The position numbers and the translations under genes were made by a program. From assembly GCA_000753575.1 (NCBI GenBank), contig JRFF01000022.1:161583-225582 (forward strand): a stretch of 64,000 bases of DNA. The letters run 5' to 3'. The notes beneath the pieces are model-generated. The model saw only the letters and a list, made by a program, of their open reading frames with translations. It was not told where the DNA came from and did no database searches. This stretch comes from Candidatus Izimoplasma sp. HR2. GTDB lineage: Bacteria > Bacillota_I > Bacilli_A > Izemoplasmatales > Izemoplasmataceae. Position 1 is the stretch's first letter. Every line of letters begins with the position of its first letter. Of the stretch, positions 1 to 64,000 are shown piece after piece.

Positions 1-30
1 TCGCAGGTTCAAATCCTGTCTTCCCGACCA
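1..30 (+). tRNA. 3' end of tRNA-Pro (truncated by window edge)
   Basis: T-arm GCAGGTTCAAATCCTGT followed by CTTCCCG-A-CCA; matches the usual bacillar tRNA-Pro 3' half. Confidence 0.75.
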
Positions 31-121
31 TTAGTAATGTAGTCTATGGCTTGCACTAATATCTGCCTTTTTACTTTATTAAGCGGTTAAAAAGTGTAAA
101 CCATAGTAATTATATACAAAT

Positions 122-165
122 AAAAGACAATTTTTGGAAATCTTCCTCAAATTGTCTTTTTTTTT
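122..165 (+). terminator. Rho-independent terminator after tRNA
   Basis: AAAGACAATTT...AAATTGTCTTTTTTTTT hairpin plus T-run. Confidence 0.8.
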
Positions 166-540
166 GTAGTTGATTTATAAAAATGAAGCACTTCCTCAGT
201 TGCATGGCGGTAATTAGTTAAATATGGCTCTATAAGTCATTTTCAAGGTTTTAATTTTATGTTGCAGTTTGAATACATGCGTTTTTATGACACGTAATTA
301 TCTGAGTTATATATTTTATCGCACTGCAATGAAAAAATCGGGCCCTGTGGACCCTTTTAAAACATCATGATCGAATATAGAATAGATTACGGTAGCATAT
401 TGAACTTGCTATTTAATTATTAGCACACTCTACAACGTTTGTAGATTCATTATAGGAGATGCACTGCTATGAAAAAGTGGGACACATAGTCCCACCCAAA
501 CAGAAATAATGTAGTATAATAATACAAAGGAGTTGATAAC

Positions 541-861
541 GTGGTAAATCAGTACAGTGTAGACTTTAAGTTGAAGATGGTTAAGATGATCCTTAATGAA
601 AATATAAGTAAACGTGAAATAGAAAGAACTTATAAAGTTTCAAGAAAAGCACAAAGACAGTGGGTACACAAGTACGAAACTGAAGGAATAAGTGGACTAG
701 TTAGCAAGAGAAAGATAAGAGATAAAATACCGACAGATTTGGAAGAAGAAAGTGTTGATGCATTAAAGCATGAAATCTTATTATTAAAGATTGAAATAGA
801 GCGGTTAAAAAGAGGATATAATAGTGAAGACGCAAAATATCTAAAAAAAAAGATCTCTTAA
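541..861 (+). CDS. IS3-family transposase OrfA (HTH)
   Basis: Small HTH ORF (YSVDFKLKMVKMILNENISKREIERTYKVSRKAQRQWVHKYETEGISGL). Confidence 0.9.
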   Translation: MVNQYSVDFKLKMVKMILNENISKREIERTYKVSRKAQRQWVHKYETEGISGLVSKRKIRDKIPTDLEEESVDALKHEILLLKIEIERLKRGYNSEDAKYLKKKIS

Positions 862-914
862 ATTACGAATATACATTAGTCCATAAATTTAGAGCTAAAT
901 TTTATATAAATGAG

Positions 915-1745
915 TTGTGTGAATATATCGGTATTTCAAGAAGTGGATATTATAGATGGCTAACAAGAAAAGGGAATAGGACACAGCAACAAGAAACAAA
1001 AGATTACTTAAAATCATTAATAAAAAATTATCACGAAATATATCCAACGAAAGGATATCGATCAGTTAGAAAAGAAATAAAAATAGATACAGGATGGATC
1101 GTGTCATACTACTTAATGTACCAATGTTTCAAAGAGTTAGGTATCTATAGTAAAGCCAAGAGAAGAGCCTATAGAAGACCAAAAGGAGTATCAGACAAGT
1201 ACAAAAATATTATTGGTGGAGATTGGTCCACTAATGGACCATTTGAGAAAGTATGTAGTGATACTACAATGCTTACTCATAATGGTAAGAAGTATGATTG
1301 GAACTATCATGTGGATGTTTATAATAATGAGATAGTAGGATCAGATGTAGCAAACTATAAGCATTGTAATGGAGTCATGAATCATTTAAGAAGTTTAAAA
1401 GATTTCTTAAGGATAAAAGAGGTAAGAGGATACTCGGAAAAACATACAATCTTACATAGTGATCAAGGAATTATATATGCATCCAAGAAGTTTGAAAAAG
1501 CTCACAAAGAATACCCAATAACAAGAAGTATGTCGAGAGCAGGAACACCTACAGATAATCCAGTAATAGAATCGTTAAATGGCTGGATAAAAGCTGAGTT
1601 AAAACACAACTTAAAGATTAATGAGTATACCGATATTCAAACAGCTATAGAGTTATATATTAATTACTTTAATAACAACAGACCAGCTTGGAAACTTGAT
1701 TACTTAACACCTGTAGAATACAGAACAATAAATGGATACACTTAA
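915..1745 (+). CDS. IS3-family transposase OrfB (DDE integrase core)
   Basis: CSDTTMLTHNGKKYDW, LHSDQGIIY, SRAGTPTDNPVIESLNGWIKAEL motifs; probably made by -1 frameshift from OrfA. Confidence 0.93.
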   Translation: MCEYIGISRSGYYRWLTRKGNRTQQQETKDYLKSLIKNYHEIYPTKGYRSVRKEIKIDTGWIVSYYLMYQCFKELGIYSKAKRRAYRRPKGVSDKYKNIIGGDWSTNGPFEKVCSDTTMLTHNGKKYDWNYHVDVYNNEIVGSDVANYKHCNGVMNHLRSLKDFLRIKEVRGYSEKHTILHSDQGIIYASKKFEKAHKEYPITRSMSRAGTPTDNPVIESLNGWIKAELKHNLKINEYTDIQTAIELYINYFNNNRPAWKLDYLTPVEYRTINGYT

Positions 1746-1850
1746 ACATAAAAATATCATTCATAATTTACATTATAAATGATATAATAAAAGCAATAAG
1801 ATAAGTTACATGTCGCTATTTTCATGCCTTAGGTTGGGACTATGTGTCCC

Positions 1851-2398
1851 GAATAATCGTGGCAGTGCATATTTTAGAAGGTAATGATATAGGAACCCCA
1901 TATGGAGTATATAGGCCAATGTTCTCAATGAGCGCACAAGGTGATTGGGTTGGTTCTAATTATGTTTACTCTTCCCAACCAGTAGAAAATTTAGTAGTTG
2001 AATTAAGTGTATTTATGCATACTTGTTTTGATGGAGTTGCTGAAAATTGTGGTACTCAATTAGGATTCTTGATTCATGGATTGAATCAATATTTTGATGA
2101 ACACAATCACGGGGATTTTAATGCTGTTTATGCTAATATTAATGGTAGCAGTGCTACAAATGAGTTTTCAGATTTTTCGAGTTTAGTTTCTTCTGGAAAT
2201 CCAGCATTACTTTGGCTTGATGAGGCAGAGTATGGCGGTGGAATTGATCATGTAGTTTTAGCTATTGGTCATTACTCTGCATATATGTCACCAAGTGGAT
2301 ATGTTATCTATGATAATCTTACTCATGGTGAAAAGTGGATATCACAAGATAATGTCGATGGTATGATATTTATGTATAGAGGAACCCAAACTAATTAG
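1851..2398 (+). pseudogene. 5'-truncated C39-like peptidase-fold protein
   Basis: Frame runs straight out of the IS right end; contains NCGTQLGFLIHGLNQYF and DHVVLAIGHY. Confidence 0.6.
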
Positions 2399-2410
2399 GA
2401 GGAGATCAAT

Positions 2411-2854
2411 ATGAGATACAAAACTATAACTATTCTTATGATATTAATCTTTTTATCAGGATGTGTTGACAAAGAACAAACAATTGAAATTGACTTAGAT
2501 GTTTCAACTATCAGTGAGGTATTCATATATATTGAAAATGAAGATGAATCTAATTATGTTGAAATCTCAGCCGAAGATGTTCTTGATTTTATAAACTTCT
2601 CAGTTGATTTTATTGGTAAAAGTGATGTTAGTTCAACAGGTAAAAAAGATAGTTTTAGAATGATAATGCATATAGTATTTGAAACTGAAAATGATAACCA
2701 ACATATGAATTTGTATACTAATTCTGATTCATCAGAATACTATATAGGGATATATTTAGGAGAAGGTAATGAACTTTTAACTGAAGAAATATACTCTAAT
2801 ATACCTGATAGTATCATTTCAGAGTATGAGAAAATTTTACTAGAATTATATTGA
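2411..2854 (+). CDS. Putative lipoprotein
   Basis: MRYKTITILMILIFLSGCVD lipobox; SD aggaggag. Confidence 0.75.
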   Translation: MRYKTITILMILIFLSGCVDKEQTIEIDLDVSTISEVFIYIENEDESNYVEISAEDVLDFINFSVDFIGKSDVSSTGKKDSFRMIMHIVFETENDNQHMNLYTNSDSSEYYIGIYLGEGNELLTEEIYSNIPDSIISEYEKILLELY

Positions 2855-2883
2855 TGAAATATTTGTAGAACAATATTACAAAA

Positions 2884-2936
2884 TCAAAAAACACCAGAAT
2901 GAATTAGCATTATAATTTTCTGGCGTTTTTTGATTT
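2884..2936. terminator. Bidirectional terminator hairpin
   Basis: CAAAAAACACCAGAA...TTTTCTGGCGTTTTTTG. Confidence 0.7.
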
Positions 2937-3154
2937 GTGTGAAAACTATTCAATGAAAATTTTAATTGAATTATATATATAGTTGAAAGATATAACTCAA
3001 TTCTAAAAAATATATTCAAAAGCTATATATATTGACCGCCATTTGTTGCAATTGAGGTTAAAATTACCGCCATTTGTTACATCACACCCATTTAACAACT
3101 AATTGTTAGGACATTTGTCTTAACTTTTTTTATACAAAAAAAAGGATAGAAAAT

Positions 3155-5536
3155 CTATCCTTTAAATGCTTTTAAGAAAGTCTTGACTATATCAGGGTCA
3201 AATTGTGTTTCTGAACATCTTTTTATTTCCTCTATTGCTTCTTTATGTGAAATTTTTTCTTTATATATTCTACCAGTAGTCATTGAATCATAAGCATCAA
3301 TTACTGATATAATTCTTGCGAAGTAAGGTATACTATTTCCTGAAAGACCTGTAGGATATCCAGTACCATCAAATCGTTCATGATGATGGAGTATATCTTT
3401 TGAGATATGTTGAAGTTCATTAATTGATAGAACTATCCTACTTCCAATTTCAGAATGTGACCTAATTCTATCCCATTCTCTTTCATCAAGTGGTTCTATT
3501 TTTGTTAAAATCGCTGTGTCTAGCGCAATAAGACCTATATCATGTAGTCTGGCTGTTTGTTTTAGTACTTTTATGCCATCTTCATTTATTCCTAATTCAT
3601 TACCTAAAATATCTGCGTATTTTACCATGTTTTCTGAATGTATTCTTATATCAGCACTACGTTCAAAAAGCCTTTTTTCAAGAGCTCTTACAAGATCGTT
3701 TCTCATTTCTTTCCCTTCTAGAAGTTTCTCATGATACATTCTTTCTTCGGCAAGTTTTATTATATCATTTACATGTTCATCTTCAGATATTTTTGTAGCG
3801 CATCCAAGTGATATACTTGGAGTGATTGTTTGATACATTGATTTGTTACATAAGTCTTTAATTCTTGAATATACTTTTTTTGAGTTCTCTAAAGATGTTT
3901 GTGGAAGAAGTATTGCGAATTCGTCTCCACCCCATCTTGCAAGGATGTCTTCTTGACGTATTCCCTTTTTAAGTATTTTTGATATTTCAATAAGAAGTTT
4001 ATCTCCTTCTATATGACTGAATGCATCATTAAGAAGTTTAAGACCATTTACATCTCCCATTATAATAGTTAGCGGAAGTTGTCTTTTTGTATCAAGTCTA
4101 GATAATTGTTCCTCAAAATAGAATCTATTATATAACTCAGTTAAATAATCGTGTTGTGAAATATATCTTATTTGTTCTTTTCTCTCTTCTTCAATAGTTT
4201 CATCTCTAATTACTAAGATGGCTCCACTATTAGTTTTCCCTTCTAAATTAATTGGAGATATTGAGAAATCAACATATATCTCTTCATCATTATCATTTCT
4301 TAATAAACTGTAAGTAATATCACTATGAAATATTTTGTTATCCTCAATACTTTTATGAAATAATTCTTTAAAAGATACATTTGATTTATTTGAATATATT
4401 CTAAAAATATCACAGATATTCTTATTTATAGGACGTTTTATTTCACCTAGAATTTCTAAAGCCTTATCATTAATTAATGTTATCTTATGATTATCATCAG
4501 TAACAACAATTCCTTCACCAACACTTAATAGTGTTGCGCGAAGTTTACTATCAACATCTTTAAATTGACGTTCTTTTTCAAGCTTTTCAGTAACATCAAA
4601 AACACTTGATAGTACATATTCTTTATTATCTATTATCATTGATCCAGAGTAGACTTCAACATCCAAAATAACTCCGTCTTTTGTAATATGTCTAGACATG
4701 TAATGATTAAGTTCATTAGAAAGAGAGTCAATTACATCTTGTTTTGAATCTGCCGGATTTAATAATGAAACGTCTATTACACTTAATTGTGTAAATTCTT
4801 TAAATGTATAATTATATTTTTTCATTGCAGACTCATTAACATCTACAAAATGACCATTTTCTGGATCTATTAGAAATATCATTGCTTGGCTAGCAGAAAA
4901 CAATTTTTTATATTGTTTTTCCGAACTTACAGTTTTTAAATGTTGAAAAAATCTAAATCTTTGAGTAAGCATAAATTCAGAAATAATTAAACTTCCTAAA
5001 GGGAATACTATTAATAATGCAAATGCTACTGCATTAAGCACTTCATCACGTAGTGTATTTGGTAATGTTAATAGTAGTAGTATCATCACAACTTGAACAA
5101 AGAATCCGATTAAGTATAGCTCAATCCAACTAATGTTATATTTTTGAAATTTTGGATTTTTAAGTCTAAAGTGTCTCCAAAAAAGTCCTATTGTTGCTGC
5201 AAAGATTATCCATAGGACTCCAGTAAGCATCCCTACCCCACCTAAATAGATTCTGTAAGCAATCATTGCTAATCCACCAATAAGAGTTGGTATAACACCT
5301 AAAAACATTGCAGTGACACTAATAGCAACTGCTCTGGCATCAAATAAGACTCCATCCATTAATTCAAACTGTCTATACATAATAGTAACTCCAATAATAG
5401 CTACTACAAAACCCATTATAATTTTTTTATATATCTCTTTTATTCTTGATTCATAAGGAAAGATAGAATATACTACTGCTAAACTCATTAATAGTAAAAT
5501 ATTTGATATAAATGATAGTATCATTTCAGTATTCAT
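3155..5536 (-). CDS. Membrane 5TM-LYT-type sensor, PAS-PAS-GGDEF-HD-GYP cyclic-di-GMP protein
   Basis: N-terminal multi-TM; ARWGGDEFAILLPQ; C-terminal LHDIG...HHERFDGTGYPTGLSG. Confidence 0.93.
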   Translation of the reverse strand: MNTEMILSFISNILLLMSLAVVYSIFPYESRIKEIYKKIIMGFVVAIIGVTIMYRQFELMDGVLFDARAVAISVTAMFLGVIPTLIGGLAMIAYRIYLGGVGMLTGVLWIIFAATIGLFWRHFRLKNPKFQKYNISWIELYLIGFFVQVVMILLLLTLPNTLRDEVLNAVAFALLIVFPLGSLIISEFMLTQRFRFFQHLKTVSSEKQYKKLFSASQAMIFLIDPENGHFVDVNESAMKKYNYTFKEFTQLSVIDVSLLNPADSKQDVIDSLSNELNHYMSRHITKDGVILDVEVYSGSMIIDNKEYVLSSVFDVTEKLEKERQFKDVDSKLRATLLSVGEGIVVTDDNHKITLINDKALEILGEIKRPINKNICDIFRIYSNKSNVSFKELFHKSIEDNKIFHSDITYSLLRNDNDEEIYVDFSISPINLEGKTNSGAILVIRDETIEEERKEQIRYISQHDYLTELYNRFYFEEQLSRLDTKRQLPLTIIMGDVNGLKLLNDAFSHIEGDKLLIEISKILKKGIRQEDILARWGGDEFAILLPQTSLENSKKVYSRIKDLCNKSMYQTITPSISLGCATKISEDEHVNDIIKLAEERMYHEKLLEGKEMRNDLVRALEKRLFERSADIRIHSENMVKYADILGNELGINEDGIKVLKQTARLHDIGLIALDTAILTKIEPLDEREWDRIRSHSEIGSRIVLSINELQHISKDILHHHERFDGTGYPTGLSGNSIPYFARIISVIDAYDSMTTGRIYKEKISHKEAIEEIKRCSETQFDPDIVKTFLKAFKG

Positions 5537-5675
5537 AGTACCTCTCCTTTCAAGTCATGTTAATATTATACTATATATATATTATATTAAAAACAAGAAA
5601 TTATATTTATGAAATATACTATCTAAAATACTTGATTTTAAATGACAATACTATTATAATATATAAGGAACATAA

Positions 5676-5750
5676 GGTCCCGTAGCCAAGTGGCTAAGGC
5701 AATGGACTGCAACTCCGTGACCAGCGGTTCGAATCCGCTCGGGACCTCCA
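5676..5750 (+). tRNA. tRNA-Cys (GCA)
   Basis: GGTCCCG...anticodon loop CTGCAAC...GGTTCGAATCC...CGGGACC-T-CCA cloverleaf. Confidence 0.95.
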
Positions 5751-5864
5751 ATCTTTTCTAACCTAAACACTGTATTAAAGGGATTAAAACACTAAATTGA
5801 TAAGTAGAAATCTTCAACAAATTACCTCGTGAATATCACATGTGTAAAATCCGTTGCCCTAGAT

Positions 5865-6770
5865 TTATGCTTGTTTTTTATTTATATAATATTCCATGGG
5901 AGCTAGTTCCTGGTATATCTCTGAATCAACTTCTATGTTGTAGTGTGTATACCTTCTAGTCATATCCATTCGTGCATGTCCCATAGTGTGATTAGTGAAT
6001 AGTTCTGATACTTTTCTTTTATAAGCTAAGGTACCATAACTATGTCTTATCATATGTGATGAGAACTGTTCTAGTTTTAGATCGTATTTTATCTTCTGTA
6101 GAACTCTCAATACACCTAGGTAATTCATTGGTGATTTCGTTCTACTATTTCGAAGTAAATGATTATGATTACTATCAAGCAGCAAAAGATATTCATACAA
6201 ATGTTTAGCTGTATAATTTGAGTAATGTACTACTCGCTCTTTTTTAGTTTTTGTATGATCAAGAAGAATCGAGTTTGTTTGTGAATTGATATTCTTAATT
6301 TTAATATTTGTTACTTCAGATAATCTTGCACCAGTGTCAATAAACAGGAATAGAATTACTCTGTTTCTAATGTTCATGAAGGTATCAGGCTTATCAAGCA
6401 AAAAATTAATAACTCTTTTCATAGTTTGTTCATCAACAATATCAAATCGTTTGTCAAGTTCTTTTAATTTTGGAAAAGATGATATTATTGTTGGTTTGCA
6501 TTTGCCTTGCTTTACTTGGAAAGTTATTGCTCTATTAAGTAATTGAATTCTTTTGTTAATTGTTTTATTAGTGTTATCTCGGAGTTTAGAATAGTCAATG
6601 AAATCATAAATTGAATCGTAATCAAGATTATCACTATTACTATATTCATTCGTGATCATGAAGTTAATAATGATATTTAGATGTGGAGTATCATATCTTT
6701 TAAATGTATTCCAACTTTTAAAATGCTTTGAGTACTTAAGATACTCAGCACATATAATATCTAAATCCAT
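5865..6770 (-). CDS. Tyrosine recombinase/integrase
   Basis: IDTGARLSEVTNIK; SSHMIRHSYGTLAYKRKVSELFTNHTMGHARMDMTRRYTHY. Confidence 0.95.
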   Translation of the reverse strand: MDLDIICAEYLKYSKHFKSWNTFKRYDTPHLNIIINFMITNEYSNSDNLDYDSIYDFIDYSKLRDNTNKTINKRIQLLNRAITFQVKQGKCKPTIISSFPKLKELDKRFDIVDEQTMKRVINFLLDKPDTFMNIRNRVILFLFIDTGARLSEVTNIKIKNINSQTNSILLDHTKTKKERVVHYSNYTAKHLYEYLLLLDSNHNHLLRNSRTKSPMNYLGVLRVLQKIKYDLKLEQFSSHMIRHSYGTLAYKRKVSELFTNHTMGHARMDMTRRYTHYNIEVDSEIYQELAPMEYYINKKQA

Positions 6771-6844
6771 AATATATAAAAACCAGTTAAAATGAAGTTT
6801 CGCTTCAATATATAACTGGCTTTGGTTAGTTTTTTCTTATCCAT
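6761..6844 (-). CDS. 27-aa leader ORF overlapping integrase start (MDKKKLTKASYILKRNFILTGFYILWI)
   Basis: SD GGAGGACTGAC upstream; stop overlaps the integrase ATG. Confidence 0.4.
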   Translation of the reverse strand: MDKKKLTKASYILKRNFILTGFYILWI

Positions 6845-6860
6845 TGTCAGTCCTCCAATA

Positions 6861-6941
6861 ACGAGCATCTCGCTCGTATAACTATAATATTAAGCGATTA
6901 TCACGAACATGTCAATACATTTTTAGCAATTAACTCGCTAA
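6861..6941. promoter_or_regulatory. Divergent int/repressor control region with operator-like inverted repeats
   Basis: ACGAGC-atctc-GCTCGT (6861-6877) and TTAGC-aattaactc-GCTAA (6923-6941) between divergent int and XRE genes. Confidence 0.55.
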
Positions 6942-6970
6942 CAATGATATAATAAAATAGAGGTGATTAT

Positions 6971-7339
6971 ATGAAATACTTAGGAACTCGACTCAAAGAA
7001 TTAAGAAAAGAGCTGAATAAATCTCAATCTTTTGTAGCTCATGATCTATCAATTGGGCAAACAACATATGCAGGTTATGAATTAGATAAAAGTGAACCTA
7101 GTAATGAAATGTTAATTACACTTTCTGACTATTACAATGTTTCAACTGATTACTTACTAGGGCATTCAAATGTTAAAGCTACTCAGGCTGAAGTAGATTT
7201 TTCTAATAAAATAGAAATAAAAGGAATTGAACAAATGATTAAAGAATATAACTTAACTCTTGGAGATGAAGCAATGGATCCGGGAGAAGAAAAAAAATTG
7301 GTTAAACTAATTAAATTATTTACTGAAAGCAATAATTAG
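6971..7339 (+). CDS. XRE/CI-like transcriptional regulator
   Basis: LGTRLKELRKELNKSQSFVAHDLSIGQTTYAGYELDKSEPSNEMLITLSDYYNVSTDYLLG. Confidence 0.92.
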   Translation: MKYLGTRLKELRKELNKSQSFVAHDLSIGQTTYAGYELDKSEPSNEMLITLSDYYNVSTDYLLGHSNVKATQAEVDFSNKIEIKGIEQMIKEYNLTLGDEAMDPGEEKKLVKLIKLFTESNN

Positions 7340-7363
7340 AAAATAACTGGGAGGAATTACATC

Positions 7364-7873
7364 ATGGGGGAAAAGGATAATACACATACGTACTATTTAG
7401 ATTCTGTTGAACCAAGTTATTACAATGGACCACTATATTTAGCACCAATATCTATTAGTAATGAATCATGTTATAAGGAGTCGTTTTTCACATATTATGA
7501 TATAGATGTATATGTTGAAAAAGATCTAGATTTCTTAACACTAAATTCACACTTCAAAACTGATACAGGAGTAATAGTTGATGATAAACAAGTTATTAAA
7601 GCGGATTTAAAAGCTGGAAATACATATCGGTTTCAATTTGAGGTTATTTATGATAGTTCTATTAGTACTTGTAGTTTAGATTCTAATGTTCTATATACAC
7701 CAGAATATCCAATAACTTCTACATGTACTGGAACTTGTACTGCAGTAAATGAAAATACTACTGGAGATTTAAAAACTATTTCTTTCCAAACAGCTGGATT
7801 ATATTTAGGGATTGTAATTGTAGGTATTGCACTAATAGGGTTTTTAGTAGCTAGATTTGATAAAAGAAATTAA
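7364..7873 (+). CDS. C-terminally membrane-anchored Cys-containing protein (paralog of 9306-9800)
   Basis: C-terminal TM LYLGIVIVGIALIGFLVARF; SD gggaggaat; shares CTAVNENTTGDL with the 19558-20853 product. Confidence 0.8.
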   Translation: MGEKDNTHTYYLDSVEPSYYNGPLYLAPISISNESCYKESFFTYYDIDVYVEKDLDFLTLNSHFKTDTGVIVDDKQVIKADLKAGNTYRFQFEVIYDSSISTCSLDSNVLYTPEYPITSTCTGTCTAVNENTTGDLKTISFQTAGLYLGIVIVGIALIGFLVARFDKRN

Positions 7874-7900
7874 TGAAACTACAGCGTAAAGTAATTTTTA

Positions 7901-7956
7901 AAGAATGTAAATTAACTCTTGGAGATAACGAATAGATCTAGGAGAAGAAAAAAATA
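7901..7956 (+). pseudogene. Degenerate copy of the 3' end of the XRE gene
   Basis: aaagaatgtaaattaactcttggagataac...ggagaagaaaaaaa resembles 7244-7301 aaagaatataacttaactcttggagatgaa...ggagaagaaaaaaa. Confidence 0.6.
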
Positions 7957-7992
7957 ATGAAGAAATCAAATTGTATAAGGAGAGTGATCAAG

Positions 7993-8865
7993 ATGAGTTT
8001 GTTTCAATTTCTACATGCGCCATTGTATAAAGAGTTTAAGTTTAAAATTATTCCTGATGGAAGTAATTATAAAGTTAACGGTGAAACATTTCGTAAGATT
8101 TCAGAACTATTAAATGCATCGAGAGAAAATATATATGATGTATATTGTATTAAGTGTGAAAGAAAAATGTCTTTTTCATCAATTGGTGGTGCGTTAAATA
8201 AGTATAATTTCAGTAATGGAAGACATGCGTTAGAGGTTAGTGGTGGTACTTTTATTAATTCTAATTATAGAATTGAAAAATTAAAAACAATTGGGTCTAT
8301 CACTATGACTTGTTTACATAAAGCTACTCATAAATATGAAATATATTTTGAGACGTATATACAGGATACCAGTTACTTAGTGATTAGAAAGATTGGACAA
8401 ACACCTGAATTATATAAAATCGATAACTTTGAAAACTTTGGGTTTAGAAAGCAACTTGAGAAAATGAAAATTGAAAAAGACTTCAGGGATATTCATGTTA
8501 TGATATCCCATGGATATTCTATTGATACTTTGCTTTATATTAGAAGATTATTAGAAAAAATGATAATGTACTTCCTTAAAGATAAAACCCCTTATGGAGA
8601 TAAGTTTGCGGATAAATTCAAACTAGCACAAGAAGAACATGAATTTTTCGATCCAGAACTAAAGGATATGACAAATGTTGTTTACAAGTTATCTAGTGAA
8701 GGCATACACAGTTTAAAGCATGAACAGTGTGAAGAGTATATTAGACCACTATATAACTTCATTATTTCTCAGCTAGATTACATGAAGGAGCAAGATTTAA
8801 AAAAGATAAAGAAAAGCAAAAATAATAGTGTTATTAATAATTTATTTAGTAAAAAAGTAGACTAG
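7993..8865 (+). CDS. Uncharacterised protein, C-terminal DUF4145-like helical region
   Basis: MSLFQFLHAPLYKEFKFKI start with upstream aaggagag; VVYKLSSEGIHSLKHEQCEEYIRPLYNFIISQLDYM. Confidence 0.7.
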   Translation: MSLFQFLHAPLYKEFKFKIIPDGSNYKVNGETFRKISELLNASRENIYDVYCIKCERKMSFSSIGGALNKYNFSNGRHALEVSGGTFINSNYRIEKLKTIGSITMTCLHKATHKYEIYFETYIQDTSYLVIRKIGQTPELYKIDNFENFGFRKQLEKMKIEKDFRDIHVMISHGYSIDTLLYIRRLLEKMIMYFLKDKTPYGDKFADKFKLAQEEHEFFDPELKDMTNVVYKLSSEGIHSLKHEQCEEYIRPLYNFIISQLDYMKEQDLKKIKKSKNNSVINNLFSKKVD

Positions 8866-8887
8866 GAATTTTTCCTAGTCTTTTTTT
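8861..8887 (+). terminator. Terminator hairpin
   Basis: ACTAGGAATTTTTCCTAGTCTTTTTTT. Confidence 0.8.
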
Positions 8888-9180
8888 CAAGAATTAATTT
8901 AACAACAATCTCAATTCTTACCTTGCGTTTTTTCTTCATGCCCTCACTCCTTCCAAGTAATTTAATACAACTCAATTATAAATTTTAGAATAAGAGCTGT
9001 GAAGTACAAGGACTATTGTGACCGTTTTTATATGTAAATGACAATATTTGTATCTTTCCTATGCCATATATGACATATGAAAAAGTGAACGAATACTGGA
9101 GGGTATAAAATGTGTTCTAATATACGACATATCAACATCTGAAGCTTTATACATGATACTATCTTTAGGGAGGTAGAATT

Positions 9181-9279
9181 ATGTCTAAAACTTTAACTGT
9201 AAAAGAAGTAAAAGAGAATGTTGAGAAGATAGACTATATTAAAAAGAAGCTAGAAGAAATTAAAAAGAATAGTGTATAA
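9181..9279 (+). CDS. Small coiled-coil ORF (32 aa)
   Basis: SD agggaggtag; MSKTLTVKEVKENVEKIDYIKKKLEEIKKNSV. Confidence 0.5.
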   Translation: MSKTLTVKEVKENVEKIDYIKKKLEEIKKNSV

Positions 9280-9305
9280 TAATTAATAGAGGAGGGGGGG
9301 ATTAT

Positions 9306-9800
9306 ATGTCTAAGATAAAACATACGTTCAAAGATATTCCAATTATAGTTAATGATGGACCTGCTATGTTTGCACCAATTTTAGTTAGCAATAAATATTG
9401 TTATAATGACACGTATTTTTCTTATTACGAAGTAGATGTTTATATAGAGAGTAATTTAGACTATTTAACTATTAAAGCATACTTTAAAAGTGAAGCTGGT
9501 GTAATTATTGAAAGTAATGAATTGACAAAGACAAATCTAATAGAGGGAAATACCTATCGTTATAAGTTTGAAGTAGTTCATGATGATGACATAGCAACAT
9601 GTAATCTTGAAGACAATTTACTTTATTTTCCTGAGCAAACAATGACATCTGCATGTACTGGTGATTGTGTGATAACTAGTAATAATGATAACTTGACAAG
9701 CGCAAACAATTCAATAATTCTTGGTCTAATTGGAATTTTTGTCGGAGTTATTATTTTATTAGGGTTACATAAATATAAATCGCGTAATCAAAAAGAATAG
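9306..9800 (+). CDS. C-terminally membrane-anchored protein (paralog of 7364-7873)
   Basis: Colinear with the 7364 product: GPAMFAPILVSNKYCYNDTYFSYYEVDVYIE..., CTGDC, C-terminal TM. Confidence 0.8.
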   Translation: MSKIKHTFKDIPIIVNDGPAMFAPILVSNKYCYNDTYFSYYEVDVYIESNLDYLTIKAYFKSEAGVIIESNELTKTNLIEGNTYRYKFEVVHDDDIATCNLEDNLLYFPEQTMTSACTGDCVITSNNDNLTSANNSIILGLIGIFVGVIILLGLHKYKSRNQKE

Positions 9801-9930
9801 TATAAATAGTAAGGAGTGAATAAATTGCTAGAATTTGTAAAGTATAGGTATTTAATCATGACAATCAAATAAGAATGGACAAGTTTTTTGAAATCGAAAA
9901 AAGAGATTCTAAAAAAGGAAGGAAGATAAC

Positions 9931-10569
9931 ATGGAGTATTTATTTTATCTAATACCAGGTATAATCAATATAAAATTATTTAGGTACTTTAGGAAAACAA
10001 TTCCCAAAGAACAGGAAGTTTTAGCACAAACAATTGATTTGATCATCTCATCAGTAACTGTATATTTCTTTTCACTAGTTTTTTTAATTGTAAGATTCAA
10101 GATAGACTATCAAGATGGATTAGTAACTAGTCTTCAAAATTTGAAGATATTAGAGTATATAACTAATGAAGAAATTATAATTATAGCTTCACTACTAATT
10201 GTTCCCTCAATATTGACATTGGGAGTATACTTATTAGCTAGTTTGATAAGTGGGAAAATGAATAATACATCACTAGGATCCAATGCATATATAGAGTACT
10301 TTACCAAAACATCTGAGTATAAAGTTGAGGGTGATAATAAAACATATAGCTTTCCAGTAAAAATTTTTCATGAGGATAAACCAATTACAAAAGGTAGAAT
10401 GATATCAAAATATTCTCTCCCATGGGAATTTAAAGAAGTATTTGTTGAAAATGATGAGAAATTAGACTTTAAGAAGTTAGAAAAAGTATACACGTATTAT
10501 GATTTTGAATCTAAAATCAAATATGAGATATTCACTAATGATGAGAAAGGAGAAAATGATGTCAAATAG
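9931..10569 (+). CDS. Membrane protein, DUF6338-like
   Basis: YLFYLIPGIINIKLFRYFRK N-terminus, several TM segments, cytosolic tail. Confidence 0.6.
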   Translation: MEYLFYLIPGIINIKLFRYFRKTIPKEQEVLAQTIDLIISSVTVYFFSLVFLIVRFKIDYQDGLVTSLQNLKILEYITNEEIIIIASLLIVPSILTLGVYLLASLISGKMNNTSLGSNAYIEYFTKTSEYKVEGDNKTYSFPVKIFHEDKPITKGRMISKYSLPWEFKEVFVENDEKLDFKKLEKVYTYYDFESKIKYEIFTNDEKGENDVK

Positions 10570-10750
10570 AAGAAGCATTATTACACATGGTTCAAGAAGT
10601 GGAACACAAACTAGAGTTGTTTCAGGGGATAGAGTTACTTCAGGAGATAGACGTCGAGTAAATGATGGATTAACAAGAGGACAATCAACAATAGTTACTT
10701 CTCCTGGTAAACCAGCAAATGCTCCGAAGAGACCAAAAGTTAAGAAATAA
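10559..10750 (+). CDS. Small basic protein (63 aa), overlaps stop of upstream gene
   Basis: MSNRRSIITHGSRSGTQTRVVSGDRVTSGDRRRVNDGLTRGQSTIVTSPGKPANAPKRPKVKK; SD agaaaggaga. Confidence 0.65.
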   Translation: MSNRRSIITHGSRSGTQTRVVSGDRVTSGDRRRVNDGLTRGQSTIVTSPGKPANAPKRPKVKK

Positions 10751-10782
10751 GATAAAAAGTATATAGCTACAGCAATGCTAAC

Positions 10783-10820
10783 TAAAGAGTAAGTCATATA
10801 TTTATGGCTTATTTTTTTTA
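10783..10820 (+). terminator. Terminator hairpin (copy 1 of repeated family)
   Basis: AGAGTAAGTCATATATTTATGGCTTATTTTTTTT. Confidence 0.65.
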
Positions 10821-10912
10821 CGTTTAACATAAATCTAAATTTTTGATTATTTAATTTTTGACACTAAAATATGAAAATGATATAATTAACTACATAGAGG
10901 AGGAGTGATTTT

Positions 10913-11134
10913 ATGAGTAATAGTAGACATGTAACACCAAAAGGAGATAAGTGGCAAGTGAAAAAAGGTGGAGCTTCTAGAGCTTCCGGTATATTTGACA
11001 CTCAAGCAGAAGCGATAGACTCTGGTAGAAGCCAAGCTAAAGCAAATAAAGAGGAGTTTGTAATACATAATAGAGAGGGTCGAATAAGACAAAAAGATAG
11101 TTATGGAAATGACCCTAGAAAATCGAAGGGTTAA
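10913..11134 (+). CDS. DUF2188 domain protein
   Basis: HVTPKGDKWQVKKGGASRASGIFDTQAEAIDSGRSQAKANKEEFVIHNREGRIRQKDSYGNDP. Confidence 0.85.
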   Translation: MSNSRHVTPKGDKWQVKKGGASRASGIFDTQAEAIDSGRSQAKANKEEFVIHNREGRIRQKDSYGNDPRKSKG

Positions 11135-11136
11135 GA

Positions 11137-11397
11137 ATGGGCTGGCTATATTTAGTTATTGTACTTATGATTATTTTAACGATTTTTGGAGCTTTATTTA
11201 AAACTGATAATAGATTAAAAGCTGTAAGTCAGTGGACAAAAGATGGAAGATTTATTTCTAATTTCCGTTCAATTACTGAAGCTTCACAACATACAAATGT
11301 ATCCTACTCAGGTATTGGTAATTGTTGTAGAGGAACTCAAAAGACAAGTGGTGGATATGTATGGAAATATGGAAATTATAAAATTGAGCAATCTTAG
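11137..11397 (+). CDS. TM-anchored NUMOD1-like protein
   Basis: N-terminal TM; VSQWTKDGRFISNFRSITEASQHTNVSYSGIGNCCRGTQKTSGGYVWKY. Confidence 0.7.
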   Translation: MGWLYLVIVLMIILTIFGALFKTDNRLKAVSQWTKDGRFISNFRSITEASQHTNVSYSGIGNCCRGTQKTSGGYVWKYGNYKIEQS

Positions 11398-11497
11398 TAG
11401 ATTGCTTTTTTTATGAAAAGTAGAAATACCATAAAAAAAAGCTAATATTATTAGCTTCTTAATTTAAGAAATAAAGAGAGGTAGCCACGACTAAACA

Positions 11498-11551
11498 TTA
11501 GACTATGGGGCCCACATCCTTCTTCATAAGAGCTTGTAAAATAGCTTCCAT
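11498..11551 (-). CDS. Candidate small peptide gene MEAILQALMKKDVGPIV
   Basis: Strong SD AGGGAGGTGG 6 nt upstream; downstream hairpin AAGCTAATAATATTAGCTTTTTTTT. Confidence 0.35.
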   Translation of the reverse strand: MEAILQALMKKDVGPIV

Positions 11552-11714
11552 AAAGAACCACCTCCCTTTTGTTTGGCTCTATCATAAATGATACGCCTAT
11601 TCTAATTTTATCATACATATATTAATTAACCTAAATGATAGAGGATATTTTATAGAGTTTGGACAATTATATATTTTAAGTTATAATAGATTAGTATAAA
11701 AGAGGGGGAATTAT

Positions 11715-12497
11715 ATGTTGAACTATAAAGAGTTATTTAATATACTTGGAATTCTAAAACCATTGGATGAGATAGATATTCTTGAAGGAAAACACTATAA
11801 ATTTAAAATTTTATTATACTCAATAATTTATGGTGTTTGGTTATCATTCATGATTTTTGGATTTAGTTATATGATAATTATTCAAGGAGAAACACAAAGT
11901 AGTATTGAGTTAGCTGTAATTGGAGTAGTTTCACTTTTGGGGTTATCCTCTATGATGTTTTTAAGCAAATATTATTCTTCAAAAGTGAGTATGATACTTC
12001 CTGATATTAAATTGAAGAGTATACTAAAGAAGATGAAATCAGAGTCTGTTGAAGATTCATTATTAATAAGGTTATACGCAAATTCTTTTAGATACTTATT
12101 ATATATATCTCTTATATCAGTTGCTTTAGGAGTTAGGTTTGGACTGCAATATGATTCTTTTTCTGATGCTCTATATATTATCTCAATAGGATCAGTACCA
12201 ATGTCCCTTTTAGGTGTAACTGTAGCTTACCGTTTTTTATCGATAATATTTGATTATGAAATCATATATAAAGAGAGTTTATTAGGGTTGCATAATAAAA
12301 GTATATTAACAATATATCCTTCAAATAAATATGGCTTGGTGTACTGCTTATTAGAAAATGAATATGCAATATATGACAAGAGATTAGAAAAATGGATAAT
12401 TATTGAAGTTATCATAGACAAATCACTTAAACATATTAATAAAATTGTTTTAAGTCATACAGTGAATAATTTGACTCTAAAGGAGGATGTAATATGA
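11715..12497 (+). CDS. Multi-TM membrane protein of unknown function
   Basis: SD agaggggg; four hydrophobic segments. Confidence 0.7.
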   Translation: MLNYKELFNILGILKPLDEIDILEGKHYKFKILLYSIIYGVWLSFMIFGFSYMIIIQGETQSSIELAVIGVVSLLGLSSMMFLSKYYSSKVSMILPDIKLKSILKKMKSESVEDSLLIRLYANSFRYLLYISLISVALGVRFGLQYDSFSDALYIISIGSVPMSLLGVTVAYRFLSIIFDYEIIYKESLLGLHNKSILTIYPSNKYGLVYCLLENEYAIYDKRLEKWIIIEVIIDKSLKHINKIVLSHTVNNLTLKEDVI

Positions 12498-12805
12498 TGA
12501 TGAATAATATAGAGAAAATTTTCTATGAAATTGCAATTATGTCAAAGATAGATCAATATGGAGAAAAATTAAAATACTTTCACAACTTCTCAAATTTATG
12601 TGGGATAGAATTTCATCAAATAGTTAGAAAGTTAATTGAATTAAATCTTGTTGAAAAAATCATGCTAAATACTAATGAGAATACATCTACAGCATACTTA
12701 AGAGTTACAGAGAAAGCTCAAGGAGAACTATATTTGAATGCCATTTTTTCATATGAACAAATAGTTAGTTATCAAAGAGAAATATATAGCATACATGAAT
12801 TTTAA
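12494..12805 (+). CDS. Small winged-helix-like (YjcQ-type) protein
   Basis: 103 aa, overlaps upstream stop; FHQIVRKLIELNLVEKIML...AYLRVTEKA. Confidence 0.55.
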   Translation: MMMNNIEKIFYEIAIMSKIDQYGEKLKYFHNFSNLCGIEFHQIVRKLIELNLVEKIMLNTNENTSTAYLRVTEKAQGELYLNAIFSYEQIVSYQREIYSIHEF

Positions 12806-13016
12806 TAAAGAATATTCCAAGATTCCAATTTATAAAAGTCAATGAACTATTAGCTCATATATGGACTTTGCATTATTGATACTATTAAGTTATAATAGTT
12901 GTGGGAGAACTATGTAAGATATAAATTATATATGCAAATGTATAGTTAAGGGGGATATTTTTTTTATGGCATAAAATTTATCTTGTTGTTCTTCAAAAAA
13001 AACAAGGGAGAATAAT

Positions 13017-14411
13017 ATGAAAAAGATTAAAATTATTATCATGCTTATTATCATGTTTTCAGCTAGTTCATCTAGCGTCTTTGCTAAATCAATAGACAAA
13101 GGGGATAATGAGAAGGAAGTAGTATTAAATGCAGCAAACTTGGCAATATGTGATACTTATGATATTTGTGATACTCAACAAATAAAATTAAGTAAAGAGA
13201 AAGTTTATGATATGTTTATGAATTCATACGGATTCATTTACGAGTTTGAACTTAAAAACGATCAATTAATTCATGGTTATATTATTACAAATCAGACTGA
13301 ACTAGGAATTGAAGTGGAGGAGATTCATTTAGAGCAATCATCTCCTTATATTTATAAAGACTATAAAAATATATATAATGGTTACAATCAATATTATGAA
13401 GTTAAAAATGATATACTTCTTGATTCAACAAATGGAGCATATTATGATTATGAGTATTTGCTAAATCAATATGGGTTAAACTCTAATGAAGTTAGTTTGA
13501 TTATGGGTGCAGCCAAAGACCCTATTTTTGTTACTGTATATTACACTACAGGAGATGAAGTGTTGTATAGTTACTCTACTACGTCATCGATTAATGTGAC
13601 AGATTTTCAGTATCCTACAATGAGCCAAACTGATGTAGCAAATGAATCTGCTTATTCTAGTGATAAAAATAATTGTAGTACAGTATCTGGGTTATCATTG
13701 ATTGTCTTTTATGAATATTATTATCCAGATAGTTCATCATTAACAGATGTCATTTATGAACCAGGAGATAAGTACTATACATCAACTTTTTTCTTTAATG
13801 ACAGACAACCGGAAGCATATAATCAAAAAGATAATTTTATAGATATATATGAGTATCTATATGTTCAAATGGATACTAGTAATTGGGGCCCACTTAGTAT
13901 ATACCCTGGAACAAGTCATCCGAATTTTTTATCTGCTATGAGAGATTACTATGATACAGTAGGGTATGATGTAGTGATTGATGTAATGATAGGAAATCCT
14001 TCTTACACTGCTTATTATAATAACTCATTTGATGCAACAAATACATGGGTAGATTACAAAGATAGCATCAATAATAACACTCCTGTTTTAATGCAATTAG
14101 GAGGGATAGCAGAGCCCGCTTATGCATATTTAAATGAAATAATAATTGAAGAAGATGTTGATTCTAGACCTGGACCATATGGTAGTGTAATTTGGATAGA
14201 TGAAGTATATTATGAATATAAGGTAAGCATGCTTGCAATGCATACTGTTGTAGGCTATGGATATGTTGAATATAGTTACTACAACACAGGCTTGGTACGA
14301 AGAGATAAATTTGCTAAAGTATCAAACAATGCAGGGTCATTTGTATATATTCAAAGTTCTAGTAATTCTGTAAGTCAAGCATATAGCTTTTCTATAGAAC
14401 CTAAAACATAA
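13017..14411 (+). CDS. Secreted C39-like peptidase-fold protein
   Basis: Signal peptide; NNCSTVSGLSLIVFYEYYYPD; LAMHTVVGYGYV. Confidence 0.6.
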   Translation: MKKIKIIIMLIIMFSASSSSVFAKSIDKGDNEKEVVLNAANLAICDTYDICDTQQIKLSKEKVYDMFMNSYGFIYEFELKNDQLIHGYIITNQTELGIEVEEIHLEQSSPYIYKDYKNIYNGYNQYYEVKNDILLDSTNGAYYDYEYLLNQYGLNSNEVSLIMGAAKDPIFVTVYYTTGDEVLYSYSTTSSINVTDFQYPTMSQTDVANESAYSSDKNNCSTVSGLSLIVFYEYYYPDSSSLTDVIYEPGDKYYTSTFFFNDRQPEAYNQKDNFIDIYEYLYVQMDTSNWGPLSIYPGTSHPNFLSAMRDYYDTVGYDVVIDVMIGNPSYTAYYNNSFDATNTWVDYKDSINNNTPVLMQLGGIAEPAYAYLNEIIIEEDVDSRPGPYGSVIWIDEVYYEYKVSMLAMHTVVGYGYVEYSYYNTGLVRRDKFAKVSNNAGSFVYIQSSSNSVSQAYSFSIEPKT

Positions 14412-14435
14412 ATCAAGATAAAGGGAATTGATAAA

Positions 14436-15089
14436 ATGAAAAAATTTATTATTGGATTTAGTGTCGTAGTTACAATATCTTTGATAAGTTACTTTCTATT
14501 TTTCAGTGTTAGATACACAATGTATGAAAAAGTAAATTTAGAGGATTACATGGAAGATTATAATATTTCAGAAATTTATGACATGCAAAGTTTTTATATG
14601 GAGGATGTTGTAACTGATTTAGCATTTAGAGGCGAAGAATATCGGCCTTGGAATTACTTATTGATACATGCAGCTTTTACTAAGTATGCAGAAGGCAGCC
14701 TTGCTTTAAGTAATGACGGGAAACTATCTCTGTTTATTGTACCTAGGACAAAAAGATTCGATATACTATATCTTGATGAATATGTATTCCCGAGTCAAGA
14801 AGTTGTTCTAGCAGAACTTGACAAACTTCAGGAAATGACTGCATATGATATCACTTATATAACTGAACCAAAAAATTCATTCATTATTGATCCTCGCATT
14901 AAGGTTTTTGATATTCAAGATAAACTAGGTGATGAATTTGAAATGGCAACTTTATATGCTCTAAGTGTAGCCGATATTAATGAAAATGGTACCGAAGTAT
15001 TTTTAATTATAGGTGAAGATAATACATATGCGTTTATCGAATATGATGTATATGAAAATGAAGTGTCTTTATATCATATATTTGAGTAA
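14436..15089 (+). CDS. Membrane-anchored protein of unknown function
   Basis: N-terminal TM, SD, follows the C39-like gene. Confidence 0.6.
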   Translation: MKKFIIGFSVVVTISLISYFLFFSVRYTMYEKVNLEDYMEDYNISEIYDMQSFYMEDVVTDLAFRGEEYRPWNYLLIHAAFTKYAEGSLALSNDGKLSLFIVPRTKRFDILYLDEYVFPSQEVVLAELDKLQEMTAYDITYITEPKNSFIIDPRIKVFDIQDKLGDEFEMATLYALSVADINENGTEVFLIIGEDNTYAFIEYDVYENEVSLYHIFE

Positions 15090-15162
15090 AATATCATAGA
15101 CAATAAGTCTTTATTTGTAATTTAATTAGTAAATTACATTCAACTCCGCACCAAACTTTAAC

Positions 15163-15203
15163 TAAAGAATAAGTCATGTATTCATGGCTTATTCTTTTAT
15201 CTT
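15163..15203 (+). terminator. Terminator hairpin (copy 2 of repeated family)
   Basis: AAGAATAAGTCATGTATTCATGGCTTATTCTTTTA. Confidence 0.7.
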
Positions 15204-15270
15204 TAACTAGGATCACAAATTAACTTTAATTGATACTAGCTAAAAGCAACTATTTATAGGAGTAAGTAAA

Positions 15271-15530
15271 CTAGCTAACGACAGCTAGGTAAACCATGTC
15301 GCTGTGGTAACTGTTATAAAACCTTGAAACATCAATCATGAAATGAATACCAACGGTATGGAATACATAACAGAAAAAGAAGAAGAAGAGACGCACGTTC
15401 GTGCGTCTCTTTCGTTTGTCCAAGGCTTCGCAAGAAGCCTGAGCCGACATACAAAATTCTATGTCGCAATAAACTAGACATTTCGGAGCAATATCATGAT
15501 TATGAAATGTTCTCATTCATGATCATTCGA
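15271..15530. other. Hairpin-dense noncoding region (candidate replication origin/packaging signal or structured RNA)
   Basis: At least six perfect stem-loops in ~260 bp, at a strand-switch. Confidence 0.6.
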
Positions 15531-15781
15531 AGAACCCATAACAAATAAGATACTTGCAACCCTATGATATTCCTAGAAAGAGTTAATACTTTAGTTACAT
15601 ATATCTTCGATATATATTAATAAGTTACTTATTATCTCTAACCTATTTCACTTGATTTTAACCTGTTATGCTTCTATTCGCTAATCTATTATACATATAG
15701 GCATTAAAAAAGCACTCATGAGAGTGCAATTCATTATGGTTAAAGGGAAAGAGCCACTCATTGAGAGTGACTTAATTTATC

Positions 15782-17125
15782 TTACATATGGTCTAGGTTC
15801 GACTTGAACCATGCCTTAGCTTTAGCCTTAGTTTTAAAGTTTGGTACATTGTCATGAGCTACTGGACTAGATAAAGTGTAGAACATGTGCTTTTTATTAC
15901 TTCTACTTTGATTTTCTTCAGCTGATAACTTTGGACTAGGTTCAGTATGCTTCAGTACTTTATTAAATCTACTACTTGGATGTTCACTATCGTGGATGAA
16001 GTCCTTAAATTGGATCAATGATACCATATGTTCTGCATGATTCATGTTACCAGTATTTGCGATAGCTTGTAGTACTTCTTCCTTTCCATGTGATTTCACT
16101 AGGTTATGGATCGATTCCATTTTATGGTTGGTTAGAGTATTGATAGGATCCATTACTCTACCTTTTGACATAATGTTCCAGAATGTAGCAACTTGTACTA
16201 TGTCCTGGTGTGTAATTCCTTCAGGGTCTTTTTTATGTGCAAGAGCTACTTCATTAGTCTTGCGTTGTTCCCCTTCAGTTTTATTTCGATCGATAACCTG
16301 TGATTGGTTGGCAGCGCTTTTTGAATCGGATTTACCGCTAATAATCTTATCTTTATCTTTCGTGAACGTAATAAATTGTTGTATTTTGATTAATAACCAG
16401 TGGAAGTAGTGCTTCAGTTTCCCTGGAGTCTCTTTTAAGAGCTGTTTGATTTTAGTTAGTTGTTCCTTTTGCTTATCAGTAAGAAAGTCTGTGTATGCTT
16501 CGATTTCTACTATTCTAGCTTCAGGAGTTACATTGTTTTGATAACAGAAATGTATAAAGTCTTTATGTTTCCTATTCTTCATGAACGTATAGAACTCATG
16601 AGTTAATTGTTGATTCATGTTTCCGTCTGAAGGTCTAATAACTCGATAGTTATATAATTGCTTCAGTGCGTATTGATCCTCACGAGAAATTTTGTATTTA
16701 CGTATAAAATCATTTAACTTTTCAGGTGTGAAGATGTGTAAGAACTCGTATGTTCTTTGAGATAGTCTGAAGACATTAGCTCCAGCTTTCTCATGAGCTC
16801 TTGTAACATGTATATCAAGGATTCTTTCCAGGGATCTAATTATATTATATGATTGGGATTCACAACGATTGATTACTTTTGAAATTTGCCATGCAGGAAA
16901 ATAGATCTTCTCTTGAGCTCTTTTTTTAGAATCCTTTTCAGTAAAATACATCATACGTGAGATGATTGCATTAAAAAGTCCAACAGCTCCACGTACATAG
17001 GGTATGTTGAATGAGTTAGGTATATTTACACCCTGGATGGCTACAACTTTGACTTTCTTATAAGTTCCTTCAGAAGATACATACTTTAATGTTGATTTCT
17101 CTATTGGTTGGTAAGCTGTACTCAT
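15782..17125 (-). CDS. Uncharacterised protein, possible winged-helix replication initiator
   Basis: N-terminal region NIPYVRGAVGLFNAIISR...FPAWQISKVINRCESQSYNIIRSLERILDIHV reads as HTH-like; adjacent to hairpin locus and long palindrome. Confidence 0.4.
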   Translation of the reverse strand: MSTAYQPIEKSTLKYVSSEGTYKKVKVVAIQGVNIPNSFNIPYVRGAVGLFNAIISRMMYFTEKDSKKRAQEKIYFPAWQISKVINRCESQSYNIIRSLERILDIHVTRAHEKAGANVFRLSQRTYEFLHIFTPEKLNDFIRKYKISREDQYALKQLYNYRVIRPSDGNMNQQLTHEFYTFMKNRKHKDFIHFCYQNNVTPEARIVEIEAYTDFLTDKQKEQLTKIKQLLKETPGKLKHYFHWLLIKIQQFITFTKDKDKIISGKSDSKSAANQSQVIDRNKTEGEQRKTNEVALAHKKDPEGITHQDIVQVATFWNIMSKGRVMDPINTLTNHKMESIHNLVKSHGKEEVLQAIANTGNMNHAEHMVSLIQFKDFIHDSEHPSSRFNKVLKHTEPSPKLSAEENQSRSNKKHMFYTLSSPVAHDNVPNFKTKAKAKAWFKSNLDHM

Positions 17126-17208
17126 ATATGAATCCTCCTTTCATAGGAATTGTTAATTTATTTTTAAAACGGACATAACAGTCCTATTATTTTCAAATTA
17201 GAAATATT

Positions 17209-17232
17209 ATAATAAATGCATGCATTTATTAT
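17209..17232. repeat. 24-bp perfect palindrome
   Basis: ATAATAAATGCATGCATTTATTAT. Confidence 0.9.
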
Positions 17233-17317
17233 TTGGCTTATTTAAGGCTTGAAAGAATAGTATTTTTTGGAATAATGTATGTAGGATGATATAATTTATT
17301 TAAAGGAGGTGAATGAT

Positions 17318-17602
17318 ATGGGCGTATTCTTAATAACATACGACTTAATTAAAGATAAAGATTATAAAAAATTATTTGAAAAACTAGAATCTTATGGGAC
17401 TTATTCACATTGCTTAGAAAGTGTTTGGATGATTGAGTCTTCTGATGCTGCTGCAACAATTAGAAAATATATTGAAACTGCTATGGATTCTGATGATAAG
17501 ATATTAGTTTGTCGTTTAAGCGGAAATTGGTCTTCAAATAATTTAAGGAAAAAAACAAATGAATGGTTACATAATAGAACATTTAATTGTAGTTGCGAAT
17601 AA
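17318..17602 (+). CDS. Orphan Cas2-like (SinR-type) protein
   Basis: MGVFLITYDLIKDKDYKKLFEKLESYGTYSHCLESVWMIESSDAAATIRKYIETAMDSDDKILVCRLSGNW; SD aaaggaggtg. Confidence 0.8.
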   Translation: MGVFLITYDLIKDKDYKKLFEKLESYGTYSHCLESVWMIESSDAAATIRKYIETAMDSDDKILVCRLSGNWSSNNLRKKTNEWLHNRTFNCSCE

Positions 17603-17626
17603 TTATTTTGAAGAAGGGGTGATTGT

Positions 17627-17911
17627 ATGGAATTAGCAACAATGATTTTGTCAGCAATAGCAGCATTATCCGGTGTAATCTCAATTTCATTTAGTATTAA
17701 GATTTCTAGAGAGAAATCAGAACTTCACGAAGTAATCGAAAAAAACATTGAATTAACTAGAACTTTGAAGACTGATATTAAGGAAGTAAGAGAAACTAAG
17801 ACTATAACTGCAACTCAAGATTATGCAGCTATGATTAATCCAATGGTTGAAAAGATGAGCGCTGCTGAAATTATGAAATTGCTTGAAATGGCAAATAAAG
17901 ATAAGAAGTAA
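17627..17911 (+). CDS. Small N-terminal-TM protein
   Basis: MELATMILSAIAALSGVISISFSIKISREK; SD gaaggggtg. Confidence 0.6.
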   Translation: MELATMILSAIAALSGVISISFSIKISREKSELHEVIEKNIELTRTLKTDIKEVRETKTITATQDYAAMINPMVEKMSAAEIMKLLEMANKDKK

Positions 17912-17965
17912 TGTTATATATAAGGTGGTGTTCATATTTCTAAAAATTCTGGATTTGAGAATGAA

Positions 17966-18322
17966 GTGTATTTAATTATAAGGTTCATAGCTAAACGGTG
18001 GTATGCTTTAGTTGTTTTTGGATTGACACTTTATAATCCGATAATTAAATTGCTAGGTTACGGAATATTTGAAAGAATTTGTGCAGCGTTTATTTTTTCA
18101 TTTTTTGCAACAGCTATTGATGAACTTGCTTATGAGTATGCTAGACAGAGTTATTATTCTACGAGAGCTACAGGATTATTTCATTCAGCTATTAACTCAT
18201 GGAATCATTATGCTGCAAGAGGAAAATATTCAATGGTATTGTTTGGGGGACTGAATTTCATTTGCTATGTAATATATGGAATTATTTTGTCCTGTAACTG
18301 GCTTGTATCATTATTTCAATAA
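17966..18322 (+). CDS. Small membrane protein of unknown function
   Basis: Three hydrophobic stretches; start codon uncertain. Confidence 0.5.
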   Translation: MYLIIRFIAKRWYALVVFGLTLYNPIIKLLGYGIFERICAAFIFSFFATAIDELAYEYARQSYYSTRATGLFHSAINSWNHYAARGKYSMVLFGGLNFICYVIYGIILSCNWLVSLFQ

Positions 18323-18482
18323 ATGAATATATTGGTATATAGATTACTAGTACTTTATCTGTAATATCTCTAGGAAAGATAATTTCAGTTAAAATAACTG
18401 GAAGAACAAGAAGAAGTAATATCCGTAGAACGGTGTGCTTCTCTTTTTTTTTAGTCATAATATCCTCGTTTCTCCATGTCAT
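18282..18482 (-). CDS. Small membrane protein
   Basis: MTWRNEDIMTKKKEKHTVLRILLLLVLPVILTEIIF; overlaps 3' end of the 17966 ORF. Confidence 0.35.
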   Translation of the reverse strand: MTWRNEDIMTKKKEKHTVLRILLLLVLPVILTEIIFPRDITDKVLVIYIPIYSFIEIMIQASYRTK

Positions 18483-18670
18483 ATAAGACCTGAAGTATAT
18501 TTAAATCGATTACGTGATAACCTCGTGTCTCGTTATTGGTCAATTTTAAGTATATTTCTTGATATTATTGAGCTTGGCTAATTTTAGCCATTTTATGATG
18601 TTAAATCAAGTTCTAAAGAAGTTCATGTTAGGTAGTGCTTGGTCTCTTCGATAGAACATAGGTCAATAAT

Positions 18671-18898
18671 TTAGCAACTCAAATTTCTACTTATAAATAC
18701 ACAGTAATCATCATTATTTTCTAATCTGAAATTTTCATTTCTATTTTTGAGTTCTACGTTGATCCTACTTTGAATTGAAGGGTTATAGTTGCTTCCATGA
18801 AAGAATGATTCTAAAGCTTTTTTTGAATACACAATTTTATTCTTGTTTGGGTTCACTAAAATTATTTCCTTTAATAATTTGATAACATTATTTATCAT
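18671..18898 (-). CDS. Small protein of unknown function
   Basis: 75-aa ORF overlapping the upstream gene's stop. Confidence 0.5.
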   Translation of the reverse strand: MINNVIKLLKEIILVNPNKNKIVYSKKALESFFHGSNYNPSIQSRINVELKNRNENFRLENNDDYCVFISRNLSC

Positions 18899-19304
18899 TT
18901 TGGAATCTCTCCCTTTTATTTAGAACTGTTAGCTTTGACATGATAACTAACATTTCATAATCTCGATCATAAACTTCCTCTTCACATATAGGACAATAAG
19001 ATAATTCATCTATAATAGGTAAGGCTTCAATATCAAAATATAAAATACTTTCTCCACGTTTCCTAATAGGGTTAACATGAGTATTACATTTATAACAAAA
19101 TAGCTTCTCAGCGTTTTCTTTATCTATCATGGACTGAACTTCCTCTTCTGTAAAAACTGGTTTCTCAAGTGTGAATAAAGGTTCATTAAACCTATGATAT
19201 TCAGGGAATCTTGGCAAAGGTATTAAGATGTCTCCATAATCCATTTTTCTAATTCTCCTTCGCATTTTTTTGTTCTTTATAATAATTACGTCAAGGCTAG
19301 TCAC
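18888..19304 (-). CDS. Small protein with CxxC pairs (zinc-ribbon-like)
   Basis: LFCYKCNTHV...LSYCPICEEEVYDRDYEMLVIM. Confidence 0.55.
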   Translation of the reverse strand: MTSLDVIIIKNKKMRRRIRKMDYGDILIPLPRFPEYHRFNEPLFTLEKPVFTEEEVQSMIDKENAEKLFCYKCNTHVNPIRKRGESILYFDIEALPIIDELSYCPICEEEVYDRDYEMLVIMSKLTVLNKRERFQNDK

Positions 19305-19445
19305 TTACTGCGAGGTGGGAAGATTGCTTACCCTATTCGATACAACGCATTCTTTCAAACTATTTGCACGTGACCTATATTACAAGTTTCTCGAGTTCCT
19401 GGTAATATAGCGGTTTTTTTAGTGGTTTGCATTCCGCTTGGTAAT

Positions 19446-19523
19446 TGGTGGTCTTCATGAGAATTGAACTCATGTTCTCCATGGAGTTATTACTCCTGGT
19501 GTTTTACCTTAAACTATCAACCA
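19446..19523 (-). other. tRNA-like sequence (degenerate or atypical tRNA)
   Basis: Minus strand: D-arm TA-GTTTAAGGTAAAAC, T-arm ATGAG-TTCAATT-CTCAT, 3' GACCACCA; anticodon arm irregular. Confidence 0.45.
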
Positions 19524-19525
19524 TG

Positions 19526-19556
19526 AAGTGATCCTTATTTTTGGATCACTTTTAAT
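19526..19556 (+). terminator. Strong hairpin with T-rich tail
   Basis: AAGTGATCC-ttattttt-GGATCACTT followed by TTTAATTTT. Confidence 0.55.
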
Positions 19557-19557
19557 T

Positions 19558-20853
19558 TTAAATAAACAATAATGATGTAGATGATATGATGATCATGATA
19601 AATATTAATTTGGCCCATATAGGAAGTGCTAAGAATCCAAGCTTTATTGTGTGAAAAATTTCTAGTAAACCAGTTCCAAATATCTTGGCCCACCATGAAC
19701 TTGAAGCTACAGTTATTTTAGTAGTACCAATTGCAACTGAACCTGTAGTTTCTAGTACTTTTTTAGCAATGAACCAAGCTATAACTGTAATGAATACTCC
19801 ACTAAACAATGCTGCAACAACACTAATGATTATTTTAATCGTTGCCTCTAATGCTCCACTAGCCCAATCAGGCATATTTGCAAATGGATCAGTAGGATCA
19901 AACCCTGGTAAATCTCCTGTTGTATCTTCATTTATAGCAGTACATTGATCTCCTATACATATAGAAGTTAATTCCTCACCATAATCAATTTCATATTCTA
20001 AGTACTCTTCCATTAAAGCAATGACTAGTAAAAACTTTTCATCATCAGTGAGTAAAGGGTTATTAAGAATTATAGCCTTTTCAATTTCATATTGTTCCTG
20101 AATATCAAGTCTTAGATCATCAACTTCTAAATCTGTTAATACATATGTAAATTTTACTACAGTAACGCTTTCCATTTCAGGTCCAGTAAGTAATAACATA
20201 TAATCATATTCATCACCTACATGTATGTAGTCTCCTTGTAGAAGACTTAACCAATTATCTTCATTTGATGTATTACTTATGACTAGAGTATCAGAGTATG
20301 AATCCTCTCTTGAACCCATACAATAATTATCAAAAATCAAATATCCAGTACATGAATTTTGAACTGTAGTATAATCAAGTTCAATTTGCTTTAGGTCTTG
20401 TGTATCTCTAGTAAATGAAATACCTACACTTGATACATAGTAATCTTTAGCAACGTATGATGATTCTACATGTATATCTGAGACATCAATTACACCGTAC
20501 CAAATACCGTCAATCTTTTCTATTCTTGTATACTGTGATTGATCAGCTAAAGATAAAGTATCAGATGAGGGCGGGTATGCTAAGTAATAGGTAACACACG
20601 CTTCAATTTGATCTAAAGATAACGGACCAATAAAGTCTGTTGCACAATAATCAGGTGGTGTTACAGTTTCCACTGAAGTATTTGAATCAGTAGTACATAC
20701 TGAATAATCATATGTTGAACCTTCAACAATAGGCTCATTACAATAATCAGGTATAGGGTTATTTGGGTCGTCAATAACTTCAGTTGCATGTGATGTTTTT
20801 ACAAAAGCCATGGAGAGCGCTAAAAGTGTTAATAATGTATACATCTTTTTCAT
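19558..20853 (-). CDS. Secreted surface protein with C-terminal TM segments (candidate virion/surface protein)
   Basis: Signal peptide MKKMYTLLTLLALSMAFVKTSHA; DQCTAINEDTTGDL; C-terminal long hydrophobic helices. Confidence 0.75.
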   Translation of the reverse strand: MKKMYTLLTLLALSMAFVKTSHATEVIDDPNNPIPDYCNEPIVEGSTYDYSVCTTDSNTSVETVTPPDYCATDFIGPLSLDQIEACVTYYLAYPPSSDTLSLADQSQYTRIEKIDGIWYGVIDVSDIHVESSYVAKDYYVSSVGISFTRDTQDLKQIELDYTTVQNSCTGYLIFDNYCMGSREDSYSDTLVISNTSNEDNWLSLLQGDYIHVGDEYDYMLLLTGPEMESVTVVKFTYVLTDLEVDDLRLDIQEQYEIEKAIILNNPLLTDDEKFLLVIALMEEYLEYEIDYGEELTSICIGDQCTAINEDTTGDLPGFDPTDPFANMPDWASGALEATIKIIISVVAALFSGVFITVIAWFIAKKVLETTGSVAIGTTKITVASSSWWAKIFGTGLLEIFHTIKLGFLALPIWAKLIFIMIIISSTSLLFI

Positions 20854-20870
20854 TATATCTCTCCTATCTT

Positions 20871-22073
20871 TTACATGCCTTTTGATTTAATGAATCCAAA
20901 TATTAAAACTCCAAGAATTGCAACTGAAGATACTCCTGCAACAATAATTTTACTATTCACTTCTAAGAACCCGGGTTCTTCATCAATAATATTAAATTCA
21001 CTTTCAACAACTTCAAGTACAATCTCTCTAGTATATTCATTACCAGTAGAAGATATAAGACTGAAGTTTTTTTGATAGGTATTAAATACTTTATAGAAGT
21101 TTGAATAATTATCATACGTAGTTGTAAACACATATGTATAGTTTGGTAAGTCTCCAATAAACTGCAGAGTATCAATAAACTCGTCATCAGTTAATAAATG
21201 ATTATCAGGAACTTCCCAATAGTAGTTATCGATAATTAAGTTTGGAATCATTTCTTTAACAACTCTTACATGAAGAGTATGATTCACATAATTCCCCTGA
21301 GTATCAGCAACTGAAATTACAATTTCATAAGTACCAGGGTTATTTGCATTTCCTACGTACTCATCACTAATTACTTCAATTCTATTTGATACAATTCCGT
21401 CATGATCATCTGTAGCTGAGAAATAAGCTAAGTAGAATTGTCCGTCAAGAATATAGTTAGAACGTTTAATTATTTCACTAGGTCCATTCATTATTGGCGC
21501 AGTACTGTCTACTACGTTTACTGTGAAAGTCTCTGAGTACTGATTACCTGAAGAATCACTAACTGTATAAAGGAGTGAGTAAGCTGCAACTATTTCAGTA
21601 TCGATAAGCTCAAGACCAGTAATAATAATCTCTGAAGTAATATCTCCTTCGAATGAATCTATAGCTTTAATCTGTGGAAGGTTCGCAGCTAACAATGAGT
21701 ACTGAGGAATATTCAAAGTACTTTCAGCTTGAATAACAAATTCAGGTGCATTAATATCTACGTTGCGAATCTTGATCGCATAAGTACTTTCATTATCTCC
21801 TGAATCGGTTACTCCATAAACTACAAGGTGATCTCCTAGAACACCTTCATTTCCAGTGTAATTATCTAATACAATATAAATCTCAGGTGTTAAATCTCCG
21901 TCAATATCATCAAAGACAGTAAGTTCATACTGTAGCGCTTCGACTGTTACAGGGTCATCAACATTGTTAATATATACTCCTGCGTCTGTTTCCGAGAAAT
22001 AAGCTAGAGTACTGCTAACTGGTAGCAGTACAAAAGCTAAGAGAAAGAGAGAAACTAAGAGAAGTTTTTTCAT
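20871..22073 (-). CDS. Surface protein with DUF5011/Ig-like repeats and C-terminal TM anchor
   Basis: Signal peptide; VTDSGDNESTYAIKI, TVSDSSGNQYSETFTVNVVDSTAP repeats; C-terminal TM IIVAGVSSVAILGVLIFGFIKSKGM. Confidence 0.8.
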   Translation of the reverse strand: MKKLLLVSLFLLAFVLLPVSSTLAYFSETDAGVYINNVDDPVTVEALQYELTVFDDIDGDLTPEIYIVLDNYTGNEGVLGDHLVVYGVTDSGDNESTYAIKIRNVDINAPEFVIQAESTLNIPQYSLLAANLPQIKAIDSFEGDITSEIIITGLELIDTEIVAAYSLLYTVSDSSGNQYSETFTVNVVDSTAPIMNGPSEIIKRSNYILDGQFYLAYFSATDDHDGIVSNRIEVISDEYVGNANNPGTYEIVISVADTQGNYVNHTLHVRVVKEMIPNLIIDNYYWEVPDNHLLTDDEFIDTLQFIGDLPNYTYVFTTTYDNYSNFYKVFNTYQKNFSLISSTGNEYTREIVLEVVESEFNIIDEEPGFLEVNSKIIVAGVSSVAILGVLIFGFIKSKGM

Positions 22074-22088
22074 AAAATCACGTCCTTA

Positions 22089-23684
22089 TTAATTATTGAA
22101 ATAATCGATTAAATCTTGTTGAGTCATTGTATTTGCGTATTCTAAAGTTAATAGAGTTAAAGTAGTAGTAAATGTTGGAGCTATATCATCAATAATATCA
22201 ATAGTAATAGTCATATCAGTATAATTGCCTGTACTATCAGTAGCACGAAGAACAACAGTGTAAGTTCCTAAAACAGTAGTGTTCCCACTGAATGTATCAC
22301 TTTGAACTACTATTGAAGCAGTTAAATCTCCACTATATAAATCACTAGCTGTAATTAAAGCTAATAAGTCATTTAAGTTATTATATAAACTAATATTCCA
22401 TGTGTAGCTAGTTGAACCAGTAAACGTTGGTGCTGTAGTATCTCGAACAATTATAGTTCTTGAAATAGTCGTAGCTACATTTCCGTTTGTATCAGTAATA
22501 TTGTAATTTACAGTGTAAGTTCCTAAGATACCAACGTTCACACTACCACTAATAACTGAAGAACCTGATACATCATAAGCGTCAGTCCATGTAGCACCTA
22601 GTTCTGTGTAGTTATCTCCGAACTCAACATAAATAGTACTATCTCCAGTTAAAGCTTGCACAGGAGCAATAGTGTCTCTTACGATTACACTTCTACTAAC
22701 TTGAGTAGCAGTATTACCTGAAGAGTCTGTAACATTATAATTGATAGTATAAGTAGCAAGTACTGAGTTATTTACAGTACCAGTAATTGTAGCTGTAAGT
22801 CCTGAATCATAGTTATCTGAAACAGTTGCTCCAGGTTCACTGTAAGTAGTGCCGAATTCTACATATAAAGGAGTTAATCCAATTAAACTAATAATAGGAC
22901 TATCAATATCAACAACTCTAACAATAGTAGTCACTTCAGTATAGTTACCTGATAAATCGGTAGCTCTAAATACTACGTTATAATCTCCTAGAGTTCCTTC
23001 ATTTCCAGTATATAGATCACTTTGAACTACAACAGTTATTGCTCCGTCTGTTTCATCGGTAGCACTTAAACCTGCAAGTATAGTAGCTACAGTAACAGGG
23101 GCATTAACATTTGTTAAATAGACTCCAGTTCCACCATTAATGATAGGTGCAATATTATCAACAGCATCAGGAGAGTCGTAAGCTTCATAAGCAGTAGAAA
23201 CTAGTCCTTCTTCAAGTTGCCAACGAGTAATATCTTCTGAATAAACATCATCACCATTTTGAATTTCGATATTAATTAAAGTATAAGCACCAGTGTTAAA
23301 AGTAATTGAAAACATGTCAGTATGATCAGTATATTCACTAAATTCTTCTTCATACTGTATCATTTCGTCAAATATAGTATAGTTAATACCGTCAAAACCA
23401 TTAATAACTATATAAGGGAAAAATGCTTCTCCAAACATTACATTAGTACCAATTGTAAGTGGAATCGACAAAGTATAATCGGTATTTGCTTTTACGAAAA
23501 TATTTTCATTTGAATCTACATAATTTGATTGAATAGTCCAAACCGAAGAATCAATATAGTTTTTACCATCAGGTAAAGCAATACTAGAAGCAAACGAGCT
23601 TGAAGTACCTGTGATAGTAAGTGTTAATGCTAAAACTAATAATAAAACTAAGAATTTGCTTCTAAATTGTTTAATATTTTTCAT
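22089..23684 (-). CDS. Secreted protein with multiple DUF5011/HYR-like Ig repeats
   Basis: Signal peptide; repeats GDYNVVFRATDLSGNYTEV, ATYTINYNVTDSSGNTATQVSRSVIVRDTIAP, GTYTVNYNITDTNGNVATTISRTIIVRDTTAP. Confidence 0.85.
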   Translation of the reverse strand: MKNIKQFRSKFLVLLLVLALTLTITGTSSSFASSIALPDGKNYIDSSVWTIQSNYVDSNENIFVKANTDYTLSIPLTIGTNVMFGEAFFPYIVINGFDGINYTIFDEMIQYEEEFSEYTDHTDMFSITFNTGAYTLINIEIQNGDDVYSEDITRWQLEEGLVSTAYEAYDSPDAVDNIAPIINGGTGVYLTNVNAPVTVATILAGLSATDETDGAITVVVQSDLYTGNEGTLGDYNVVFRATDLSGNYTEVTTIVRVVDIDSPIISLIGLTPLYVEFGTTYSEPGATVSDNYDSGLTATITGTVNNSVLATYTINYNVTDSSGNTATQVSRSVIVRDTIAPVQALTGDSTIYVEFGDNYTELGATWTDAYDVSGSSVISGSVNVGILGTYTVNYNITDTNGNVATTISRTIIVRDTTAPTFTGSTSYTWNISLYNNLNDLLALITASDLYSGDLTASIVVQSDTFSGNTTVLGTYTVVLRATDSTGNYTDMTITIDIIDDIAPTFTTTLTLLTLEYANTMTQQDLIDYFNN

Positions 23685-23746
23685 TTAAATCTCCTTTACT
23701 GAAGTAATATCTTCAGTTATTTTATTTTGTGATTCTAATATATTTC

Positions 23747-23917
23747 TCATATTGTAATAAACTCCCATGCTTTACTCCAAAATGAATCCCAGTAACCTTG
23801 AAAGCCATCTTTAAATGCTTGTACGTCAGTTGATGTTGTTATACCTTCAGCATTTAAGAAATAAGCTAGTAAGCCTACTAAAATTACAACAGCGATAACT
23901 CCAATTAATAATTTCAT
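23747..23917 (-). CDS. 56-aa single-TM coat-like protein
   Basis: SD aaagggga; MKLLIGVIAVVILVGLLAYFLNAEGITTSTDVQAFKDGFQGYWDSFWSKAWEFITI. Confidence 0.65.
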   Translation of the reverse strand: MKLLIGVIAVVILVGLLAYFLNAEGITTSTDVQAFKDGFQGYWDSFWSKAWEFITI

Positions 23918-23979
23918 AATTCCCCTTTTCTTTGAATGATTCACATTCAATTTTTATTTTAAACTCTAAGTAAATAGTT

Positions 23980-26163
23980 TTATGTTTTACCTGCATTTTT
24001 AAATAGTTTGTATTTACTATTTAATTTTTTACTAATATGTTCCTGCCATTTTTCAACAATATCTTTTGTAGTCATGAACTCAATATCATCTTCACTTGCA
24101 ATACTTCTGAGTTTGTCTAAAGTTAATTTTTTTAGCTTACCACGATTATGATCATGAGCTACTAACTTCTTAATCAACCTTTTTTTGTAAAAAATAAAAG
24201 TATAACGTAACGACTTAAACTCAATACCGAAATCAACAGCTAAATGAGATAGTTCTTTATTACTAAGATTTGTAAAGCTAGGAGGAATCATAGATTCTTT
24301 TCTTTGCTTTTCTTTATTCTTCAGCTTTTTAAGTTCTGTTTCTTCTTCCTTCATTTTTTGTAATACAATTGTCATTAAAGCATTAAAAGTAGCGTAGTTC
24401 ATTTCTTGAATATCTTCGAACTTAACTTTAAATCCTTCCCAATTAGGCACGTCCATGAAGTGCATATTCTGGAGGATCTCTTTTGCTTCTCTAATTGTAT
24501 ACATGAAGTGAGTATCATATCTTCCGAAGCAATCAACAATCTTGTTAGTTTGTTTGAAGCCGTAAGTACTATAAGTAGTAACATCACTATTGTTTTCAAG
24601 AATTACTCCAAACTTAGGGAATGAAACTCTCTTTCCAACATCTTTAATATTCTCGTAGATACCTTTATAAAAGATAATGTAACCTTTACTCCACTTAGTT
24701 GCGTCTTTCTGAGAGAGCTTAGATATCTTATGTTTTATTTGATATATTTTTCTTGTGAATCGCTTCTCAACAACATTTAGTTTTATAGAACTTCGATAGA
24801 TCCAACGTTTAAATTCTAGAAGTAAGATCCTTGTACTAATTAAATGCAATTTATATCTTGAAGTTTTATCTTCAGGAAGTTTCGAAGCGTTATATTTTAA
24901 GCGATTAATTTTTGCTTTGATACTCTTCTCAATAGTATTTAGTTTTCTAGCTTTTCGATTATTTTTCCTTGTAGCTAGTTTTTGTATTATGTAAATATTT
25001 TTAGAACTACGGTAGATCCAACGTTCAAATTCAAGTAGAAAGATTCTGAATTTCTTTAATTGTGATCTAAGTTTAATTATTGATCTACTAAATGTAGCTG
25101 TAGATCTAAATTTCATTTTAAATATGTGCTGATAACCTGGGTATAATTCTCTAAGAGCTTTTAATGTTCTTGTTGCGCTTTGTGTGATTCCGTAAAGAAA
25201 TACTTCCTCACGTAAGATATGCCCAGCTGTAGTATAAAATTCTCTTATACCTGATTCATCTTTGAAATACTCTCCTTCAGTTTTATCAGTGTTTGAGTAG
25301 AAGATTGCTGTTTCAGTTTCAATTATGAATCCACGTTTTGGGAATGGAATCGCTGTTACCTCTTTTAACTTGAAGTAGTCCTGGGACAACTTCTTAGAAA
25401 ATAGTCTTTCGATTTTCCCTGACTTTTTAATTATTTCAAATGATTCTAGTATGGGTTGATTACTCATGATGAAGTTTGGTACATAGTGATGATACATGTA
25501 TAAAATAGTATATCTTTTTAACATGTCTAGAAAATGTAATCCCCCTGGAGTAAGTCCATCTTGGAAAGCAACGTCAGGAGTATATTTATCTTTTCTATAT
25601 TTCCAACTGTGGAAGTGCTCTTTTAGATCTATTTTCTTCTTCCAATAATCAGCTATAAAACAATCATTTTCCTTTATCATTTCACTAAAGACTAGATTGA
25701 TTCTATATTCACTGGCCACAAAGAATTTTTTACCATTCTTATTAAGCCATTTTTTTATAAGTTCAAAATCATATATATAAAGATCATGTTCAAGTTTCGA
25801 CAGTTCTTTTCTTTCACGTTTAAGTATGTACTCTCTTGCAATCATTGCAGCTCCAACAGTAGAGGAATCTTTTCCTGATCTTACAGAGCCTGATATTTGA
25901 TTAATCTTTGCAAGTTTGTTTACTATTACATCAGCTGACTTTTTACGATTGAACCACAGTACTATTCTCTCTATAAATGTTTTGTAAATAATAATGATGA
26001 ATAGTAGTATTGGTAGTCCGTACATAACAAGCTCAATCATGAAGTCCGCAACTTGATCCAAAGACCAGTTGTCTAGTGAGTATTGCCAAATAACAAATAG
26101 TATAGTGAGTAGAATTGCAATTACGATAACTTTCCAAAATAGTCTATTTATAAGTTTTATCAT
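23980..26163 (-). CDS. Membrane-anchored P-loop ATPase, Zot/pI- or VirD4-like assembly/secretion ATPase candidate
   Basis: Two N-terminal TM helices, Walker-A-like SGSVRSGKDSST, then GFIIETETAIFYSN...FLYGITQSATRTLKALREL. Confidence 0.6.
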   Translation of the reverse strand: MIKLINRLFWKVIVIAILLTILFVIWQYSLDNWSLDQVADFMIELVMYGLPILLFIIIIYKTFIERIVLWFNRKKSADVIVNKLAKINQISGSVRSGKDSSTVGAAMIAREYILKRERKELSKLEHDLYIYDFELIKKWLNKNGKKFFVASEYRINLVFSEMIKENDCFIADYWKKKIDLKEHFHSWKYRKDKYTPDVAFQDGLTPGGLHFLDMLKRYTILYMYHHYVPNFIMSNQPILESFEIIKKSGKIERLFSKKLSQDYFKLKEVTAIPFPKRGFIIETETAIFYSNTDKTEGEYFKDESGIREFYTTAGHILREEVFLYGITQSATRTLKALRELYPGYQHIFKMKFRSTATFSRSIIKLRSQLKKFRIFLLEFERWIYRSSKNIYIIQKLATRKNNRKARKLNTIEKSIKAKINRLKYNASKLPEDKTSRYKLHLISTRILLLEFKRWIYRSSIKLNVVEKRFTRKIYQIKHKISKLSQKDATKWSKGYIIFYKGIYENIKDVGKRVSFPKFGVILENNSDVTTYSTYGFKQTNKIVDCFGRYDTHFMYTIREAKEILQNMHFMDVPNWEGFKVKFEDIQEMNYATFNALMTIVLQKMKEEETELKKLKNKEKQRKESMIPPSFTNLSNKELSHLAVDFGIEFKSLRYTFIFYKKRLIKKLVAHDHNRGKLKKLTLDKLRSIASEDDIEFMTTKDIVEKWQEHISKKLNSKYKLFKNAGKT

Positions 26164-26555
26164 TCAAACAATCCAACTTTGAAATTTACGTTTTCATCTC
26201 TTTGAGCAAACCCTTCAGCTTTAGATTCAAGCTTTAAAGCAGTATCAGTTTTTGAATAAGTATTGTATTCAATATACGGCTTATCAGGGTTGTCGTTATT
26301 GTAATGAGGTTTAACATGTATATAGTTGAAAGACTTGCTAAGCTCTTTAATATATCTCTGTATAGTACGTTCACTACAACCATATGGAATAGCTAGCTTT
26401 TTAGATGAGCTAATTAAGAACTCAGAGAATTCAAAGTGCTTTAGTATTTCAATAAAAAACTCAGAAGCTCCCTCTGAAACTCCTTCAGCTTTAATCATTC
26501 TTAGTATAAATTGTTCTTTATCATTAAATATTTTTATCTTTTTTTGAGTTCTCAT
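26160..26555 (-). CDS. Winged-helix/HTH protein
   Basis: SSKKLAIPYGCSERTIQRYIKELSKSFNYIHV; overlaps ATPase start. Confidence 0.7.
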   Translation of the reverse strand: MRTQKKIKIFNDKEQFILRMIKAEGVSEGASEFFIEILKHFEFSEFLISSSKKLAIPYGCSERTIQRYIKELSKSFNYIHVKPHYNNDNPDKPYIEYNTYSKTDTALKLESKAEGFAQRDENVNFKVGLFE

Positions 26556-26650
26556 GGAAGCACCTCATTTCTTATTCTTACTCCTTATGAGTCCAATTAA
26601 GTGAAGTAATTCAGGAAGTAACTTAAATGGACTCTGAGAGGAGGAAATAG

Positions 26651-26827
26651 TTATTTAATAGTTTGTTTAGTTTTTACTTTTGTGAAATAAAATATATAAA
26701 TAATTAGAATAATAATACTTGGAAGTAATATAAAAATATTTCCTCCACTAATTTTGTATAATAAGTGAGTCCATATGAGTATATCTATTATAAATATTGT
26801 GTTTGCAATAATGTATATTTTACTCAT
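26651..26827 (-). CDS. 58-aa membrane protein (not in supplied ORF track)
   Basis: MSKIYIIANTIFIIDILIWTHLLYKISGGNIFILLPSIIILIIYIFYFTKVKTKQTIK; ATG overlaps upstream stop. Confidence 0.6.
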   Translation of the reverse strand: MSKIYIIANTIFIIDILIWTHLLYKISGGNIFILLPSIIILIIYIFYFTKVKTKQTIK

Positions 26828-27032
26828 GAGCTGTAACTTTAACTTTGTTTTTCATAAAGAATAAACTAATTATGTATATCATGATCATAGTAGCTAGATT
26901 TAAAATTAATAACATAATCGCAGCTAGATTGTCTAAAGCTTGTAATTCATGAAATACATATATATCAATTACGATTGTAAAAGTTACTATAAGTATTGCT
27001 AACATAAGTAATGTGATTTTTTCAGTCTTCAT
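26820..27032 (-). CDS. 70-aa membrane protein
   Basis: Two hydrophobic segments; tightly packed in operon; SD gaggtgaac. Confidence 0.6.
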   Translation of the reverse strand: MKTEKITLLMLAILIVTFTIVIDIYVFHELQALDNLAAIMLLILNLATMIMIYIISLFFMKNKVKVTAHE

Positions 27033-27033
27033 A

Positions 27034-27396
27034 TTAGTTCACCTCTAGAATAAGATTAGTTGATTTAATTAGTAGTTGAGAATTTAAAACTAATTCAGTT
27101 TCTATTATTTGATCATAGTTCACAATTGCTTTAATTAGTAAATCTAGGATTTGACTATTTGACAATAAAATTTTTTGATTCTGATAATACTTTATTGCAC
27201 GTAGTATTAAATTAATTATAGAGATTATAGTTCTCTCTTCATAAATCATAATTACTTTATTGATTCTCTCACTCATACTATTAATGATTTCATATTTAAG
27301 TATTTGAATTAGTTTATGAAAATCAGAGTTTTTACAGCAATTATCATCTACTTTATTGAGATGTATTAATATAATTTCTTTTCTATTTTGTATCAT
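27034..27396 (-). CDS. Uncharacterised protein, first gene of leftward operon
   Basis: SD AAGGAGGACTGAA; 120 aa. Confidence 0.6.
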   Translation of the reverse strand: MIQNRKEIILIHLNKVDDNCCKNSDFHKLIQILKYEIINSMSERINKVIMIYEERTIISIINLILRAIKYYQNQKILLSNSQILDLLIKAIVNYDQIIETELVLNSQLLIKSTNLILEVN

Positions 27397-27430
27397 TTTC
27401 AGTCCTCCTTAATTTATTGAACCTGGCGAA

Positions 27431-27461
27431 CTTATTAGTGAGGACTGACTCGACTAATAAG
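27431..27461. promoter_or_regulatory. Operator-like inverted repeat upstream of leftward operon
   Basis: CTTATTAGT-gaggactgactcg-ACTAATAAG. Confidence 0.5.
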
Positions 27462-27513
27462 CTCGACACAAACAATAAAAAACACACGTTTTTTTAACAT
27501 GTGTTAGGTTAGT

Positions 27514-27562
27514 TGGACTGCAACTCCGTGATCAGCGGTTCAAATCCGCTCGGGACCTCCAA
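27514..27562 (+). repeat. attR: partial tRNA-Cys duplicate
   Basis: tggactgcaactccgtgatcagcggttcaaatccgctcgggacctccaa, 47/49 identical to 5703-5751. Confidence 0.93.
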
Positions 27563-27692
27563 ATTAAAATGTGGTACTATCGAAAGATGGTGCCTTTTTT
27601 GACATATTTATGTTAAAATATTATTGTACATAATTATGGAAAAATGATTTGTATCTATAAATATTTTAAAAATTTAAATAGCGAGGTGTATT

Positions 27693-28418
27693 ATGAGTTT
27701 ATTAGATAAATCAAAAGAAAAGTTTATTCAAATATTATTAGAAAATAATTTGATGAATGAAGAGATTGAAATTATCTCTGCTAAAACATTAACTCCTTAC
27801 CAAGCGGTTGGGCAACCTGAAAGAGATGATTACCCTATATTAAAAGGTAAAGAAGTATTAATTGAAGCAACTTTTAAAAACAGTAAAGGACAAGCTTATA
27901 CAGATGAACCAGGAAGTTATAAAGGTAAATTAAAAGATATTCTTGATTTAGAATTAACTAATAATTTTGAACGTGCAATTCTTATTGCTACGATGAATAC
28001 AGTTTTAAAGTATTTAGGATTAATTGGAGCAACAATACATTGTAAGAATGAAGAACTAGGAATATGTGCAAATCAATTAGTAAATTATATAGGTGAACAT
28101 CATGGTAATCCTAGTATTGGACTTATTGGGTTACAACCAGGAATGGCTCAAGCACTATCAAAAAGTTTTAGTATTAGAATAGTAGACTTAGATAAAGATA
28201 ACTTTAATAAAGTATTTAATGATGCTGTAGTTGAAGGACCCGGAGCTACAGAAGACATTATAGAAAATTGTGAATTAATTGTAGCAACAGGATCAACTGT
28301 AGTGAATGATACAATAGATGAGTTATTAAGTGAAAAAGATGTAATATTTTATGGAACAACAGTAGCAGCTATAGCATATCTAAATGATTTAACAAGATTT
28401 TGTTATTCAGCTGAATAG
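27693..28418 (+). CDS. DUF4213/DUF364-like Rossmann protein
   Basis: VGLIGLQPGMAQALSKSFSIRIVDLDKDN; ENCELIVATGSTVVNDTIDELL. Confidence 0.65.
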   Translation: MSLLDKSKEKFIQILLENNLMNEEIEIISAKTLTPYQAVGQPERDDYPILKGKEVLIEATFKNSKGQAYTDEPGSYKGKLKDILDLELTNNFERAILIATMNTVLKYLGLIGATIHCKNEELGICANQLVNYIGEHHGNPSIGLIGLQPGMAQALSKSFSIRIVDLDKDNFNKVFNDAVVEGPGATEDIIENCELIVATGSTVVNDTIDELLSEKDVIFYGTTVAAIAYLNDLTRFCYSAE

Positions 28419-28444
28419 CTAATTATATATAAGTAGGTGAGAAG

Positions 28445-29017
28445 ATGTATTTTGAAGAGTTTAAGAGTTATTTACCACAATGTGAACAAGAAGTAATAGA
28501 TAAAAAAGCAATATTAAGTTTTATTAATAATAATAAAGATTGTCTTAATAGAACAAACTTAGTAGCTCACATAACATCATCAGCTATAGTAGTAAATAAA
28601 ATGATGGATAAAGTTTTGTTTATCCATCATAATATATATAATTCTTGGGGTTGGGTTGGTGGACATAACGATGGCAATCCTAATCTACTAGAAGTAGCAG
28701 TTAAAGAAGCTAAAGAAGAAACAGGTGTTAACAATATAACTATATATAATGAAGATATTATTGGGATAGATATTATACAAGTTGAAAATCATATAAAGAA
28801 TGGTAAATTTGTAGGAGATCACTTACATTTAAATGCTACATACTTGTTAATCGCAAATGAGTTTGAAAAACTAATTGTTAAAGAAGATGAAAACTCAGAT
28901 GTAAAATGGTTTTATATTGATGAGGTTATAAACTATGTAACTGAAGAAAGAATTAAAGATGTTTATAATAAGTTATTTGCTAGAATAAAAGAGATAGCAA
29001 AGTCAATGACTAAGTAG
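28445..29017 (+). CDS. NUDIX hydrolase
   Basis: GWVGGHNDGNPNLLEVAVKEAKEETGV Nudix box. Confidence 0.9.
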   Translation: MYFEEFKSYLPQCEQEVIDKKAILSFINNNKDCLNRTNLVAHITSSAIVVNKMMDKVLFIHHNIYNSWGWVGGHNDGNPNLLEVAVKEAKEETGVNNITIYNEDIIGIDIIQVENHIKNGKFVGDHLHLNATYLLIANEFEKLIVKEDENSDVKWFYIDEVINYVTEERIKDVYNKLFARIKEIAKSMTK

Positions 29018-29084
29018 ATACCTCGAGATTTTTAAATATGTATGCTATAATAATTACATAATAAAGATGAAAGGAAGTAATATT

Positions 29085-29333
29085 ATGGTAACAGTTAGAT
29101 TTTTACATTTACTTAGAAGTAAATATCAACAACATACTTTTGAAGTTAAACCTGGAACTATCAATGAAATAATCTCAGAATTAAAGGGAATACTTCCTAA
29201 TTTAGATTTAAAGGATTTTGAACAAGCTGTAGTCTTTGTTAATATTGATAAAGTAGTACATCCAGCAAGATTTAATGAACCTATTAATGATGGGGATGAT
29301 GTTGTCTTTACTCATTTTGTTGGTGGAGGATAA
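29085..29333 (+). CDS. MoaD/ThiS-family sulfur carrier
   Basis: C-terminal ...DDVVFTHFVGGG; ubiquitin-like length. Confidence 0.8.
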   Translation: MVTVRFLHLLRSKYQQHTFEVKPGTINEIISELKGILPNLDLKDFEQAVVFVNIDKVVHPARFNEPINDGDDVVFTHFVGGG

Positions 29334-29342
29334 AAACAATAC

Positions 29343-29374
29343 TATAAACGACCTTTTAGGTCGTTTTTTTGCAG
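29343..29374 (+). terminator. Terminator
   Basis: AAACGACCTTTTAGGTCGTTTTTTTG. Confidence 0.85.
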
Positions 29375-29447
29375 TATTATACTCTATTATGTGAATTATA
29401 ATAAGTATGGTATAATAAGTAATAAATATAAAAAGGAGTGGAGTAAA

Positions 29448-30050
29448 TTGGACATAAAATTACGTACAAAAAAAGGAAGCAAAGTTGTTTCATTACAAGA
29501 AATTCCAGGTGTTCTTTATGGAAAAGGTATTGATTCAAAATCAGTAAAAGCACAAAGATCTGAATTCATTCATTGTTACTTAGAAAATGGTAAATCGAAA
29601 ACTTTCGAAATTAAATTAGAAGGTAAAAAACATCTTGTTTATATAAAAGATATACATACTTCTCATCTTAACTATAATCAAGTTACTCATTTTGACTTAT
29701 TAAAAGTATCTCTTGATGATACTCTAGTTTCAAATATAAACTTAGAGTTATTAAATGCTGACGCAGTTAAGAAAAAAGGATTAGATATAAATATAATCTT
29801 AAATACACTTGATATTGAGTATGCGGTAGGTAAAGGGATATCTCATTTAGAATTAGATGTTTCAAGCTTAGAAGAAAACGATTCACTTCTTGTTAAAGAT
29901 ATCGTATTGCCTGAAGGTATAAAAGTTCTTCAAGATCCGGAAGATGTAGTAGTAAGTGCTTCTATGCATCGTGAAATAATTGAAGAAGAAGAAACAGAAG
30001 AACAAGATGAAGTTACTGAAGTTGAAGTAATAAAACAACAAGACGAATAG
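29448..30050 (+). CDS. rplY: 50S ribosomal protein L25/Ctc family
   Basis: IPGVLYGKGIDSKSVKAQRSEF...THFDLLKVSLDDTL; TTG start after aaggagtgga. Confidence 0.85.
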   Translation: MDIKLRTKKGSKVVSLQEIPGVLYGKGIDSKSVKAQRSEFIHCYLENGKSKTFEIKLEGKKHLVYIKDIHTSHLNYNQVTHFDLLKVSLDDTLVSNINLELLNADAVKKKGLDINIILNTLDIEYAVGKGISHLELDVSSLEENDSLLVKDIVLPEGIKVLQDPEDVVVSASMHREIIEEEETEEQDEVTEVEVIKQQDE

Positions 30051-30241
30051 AATAAATAATTAAATCAAACAACACTTTATACTATTAAGTGTTGTTTTTT
30101 TTATTTTTATGGGAGATAAGAATTAAACTTTGTAGGATGTCGTGTACTACTTGTGGTTCTTATTTAAACTTAGTTGACTAGTAAAAATTCAAATGTTATA
30201 ATTTAATAGTTACTAAAGACATGTAAATACAATAAGATAGG

Positions 30242-31012
30242 ATGATTTTTATGATAGATATATTTACTATAAATCATTATTTATGGGTAATAACTGCATT
30301 TTTAATTATAGTTGTAGTTCATCATGGTTTTAAATCAAAATCAGATAAATTCAAGTATTGGTTTTTATTCTCTTTAACAATTTTAGCTTGGTTAGTACAT
30401 TTTTCTCGTATTATTTATTCTGATAATTTAAGAACTTACCAACTATTTTTTACTAATTTATGTGGTTTATCTACATTGCTTTACCCGTTTTTATTTTTAT
30501 CGAAATCAAAACTTGCAAAAGATTATATGTATTATGTTGGAGGATTTTTCGCATTCTTATCACTTGGTTATCCATATACAGTAGAAGGAGATCCTATATT
30601 TGCATTTAACTCAATTAGATTTTTCTTTGCACATCTAATACTTATAATGGTTCCTATACTTTTGGCTTCATGGAAATTACATATACCGAACGTTAAGAAT
30701 TTAGGATGGATGTTTCTATTTGTGTTAATGGGTGCAGTTTATAATATGGCACTTTCAGCATTTTTTCTTGAAACTGGTCTTAAACCCTATTTAGAAAATT
30801 ATATGGGAGTTTGGGGTAATGATGACGATGTATTTAGTGATGTGGCACTAATATTTGCACCTTGGGCAACGTATGAAACTGAATTTAATGGTATTCTAAC
30901 TGAAAGACCAATACCGTTTGTCTATATGCTTCCAAGTACTATTTTATTCGCATTTCCTATTTGGTTTGGTATGTCTATTCCATTTATTAATTTTAAAAAG
31001 AGCAAAGGATAG
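30242..31012 (+). CDS. TIGR02206-family membrane protein
   Basis: Multi-TM, KYWFLFSLTILAWLVHFSRII, paralog of 32809-33603. Confidence 0.75.
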   Translation: MIFMIDIFTINHYLWVITAFLIIVVVHHGFKSKSDKFKYWFLFSLTILAWLVHFSRIIYSDNLRTYQLFFTNLCGLSTLLYPFLFLSKSKLAKDYMYYVGGFFAFLSLGYPYTVEGDPIFAFNSIRFFFAHLILIMVPILLASWKLHIPNVKNLGWMFLFVLMGAVYNMALSAFFLETGLKPYLENYMGVWGNDDDVFSDVALIFAPWATYETEFNGILTERPIPFVYMLPSTILFAFPIWFGMSIPFINFKKSKG

Positions 31013-31104
31013 AAATTCTATCCTTTTTTTTGTAAAAAAAAGAACTAATTTGTAGGAATTTTCTAACTGTTGTGGTAGTATTTATAAGGCTAGGAGTTGA
31101 TAGT

Positions 31105-32724
31105 ATGATCACAGTATCAAATTTAGATTTAATATTTTCTGATAAGAAAATATTTGAAGATGTAAATATTAAATTTATACCAGGTAATTGCTATGGTGTA
31201 ATAGGGGCTAATGGGTCCGGTAAGTCTACTTTCTTAAAGATTCTTTCAGGAGATAAAGAGTCTACTAGAGGAGACATAATTATTGAAAAAGGAAATAGAA
31301 TGGCAGTATTAAAACAAGATCATTATGAATATGATGATTTTGGTGTTATTGAGACTGTTATTATGGGACATAAAAGATTATTTGACATAATGAAAGAAAA
31401 AGAAGAGTTATATGCAAGAGATCCATTCACTGATGAAGATGGAATGAAATCTGCCGAACTTGAAATTGAGTTTGCTGAACTTGATGGATGGAATGCTGAA
31501 GTTGAAGCTGAGAAGTTATTAAATGGATTGAAAGTAAATAGTGATAACTTCGATAAAAAGATGAGTGAAGTAATTGGGCAAGATAAAGTTAAGATATTGT
31601 TAGCTCAAGCATTATTTGGTGATCCTGACATTTTATTACTAGATGAACCTACAAACCACCTTGACTTTGAAGCAATTGATTGGCTTGAAAATTTCTTACT
31701 AGATTTTGATAAGACAGTTATTACAGTATCACATGATAGACATTTCTTAAATAAAGTATGTACTCATATGGTTGATATAGATTATTATGCAGTTAAGCTA
31801 TATCCAGGTAACTATGATTTCTGGAAACAGTCATCAGAATTAGCTCAAAGATTAATGCTTGCTTCTAATAAGAAAAAAGAAGATAAAATTAAAGAATTAA
31901 AAGCATTTATAGCTAGATTTAGCGCTAATGCTTCAAAATCTTCTCAAGCAACTTCAAGAAAAAAATCTTTAGAGAAAATTAATCTTGATGAAATAGTACC
32001 TTCATCAAGAAAATATCCTTTTGTAGGATTTGATATAGAACGAAATCTTGGTAAAGATGTACTAGCAGTAGAAAATTTATCAGCTTCATTTGAAGGTAAA
32101 AAGATATTTGAGAATGTATCGTTTGTTGTTAGTAGAGATGATAAAGTAGCTATTACAGGAAAAGATGATTTGACTAAAACATTATTACTAAAAGTACTAG
32201 AAGGTGAAGTTGAACCAGATACTGGGACAATTAAATGGGGACAAACTGTAACTCACTCTTTATTACCACTTGATAATACAGATTACTTTATTGATCCAAA
32301 ACTATCTTTAATTGATTGGCTTAGACAATATTCAAAAGACCCTCATGAATCATATATTAGAGGATTTCTTGGTAGAATGTTATTTAGTGGTGATCAAGTA
32401 TTTAAAAAAGTTCAGTATCTATCTGGTGGAGAGAAGATGCGTTGTATGTTATCTAAGTTAATGTTATCTGAAGTTAATACATTATTAATGGATCAACCTA
32501 CAAACCATTTAGACTTAGAATCAATTTCATCTGTAAATACAGGATTAAAAGAATATAAAGGTTCTTTATTATTAATATCACACGATCATAGACTATTAAA
32601 TACAGTTACTAATAAAGTAGTGGAAGTTGGAGATTTAGGTTCTTATACTTTTGAAGGATCATTTGATAATTTCTTAGGTAGTGAAAAAGCTAAAGAACAA
32701 GTTTTAAAATTATATAAAGATTAA
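31105..32724 (+). CDS. ABC-F family ATP-binding protein
   Basis: GANGSGKSTFLK, LLDEPTNHLDFE, LSGGEKMRCMLSKLML, DQPTNHLDLES. Confidence 0.93.
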   Translation: MITVSNLDLIFSDKKIFEDVNIKFIPGNCYGVIGANGSGKSTFLKILSGDKESTRGDIIIEKGNRMAVLKQDHYEYDDFGVIETVIMGHKRLFDIMKEKEELYARDPFTDEDGMKSAELEIEFAELDGWNAEVEAEKLLNGLKVNSDNFDKKMSEVIGQDKVKILLAQALFGDPDILLLDEPTNHLDFEAIDWLENFLLDFDKTVITVSHDRHFLNKVCTHMVDIDYYAVKLYPGNYDFWKQSSELAQRLMLASNKKKEDKIKELKAFIARFSANASKSSQATSRKKSLEKINLDEIVPSSRKYPFVGFDIERNLGKDVLAVENLSASFEGKKIFENVSFVVSRDDKVAITGKDDLTKTLLLKVLEGEVEPDTGTIKWGQTVTHSLLPLDNTDYFIDPKLSLIDWLRQYSKDPHESYIRGFLGRMLFSGDQVFKKVQYLSGGEKMRCMLSKLMLSEVNTLLMDQPTNHLDLESISSVNTGLKEYKGSLLLISHDHRLLNTVTNKVVEVGDLGSYTFEGSFDNFLGSEKAKEQVLKLYKD

Positions 32725-32811
32725 ATAAAATGCATTCCAAAAAGGAATGTATTTTTTTATAAAAATTTATAGTATAATTATATAGACAAGCATTTTAATA
32801 TTTATGACTTG

Positions 32812-33603
32812 GAGGGATATATTATGCTAGATATGTTTAGTTTAAATCACTTATTTTATACTGGATTAGTGCCTTTACTAATTATTGGATTATACTATGC
32901 TTTTAAAAACAGATCTAATAGTTTTAAATATTGGTTTCTTTTCAGCTTAACAATTTTAGCTTGGGTAATTCATTTTTCTAGATATTGGCTAGAACCTGAT
33001 TTAAAAACGTATGAATTATTTTTTACTGATTTATGTGGTTTCTCAACTTTAGTTTATCCATTCTTTATGTTATCTAAGAATAAGATATTAAAAGATTATA
33101 TGTATTATCTAGGTGCTGTATTTGCATTCTCTTCACTTCTATATCCGAATAATATAGCAGGTGATACACTATTTGCTTATAACACCATTAGATTCTTCTT
33201 TGCACATGTAATATTAGTTGGAGTTCCATTATTATTAATAGCATGGAAATTACATGTTCCTAGTATTAAACATTTGGGGTATATGTTCTTACTTTTAATG
33301 TTTGCGGCGATGTATAATATGGCTTTAACAGCCTTCTTTGTAGAAGTAGGTTTAAGAAACTATTTTCCAAATTATATGGGTATTTGGGGTAGTGGTAATG
33401 ATGTGTATGTCTTATTTGAATCAGCAGCACCATGGATTACTTATCAAAAAGAAATAAATGGAGTATTAGTAGAAAGACCAATTCCATTTGTCTATATAAT
33501 TCCAGGAGCATTCTTATTCTATATGTCTCTATGGAGTATAATGTCTTTACCTTTTATTAATATAAAAGAAGTTATAAGTAAATTAAAAGCAAAAATCAAT
33601 TGA
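32812..33603 (+). CDS. TIGR02206-family membrane protein
   Basis: KYWFLFSLTILAWVIHFSRYW; paralog of 30242-31012. Confidence 0.75.
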   Translation, partial: EGYIMLDMFSLNHLFYTGLVPLLIIGLYYAFKNRSNSFKYWFLFSLTILAWVIHFSRYWLEPDLKTYELFFTDLCGFSTLVYPFFMLSKNKILKDYMYYLGAVFAFSSLLYPNNIAGDTLFAYNTIRFFFAHVILVGVPLLLIAWKLHVPSIKHLGYMFLLLMFAAMYNMALTAFFVEVGLRNYFPNYMGIWGSGNDVYVLFESAAPWITYQKEINGVLVERPIPFVYIIPGAFLFYMSLWSIMSLPFINIKEVISKLKAKIN

Positions 33604-33756
33604 TTCTTGCTTTTTTATTTCACTTTTAGGTTGAGTATGTTATTTCTCTTAATAAAGAGAAGAAGTAATAAAATTCAACCTTAGGTTTAGATAATTAAAC
33701 CACAAAGTTATACAAATAATATTAATTGTATTGTATTATGAAAGTGAGGTGGTAAT

Positions 33757-34329
33757 ATGTTAGAAAATAAAACTGCATATTTACTTACAAAATTACGTAA
33801 AGATAACAATTATACACAAACAGACTTATCAGAAAAGTTAGGAGTATCATATCAAGCTGTCAGTAAATGGGAAAGAGGAGAGAATCTTCCTGATTCACTA
33901 TTGTTACTAGAAATCGCAAAACTCTATGATATTACTGTTGATGAAATACTAAAAGGGAAGCTCATTGTAAGAGAATATAAAAAGGTTTTATCAAAAAGAA
34001 ACAAGTTGATTATGATATCAGCAATTGTATTGCTAATTCTTTCACCAATTTCAGTCTTTATATTTGGATATGAAAACTATAACACTTATACAATTATAAT
34101 ATTGAGTATAGCTGCACTATCAGTAGCTATGTTATTATTCGTTAGTTTTGATATGGGTGGTTATAATTTTAATTCTGAAGCGAGTAAAGAGGAAAAAAGA
34201 CAAGAAGATATGGTGTACTCAGCATGTGCTGGTATATTTCTTATACTAGGTTTAGTATTTAATTTATGGTACATTGCTTGGGTAGTATTTATATTTGGAT
34301 ATGTAGTAACTTTATATCTTAAAAAATAA
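33757..34329 (+). CDS. XRE-family regulator with C-terminal TM domain
   Basis: LRKDNNYTQTDLSEKLGVSYQAVSKWERGENLPDSLLLLEIAKLYDITVDEIL. Confidence 0.9.
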   Translation: MLENKTAYLLTKLRKDNNYTQTDLSEKLGVSYQAVSKWERGENLPDSLLLLEIAKLYDITVDEILKGKLIVREYKKVLSKRNKLIMISAIVLLILSPISVFIFGYENYNTYTIIILSIAALSVAMLLFVSFDMGGYNFNSEASKEEKRQEDMVYSACAGIFLILGLVFNLWYIAWVVFIFGYVVTLYLKK

Positions 34330-34332
34330 CAA

Positions 34333-34366
34333 AAAAAGCAAGAATCAATTGATTCTTGCTTTTTAA
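34333..34366. terminator. Bidirectional terminator
   Basis: AAAAAGCAAGAATCAATTGATTCTTGCTTTTTA. Confidence 0.85.
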
Positions 34367-34369
34367 ATA

Positions 34370-34873
34370 CTATTTTTTACAATTCTTTCCACGATGTCTA
34401 GCAATTATCTTTGGAATATCATCGCTAGTTACTTTACCATTAAATTCGTCATTTACCATAATTACTGGAGCTTGAGCACAATCTCCAACACATCTAGTAT
34501 GAGCTAAAGTAAAACATCCATCTTCAGTTGTAGAACCATACTCAGTATCAAGTAAAGCTTCAACTCTTTCAACTAATCTTGAAGCTCCTTTAACATAACA
34601 TGCTGTACCTGTACAAACACCTAAGATATGTCTACCACTTGGTATTAAACTAAACATTGAATAAAATGATACTACACCGTTTATTTTAGCTGTAGTTATA
34701 TTCATTTCTTTACTAATAAATTCTTGAACTTCTACTGGAACACAACCGTATCTTTTTTGTGATTCTTGTAAGATTTGCATTAAAGGACTTTTTGTATCCC
34801 TGTATTTGTTTATAACTTCAATTTTAAATTCATTTAATTGTTCTTCTAATACATATATACTCATTTTACTCAC
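34370..34873 (-). CDS. NADH dehydrogenase subunit E-like (NuoE) 2Fe-2S protein
   Basis: GVVSFYSMFSLIPSGRHILGVCTGTACYVKGA...TRCVGDCAQAPVIMVND. Confidence 0.93.
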   Translation of the reverse strand: MSKMSIYVLEEQLNEFKIEVINKYRDTKSPLMQILQESQKRYGCVPVEVQEFISKEMNITTAKINGVVSFYSMFSLIPSGRHILGVCTGTACYVKGASRLVERVEALLDTEYGSTTEDGCFTLAHTRCVGDCAQAPVIMVNDEFNGKVTSDDIPKIIARHRGKNCKK

Positions 34874-37564
34874 CTATAACTTTCCATCAATCTGAACAGC
34901 GCAAACTTTAAGTTCAGGGATATTACATGTTGCGTCTAATTCAGTATTTGTTAACATATTTGCTCCATCAGCGAAATGGAATGGCATAAACATAACTCCG
35001 TCTCCGATTTTATCAGTTACGTGAACAACTGCTTTTGTTGTTCCACGTCTAGATGAAATACTAGCGTGATCCATGTGTTTAAGTTTATAACTTTCTGCCG
35101 TTTTTGGACTAATTTCAATAAAGTTTTCAGGAACTATCTCATTAATTTCTTCATTTTTTCCTGTCATTGAAATTGTATGGAAGTGATATAATACACGTCC
35201 TGTAGTAAGAACTATTGGGAAGTTTTCATCAGGTAATTCTTTAGCTTCTGCGAATTCTACTTCACTAAATAGACCTAGACCACGTGCGAACTTATCTTTG
35301 TGTAGGTACTTAGTACCAGGATGGTTATGGTCTAAAACTGGCCATTGTAATCCTAATTCTTGTATTCTATCATAACTAACCCCTCCGTAGATAGGAGTTA
35401 GAGTAGCAACTTCGTCCATAATTTCGCTTGGAGTTAATATAGGTTGATTGTATCCTATTTTATTCATGATTTCTTGAATGATTATATAATCAGCTTTACT
35501 ATCACCAACAGGTTTAATTGCTGGTCTTATCATTTGAACACGTCTTTCAGTATTAGTGAACGTTCCTTCTTTTTCTGCATATGAAGAAGCAGGTAAAATC
35601 ACGTCTGCCATTTCAGCAGTTTCAGTCATGAATAAGTCTTGAACTATTAAGAAGTCTAAGTTTCCTAATGATTTCTTAACATGTGTAGTATCTGGATCAC
35701 TTACTACAGGATTTTCACCCATAACATATAAGAATCTAATTTGGTCTTCATAAGCACCATCAAGTACATGAGGTAAGCTTAATCCAACTTTATTATCTAA
35801 TTTAACACCCCAAGCTTTTTCAAACTTAGCTCGTGCTTCATCATTAAATACTTTTTGATATCCAGGGAATACATCAGGTAATCCACCCATATCACAAGCA
35901 CCTTGAACATTATTTTGTCCACGTAGTGGGTTAATTCCACCAGATTCAATTCCTACATTACCGCATAGTAATGCTAAGTTAGCTATACTCTTAACATTGT
36001 TAGTACCTTGTGAATGTTGAGTAATACCCATAGCATAATATATTCCAGCTTTATTTCCAGCAGCATAAATTCTAGCTGCTTTTCTAATATCTTCTGCGTC
36101 TATACCACAAATTTCTGCGGCTTCTTCAATATCAGTGTTTAGTATTGTTTCTAAAGTAGTTTCAAAGTTTTCTGTTCTTTCTGAAATATAATCAATATCA
36201 TGAAGATTTTCATTATAAATTACTTTCATCATTGCGTTTAATAAAGGTACATTAGTTCCAGGTAATATTTTTAAGAATACATCAGCACCTTCAGCTAATT
36301 CAATTTCACGAGGATCAGCAACAATTATTTTAGAACCTTTAGCAATTGCTTGTTTCATAAATGAACCAATAACTGGATGAGTTTCAGTAGTATTAGATCC
36401 AATAACAAATATTACATCATGATCTTTTACTTCAGCGATACTATTAGTCATTGCACCACTACCTAAAGTAGTAGCTAGCCCAGCAACAGTAGAAGCATGG
36501 CATAGTCTAGCGCAGTGATCTACATTGTTTGTACCAATTGCTGCACGGAATAATTTTTGGAACATATAGTTTTCTTCATTAGTACATTTAGCACTCGCAA
36601 GACCTGCGAATGTTGCTGCACCGTATTTATCGTTTAATTCAGTATACTTACTAGCAATTAAATCATAAGCTTCATCCCATGAAGCTTCTCTAAATTCACC
36701 GTTTTCTTTAATTAAAGGTGTAGTTAATCTACCTTTATGGTTAATGAATTTATAAGCAAACTTACCTTTAACACATAATAATCCTTCATTAGGAGTTCCA
36801 GGAGCCGGGTCTATTCTAACGACTTGTTCTCCTTTAGTTACGATATCAAATTGACAACCAACACCGCAGTAAGGACATGTAGTTCTAGTTTTCTTAGTTT
36901 CCCAACTTCTAAACATTACATTACTTTTTTCCATTAATGCACCAGTTGGACAAACACTAACACAGTTACCACAACTAACACAATTTGATTGTTCCATACC
37001 ATTATCAAAAGCGAATGAAATAAATGTATCATGACCACGTTTGTTAAATCCTAAAGCTTCAACACCTTGAAGATCTTTACAGACATAAACACATTTACCA
37101 CATAAAATACATTTTTCAGGATCGATATAAAAGAATTTATTAGAATCATCAATACTAAAGTTTCTTTTATGTCCATCATATTCAGGAATAGAAGTTAAAT
37201 TATATTCATATGAATAATCTTGAAGTTTACAATCTCCATTAGCATCACATACAACGCAGTCATTTGGATGACTTGCCCAAGTTAATTCAAGAACATCTTT
37301 CCTAGCTTCCATAACTTCAGGTGAATGAGTTTTAATTTCCATTCCATCAGTTGCAGGAGTAGCACAACTAGCTAGTAGTCTATTTATTCCTTTAACTTCA
37401 ACAACACACATTCTACATGCACCTTCAGGTTTAATTCTTTCATCATGGCAAAATGTTGGAATATCTAATCCAAGTTCTACACAATAATCTAATATATTTT
37501 TACCTGCTTCAACAGATATTTCTTGATCGTTTATTTTTAAATTTATCATCTTCATCGTAGTCAC
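34874..37564 (-). CDS. fdhA: Formate dehydrogenase alpha subunit (molybdopterin/tungsten enzyme, Cys form)
   Basis: N-terminal 2Fe-2S and 4Fe-4S domains; TTCPYCGVGCQFD; DHCARLCHASTVAGL. Confidence 0.93.
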   Translation of the reverse strand: MTTMKMINLKINDQEISVEAGKNILDYCVELGLDIPTFCHDERIKPEGACRMCVVEVKGINRLLASCATPATDGMEIKTHSPEVMEARKDVLELTWASHPNDCVVCDANGDCKLQDYSYEYNLTSIPEYDGHKRNFSIDDSNKFFYIDPEKCILCGKCVYVCKDLQGVEALGFNKRGHDTFISFAFDNGMEQSNCVSCGNCVSVCPTGALMEKSNVMFRSWETKKTRTTCPYCGVGCQFDIVTKGEQVVRIDPAPGTPNEGLLCVKGKFAYKFINHKGRLTTPLIKENGEFREASWDEAYDLIASKYTELNDKYGAATFAGLASAKCTNEENYMFQKLFRAAIGTNNVDHCARLCHASTVAGLATTLGSGAMTNSIAEVKDHDVIFVIGSNTTETHPVIGSFMKQAIAKGSKIIVADPREIELAEGADVFLKILPGTNVPLLNAMMKVIYNENLHDIDYISERTENFETTLETILNTDIEEAAEICGIDAEDIRKAARIYAAGNKAGIYYAMGITQHSQGTNNVKSIANLALLCGNVGIESGGINPLRGQNNVQGACDMGGLPDVFPGYQKVFNDEARAKFEKAWGVKLDNKVGLSLPHVLDGAYEDQIRFLYVMGENPVVSDPDTTHVKKSLGNLDFLIVQDLFMTETAEMADVILPASSYAEKEGTFTNTERRVQMIRPAIKPVGDSKADYIIIQEIMNKIGYNQPILTPSEIMDEVATLTPIYGGVSYDRIQELGLQWPVLDHNHPGTKYLHKDKFARGLGLFSEVEFAEAKELPDENFPIVLTTGRVLYHFHTISMTGKNEEINEIVPENFIEISPKTAESYKLKHMDHASISSRRGTTKAVVHVTDKIGDGVMFMPFHFADGANMLTNTELDATCNIPELKVCAVQIDGKL

Positions 37565-37566
37565 CT

Positions 37567-39108
37567 CTACTTAGTAATTATTGCATCAAAATTACATGAT
37601 GCAAAACATTCTCCACATTGGATACAAGCATCTTGATCAATAACGTGAAGACCCTTTCTCTCGCCAGTTATACACTGAACAGGGCATCTTTTAGCACATA
37701 TTGTACATCCAACACAGTTATCTTGGATTATGTATTTTTCAATTAACCCTCTACAAGAACTTGCTGGGCATACTTTATGAGTAACATGAGCTAAATACTC
37801 ATCGTAGAAATGTTCTAATGTTGATAAGATAGGATTTGGAGCTGTCATACCAAGTCCACATAAAGAAGTTTTCTTAACTGCTTTAGATAGTTTTTTAAGT
37901 TTATCTAAATGAGCCAAAGTTCCTTCACCATTAGTGATTTTTTCTAATAATTTATAAAGTTGGATAGTACCTTCTCTACAAGGAGTACATTTACCACAAC
38001 TTTCATCTACACTAAAATCTAAATAGAATTTAGCGATATCAACCATACAGTCATGATCATCTAAAACAATCATTCCACCTGAGCCCATCATACTTCCAAG
38101 AGCTACTAGTGTATCAAAATCAACTTCTTGATCCAAATGTTTTTCAGTTAAACACCCACCACTAGGTCCACCAGTAAGAACTGCTTTAAATTTTCTCTTA
38201 TTCCCAACACCACGACCGATATCATGAATAATTTCACCTAAAGTTATTCCCATAGGAACTTCAATAAGTCCAGTATTTTTAATTTTACCAGCTAAAGCAA
38301 ATACTTTAGTTCCTGGAGACTTTTCTGTACCAAATGATCTAAACCATTTACTACCTTTTAATATTATTTGAGATATATTAGCTAACGTTTCAACGTTATT
38401 AATAATTGTAGGTTTACCATATAATCCTTCAATTGCTGGATAAGGAGGTTTATTCTTACTCATACCTCTATTTCCTTCTATTGAAGCAATTAACGCTGTT
38501 TCTTCACCACAAACAAATGCTCCAGCACCTAATCTAATTTCAATATTAAAATTAAACTTAGTACCAAAGATATTTTCACCTAAGATATTAAGTTCAAGTG
38601 CATCATCAATTGCTTTTTGTAATCTTTCTGCTGCTAGTGGGTACTCAGCTCTAACATAAATAAACCCAGTTTCAGCTCCAATTGCGTATCCCGCAATCAT
38701 CATACCTTCAAGAATACTGTGTGGATCTTTTTCAAGTACTGAACGATCCATAAATGCCCCTGGATCTCCTTCATCAGCATTACATATTATATATTTCGTA
38801 TCATTTTCATTTTTATAAGCAAAGTCCCATTTTCTACCTGTAGGGAATCCACCCCCACCACGACCACGAAGTCCAGAATCAGATATAACTTTAATTACAT
38901 CTTCTTGTGACATTTCTGTTAAAATCTGATTAATCGCAAAATAACCATCTTTAGCAATATAATGGTTAATATCTTCAGGATTAATAATGTCACAGTTCTT
39001 AAGAACTACTCTAACTTCTTTCTCATGTAAGTTCTTATGTGGCTCATTTAATTCAGGATTAGCCTTTAGTGTTTCAACTTTAATTTTTTCTAATATGTTT
39101 TTATTCAT
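37567..39108 (-). CDS. NuoF-like NADH-binding flavoprotein subunit with C-terminal ferredoxin
   Basis: GLRGRGGGGFPTGRKW; ESCGKCTPCREGT; CxxCxxCxxxCP clusters. Confidence 0.95.
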   Translation of the reverse strand: MNKNILEKIKVETLKANPELNEPHKNLHEKEVRVVLKNCDIINPEDINHYIAKDGYFAINQILTEMSQEDVIKVISDSGLRGRGGGGFPTGRKWDFAYKNENDTKYIICNADEGDPGAFMDRSVLEKDPHSILEGMMIAGYAIGAETGFIYVRAEYPLAAERLQKAIDDALELNILGENIFGTKFNFNIEIRLGAGAFVCGEETALIASIEGNRGMSKNKPPYPAIEGLYGKPTIINNVETLANISQIILKGSKWFRSFGTEKSPGTKVFALAGKIKNTGLIEVPMGITLGEIIHDIGRGVGNKRKFKAVLTGGPSGGCLTEKHLDQEVDFDTLVALGSMMGSGGMIVLDDHDCMVDIAKFYLDFSVDESCGKCTPCREGTIQLYKLLEKITNGEGTLAHLDKLKKLSKAVKKTSLCGLGMTAPNPILSTLEHFYDEYLAHVTHKVCPASSCRGLIEKYIIQDNCVGCTICAKRCPVQCITGERKGLHVIDQDACIQCGECFASCNFDAIITK

Positions 39109-39257
39109 AATATGCCTCCAAAGTGTTTTGATATACAAAATAATTCCTTATTACTATCATAACATAAAAACGCTTACTTTCTATACAAACAATTCTAGAA
39201 TTGTAATGATTTTAAATAACAAAAAAAGCAGTTCAAATTGAACTGCTTGTCAACTAT

Positions 39258-40577
39258 CTAAAGAACATGTTGATGTTCTAAATAATCCTGGTCATGCTTA
39301 GGTATTTCATGTGCTTGATCAAATGCCCATTTAACAATAATCTCACCAAATATTTTATAAATAACAGTAGCTGCTAAAATAACTGTAAGGATAGTAGAAC
39401 CAATTTCAGCTAAAGCACTGTTTGTCTCATTGGCAAGCTGTATAAATCTAAATTCAGCTAGTATTGCCATATCAATTGCTACCCCGCCTTGAGGTATTAA
39501 AGCAACTCCTAAATATTTTACAACATCACCGTTTTCACCAATGATTTTTGATGAGAAACTAGTAGCTAAGTATTTAGCTATTAATCTAACAACTATATAG
39601 ATCAAACCAAGCCCACCTATTTGCCATAATAAATGAATTTTAAGTTCAGCTCCAGATAAAGTAAAAAATATAAGTAATAAGGGTAATATAATAGCGTCAG
39701 TATTTTCTTTAATCTTAAACATAAATTCCCTTTCAAGACCATTCGCTATTAATACTCCTATAGTTAATGGTAACAAAATAGCTGAAATCTCGACTGCGTA
39801 TCCAATTGCAATTCCAAATAGTATCCCAATAACCACTATTAAGAGTAATGAAACATTATCTCCTTTTTTAAAGTGATCTAAAACGTATATTAAAATCAAT
39901 CCAATTATACTACCTATTAGAATTGAAAAACCAATTTCAAATAGAGGTCCAATAATTAAAGTAGTTCCACTTATTACTTCTCCACTATGTCCAGCTAAGT
40001 AAACAGAGATAGGTAAGACAAATGCAAAAATCATAATACCAATAGCATCATCAAGTGCAACCATAGGACATAATAAATCAGATAGTCTTCCTTTTACGTT
40101 ATAACTCTTAATACAAGCAAGTATCGGAGCAGGAGTAGTAACTGTAGCAATTGCTCCAAAAATAAGTCCATAAGTCCATTTATACTCATCTACAAATAAA
40201 ACTACAGCAAACATAACCATAAGGAATGTTAATATTGCCTGACTAAACGTAATAAATAGTACATGTCTACCTGAACTCTTTAAATTAGAAAAGTTCAGTT
40301 CCATTCCAATATTAAAACCAATAAAACCTAAAGCTAAGATTTTAAATGGTTTAAAACTATATAGAACTTCTGAACTCAGTAAATGAAGGGCACTAGGTCC
40401 TGCGATTATACCAATAATAATATATCCTGTAACTTTAGGTAGTTTAACCAAATTAGCTAATTTACCACCAATTATACCTAGGGTTAATAGTAATGCTATA
40501 TTATAGATAATACTTTCAGTTAATACTTCATAAAAAGAAACAAAAGCAAAGTTATCAAGTGTCAACAAAGTTTCCAT
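39258..40577 (-). CDS. CPA2-type cation:proton antiporter
   Basis: 12-13 TM; GYIIIGIIAGPSALHLL; PILACIKSYNVKGRLSDLLCPMVALDDAIGIMIFAF. Confidence 0.88.
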   Translation of the reverse strand: METLLTLDNFAFVSFYEVLTESIIYNIALLLTLGIIGGKLANLVKLPKVTGYIIIGIIAGPSALHLLSSEVLYSFKPFKILALGFIGFNIGMELNFSNLKSSGRHVLFITFSQAILTFLMVMFAVVLFVDEYKWTYGLIFGAIATVTTPAPILACIKSYNVKGRLSDLLCPMVALDDAIGIMIFAFVLPISVYLAGHSGEVISGTTLIIGPLFEIGFSILIGSIIGLILIYVLDHFKKGDNVSLLLIVVIGILFGIAIGYAVEISAILLPLTIGVLIANGLEREFMFKIKENTDAIILPLLLIFFTLSGAELKIHLLWQIGGLGLIYIVVRLIAKYLATSFSSKIIGENGDVVKYLGVALIPQGGVAIDMAILAEFRFIQLANETNSALAEIGSTILTVILAATVIYKIFGEIIVKWAFDQAHEIPKHDQDYLEHQHVL

Positions 40578-40652
40578 CGTGCACCATCCTTTTGAAACAT
40601 TAGTTTTATTATAAAACCATTATAACACCCTTGTATAAAAAAACCAAAACTA

Positions 40653-41204
40653 TTAGTTTTGGTTTTTGATATCTTCAGTGTACAAATGATAGATGTTTTC
40701 TGCTAATTCCTCTAAGGTATGTGAACTTGTATTTACAATGTGATCTAGATGCTTAAACCTAGATTTTCTAAAATGTTTTTTATCTTCTTTAAATCTTGAT
40801 TCAACATTTTCTAGTTTATCTCCTCTATTTAGCATTCTAACTCTTCTTATAAGCTGGTCTGTTTCCAAATAGATAAATATTGTCTTAGGAAGATTTTTTC
40901 TAAATATTGAGTTAGCTCCTTTAGGCTCAACAATGATGACTTTCATTTCATCTGCGCCTTTTTTAGGTGAACCATAATAAGTGTTGTGATATTGTGCAGT
41001 TTCTAAGAATTCTCTCTTCTTTTTCTTCTTTTCAAACTCTTCAATAGAAATGAAATGATAATCAATTCCATTTACCTCACCTTCACGCATATCACGTGTT
41101 GTATAAGTAACTAATTTACTAAATCCGTACTTCTCAATTAGTATTTTTGCTATTTCTGTTTTACCACTTGCACTTGCACCAATCATTACTAACATATTTA
41201 TCAC
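40653..41204 (-). CDS. Guanylate kinase-like protein
   Basis: MIGASASGKTEIAKIL; TYTTRDMREGEVNGIDYHF. Confidence 0.85.
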   Translation of the reverse strand: MINMLVMIGASASGKTEIAKILIEKYGFSKLVTYTTRDMREGEVNGIDYHFISIEEFEKKKKKREFLETAQYHNTYYGSPKKGADEMKVIIVEPKGANSIFRKNLPKTIFIYLETDQLIRRVRMLNRGDKLENVESRFKEDKKHFRKSRFKHLDHIVNTSSHTLEELAENIYHLYTEDIKNQN

Positions 41205-41331
41205 TCCTAGACTGACCCAATTGTATCAAATTTTACTACACTTGTGAAGACTATTAGTAGAAATAATTAAATTAATTATTTTTGGAAACTAATAAACAAA
41301 TTAACCTTATAATGTTATAATAATTTAAGAT

Positions 41332-41415
41332 GCGGTCGTGGCGGAACGGCAGACGCGCTACCTTGAGGGGGTAGTATCTTAGGATGTGTGAGTTCAAATC
41401 TCATCGACCGCACCA
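41332..41415 (+). tRNA. tRNA-Leu (GAG)
   Basis: GCGGTCG...CTACCTTGAGGGGGTAG...GAGTTCAAATCTC...CGACCGC-A-CCA with long variable arm. Confidence 0.95.
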
Positions 41416-41679
41416 ATTCATCTGTAACAAGGAGTTACCGTGAAGCATCTTGTAATAGCATCTTTTCTATATTCAAGCCGTTTATGCGGCTTTTATTATA
41501 CTATTTAATTTTTGTTATTAATTGTATTGACATACTGATAAATAAAGTGTAAAATTACACTAAGGTGTAAAATTACACTTTATGAGTTACCCGTGAATAT
41601 AATGATTTTTCAGGATTATGTAGGGGTACCAAGTAATGAATAAAAAACAGATAGAATTTTTCTAGGAGGGGAAATTAAT

Positions 41680-42354
41680 ATGGGAGTTATGTTAAAGGTT
41701 AGTAAAGAACATTTTATTATTAATAAATATATTTATATATTTTTTTCAATTTTTTCAACATTTTTTATCGGATGGGTTTTGAAGGAAACTTATGAATATA
41801 TAGGTTTCGGTGATGGATTTAATATATATTTATATGGTCTGTCTTTAATACCTATTTTAGGTTTTTTTGTATTGCACAAATCAATGAGTATAAAAAATTA
41901 TCACACTTCAAATCGAAAGTTATTGGATTATCTAGCTATATTGTTATATCCAGTACTTTCAGTTCTATTTTTTATGATGATTTTCAATGTAGGGATGTCA
42001 TTTAAATACGATTATACAATATTATTTATGCTATCATATTCCCTACCTGTTGTAGGTATTGGGTTAGTGATGTATTTAGTCATTAATTTCCTTTATCTAG
42101 AGATAAGAGATATCTACGAAGACTTGCCTACAATCAAAAAAGTAGTTTTGTTTGTTGGAAAACTTTTTATGTTTTTATCATATTTTATTTTATATGTAAT
42201 CATAGAATTTCTTGCAAGAAACTACTTCTGTTCAGGATATATTTGCCCAGATAACCATTATCGTATTTTAGGATATATAATGATGGGTATATTTATAGTA
42301 TTCTCTGTTCATTTAGCAATACATGTTACTTCTAAGTATTTAAAAACAATTTAA
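41680..42354 (+). CDS. Multi-TM protein of unknown function
   Basis: SD aggagggg; hydrophobic. Confidence 0.7.
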   Translation: MGVMLKVSKEHFIINKYIYIFFSIFSTFFIGWVLKETYEYIGFGDGFNIYLYGLSLIPILGFFVLHKSMSIKNYHTSNRKLLDYLAILLYPVLSVLFFMMIFNVGMSFKYDYTILFMLSYSLPVVGIGLVMYLVINFLYLEIRDIYEDLPTIKKVVLFVGKLFMFLSYFILYVIIEFLARNYFCSGYICPDNHYRILGYIMMGIFIVFSVHLAIHVTSKYLKTI

Positions 42355-42464
42355 AAGAATACATACGATGTATTCTTTTTTTTGATAAAAGCATATAACT
42401 CCTTTAATTACAGTAATAATGATATAGTATATATAGAAAATATATTGTGATTTGAGGTGAAGAA

Positions 42465-42827
42465 ATGAAAAGAATTATATATATTATATTAGGATCTATA
42501 ATGCTAGCAATTGGAGCAATTGGAGTAGTGGTACCCGGCTTACCTACAACAATATTCTTAATAATGGCTGCTTATTTCTTTACGCATAGTTCGGACAGAT
42601 TATATAACTGGTTAATGAATAATAAGACATTTGGACCTATTATCACTAACTATACTAAATATAGAGGTATAACATATAAAGATAGAAGGACTGCGGTAAT
42701 TACAATCTGGTTTGTTATATGTATGAGTATTATTCTTTCCCAAAGTATTTTATTTGGAAGTATCTTATTTCTTGTAGCAATTCTTCATACTATATTCTTA
42801 TATAGATTAAATATAGTATTTAATTAA
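42465..42827 (+). CDS. DUF454 (YbaN) family membrane protein
   Basis: LGSIMLAIGAIGVVVPGLPTTIFLIMAAYFFTHSSDRLYNWLMNNKTFGP. Confidence 0.88.
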   Translation: MKRIIYIILGSIMLAIGAIGVVVPGLPTTIFLIMAAYFFTHSSDRLYNWLMNNKTFGPIITNYTKYRGITYKDRRTAVITIWFVICMSIILSQSILFGSILFLVAILHTIFLYRLNIVFN

Positions 42828-42898
42828 AGATTATATGGATTAATTTATTAAAAATATCACTTAATATCAAAGACTAGAAAATTCTAGTCTTTTTATTT

Positions 42899-42984
42899 TA
42901 CTAGGTATAAAAGAATTATAAAGACCTAGTAAAAATACTAAACTATTGTTTTACTAGGTATAATATGGTAAAATGTACCTAGTA
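42899..42984. promoter_or_regulatory. Tandem operator-like inverted repeats around the fic promoter
   Basis: TACTAGGTA...CCTAGTA (42899-42930) and TACTAGGTA-taatatggtaaaatg-TACCTAGTA (42952-42984) overlapping TATAAT. Confidence 0.7.
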
Positions 42985-42996
42985 AGGAGTGAAAAT

Positions 42997-44088
42997 ATGA
43001 AAGTTTATGATTATTCATTTTTAAAATCTGATCGTATATCTAATAATGTTTTATCATTATTAGTATCAATTGAAAAAATTCAAGCAGTTGGAATAATTAA
43101 TAGTGAAATGTATCCAAAAGTATTTAGCAATCTAGAAAATATTTCAAAAAGACAATCTGTAAAAGCATCTAATGCTATTAACGGTATTTTTGCTACTGAT
43201 AGAAGAATTGAATCACTTATAGATAAGGACATAGATCCTGCTAATCAGGGTGAGGAAAAAATAATAGGTTATAGTGATGTAATAGATGAAATCTTCACAA
43301 ATTATGATAGCTTACAATTTAACGAATATATTATAAGAGATTTTCATAAAACATTGTTAGTACACACAGGAATAAATTCAGGTGGATCTTATAAAGATAA
43401 TGATGTTATATTTACTGAGAATTTACAAGATGGTACTAGGAGAGTTATCCTTAATCCCGTAAGTTACCAAAATACCAATGAAGCTATGGAAGCTCTAGTT
43501 AAAGCATATAAGATAGCAATAGAAGATAGTACTATTCCAAGACTATTATTAATACCTTGCGTAATTTTCGATTTTCTTTGTATTCATCCATTTAATGAAG
43601 GTAACGGAAGAATTTCAAGACTATTATCATCACTACTATTATTTAGAAATGAATATGATGTTGGTAAATTTGTTTCATTTGAGAAACAAATTTATAACTA
43701 CAAATCTGAATATTATGAATCTATTAGATTATGTTCAATAAATTGGGATGATAATAGTAATGATTACAATCCATTTATTCAGAACTTTTTAGAATCTTTA
43801 TATTCATGTTATATCGAGTTAAATAGCCGTTTTAGAATTATAGATAATGAAAAGAAAAGTAAGAAAATTAGAATTGAAGAAACAATTAAGAAGAGTTGGA
43901 ATCCTATTTCAAGAAAAGAGATTCATCTCGTATGGCCTGATATATCACATGAAACTATTAAAAAAGTTATTAAAAGTCTATTAAATGAACAAAAGATTAA
44001 GAAAATAGGTAATTTTAAAGATGCTAGATATAAAAGAAATTGGTACGGAAAAACTACACAAAATGAGGATAATATGGTAATATTTTGA
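42997..44088 (+). CDS. Fic family protein with C-terminal winged helix
   Basis: IHPFNEGNGRISRLLSSLLL; C-terminal SRKEIHLVWPDISHETIKKVIKSLL. Confidence 0.93.
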   Translation: MKVYDYSFLKSDRISNNVLSLLVSIEKIQAVGIINSEMYPKVFSNLENISKRQSVKASNAINGIFATDRRIESLIDKDIDPANQGEEKIIGYSDVIDEIFTNYDSLQFNEYIIRDFHKTLLVHTGINSGGSYKDNDVIFTENLQDGTRRVILNPVSYQNTNEAMEALVKAYKIAIEDSTIPRLLLIPCVIFDFLCIHPFNEGNGRISRLLSSLLLFRNEYDVGKFVSFEKQIYNYKSEYYESIRLCSINWDDNSNDYNPFIQNFLESLYSCYIELNSRFRIIDNEKKSKKIRIEETIKKSWNPISRKEIHLVWPDISHETIKKVIKSLLNEQKIKKIGNFKDARYKRNWYGKTTQNEDNMVIF

Positions 44089-44114
44089 TAGTCAAACAAA
44101 ATGAAGGAGATTTT

Positions 44115-45749
44115 ATGAAAAATTTTACTAGATTAATAAGTATCTTAACAATAAGTATTATCATTAGTTTCTTTGCATTATCTACTCCAGTTCCTAATAC
44201 TGAAGATGAAGATGTATTTAATACGAAATTTGCAATTGAATATATCGCAGAAATTGCTAAGGAACCACATAGTGTGTTTGATGAAGATGCACATGAAGAT
44301 GTTAGATTGTATTTAAAAGACAAGTTAGAAGAATTCTTAGGTGCTGAAAATGTAACTGAGATGGATTATGATAGAAGTCTTGTTGAACTATATAGTGAAG
44401 ATAGTGATGAATTAACTTATGATATTCATAATTTACTTGGTGTAATACCTGGTAAAAGTGATACAGCTATTTTACTTATCGGACATTATGATTCAAGAGG
44501 ACATATTGGTAGAACTGGTGAACTTGGTAATTCACTTGGAGCAGCTGATGATGGTTATGCTATAGCGTTAATGTTAGAAGTAGCTAGACTTTACGGTGGT
44601 AAAGATCTAGAAAATACTATCTATATATTAATGACTGATGCTGAAGAAACAGGTTTATACGGAGCACAAATGGCAGCATTAGAGGGATTTGTAGATAATG
44701 TTGGATTTGTTATTAATATTGAAGCTCGTGGCGTACAGGGACCTGTTTATATGTTTGAGACTAGTACGGGTAATGAAAAGATAATTGATTTTTATAAAAA
44801 TGCTGAGTTACCAGTTAGTTATAGTTTAGCTACTGCAGTATATACTGTAATGCCAAACTCAACTGACTTTACTAAGTTTTTAGCTCAAGATAAAAATGGA
44901 GTAAACTTTGCAGTATTAAACGGATTATATTATTACCATACTCCACTTGATAACTTTACGAATATTAATCAATCAAGTATTGAACATTATGGTGTACAAA
45001 TAATGCCGTTAGTTGAAGAGTTTGCTTTGAATGAACAATATAGTGATGTAAATTACTTTGATGCTGAAGGTGATCAAGTATTCTTTACTTTCTTACCTAA
45101 TGTATTTATAGCTTATAATGAACTAACTGGAACTATCGTTCATGTTTTATCATTAGTATCATTATTAGGTCTGGCTGTAGTATTAATTAAGAAAAAAGAA
45201 GTGCAAATACTTAAAATTGGTAAATCAAAAGCTTTAATAATAGGATCATTAGTTGTTGCTGCAATTCTTGGAAGAATTGTAGGAGGATTTATAGCATTTA
45301 TTTCTAAAGTACCATATGAGTTAACTTATGTTAGAACTAACTATGGTGATTTACCTGCATTATTAACTTTATTATTTATAGCTGTAGGACTAGGATATCT
45401 ATATAAAAAATATATGATTGAATATAAAAAGGAAGTTTTAATAGCTGGTGGATTTATTAATATCCTATTAGCATTATTAACTGGTATTGTATTAAGTGGA
45501 GCTTCATTCTTATTCTTAGTTCCAGGACTTAGTGCAATAATAGTTATAGCTTTAGAAGCTTTCTGTAAAACAGCTTTAGTTAAGAAAATAGTATACGGGT
45601 TTGTATACGCAGTTAATATAATATTAATTATCCCCATTATTTTCTCGCTATATTTAGCACTTACAATAGGTGGATTACTGGCTTTAGGAGCTATCTTAGT
45701 ATTCTATTTAGCATTATTAATTCCATTAACATTTTTACAAATAGATTAA
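44115..45749 (+). CDS. M28-family metallopeptidase with C-terminal TM domain
   Basis: LLIGHYDSRGHI...GAADDGYAIALMLEVARLY...MTDAEETGLYGAQ. Confidence 0.9.
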   Translation: MKNFTRLISILTISIIISFFALSTPVPNTEDEDVFNTKFAIEYIAEIAKEPHSVFDEDAHEDVRLYLKDKLEEFLGAENVTEMDYDRSLVELYSEDSDELTYDIHNLLGVIPGKSDTAILLIGHYDSRGHIGRTGELGNSLGAADDGYAIALMLEVARLYGGKDLENTIYILMTDAEETGLYGAQMAALEGFVDNVGFVINIEARGVQGPVYMFETSTGNEKIIDFYKNAELPVSYSLATAVYTVMPNSTDFTKFLAQDKNGVNFAVLNGLYYYHTPLDNFTNINQSSIEHYGVQIMPLVEEFALNEQYSDVNYFDAEGDQVFFTFLPNVFIAYNELTGTIVHVLSLVSLLGLAVVLIKKKEVQILKIGKSKALIIGSLVVAAILGRIVGGFIAFISKVPYELTYVRTNYGDLPALLTLLFIAVGLGYLYKKYMIEYKKEVLIAGGFINILLALLTGIVLSGASFLFLVPGLSAIIVIALEAFCKTALVKKIVYGFVYAVNIILIIPIIFSLYLALTIGGLLALGAILVFYLALLIPLTFLQID

Positions 45750-45832
45750 TTTTAAAAGGCAAGAATTTCTTGCCTTTTTTTAGTGCAATGTAAATGATAT
45801 AATGAATTATAAGCATGTAGTGAGGTGTTAAA

Positions 45833-46168
45833 ATGAAGAAATTAATAATTGCGTTTAGTTTAGTACTTATAATAGGATTGCTTTCTGGATGTGGATGGAG
45901 AGAAAGATTACTTGCTCCACCGGATGAGTTCACAGTTCCAGAAGGTTCTTTAGTCGCGGTATGTACTAAAGATGATGATGTATACAAATTCGTCTTTAAG
46001 GATGATGGAGTATATCAATATTTCATTAATGATGTAGAACAAAGTGAAGATGATATGGAACCTATCTTAGAACAAGCATATCTACATGACTCAAGTGTTG
46101 AGAACTATTTAAATGATGAATATCCAGGTGCATGTACTATTACTGATTACGTTAGTGAAGAAGAGTAA
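45833..46168 (+). CDS. Putative lipoprotein
   Basis: MKKLIIAFSLVLIIGLLSGCGW. Confidence 0.75.
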   Translation: MKKLIIAFSLVLIIGLLSGCGWRERLLAPPDEFTVPEGSLVAVCTKDDDVYKFVFKDDGVYQYFINDVEQSEDDMEPILEQAYLHDSSVENYLNDEYPGACTITDYVSEEE

Positions 46169-46196
46169 ATAAAAAAGCAAATCCAATTGGATTTGC

Positions 46197-46868
46197 TTAT
46201 TTTTTATATATTATTCGATATTCATGATCAAGAAGATCTATATATAGAATTTGATTAACTAGAGCTTCTTTTTTTAATATGAATTTTACAAATTCACTAA
46301 TCATCATATTAGCTACTATACCAGGAGTAAAAGTAGGACTCATTAGGACAGATTCAATACCTTTTTCTTTATCTTTATACAATTCACTTAAGATATTACT
46401 ACCAGGCATTATTATACCTAGTTGTCCGTACCATCCGGCTATAGCACCATGAATAAGTGGAATATTAAATATAGAACAATATTTCTCTATTAAAACTTTA
46501 GATTTTATATTATCAACTGCATCAAATACAACATCTATTCCTTCAAAATAAGTTTTATCAAATAATTCATCTAATTTTGAATTAACCGCGGTAATATTTA
46601 GCTCTGGATTAATATCTAATAGTTCTTGTTTAACAACTTCTACTTTAGATTTGTTAATTGTTTTTGAAGTTGCGAATAATTGACGATTTAAATTTGAATC
46701 GTCAAACTTATCAAAATCAACAATAGTAATTGAGCTAACCCCAATTCTAACTAAACTAGATGCAATGTATCCACCAAGGCCACCTACACCTACGACTAAA
46801 GCTTTAGTCTTTTTAAACTTTTCAAGTTCAAAATCGTTCATTATTCCCATATTTCTACTATATTTCAT
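46197..46868 (-). CDS. MoeB/ThiF/HesA family adenylyltransferase
   Basis: ALVVGVGGLGGYIASSLVRIGVSSITIVDFDKFDDSNLNRQ. Confidence 0.92.
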   Translation of the reverse strand: MKYSRNMGIMNDFELEKFKKTKALVVGVGGLGGYIASSLVRIGVSSITIVDFDKFDDSNLNRQLFATSKTINKSKVEVVKQELLDINPELNITAVNSKLDELFDKTYFEGIDVVFDAVDNIKSKVLIEKYCSIFNIPLIHGAIAGWYGQLGIIMPGSNILSELYKDKEKGIESVLMSPTFTPGIVANMMISEFVKFILKKEALVNQILYIDLLDHEYRIIYKK

Positions 46869-46872
46869 AATT

Positions 46873-47118
46873 TTAACCTCCTGCCATTGGAGGAAACAGA
46901 TGAAGTAATGCTCCATCTTTAATTATTCTATCTAACATAATATCAGGAGTGCTGTCAAAATTATCTAAGATAATAATAGATAACTCTTTTAGAGGTATTT
47001 TTAAATCTTCAACAATATCTCTAACTGTAATTCCATCTTTATGATCAAAAAGAACTTCTTTCCCACCATATTTTCTTACTGCAGAATATAATTTCACTGT
47101 AATCATTTTCAACATCAC
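46873..47118 (-). CDS. MoaD-family sulfur carrier
   Basis: C-terminal LHLFPPMAGG. Confidence 0.88.
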   Translation of the reverse strand: MMLKMITVKLYSAVRKYGGKEVLFDHKDGITVRDIVEDLKIPLKELSIIILDNFDSTPDIMLDRIIKDGALLHLFPPMAGG

Positions 47119-48147
47119 CTACGTACATCTTATTATATTTCTGTTCCATAAACAGTCTCCACAACTAGGAGAATTACCTAAGCAGTCAAACTCTGTATCA
47201 TCAACATAACTACATCCATCACGTAAATCGCAATCAACACAACTAGGATGATCTACATGTAAAACTGAGTCTCTAAATATCTTGTACTTTTTACCTTCAT
47301 AAATATCATTTATACTATCTTTTAAGATATTCCCAAACGAATGTTTTAGGACTGTTTTTTCTCTTCCAAAAACCCATTCAGTATATGTATTAGCAAATCG
47401 GTAGCAAGGGCTAACTTCACCAGCATAGTCAATATATGTGTAGTCGTTTTCTACGAAGTGACATATTCTATCTGTTTTAATTTCCATAAATGGAAAAGAT
47501 ACTACAACCCTCATTCCAAAGTAAGCATATTTATTAACTAATTTAACATATTCATGTCCTAATTCATTATAATATTCTGTATAACATATTTCATTTTGTT
47601 GATGTAGATTTTGCGGAAGTAGATGAGACATTAATATTTTTTTAACATTGTTTCTACTAGCGCAGTCAATTACTTTATATATTGCTTCTTTGTTAACTTT
47701 TGATATTACAAAAGCGAATTCCATTTCTGGTAACTTTTTATCATTTTTCTTACGGTAATTATGGATGTATTCAATAGTTCTTTTCACATTTTCAAAATCT
47801 GTTTTCCTAATATCATAATAATCTGCTTCTGTACCATCTACACTTATTATAACATTTTTAAAATTTTGACATATTAAAAGGAGTTTTTTTTCATTCATAA
47901 TTCCGTTTGTAGTAATTTCTAGATCAAATTCTTTAAATTTATCTACTGCGTATTCAAAATTCTTAGCAACAGTTGGTTCTCCTATACCACCAAATACCAT
48001 GGTGATAGGCTTCTCTATCTGATTATATAATTTATCGATTGTTTCTTTGTCCATATCACCAAGGGTATTATCCCACGAATGCCTGTAACACATATCACAA
48101 GTTAGATTACATCTATTTGTGAGTTCTATATATATTTTTTTTATCAT
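47119..48147 (-). CDS. Radical SAM/SPASM protein, AOR-associated maturase candidate
   Basis: ELTNRCNLTCDMCYRHSW; C-terminal Cys cluster; adjacent to AOR. Confidence 0.88.
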   Translation of the reverse strand: MIKKIYIELTNRCNLTCDMCYRHSWDNTLGDMDKETIDKLYNQIEKPITMVFGGIGEPTVAKNFEYAVDKFKEFDLEITTNGIMNEKKLLLICQNFKNVIISVDGTEADYYDIRKTDFENVKRTIEYIHNYRKKNDKKLPEMEFAFVISKVNKEAIYKVIDCASRNNVKKILMSHLLPQNLHQQNEICYTEYYNELGHEYVKLVNKYAYFGMRVVVSFPFMEIKTDRICHFVENDYTYIDYAGEVSPCYRFANTYTEWVFGREKTVLKHSFGNILKDSINDIYEGKKYKIFRDSVLHVDHPSCVDCDLRDGCSYVDDTEFDCLGNSPSCGDCLWNRNIIRCT

Positions 48148-48188
48148 ATTAAGAAGGAATGAATATTGCTATTCATTCCTTTTCAAAT

Positions 48189-49973
48189 TTATAATCCTAA
48201 ATCTTCTAATCTTTCTTTTGTTGGTGCACCTTTACTGTCCCAACCTCTTAATTCATAATATTCAGGTAATAATTCGCTTAAGCGATGGACATGTCCTTCT
48301 GTAGGACCAGCAGGCATTGGTACTTTTAAGAATCTCTCAGGTAGAGTATCTTCTTCAGGTAAAATTCCTGCTTCTATGTTAAATTGTTTTTCAATGTTAT
48401 AAATTCTTTCTCCGGCTTTAAGTACATCGTCACCATTCCAGTTTGTTCCTACTATACTATTAAAAATCTTAGCATAGTCATCTGCACCAAGTGCAAATGA
48501 TGTAAATAAGCATAGACCAGTTGAATCAATAAATGCAGTTAAATCTTGGAATGTCTTAGTCCAGAAAGGTTTATCTTTAAGTTCTTGTCTTTCAAGTTTA
48601 GCTGGTAAACCTAAGATTTCAGGGCTAATCATATATCCACGAACATGACATCCACCACGGTTAGAAGTAGCATAGTTTAATCCATGTCCTTGCACACCAC
48701 GAGGGTCGTATGCTGGGATTTCTAGTTTCTTAACTGACATTGATAAATCAGCACGACCATATTTTTCACATAGTCTGTAAGATCCATCAGCCATTTCGTC
48801 TCCGAATCCTTCTCTTAGAGCTAATTTCTTAGTCCAATAAACGATAGCGTCATCGTTACCAAATTCGAGTTTATGACCTTCGAAATCTACATGATCTAGT
48901 AAACCAATTTGACTTAATTCCATTGCAGCAGCTAAAGTAGCTCCAGCAGAAATAGTATCGATACCATATTGGTTACACCAATAGTTAGCTTCGATAATTT
49001 TAGCTAAATCTTTAACTCCACAATCTGCTCCAAATGCCCAGATAGTTTCATATTCTGGACCTCCACCCTCAACTTTATCAGTTTTAGTGTAACGTCCACA
49101 TCCAATAGGACATCTGTGACAAGGATCTTTTCTAACTAAATATTTCTCAGCAAGAGTTTCTCCTGAAATTTCTTCTGCATTATCAAATACACCTTCTTGG
49201 AAATTGTTTGTTGGGAACATTCCGTTTGCGTTAATTACGTTAACAAGTACTGCAGTTCCGTAAGCTGGTAACCCTTCACCAGTAACTGGATTATCTTTAA
49301 GTTTTTGTGTAGCTTCTTTGTTGTTAGCTTTAGTAGCTTCTTCATCAAATAAACTAACTTTTAAGTTTCCTGTTACTACGATAGCTTTAAGGTTTTTACT
49401 TCCCATTACTGCACCAACACCACTACGTCCTGCAGCTCTATCTTTATCATTCATAATAGCAGCTATTTTACTTAATCTTTCTCCCGCAGGTCCGATAGCT
49501 AAAACATTAGTTTTCTTTTCTTTTTGTAAAATATCTGTAGTTTCTCCAACTGTTTTACCCCATAAATCAAATGCATCATTAATTTCAACATTTTCTTCAG
49601 TAACAGTGATATAAACAGGCTTATCAGCTTTACCTTCAACAATAATTCCATCATACCCTGCATACTTAAGACGTGCACCCCAAGTTCCTCCTGAGTTTGA
49701 TGAAGCAATTGTTCCTGATAAAGGTGATTTTGTGACAACCATGTAACGTCCACCTGTTGGGGTAGGAGTTCCACTCATTGGTCCATTTATAAAAAATAAT
49801 TTATTCTCTGGACTTAAAGCATCAATTTTAGGATCGATTTCATCGTAAAGCATCTTAGTTCCTAGTCCTCGACCTCCAACAAATTTCTTTGCAAGTTCTA
49901 AATCTAAGTCTTCAACTTTTATTGAGTTATTTGTTAAGTTGATTCTTAGAAGTTTACCCATGTATCCAAACAT
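48189..49973 (-). CDS. aor: Tungsten-containing aldehyde:ferredoxin oxidoreductase
   Basis: GKLLRINLTNNSIKVEDL...FVGGRGLGTKMLYDEI; GPAGERLSKIAAIMNDKDRAAGRSGVGAVMGSKNLKAI. Confidence 0.95.
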   Translation of the reverse strand: MFGYMGKLLRINLTNNSIKVEDLDLELAKKFVGGRGLGTKMLYDEIDPKIDALSPENKLFFINGPMSGTPTPTGGRYMVVTKSPLSGTIASSNSGGTWGARLKYAGYDGIIVEGKADKPVYITVTEENVEINDAFDLWGKTVGETTDILQKEKKTNVLAIGPAGERLSKIAAIMNDKDRAAGRSGVGAVMGSKNLKAIVVTGNLKVSLFDEEATKANNKEATQKLKDNPVTGEGLPAYGTAVLVNVINANGMFPTNNFQEGVFDNAEEISGETLAEKYLVRKDPCHRCPIGCGRYTKTDKVEGGGPEYETIWAFGADCGVKDLAKIIEANYWCNQYGIDTISAGATLAAAMELSQIGLLDHVDFEGHKLEFGNDDAIVYWTKKLALREGFGDEMADGSYRLCEKYGRADLSMSVKKLEIPAYDPRGVQGHGLNYATSNRGGCHVRGYMISPEILGLPAKLERQELKDKPFWTKTFQDLTAFIDSTGLCLFTSFALGADDYAKIFNSIVGTNWNGDDVLKAGERIYNIEKQFNIEAGILPEEDTLPERFLKVPMPAGPTEGHVHRLSELLPEYYELRGWDSKGAPTKERLEDLGL

Positions 49974-50115
49974 TATTTAACCTCCCTAATTTTTATTTTA
50001 GTCTATCCTTATTATAATATATTGTAAGCGCTTTTACAATTAAAATTTAGCTTAATTATTATAAATAAGAAATGTCAGAAAACGTTTTTATGTGGTATAA
50101 TATAATTAATAAAAG

Positions 50116-50250
50116 TATTCCGAGCTTACAAGTCTAAGGGTAACTATGACTTCAAAGCCGATGGGTATATAAAGAAATTTATGTGCCTCCCACGTTTGGA
50201 AAGGATTATAGACTTTTTACTCCTTTTTTGGCGTGAAAAGTCTTTTTTTG
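50116..50250 (+). ncRNA. Moco/Tuco-type riboswitch with downstream terminator
   Basis: TTCCGAGCTTACAAG...GTGCCTCCCACGTTTGGAAAGG core, then AGACTTTT...AAAAGTCTTTTTTT; precedes tupA. Confidence 0.8.
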
Positions 50251-50260
50251 AGGTGAAATA

Positions 50261-51046
50261 ATGAAAAAGCTATTACTATTAATGACTTTACTACTAACCA
50301 TTTTCTTAAGCTCATGTAACAAAGAAGAACTAATTTTAGTTACTACAACGTCTCTAGATAACTCAGGTTTCTTAGAGTATATTCTTCCATTTTTCGAGGA
50401 AGAATACGATGTGAAAGTAAAAGTAGTTGCTTTAGGTACTGGTGCAGCTTTAGAACTTGGAAGAATGGGAGAAGCAGATGTTTTGTTTACTCATGACTAT
50501 GACAGTGAAATGATATTTATGAATGAAGGTTTTGGTGAAAAAAGAAGTAATGTTATGTTTAATCATTTTTTAATAGTTGGTCCAACCGCTTTAAATTTAG
50601 GAAGTGTTGAAGCAACGTTTGCATACATCTATGATAACGAACTTGATTTTTACTCTCGTGGTGATTCTTCAGGAACTCATATGAAGGAATTAAAACAATG
50701 GGATTTATTCGGATATGATGTATCCACATTTGGAGATTGGTATAAAGAAACAGGACAAGGGATGGGAACTACTTTAAATATGACATCTCTTAGTGGATAC
50801 TATACTTTAACTGATATAGCTACTTTTTGTGCTATGGAAGATAATCTTGAATTAGAAGTAGCTTATGAAGATGTAAATGAATTACTTAATCAATATGGAG
50901 TTATAAAAGTAAAACCTGATTTACATAATAGAGATGACAAGAATGCTGATTTATTTTATGATTGGATTCTTAGAAGTGATACACAGGATTTAATTGCTGA
51001 TTTTATTATGTGTGAAATGCAGATGTTTTATCCTAACGCGGAGTGA
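50261..51046 (+). CDS. tupA: Tungstate ABC transporter substrate-binding protein
   Basis: LVTTTSLDNSGFLEYILPFFEEEYDVKVKVVALGTGAALELGRMGEADVLFTHD. Confidence 0.92.
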   Translation: MKKLLLLMTLLLTIFLSSCNKEELILVTTTSLDNSGFLEYILPFFEEEYDVKVKVVALGTGAALELGRMGEADVLFTHDYDSEMIFMNEGFGEKRSNVMFNHFLIVGPTALNLGSVEATFAYIYDNELDFYSRGDSSGTHMKELKQWDLFGYDVSTFGDWYKETGQGMGTTLNMTSLSGYYTLTDIATFCAMEDNLELEVAYEDVNELLNQYGVIKVKPDLHNRDDKNADLFYDWILRSDTQDLIADFIMCEMQMFYPNAE

Positions 51047-51050
51047 TAGC

Positions 51051-51734
51051 ATGATATTAGAAAGTATTATTGAAGCATTTAAGTTATTAATATCGTTTGA
51101 TCCAGAAATATATTCAATTATATTTCTGTCTTTAGCTATATCAATTTTAGCTACATTAACTGCCGCAGTAATTGGTACTTTCTTAGGAATCTTAATAAGT
51201 ATTTCTGATTTTAAATTAAAGAGGTTTACTAAAAAGATTGTATTTACTTTAATGGGAATACCACCAGTAGTACTTGGACTTGTAGTTTTATTATTAATTA
51301 CTGGACCATTTGATGGAATGAATTTACTATTTACTAAATCAGCTATGTATATAGCTCAAACACTTCTTGTTTTACCGATTATTATTGGAAATATTATTAT
51401 CACAAGTGAGAAAACTCAAAAACAAATTTTAGAAACAGCAACAACTTTAGGTGCTTCTAAAATTGATAAAATATTTCTCTTAATAATTGAAACTAAACCA
51501 TTTATATTTATGAGTATTATCTTAGGGTTCTCAAGAGCTTTAAGTGAAGTAGGTGCAGTAATGCTTGTAGGTGGAAACATTAAAGGTGATACAAGAGTAA
51601 TGACTACTTATATTGCTTTAAATAATAGTATGGGTGAATACTCAATGTCTATCGCAATGGGATTCATTTTATTATCTATTGCGTTCTTACTACATACTTT
51701 ACTCGCAAGGTTTAGAGGTGATTTTTATGATTGA
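51051..51734 (+). CDS. tupB: Tungstate ABC transporter permease
   Basis: Multi-TM; ETATTLGASKIDKIFLLIIE...SRALSEVGAVMLVGGNI. Confidence 0.92.
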   Translation: MILESIIEAFKLLISFDPEIYSIIFLSLAISILATLTAAVIGTFLGILISISDFKLKRFTKKIVFTLMGIPPVVLGLVVLLLITGPFDGMNLLFTKSAMYIAQTLLVLPIIIGNIIITSEKTQKQILETATTLGASKIDKIFLLIIETKPFIFMSIILGFSRALSEVGAVMLVGGNIKGDTRVMTTYIALNNSMGEYSMSIAMGFILLSIAFLLHTLLARFRGDFYD

Positions 51735-52317
51735 GATAAGAGACTTGAAAGTAAAAATGAAATCTTTAGAATTTATCTTTGAAGATTTTAGATTTGAGAA
51801 AAATAAAGTTACTGTGATAAGTGGCCGTAATGGCGCAGGTAAAACAACATTACTAAGAGTGTTTGCTTCGTTTTTAGATTACGAAGGTTCGTTAAAGATT
51901 AATGCTAACGTTACTTATAATAGTCAGGAACCAGTTATCTTTAATAGAACTGCATACTGTAATATTGTATATCCTTTAAAAGTTAGAAAATTAGATATTA
52001 GTTTATATCATGATAAGATTATTGAATATGCTAAGTTATTAGATATTGAACACTTGCTTGAAAATAATGCATTAAAATTATCTTCAGGTGAAAAAATGAA
52101 AGTATCGATAATTAGATCAATTATCTTTAATCCAGATATAGTATTACTAGATGAACCAACAACTCATCTTGATTTAGAGTCTATAAATGAATTAACTCAA
52201 TTAATTAAAAAACTTAAAAGTAAAATTACTTTTATTATTGTAAGCCACAATAAATCTTTTGTTGATGATTTAAAAGATGTGGAATACAAGGTAGGAGGTA
52301 AAAATGTTCTTAGTTAA
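51727..52317 (+). CDS. tupC: Tungstate ABC transporter ATPase
   Basis: SGRNGAGKTTLLR; LSSGEKMKVSIIRSI; LLDEPTTHLDLES. Confidence 0.9.
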   Translation: MIEIRDLKVKMKSLEFIFEDFRFEKNKVTVISGRNGAGKTTLLRVFASFLDYEGSLKINANVTYNSQEPVIFNRTAYCNIVYPLKVRKLDISLYHDKIIEYAKLLDIEHLLENNALKLSSGEKMKVSIIRSIIFNPDIVLLDEPTTHLDLESINELTQLIKKLKSKITFIIVSHNKSFVDDLKDVEYKVGGKNVLS

Positions 52318-53530
52318 ATCAATTGATGAAACAATTAAATTACTTAGAGATAATTTTAGTGATTATAATTTAAAAACTAAAAAGATATTACTAAGTAAAG
52401 CTTTAAATTATGTAAGTGCTGAAAATATTATATCAAAAGAAGATGTACCTCATTTTAATAGAAGTATTGTTGATGGATATGCTGTTGATTTTAATAGTGT
52501 TAAGTTATCAACGTCTTCAACTCCGTCAATCTTAAAATTGACAGGAGAAGTATTGATGGGTAAAGAAGCAACCGATACAGTTACTAAGAGTACTACAGTT
52601 TATGTACCTACTGGAGGTCATTTGCCTAAAGGGGCAAATGCCGCAGTTATGATTGAAAATACTGAATTACTAGGTGATGAAGTAATAATTAATAAAAGTG
52701 TTTCGATAAATGAAAATGTCTTATTAAAAGGTAGTGATATCTTAGAAGGACAAGTCATAGTTAAAAAGAATACATTAATAACTCCTCTAGTAATTGGAGC
52801 TTTAAAAGCAATTGGAATTAAAGAAATTAATGTTTATCTAAAGTTAACTGCTTTAGTAATTTCAACTGGTGATGAAATTGTTAAAGATAAAGAAGAGTTA
52901 TTAATTGGTGAAATCAGAGATATTAATACGTATACTGTTAGTAACCATCTAAAAAATAAAAATATAGTAATAAATGAATCATTGATTATCAATGATGATT
53001 TTGAGGCATATAAAGAAGCTGTTTTAAAAGGATTTGAAAATAGCGATGTAATATTTAGTAGTGGTGGAAGTAGTGTTGGAGATAAAGATTATACACTGGC
53101 TATTTTAGAAAGTATAGGGGCAGAATTACTAGTTCATGGGATTAGTATTAAACCAGGTAAACCTAGTATTATAGCTAAATATAACAATAAGTTATTCTTT
53201 GGTCTTCCTGGACAACCAACTTCTGCGTTCTTTGTATTAAATACATTTATTAATGAAATAGTTAATACGATTTATCATCTAGACAATGTATTACCTATTC
53301 CTTATTTTGAAGCAAGATTAGATACTAATGTACATTCACCCTCTGGTAGAAGAATGTATCAATTAGTTAGAATAAGTAATATAAATAATGAGTTTATCGC
53401 AACTCCACTTTTCGCAAAAAGTGGAATGATTAATTCTTTAAAAGAAGCAAGTGGATATATTATAATTGATGAATTTAGTGAAGGCTATTTAACTAATTCA
53501 ATTGTAAAAGTATATAGATTGGGGGACTAA
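52304..53530 (+). CDS. moeA: Molybdopterin molybdenumtransferase MoeA
   Basis: DVPHFNRSIVDGYAVDF; STGDEIVKD; SSGGSSVGDKDYT; GLPGQPTSAF. Confidence 0.93.
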   Translation: MFLVKSIDETIKLLRDNFSDYNLKTKKILLSKALNYVSAENIISKEDVPHFNRSIVDGYAVDFNSVKLSTSSTPSILKLTGEVLMGKEATDTVTKSTTVYVPTGGHLPKGANAAVMIENTELLGDEVIINKSVSINENVLLKGSDILEGQVIVKKNTLITPLVIGALKAIGIKEINVYLKLTALVISTGDEIVKDKEELLIGEIRDINTYTVSNHLKNKNIVINESLIINDDFEAYKEAVLKGFENSDVIFSSGGSSVGDKDYTLAILESIGAELLVHGISIKPGKPSIIAKYNNKLFFGLPGQPTSAFFVLNTFINEIVNTIYHLDNVLPIPYFEARLDTNVHSPSGRRMYQLVRISNINNEFIATPLFAKSGMINSLKEASGYIIIDEFSEGYLTNSIVKVYRLGD

Positions 53531-53531
53531 T

Positions 53532-55421
53532 ATGAAACGTAATGTGTATTTAAAAAGTACTGATTTAAAAGATATCAGTCCGATAATTAAAATGCTTGTT
53601 TTGAAACATGCTTTAAAAGAAGAAGTAATTAGTGTAGTGGATGCTTTAAATAGAATTACAGTAGAAGCAATTTACGCAAAAGTGAGTAGTCCATATTACA
53701 GTGCTTCGGCGATGGATGGAATTGCTTTAAAAGCAAGTTTAACTTACGGAGCAAGTGAAACTACTCCGGTTATACTTAATAAAGAAGATATTGTATATAT
53801 TAATACAGGAAATGAAATACCTGATAAATATGACGCAGTAGTTATGATTGAAGATGTTTATGATAATAATGATGGATCTATCTCTTTAATTAAAAGTGTT
53901 AGACCTTATCAAGATATAAGACCAATAGGTGAAGATATAGTTGAAGGAGATATGGTTATTCCTAAGAATCATTTAATTCGCCCTGTAGATATTTCGGCAT
54001 TATTAAGTGCTGGGATTGGTGAGATTAAAGTAATTAAGAAACCCAAAGTCGCTATTATACCGACAGGTGATGAAATAGTAAGAGATGTTAAAGATTTAAA
54101 AAAAGGAAAGATAATTGATTCTAATTCTTTCTTTATGAAGAATGAATTAGAGTTACTAGGTGCGGTATCAACTATCTTTGATGTTGTAGTTGATGAATTT
54201 AGTTTATTAGAAAATGCAATACTAGAAGCAGCGAGTAAATATGACCTTGTATTAATTGGCGCAGGAAGTAGTGCTGGTAGTAAAGATTACGCTAAAAATA
54301 TAATTGAGAAGAATGGTATTGTCCATGTTCACGGTATTAGTATAAAGCCAGGTAAACCAACCATTATAGGAGAGATTAATAGTACTCCAGTAATTGGTAT
54401 TCCAGGATATCCAGTTTCTACATTTATAGCTTTTGATTTAGTAGTTAAACCTATAATTAGAATGTTCTTAAATATAGAAGGAACAGCTAAAAAGATTGTT
54501 AAAGCTAAACTTACTAAAAAGATTTATTCATCTTTAAAGAATCATGAATTTATTAGAGTGAAACTTGGAGTAATTAATAATGAATATATCGCAACTCCAC
54601 TCGATAGAGGAGCAGGAGTTACCATGAGCCTTGTTAAGGCTGATGGGATAATGATTATTGATAAGAACTTAGAAGGATATAACGCAGGTAGTATAGTAGA
54701 AGTTTATTTACTTAAAGATATTAAAGAAATTGAAAAATCTTTAATATCAATTGGATCTCATGATATCTTACTTGATAAGGTTGATGACTTAATGAGTAAT
54801 AGTAATTATCATCTATCTAGTTCACATATTGGTAGTTTTGGTGGAATTATGGCAATAAAATCAAAAGGATGCCATATTGCTCCTGTACACGTTTTAGATG
54901 ATGATGGTACATATAATAAAAATATTCTAGATAAGTATTTAAACAGTGATTATTCCTTAGTTAGAGGTGTTTCAAGGATTCAAGGGCTAATGGTTAAGAA
55001 AGGTAATCCTAAAAATATTAAATCTTTAAATGATTTATTAAGAGATGATATTACTTTTGTGAATAGACAGCGAGGTAGTGGGACTAGAATCTTACTTGAT
55101 TATATGCTTAATAAAGAAAAGATTGATGGAACTAAGATTACTGGATATGATTTTGAACTTAGTACACATATGTTAGTGGCGTCTTCAGTTAAAGATCCTA
55201 GATTCGACTTGGGTATGGGTATTGTTAGTGTAGCTAATTTAAATAAGTTAGATATAGTAGAAATAGGAAAAGAACATTATGATTTCTTAGTTTTAAAAGA
55301 AATAATTGATACTCCAATCTTTAATGAGTTTATTAAAGTGTTAAAAAGTACTGAATTTAAGCTTGAACTTGATAAGCTTGGTGGGTATGAAATTGATAAT
55401 ATTGGAGAAATAATAAAGTAA
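53532..55421 (+). CDS. MoeA fused to PBP-like (molybdate/substrate-binding) domain
   Basis: SSPYYSASAMDGIALKA; IPTGDEIVRD; then HIAPVHVLDDDGTYN...FVNRQRGSGTRILLDYML. Confidence 0.92.
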   Translation: MKRNVYLKSTDLKDISPIIKMLVLKHALKEEVISVVDALNRITVEAIYAKVSSPYYSASAMDGIALKASLTYGASETTPVILNKEDIVYINTGNEIPDKYDAVVMIEDVYDNNDGSISLIKSVRPYQDIRPIGEDIVEGDMVIPKNHLIRPVDISALLSAGIGEIKVIKKPKVAIIPTGDEIVRDVKDLKKGKIIDSNSFFMKNELELLGAVSTIFDVVVDEFSLLENAILEAASKYDLVLIGAGSSAGSKDYAKNIIEKNGIVHVHGISIKPGKPTIIGEINSTPVIGIPGYPVSTFIAFDLVVKPIIRMFLNIEGTAKKIVKAKLTKKIYSSLKNHEFIRVKLGVINNEYIATPLDRGAGVTMSLVKADGIMIIDKNLEGYNAGSIVEVYLLKDIKEIEKSLISIGSHDILLDKVDDLMSNSNYHLSSSHIGSFGGIMAIKSKGCHIAPVHVLDDDGTYNKNILDKYLNSDYSLVRGVSRIQGLMVKKGNPKNIKSLNDLLRDDITFVNRQRGSGTRILLDYMLNKEKIDGTKITGYDFELSTHMLVASSVKDPRFDLGMGIVSVANLNKLDIVEIGKEHYDFLVLKEIIDTPIFNEFIKVLKSTEFKLELDKLGGYEIDNIGEIIK

Positions 55422-55434
55422 AGAGGTGGCAAGT

Positions 55435-56382
55435 ATGAAAGATGCATTTAAAAGAGAAATAGATTACTTAAGAATATCTGTCACAGATAGATGTAATTTA
55501 AGATGTCTTTATTGTATGCCTGATGGTATTCAAGATAAAAAAGAACATGATGAAATTATGCGTGACGAAGAGATTGTTAATGTGGTTCAGGAATCTGTGA
55601 AAATTGGGATTACTAAAATCCGTATTACTGGGGGAGAACCTTTACTTAGAAAAGGGATATATGATCTTATTAGAAAGATTAAGGATGTAAAAGGGATAAA
55701 AGAAATTACTATTACAACTAATGCTATTTTACTAGTTGGTAATGTAAAGAAATTAAAAGATGCGGGAGTATCACGCGTTAACTTTAGTTTAGATACATTA
55801 GATAGTGAGAAATTTAAGTTTATATCAAATACTTCATTAACGTTAGATTATATTTCATTAATTGAAGAATTAATTGAACATGATCTACAACCAATTAAAG
55901 TAAACGCAGTTTTACTTAAAGGGTTTAATGATTCAGAAATTCCTGGGTTTATTGAGTTAGCTAATAAGTATGATATAAGTATTAGACTTATTGAGTTAAT
56001 GACTGTAGGGCATTTAAACTTTGATTATGATAAATACTATATTAGTAAAGATGAAATCTTAAAAAGATATAAAGAACTTAAGTTTGTTAGGAAAGATAGT
56101 GTTTCTGAATATTATAATGTAGAAGGTAATAAAGGATATATCGGATTTATTAATCCGATAAGTCATAAATTCTGTAGTGACTGTAATAGAATTAGATTAA
56201 CAGCTGACGGACATTTAAAACCTTGTTTACATAATAATAATGAAATCTTAATAAAAGAGATTCAAGGAGAACCATTATTAAATAAATTAAGAGAAGCAAT
56301 ACATGCGAAACCAATAAGTCATACTCTTGATGAGTCTAAAGATAATAGATCTGATAGACCAATGAATAAGATAGGAGGATAA
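55435..56382 (+). CDS. moaA: GTP 3',8-cyclase MoaA
   Basis: LRISVTDRCNLRCLYCMPDGI; CSDCNRIRLTADGHLKPCLHNNNE. Confidence 0.95.
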   Translation: MKDAFKREIDYLRISVTDRCNLRCLYCMPDGIQDKKEHDEIMRDEEIVNVVQESVKIGITKIRITGGEPLLRKGIYDLIRKIKDVKGIKEITITTNAILLVGNVKKLKDAGVSRVNFSLDTLDSEKFKFISNTSLTLDYISLIEELIEHDLQPIKVNAVLLKGFNDSEIPGFIELANKYDISIRLIELMTVGHLNFDYDKYYISKDEILKRYKELKFVRKDSVSEYYNVEGNKGYIGFINPISHKFCSDCNRIRLTADGHLKPCLHNNNEILIKEIQGEPLLNKLREAIHAKPISHTLDESKDNRSDRPMNKIGG

Positions 56383-56385
56383 ATT

Positions 56386-56865
56386 ATGGATTTAACTCAC
56401 TTAAATAAAGAAGGTAGAGCAAAAATGGTAGATGTAACTCTGAAATCAGATACATTTAGAAAAGCTGTAGCTAGAGGTACTGTAGTAATGGAACCTAGTA
56501 CTTTAGAAAGAATATTAACTGGGGGAATGAAAAAAGGAGATGTTCTTTCTGTTGCTCAAGTTGCAGGAATAATGGCTGCGAAAAAAACATCAGAATTAAT
56601 TCCTATGTGTCATCCGTTATTAATAACGCATGCAGATATTAGTTTTAGTCATGATGTAAGTAAGAGTGAATTATATATAGAAGCGACAATTGCTTTAACT
56701 GGTAAAACAGGAATTGAGATGGAAGCATTAACCTCAGTTAGTGTTGCTGCTTTAACTGTTTATGATATGTGTAAGGCAATTGATAAAGGTATAGTAATAA
56801 AAGATATAATGTTAATATCTAAATCCGGTGGTAAAAGCGGAGAATACAAGAGGAGAGAAAAATAA
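56386..56865 (+). CDS. moaC: Cyclic pyranopterin monophosphate synthase MoaC
   Basis: [46 protein letters not shown]. Confidence 0.96.
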
Positions 56866-57299
56866 TGGCGAAAGTACTACAAATAAATACAAGTAAAACA
56901 AAAGGAGTAATTAAGGAAGCTGTGAAACAAGCATCATTTAAACTTGATCACGGAATAGAAGGAGATGCTCACGCAGGGGATTGGCATAGACAAGTTAGTA
57001 TGCTTGGGATTGAAAGCTTTGCTAGAATGGAAATGACTAATGGAGAATTACCTATGGGATCTTTCGCTGAAAACTTAACTACTGAAGGAATTGAATTGTT
57101 TACTCTTCCTATTGGGACTAAATTTAGAATCGGAAAAGAAGTATTACTAGAAATGACTCAAATTGGTAAAAAATGCCATACAGGTTGTGCAATTTCACAA
57201 CTTGTTGGGAAATGTGTAATGCCTCAAGAAGGAATTTTTACTATCGTACTTGAAGAAGGAATTATTTATCCTGGTGATGAAATAGTAATAGTTAATTAA
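56865..57299 (+). CDS. MOSC domain protein
   Basis: LDHGIEGDAHAGDWHRQVSML; ENLTTEGIELFTLPIGTKFRIG. Confidence 0.93.
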   Translation: MAKVLQINTSKTKGVIKEAVKQASFKLDHGIEGDAHAGDWHRQVSMLGIESFARMEMTNGELPMGSFAENLTTEGIELFTLPIGTKFRIGKEVLLEMTQIGKKCHTGCAISQLVGKCVMPQEGIFTIVLEEGIIYPGDEIVIVN

Positions 57300-57322
57300 A
57301 AAAATAGTAAAGGATGATAGAT

Positions 57323-57814
57323 ATGATATTTAACGCAGCTGTAGTAGTATGTAGTGATAAAGGAGCAAGAGGAGAAAGAGTTGATACTTCAGGTGAATAC
57401 ATTAGAGAGTTCTTACAAGAAAAGAAATTTAATGTAATTGAAAAAGTAATTATTACTGATGATATTGATACTATTAAAAATAAGTTAATATATTATGCAG
57501 ATGAAATGAAAGTTGATTTAATAATAAGTACAGGAGGAACAGGTTTTAGTCCGAGAGATAATACTCCTGAAGCAACAAAAGAAGTAATTTATAGAGATGT
57601 TCCAGGTATTGGTGAAATGCTTAGAGCTGAAAGCTATAAGGTTACTCCTAGAGCTTATCTTTCAAGAGGAGTTTCAGGGATAAGAAATAGAACACTTATT
57701 ATAAATCTTCCTGGTAGTTTAAAAGCAGTGAAGGAAAACTTATCGTTTTTAGGTGATGTTTTAAATCACGGATTAAAGATTTTAAAATTAATAGATACTG
57801 AATGCGGAGTATAA
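57323..57814 (+). CDS. MogA/MoaB-family molybdopterin adenylyltransferase
   Basis: VDLIISTGGTGFSPRDNTPEAT. Confidence 0.95.
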   Translation: MIFNAAVVVCSDKGARGERVDTSGEYIREFLQEKKFNVIEKVIITDDIDTIKNKLIYYADEMKVDLIISTGGTGFSPRDNTPEATKEVIYRDVPGIGEMLRAESYKVTPRAYLSRGVSGIRNRTLIINLPGSLKAVKENLSFLGDVLNHGLKILKLIDTECGV

Positions 57815-57843
57815 ATAAAAAAAGAGGAATTTTTTCCTCTTTT

Positions 57844-58320
57844 TTATATCACTTTATATTCGTTTACTATACTTTTTATATCTTCTTTAGTAGCTTTTTC
57901 ATATATCTTACTATTCACAGTTACATTTGGTGCGCTAGCGCAATTACCAATACATTGTTGTGGGATAATAGTAAACTGTTTATCATCAGTAGTATGTCCT
58001 TTTTTAATTCCTAGTTCGTGTTCTAGTTCTTCTAGTAATCTATAATGATGAAAATCATCACAGTTAATTCCTGAACAGACACCTATTTGATATTTACCAG
58101 TAGGAATCATTTGAAACATTTCGTAAAAAGATGATACTCCTACAATATATGAATGTGATAAACCTGTTTTATTTTCAATAATTTCTTGAACATCATTTGG
58201 AATAAATCCAAACATATTATGAGATATCTTAAGTAAAGAAAGTAGTAAGTTCTTATCTATGGTTAGCTTATTAACATCCTTTAAATATAATTTTATATTC
58301 ATCTTATTAGCAACTAACAT
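57844..58320 (-). CDS. Second NuoE-like 2Fe-2S protein
   Basis: GVSSFYEMFQMIPTGKYQIGVCSGINCDDF...QQCIGNCASAPNVTVNS. Confidence 0.9.
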   Translation of the reverse strand: MLVANKMNIKLYLKDVNKLTIDKNLLLSLLKISHNMFGFIPNDVQEIIENKTGLSHSYIVGVSSFYEMFQMIPTGKYQIGVCSGINCDDFHHYRLLEELEHELGIKKGHTTDDKQFTIIPQQCIGNCASAPNVTVNSKIYEKATKEDIKSIVNEYKVI

Positions 58321-58322
58321 TA

Positions 58323-59687
58323 TTAATCCTTTATAACTCTTTTTGAATGAGTGTAAATATTTAATTTATTACCTCTAGCAAAACCTATTATTGTTATTCC
58401 AAGTTTATCTGCGAGTTTCACAGCTAAGCTTGTAGGTGCGCTTCTTGAGACTACTAACCCAATATTTATTAGCGCAGATTTTAATAATATATCAGATGAT
58501 ATTCTACCACTAGTAATGATGTAAACATCATCTCTTTTTATTTGGTTTTTAAGTAAGTATCCTACTATTTTATCAACTGCGTTATGTCTACCAATATCTT
58601 CAAATAATAACTTCTTATCACTATATACTAATTCAACTGAGTGAACTCCACCTGTTTCTTTAAATAGGACTGATTCTTTATTGAATACTGATACTTGTTC
58701 AAAGATTGTTTTTAAGTTAAATTGGTAATTATTATTTACTATAGGTAATTTAGATTCATCAATTTGTGGTTTACTTGAACTACCACAAGCACTTGATAAG
58801 ATATTTAATCTTTCAAAATTCTTAAAGTTAACCTCATGGTTAATTAAAACATCACATCTGTGAGTTTCTAAGTCTAAACTAAATTCTATTATTTCATTAA
58901 TATCTTTTATAATCATTTCACTATGAAGTGCTCCTATAACTAAGAATTCTATATTCTCAGGAGTAATCATCATTGTTGAATAATGATGATTATTTACATA
59001 TATGTTTACTGGATATTCTGTGATTACTTTATCAGTTACATGAAATGATTCATCACCTATAACTTTAGTTACATCAAAGTTTTGATAGTTGGATGTTACA
59101 CTATTATAATCATTATATAATTCAGATTCATTATTTATGTTTTTAAACATATCAAATTCTTGTTGGTAAAAAGATACTGTTTTTTCTGGGATGTATTTTG
59201 TATTTAATAATCTAACCATCTTTTGGAATCCATAATTCCCAGTATTAATAAACTCTTCAATAGTATTAACTATATTAGAACTATATATAGCATTAAATGG
59301 TTCTATATAGTTATGATATTTAGATACATAAGCATCATGTTCACCTATTAATGATTTTAAATACTTAATAAATTCAAAGTTAATAAAAGGCATATCACAA
59401 GCAATAACATAACTATATTCATTTGTTGAATGAGTTAATCCTGCGTGTAAACCTATTAAAGGAGTATTACCGTTTAAGATATCAGGTACAACATGTACGT
59501 CTAATCCTTTATAATGGTTTAAGTTATCACTAACTACAATAATTTCATCAAAAAAATTCTTTAGTTCATTAATTTGTTTATGAACTAAAAATTTTTCTTT
59601 AATTTTTATATATTCCTTATTAAATTTCATTCTAGAGGATTTACCCCCAGCTAAGATGATCGCACTAGTATTTTTCATAGTTTTCAT
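58323..59687 (-). CDS. MobA-FdhD fusion protein
   Basis: N-term SAIILAGGKSSRMKFNKEY; C-term SSACGSSSKP, LLFEDIGRHNAVDKIVGYLL, VYIITSGRISSDILLKSAL. Confidence 0.92.
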   Translation of the reverse strand: MKTMKNTSAIILAGGKSSRMKFNKEYIKIKEKFLVHKQINELKNFFDEIIVVSDNLNHYKGLDVHVVPDILNGNTPLIGLHAGLTHSTNEYSYVIACDMPFINFEFIKYLKSLIGEHDAYVSKYHNYIEPFNAIYSSNIVNTIEEFINTGNYGFQKMVRLLNTKYIPEKTVSFYQQEFDMFKNINNESELYNDYNSVTSNYQNFDVTKVIGDESFHVTDKVITEYPVNIYVNNHHYSTMMITPENIEFLVIGALHSEMIIKDINEIIEFSLDLETHRCDVLINHEVNFKNFERLNILSSACGSSSKPQIDESKLPIVNNNYQFNLKTIFEQVSVFNKESVLFKETGGVHSVELVYSDKKLLFEDIGRHNAVDKIVGYLLKNQIKRDDVYIITSGRISSDILLKSALINIGLVVSRSAPTSLAVKLADKLGITIIGFARGNKLNIYTHSKRVIKD

Positions 59688-59792
59688 CTCCTTTTATTAT
59701 GTTTTTTCACATAAATAATTATAGCACATCTATAACTCATTAAAAAACAATGTAGATTAAAAAAAACACCACAACAATTTGTGGTGTTTAAA

Positions 59793-61052
59793 TTATAAAC
59801 TAATTGTATCATATTTAATTTTTTTATCTTTAGTTTGATAGTTTATTTCAAATTGATTACCTATTACATCATAATTAATAATGAATACATATAAGTATTT
59901 TTTAGTTAGTTTCCCTAGATTGGCTTTACAAAGGTTTTTAAAACTAGTGGTATCAGTCATTCTTAAGTCTATACCAACAAGTTTTCTATTAGAATAATTG
60001 TTTTGAATTACTTCAAAATCAGCTTCACTTTTAACATCATAATCAAGTGTTTCATAGTAATCATTAGTAAAGTGTGATTTTAATAAAGCTGTGATATTTT
60101 CCTCATAACTTTCAATTGGAATTTTGTCAGCTGATTTAGCTTTAATACGATAATCACTTAAGTATTCAGATAGGGCTTGTGATATTAAAGTCTTAACTTG
60201 TGATACATTACTGAATATTCTTTCACTAATAAATTGATTATTGTATTTATCAAATAGATTAGTTAATTCAATTATTTTTAAATACTTATTATAATCTACA
60301 ATTACTTCATTGTAGTTATGAATTAAGTTATTACGATGGAAAATGATTTCTTTAAAGTCTTTATAGTATTGTTCTAAGACTGGGAAGTCTTTTGAAAGAT
60401 TATCTACTATATCATATAACGGTAATTCATTTACTAATGAATTATCATTTTCATTTGACAAGTAATCTTTAATTGAAGTTTCTAATGTTAAATATTTTGT
60501 AATAAATCCATCAAGTGTAATTACAGTTTGACTTGGTTCTAAAGAACTCTTTGTCTTAGTATCAAATTCTTTTAGTACTTCAAATATTCTATCGGGATCA
60601 AATAATCTCCAAATATATATTACTACAAACTCAACACTTAGTAATGTGAATAAAGTGGCTAGCACAGCGTAAACAAAGTAAAACTCAAAGAAAAGAGCAC
60701 CTAGATTTATAATTATTGATAATAAACTAAAAATAATTACAAACATCATTTCATAATATACATCTTTTTCTAGTTTTTTTAAGATATAACTATCAAACTC
60801 TTTACTCTTTTGATCTTCTACCTTTCTTAAGTAAAAACTAAATGAGATTGGAAGTAACGCAATTAACGCAGCTAATGTTTGCATTGAAGCACTATATATC
60901 CAAGTATAGTTAGTAGAATTTTCACTTAATATATTAAATTTAAGTAAAATAAATGAAAAAATTAGTACTGCGATCATTAAAAATAAGTTGTTCCAAAGTA
61001 ACAAGAATTTCATTATTTGTTTGAAAAATGGGAACCTCTCTTTATTCAACAT
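59793..61052 (-). CDS. Membrane protein of unknown function
   Basis: Four N-terminal hydrophobic segments, long soluble C-terminus. Confidence 0.7.
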   Translation of the reverse strand: MLNKERFPFFKQIMKFLLLWNNLFLMIAVLIFSFILLKFNILSENSTNYTWIYSASMQTLAALIALLPISFSFYLRKVEDQKSKEFDSYILKKLEKDVYYEMMFVIIFSLLSIIINLGALFFEFYFVYAVLATLFTLLSVEFVVIYIWRLFDPDRIFEVLKEFDTKTKSSLEPSQTVITLDGFITKYLTLETSIKDYLSNENDNSLVNELPLYDIVDNLSKDFPVLEQYYKDFKEIIFHRNNLIHNYNEVIVDYNKYLKIIELTNLFDKYNNQFISERIFSNVSQVKTLISQALSEYLSDYRIKAKSADKIPIESYEENITALLKSHFTNDYYETLDYDVKSEADFEVIQNNYSNRKLVGIDLRMTDTTSFKNLCKANLGKLTKKYLYVFIINYDVIGNQFEINYQTKDKKIKYDTISL

Positions 61053-61194
61053 TTTATCACCTTCTAGTTTAATTATAGACTATTGAAAATTTAAAATAAA
61101 CTCATATTTAATAATTATAAATAATAAAGCATTTAGTTCTTTACTTTTGTGCTCACTGTGGTATCATTAGATGTTTTGTGGTATAGGAGGATTT

Positions 61195-62802
61195 ATGTTA
61201 TACGAAAATAAACAAATAGAGAAATCATTACTGGAAATGGGATTCGAGAATTTCACTGAAATTCAAGAAAAAACAATTCCGCTAATAAAAGAAGGAAACG
61301 ATGTTATTGGACATTCCCAAACAGGAACGGGAAAAACAGCAGCATTTGCACTTCCAATATTAGACGGTATAGATTTCGACAACAAAAGTATTCAGGCAAT
61401 TATTTTATGCCCGACGCGAGAGTTAGCAGTACAAGTAAAAAGAGAAATTGACAAAATCGGAAAATATGTACCTAAATTAAAAACTGTAGCCGTTTACGGT
61501 GGAGAAGCGATCTCCAATCAAATACACAGTTTAAAGAAAAAACCACAAATCATAGTAGGTACTCCTGGTAGAACAATCGATCATATTAATCGTAAGTTAA
61601 TAAAACTTCACGATATAAAATTCTTAGTACTAGATGAAGCAGATGAAATGCTTAAGATGGGATTCAAAGAAGATATTGAAACCATTCTTGGAGCAGCTAA
61701 TCAAGACCGTCAAACTGTAATGTTTTCAGCAACAATGCCGAAACCAATACTAAATATTACTAAAAGATATATGAAAAACCCGATTCATATCTCAGTAGTT
61801 AGTGGAGATGAATCAAACAAAGATATTACACAAACATATTACAACGTAAGTGAATCAAATAAAGTTGAAGCAGTAGGAAGACTACTTACAATTTATAATT
61901 CAAAACTTACATTAGTGTTCTGTAATACAAAAAGAAAAGTTGATGATGTTACTCAAAGACTTATATCAAAAGGATATAATGTCGACAAGATTCATGGTGA
62001 CTTACCTCAAACAACAAGACTTGATGTTTTAAACAAATTCCATAAAGGTGTCTTAGATATCTTAGTTGCAACTGATGTTGCTGCACGTGGATTAGACATT
62101 AAAAATGTTGAAGTTGTAATTAACTTTGATGTTCCTGAAAAAGCTGAATACTACGTTCACCGTATAGGTAGAACAGGTAGAATTGGAGCTAAAGGACTCT
62201 CATTTACTTTTGTAACTAAAAAGGATATGAGAAGACTTCAAGATATTATCAAGTTTTCAAAATCAACAATCAAAAAAAGAAATATTCCTACAATGGAAAA
62301 AGTTATGGCAGTTAAACAGGAAAAAGAAATTGAAGAAATTACAACATTAATTAAAGAAGACAGCACTACTGCATTTAAAGATTTTGCACAAGAATTATTA
62401 ATCTCAAATGATCCAGTAGAAGTAGTATCGGCGTTATTAAGCAAATTAGCTAAAAATGATTCATCAAAAAAAATAGATGGAGATATTAACGAAGATACGT
62501 CAAGAAGCTCTCGTCAACGTGGACCTAGAGATAGATATAACAGTAGAGGTGGAAAAGGAATTAAACGATTCCATTTAAACATTGGTATTAGTGATGGTAT
62601 CACTGTTCAAAAATTCGCAAACTTTGTAGCACAAAAAACTAACTTAAGAAACTCTCAAATTAGAGATATAACAGTTAGACAAAACTTTGCATTCTTCTCA
62701 ACAGACTCTATTCATGAAGCTTCAGTAATGAAGAAAATGAAAAATGTTAAATTCCAAGGTAAACAAACTTCAATTCAATTAGCAAAAGAAAGAAAAAGAT
62801 AA
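61195..62802 (+). CDS. DEAD-box RNA helicase with DbpA-type C-terminal RNA-binding domain
   Basis: SQTGTGKTAAFALP, VLDEADEML, FSATMP, HRIGRTGRIG; C-term IGISDGITVQKFANFVAQKTNL. Confidence 0.95.
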   Translation: MLYENKQIEKSLLEMGFENFTEIQEKTIPLIKEGNDVIGHSQTGTGKTAAFALPILDGIDFDNKSIQAIILCPTRELAVQVKREIDKIGKYVPKLKTVAVYGGEAISNQIHSLKKKPQIIVGTPGRTIDHINRKLIKLHDIKFLVLDEADEMLKMGFKEDIETILGAANQDRQTVMFSATMPKPILNITKRYMKNPIHISVVSGDESNKDITQTYYNVSESNKVEAVGRLLTIYNSKLTLVFCNTKRKVDDVTQRLISKGYNVDKIHGDLPQTTRLDVLNKFHKGVLDILVATDVAARGLDIKNVEVVINFDVPEKAEYYVHRIGRTGRIGAKGLSFTFVTKKDMRRLQDIIKFSKSTIKKRNIPTMEKVMAVKQEKEIEEITTLIKEDSTTAFKDFAQELLISNDPVEVVSALLSKLAKNDSSKKIDGDINEDTSRSSRQRGPRDRYNSRGGKGIKRFHLNIGISDGITVQKFANFVAQKTNLRNSQIRDITVRQNFAFFSTDSIHEASVMKKMKNVKFQGKQTSIQLAKERKR

Positions 62803-62811
62803 TAAATTAAA

Positions 62812-62837
62812 AGCACTCATCTGAGTGCTTTTTTTAT
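62812..62837 (+). terminator. Terminator
   Basis: AAGCACTCATCTGAGTGCTTTTTTT. Confidence 0.85.
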
Positions 62838-62880
62838 GATATAATGAACATAACCAAAATAATGAAAGAGGAAAAGCATA

Positions 62881-64000
62881 TGAATAGATCAGGTAAACTA
62901 GCAATACTAAGTATTTCATTATTAACAATTATGGCAAGTGCTGCAATTTCGCCTGCTCTTTCTACGATACAAGCTCATTTTTATGATGTTGATGAACTTT
63001 TAATTAAAATGATTGTTACTTTACCAGCTATCTTTATTATCCCTGTCACGTTACTTACTGGTAAACTAGTATTTATCTTTAAAAAGAAAACATTATTAAT
63101 CACAGGAGCAATCCTTTATGTAATAGGTGGAGTAAGTGGTGGATTTGCAAATTCAATTTGGACATTACTAGTATTTAGAGCAGTTATGGGAATTGGTGTT
63201 GGATTATTACTACCTTTAGCTAGAGGATTAATTGCTGACTTCTTTAATGGTGAAGAAAGAACTGAAATGATGGGCTACGCCACATCATTTAATAACTTAG
63301 GTGGAATTATATCATTAGTAGTAGCTGGATTCTTATCTGTTTATTCATGGAGATATCCGTTCTTTATATATCTTTTAGGACTATTAGTTATCTATATGAT
63401 TATATTTCATATGCCGAGTCAAGAAATCAAAGAGAAACCAGATACTAAAGTTGAGGTTAGTAAAAATGTATGGCTTTTAGGATTTGGAATGTTTTATATG
63501 ATGCAGATGTTTTATGCAATTCCTGCTGTACTAAGTATTTATATAGATGAAGTTAATTTAGGAACTACATTTACAACTGGTATATTAATCGCGATAGTAA
63601 CATTAGGTTCTTTAATCTTTGGACTAATCTTCTTAAAAGTAAAAAGAAGATTAAAAGGATTAACTCCAGTAGTGGGATTATCGTTAATAACTATTGGGAT
63701 GTATATAACAGCGGTAGTACCTAATATATATGCAATTGGCTTTGCAATGCTGATTATAGGATTTGGTCTTGGAATAGTATCACCAAATTTATATCTACTT
63801 TCAACAACTGAATCTAAAGTAAAAGATGCAACATTTGCTTTAGCTATAATGTCTAGTTTTTCATTCTTTGGACAGTTCTCAAGTCCACTTATTCTAACTT
63901 TATTACAAAATATTTTTAATCAAGATGAACCTAATTCCGCATTTATTATTTCAACTATTATTGGTATAATTGGGATTGTAGGAGTACTTGTTAATAAGAA
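62881..64000 (+). CDS. MFS transporter (truncated by window end)
   Basis: Open frame MNRSGKLAILSISLLTIMASAAISPALSTIQAHF...FRAVMGIGVGLLLPLARGLIADFF. Confidence 0.88.

Follow-up and report, generated by a model that had tools for sequence, protein, structure and literature searches.

The intergenic region of f1/M13 holds a packaging hairpin and two origins, and O-type initiators usually have their origin inside the initiator gene. In ICEBs1 sso1 and the pBAA1 sso, function depends on stem-loops rather than on sequence, and known sso can differ in sequence (PMC4595007); in pAMbeta1, ssiA is located downstream of ori (PMC5703833). Hairpin origins have usually been found by their activity, whereas here one is indicated by covariation alone, beside an initiator of an almost undescribed family whose hosts are mostly uncultured mycoplasma relatives with few known plasmids or phages.

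The locus is a conserved, structured noncoding element of about 350 bases at 15217..15564 (+ strand) of the window, meaning here the whole 64-kb stretch of DNA that was analysed, which belongs to the 2.1-Mb, 29.5% G+C draft genome of Candidatus Izimoplasma sp. HR2. The first-pass annotation had seen a hairpin-dense noncoding locus at 15271-15530, at the junction of rightward and leftward genes; the whole unit is wider, and it is indeed flanked by the convergent genes 14436-15089 (+) and 15782-17125 (-). Direct inspection of the sequence found every listed stem in its place. Among them are the enclosing stem Pa, CTGTTAT/ATAACAG (15311..15373, + strand like all the stems given here), and the hairpins HL1, ATACC-AAC-GGTAT (15347..15359), H1 (15386..15411), which was correctly positioned but is 12 bp long where 11 bp had been noted, H2, AGGCTTC-GCAA-GAAGCCT (15423..15440), and H3, CGACATA/TATGTCG (15445..15466). 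Most of the listed stems are conserved, but CTAGCT/AGCTAG (15271-15288) and ACATTTC/GAAATGT (15478-15510), although present in the window, are not conserved in relatives; their places are taken by HL2, CGACA/TGTCG (15279..15301), absent from the earlier list, and by H4, TGATTATGAA/TTCATGATCA (15497..15525), whose window copy has one T-G pair. The stretch 15271-15530 holds four perfect hairpins of at least 6 bp, totalling 32 bp, against a shuffle mean of 2.8, and none of 400 dinucleotide shuffles of these 260 bases reached that value. Among 981 260-base stretches of the window, the one starting at 15211 has the most hairpin base pairs. The folding energy of the region lies about 2.2-2.5 s.d. 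below the window trend for G+C, and other places are lower; the excess is one of perfect stems, the overall folding energy being only moderately unusual for the G+C content.

From left to right the conserved order is HL2, Pa, HL1, an A-rich stretch, H1, H2 and then an unpaired motif, CCCATAA..AAAGATA..TGCAACC, followed by a 75% A+T stretch, terminators and the initiator gene. The most conserved unpaired motif, CCCATAACAAATAAGATACTTGCAACC, lies at 15535..15561 (+ strand) and has diverged in the copies of genomes G072 and G012; the pattern CCATANNNAWWAAGATANNTGCAACC is found in the copies of the window, G002, G006 and G016 and in no other locus fetched. The A+T-rich stretch (15565..15705) carries iteron-like YCTRT repeats, with 16 occurrences over six loci against a shuffle mean of 5.3 (0 of 300 shuffles reach 16), which we regard as tentative because the motif was picked by eye, after inspection. 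Terminator-like hairpins close the upstream rightward gene (15164..15197, + strand) and, with a T6 run, follow the initiator gene (15712..15727, - strand). The noncoding assignment stands. An 81-aa open reading frame on the - strand (15271-15516) was considered as a coding alternative and rejected: its resemblance in G002 stems from conservation of the DNA, a 1-nt indel within H2 shifts the frame between the window and G002, and the frame is not kept in the other copies.

Each of the six genomes with the initiator gene, namely that of the window and those of five relatives, has a homologous region directly 3' of it, and the initiator is the only protein, within the element, common to the window and the five other neighbourhoods. 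Homologous regions were found in G002, G006 (two copies), G017, G072, G016 and G012; the relatives include Candidatus Izimaplasma ZiA1, another Izemoplasma MAG, and Bacilli/Mycoplasmatota MAGs. The window and G002 regions are 81% identical over 354 nt. G016 and G012 have no recognisable left part, and in G072 the contig end cuts it off; clear forms of H3 and H4 are confined to the window and G002. Searches of phage and plasmid records with blastn returned no match to the region.

Covariation among homologues had been proposed as a check on the stems, and compensatory changes on both sides are present in H1, H2, HL1 and H3. For this count each copy's own arms were compared, and Watson-Crick pairs of more than one type were scored per pair column. 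All six initiator-linked copies have H1, its sequence being almost wholly different in some of them; 8 of its 11 pair columns show two-sided changes, and its covariation was reached by 0 of 500 shuffles. HL1 becomes AACCTC/GAGGTT in G006 and ACACTC/GAGTGT in G017, with two-sided changes in 4/6 pair columns, and in H2 they occur in three of the five shared columns. The H2 loops of other copies are GACGAAGGA, GAACTAGTGA and GAACACAGTGA, with a tandem G.A conserved on the + strand; the window H2 lacks this tandem and has instead two extra Watson-Crick pairs and a GCAA loop. H3 in G002 is CCGACA/TGTCGG in a shifted register, and more than one pair type occurs in 5/7 columns when the two copies are compared arm to arm across the shift. 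H4 in G002 reads TGATCACAAAC/GTTTGGGATCA. Pa shows a single compensatory change in G002 (CCGTTA/TAACGG) and is weak or remodelled in the others, and HL2, also found in two copies each of G002 and G006, shows little covariation because its sequence is nearly invariant. Each copy's own arms are 98-100% Watson-Crick, whereas a 5' arm set against another copy's 3' arm gives 46-56%. In the model alignment A11, which comprises six rows with the two most divergent copies left out, 95.8% of cells pair, seven pairs show two-sided changes, and the covariation score is 0.371, compared with 0.169 in shuffles (0/500) and at most 0.121 with slid partners; since A11 was fitted to the structure, the hand count of pair columns is the more neutral measure. 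The independent lineages behind these changes are few (six to seven). Because the hairpin shape is kept while the letters change, the region is a real, selected structure, and its conserved, covarying nature is confirmed.

The neighbouring gene (15782..17125, - strand) encodes a 447-aa protein that does look, from its sequence family, like a lambda-O-like replication initiator, in line with the earlier suggestion of a possible initiator next to the hairpins. Homologues with 23-29% identity occur in five Izemoplasmataceae genomes (G002, G006, G012, G016 and G072). Of the six family members, three have a hit to PHROG phrog_345, 'replication initiation O-like' (best 9.5e-8), and one has a hit to phrog_19658, another replication-initiation family; the window protein alone falls below the PHROG threshold and has no match in Pfam, PDB, or phage or plasmid records. 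Its structural model (pLDDT 70) gave weak Foldseek matches, many of them to winged-helix regulators and none below E 0.001, and the C-terminal WN..P..LT..R..SI pattern presumably recalls DnaD/O-type C-terminal domains. A genome-contig search with the single protein found nothing, and a search with the alignment recovered five of these genomes. In four of the six loci a small, helical-looking protein of about 54-73 aa lies upstream of the initiator in the same orientation (L014 6879-7061, L041 5289-5453, L013 14-235 and L012 120-338); it was not seen in the window.

The 3' part of tRNA-Cys forms an attL-like end at 5703..5751 (+) and an attR-like copy at 27514..27562 (+), identical at 47 of 49 positions, and a tyrosine integrase lies just inside the attL-like end (5865..6770, - strand; Pfam Phage_integrase, 1.5e-23); the locus is therefore in an integrated element of 21.8 kb. 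The element also encodes an HTH repressor, Ig-domain surface proteins, a small membrane protein and, at 23980..26163 (-), a 727-aa membrane protein with N-terminal membrane helices and a P-loop-like GxxxxGKD motif (GSVRSGKDS), a putative assembly ATPase with relatives in Izemoplasmatales elements. With its relatives at L027, L028 and L030-L032 it forms a membrane protein family that has this unusual motif, adjoins Ig-domain surface proteins and matched no known family. Also in the window, a 97-aa Cas2-like protein (PF09827, phrog_1090) is encoded at 17309-17602 (+), no further cas gene having been recognised next to it, and a Molybdenum/tungsten cofactor (Moco) riboswitch lies at 50106-50222 (+; 73.5 bits).

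Copies of the region also occur away from the initiator. The covariance model recovered another, almost complete copy in G006 (8056-8421). Its H1 has a mismatch, and the copy is bordered on both sides by hairpins of the 15164-15197 terminator type. Together with G017a, whose contig ends before any visible initiator, this copy is of the full or near-full type that has no adjacent initiator. In G017a H1 is mismatched and H2 is lost. H1 is intact in the initiator-linked copies except for one T-T in G016, whereas copies away from the gene are mostly decayed, through mismatch in G006b and G017a and through loss of halves in G002b and G017b-d, as coupling to the initiator predicts. Direct repeats of the left half alone separate cargo blocks in G017, where there are four copies, and in G002. 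Among the cargo are genes for TIR and AAA_21 proteins, apparently defence genes, and at L074 1626-7922 (G017) a 2098-aa YD-repeat (Rhs-like) protein lies between two left-half copies. Across 49 genomes of the family a second covariance model, R2, found nothing convincing outside these elements, and model R1 gave many weak hits, those inspected being mostly plain terminators.

Some of the units concerned are very small. One unit of G016, 6.9 kb long and flanked by perfect 37-bp tRNA-Arg repeats, carries the initiator and the region and has no recognised integrase; at L010 (~9266-11605) the same genome has two small membrane proteins in alternating tandem copies that start MKWKWNLP and MKWKLNLP. 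Three copies of a tRNA-Arg end bound successive units on one contig of G002 (G002:C75 346-12193; L075, L027): the first tandem unit has an integrase and a Rep_trans/Rol_Rep_N rolling-circle initiator, which belongs to an element other than the one with the hairpin region, and the second has ABC-transporter-like and radical-SAM-like genes and no integrase. In G004 (L015, G004:C36), tRNA-Arg at 7109-7185 (-) is accompanied by further 3'-end copies spaced 0.7-2.3 kb apart, an array of very small integrase-less units with one or two cargo genes per tRNA-end copy. These arrangements suggest that small elements may use the integrase of a larger one.

Does the region act as folded DNA or as RNA, and on which strand? 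The distinct arms comprise 153 Watson-Crick pairs, one G-T and two mismatches, so that one of 154 standard pairs is of this type, compared with 15 G-U among 135 pairs (11%) in six tRNAs of the same contigs; the arms counted come from related copies and are not independent. Structures that work as RNA normally tolerate G-U pairs, a usual rather than a strictly defining property, and the scarcity thus points to DNA. It counts against the main rival reading, a less likely one, in which the region is transcribed rightward (+ strand) into a structured, noncoding RNA of ~300 nt that serves the mobile element as a regulator or replication primer. That reading would suit the several stems with compensatory changes and their complex, partly nested layout, the second G006 copy that stands alone between two terminator-like hairpins, and a TTGATA-N17-TTTATA-like sequence upstream in the window, with a similar one in G002; however, a promoter scan gave no excess and did not list that site, the terminator-like tails of H1 fall midway in the putative RNA, and Rfam returned sub-threshold hits only, with no match at gathering score. 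The scarcity of G-T would look the same in perfectly paired bidirectional terminators, and H1 and its neighbours could be the ordinary termination sequence of the convergent flanking genes, Watson-Crick-only stems being suited to two-way function and T-rich tails following H1 on one or both strands. We consider this unlikely, given that dedicated terminators already exist at 15164-15197 and 15712-15772, that HL1, H2, H3 and H4 have no T tails, although HL1, H2 and H3 covary, and that the unpaired motifs CCCATA..TGCAACC and AAACATCAATCATGAAATGAA are conserved. As to the strand, the H2 loops keep GA...GA with GAA, TA or ACA inside, and three G017 copies have GCA, GAA and GTA as their HL1 loops; both sets suit the + strand and are unfavourable, as TC/TC, on the - strand. 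The + strand loops GAA, GCAA and tandem G.A resemble stable DNA mini-hairpins, but G.A and GNRA-like loops on this strand would suit RNA equally. A possible closing stem, TGTCCA/TAGACA, argues the other way, since it fits the - strand better (U-G there, C-A on the +). On balance we lean to the + strand of the window as the active one.

The origin, packaging signal and structured RNA that had been offered jointly do not fare alike: an origin-associated single-strand structure is favoured over RNA, and packaging ranks below RNA. The likeness to intergenic origins of ssDNA phages is not established, and it is improbable that the region serves a filamentous-phage-like (inovirus) element or its satellites as plus-strand origin and packaging signal. 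The gene content of the 21.8-kb element, from integrase and repressor to the surface and P-loop-like proteins, would fit such a phage; similar modules occur in G002 and in G017, where four left-part copies lie downstream on the same contig, and the att-flanked integrase-less G016 unit looks satellite-like. Yet an inovirus identity, suspected from the 727-aa protein, is supported by no search: searches of Pfam, PHROGs, PDB and phage records gave no Zot/pI match (its AlphaFold model, at pLDDT 55, was too poor for structure search), pattern and peptide scans of IMG/VR gave no relative, and no HUH Rep or relaxase was recognised among the element proteins scanned. The loop-favoured strand is, moreover, opposite to the initiator and the structural genes, and a filamentous-phage packaging signal would be expected on the other strand. 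Very improbable is a recombination site, attC-like or a hotspot, for insertion of cargo genes. The direct repeats of the left half between cargo blocks and the nearly full repeat in G006 recall one, and one copy type (G002) happens to have ATCTAAC..GTTGAAC ends, but no integron integrase is present, integration in fact takes place at tRNA 3' ends, and the repeats are explained by homologous recombination and decay. Identity with an integron attC was rejected, the RYYYAAC/GTTRRRY ends being missing from the window, G006 and G017 copies.

The reading that we prefer, with a probability of roughly 45%, is that the region is an origin-associated element acting as folded single-stranded DNA, like an ssi or sso. 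The initiator and the region behave as a replicon, because they are the sole shared content and the structure is kept where the gene is present, and because hairpins beside an A+T-rich stretch are the anatomy of known single-strand-site origins. The region would be the cis-acting half of this replicon, and the adjacent O-like initiator gene its trans-acting half. After excision of the integrated element, the initiator may bind and open the A+T-rich repeats at 15565-15705, and the HL2-HL1-H1-H2-H3-H4 array would fold in the single strand so exposed, probably the window's + strand, to be recognised by its shape as a single-strand initiation site or single-strand origin at which priming or helicase loading starts. 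One counterpoint is the existence of full or near-full copies that have no adjacent initiator. Another is that, if the geometry were that of pAMbeta1, the initiator coding strand would be the one displaced, whereas the H2 loops favour the other. If the region is functional, the initiator with ~550 bp could serve directly as a replicon in genetic tools for Izemoplasmatales, and would show how small integrase-less elements persist beside larger ones. More speculative, and unlikely as a whole, is the extension in which an O-like initiator, instead of an HUH nicking enzyme, reads the shape of an origin folded as single-stranded DNA. This origin would provide small integrase-less elements with their minimal replicon; they would use the same integration sites as a larger filamentous-phage-like element, and repeated copies would let them stack and exchange defence-gene cargo.

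How does the locus compare with the described systems? It shares with the f1/M13 intergenic region the format of a noncoding block (~300-500 nt, 5-6 hairpins) within a compact mobile element, but the window element has no demonstrated pI/Zot or HUH Rep, and the region adjoins the 3' end of the initiator, with a favoured strand opposite to the structural genes. The likeness to lambda-O/DnaD-like initiators lies in the phrog_345 matches of half the family; unlike the usual origin of O-type initiators, the conserved region comes after the initiator gene, and the window protein itself stays below the threshold. In the pAMbeta1 family ori lies downstream of rep and ssiA is a primosome assembly site (PMC5703833); here too the region is 3' of the initiator, with the A+T-rich stretch adjacent and the hairpins beyond, although no relation of the 447-aa initiator to known plasmid initiators was detected and the strand preference of the hairpins misfits the pAMbeta1 geometry. 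Unlike the rolling-circle sso, the region has no sequence match in plasmid or phage records and its element has no recognised HUH Rep or relaxase. Like ICEBs1 sso1 and the pBAA1 sso, however, it is hairpin-rich, of a class of ~200-300 nt with several stem-loops in which structure prevails over sequence, and like the ICEBs1 sso it resides on an integrative element of a Gram-positive-type bacterium (PMC4595007); stem-loops conserved in structure, the mark of single-strand origins and initiation sites, are what the region displays.
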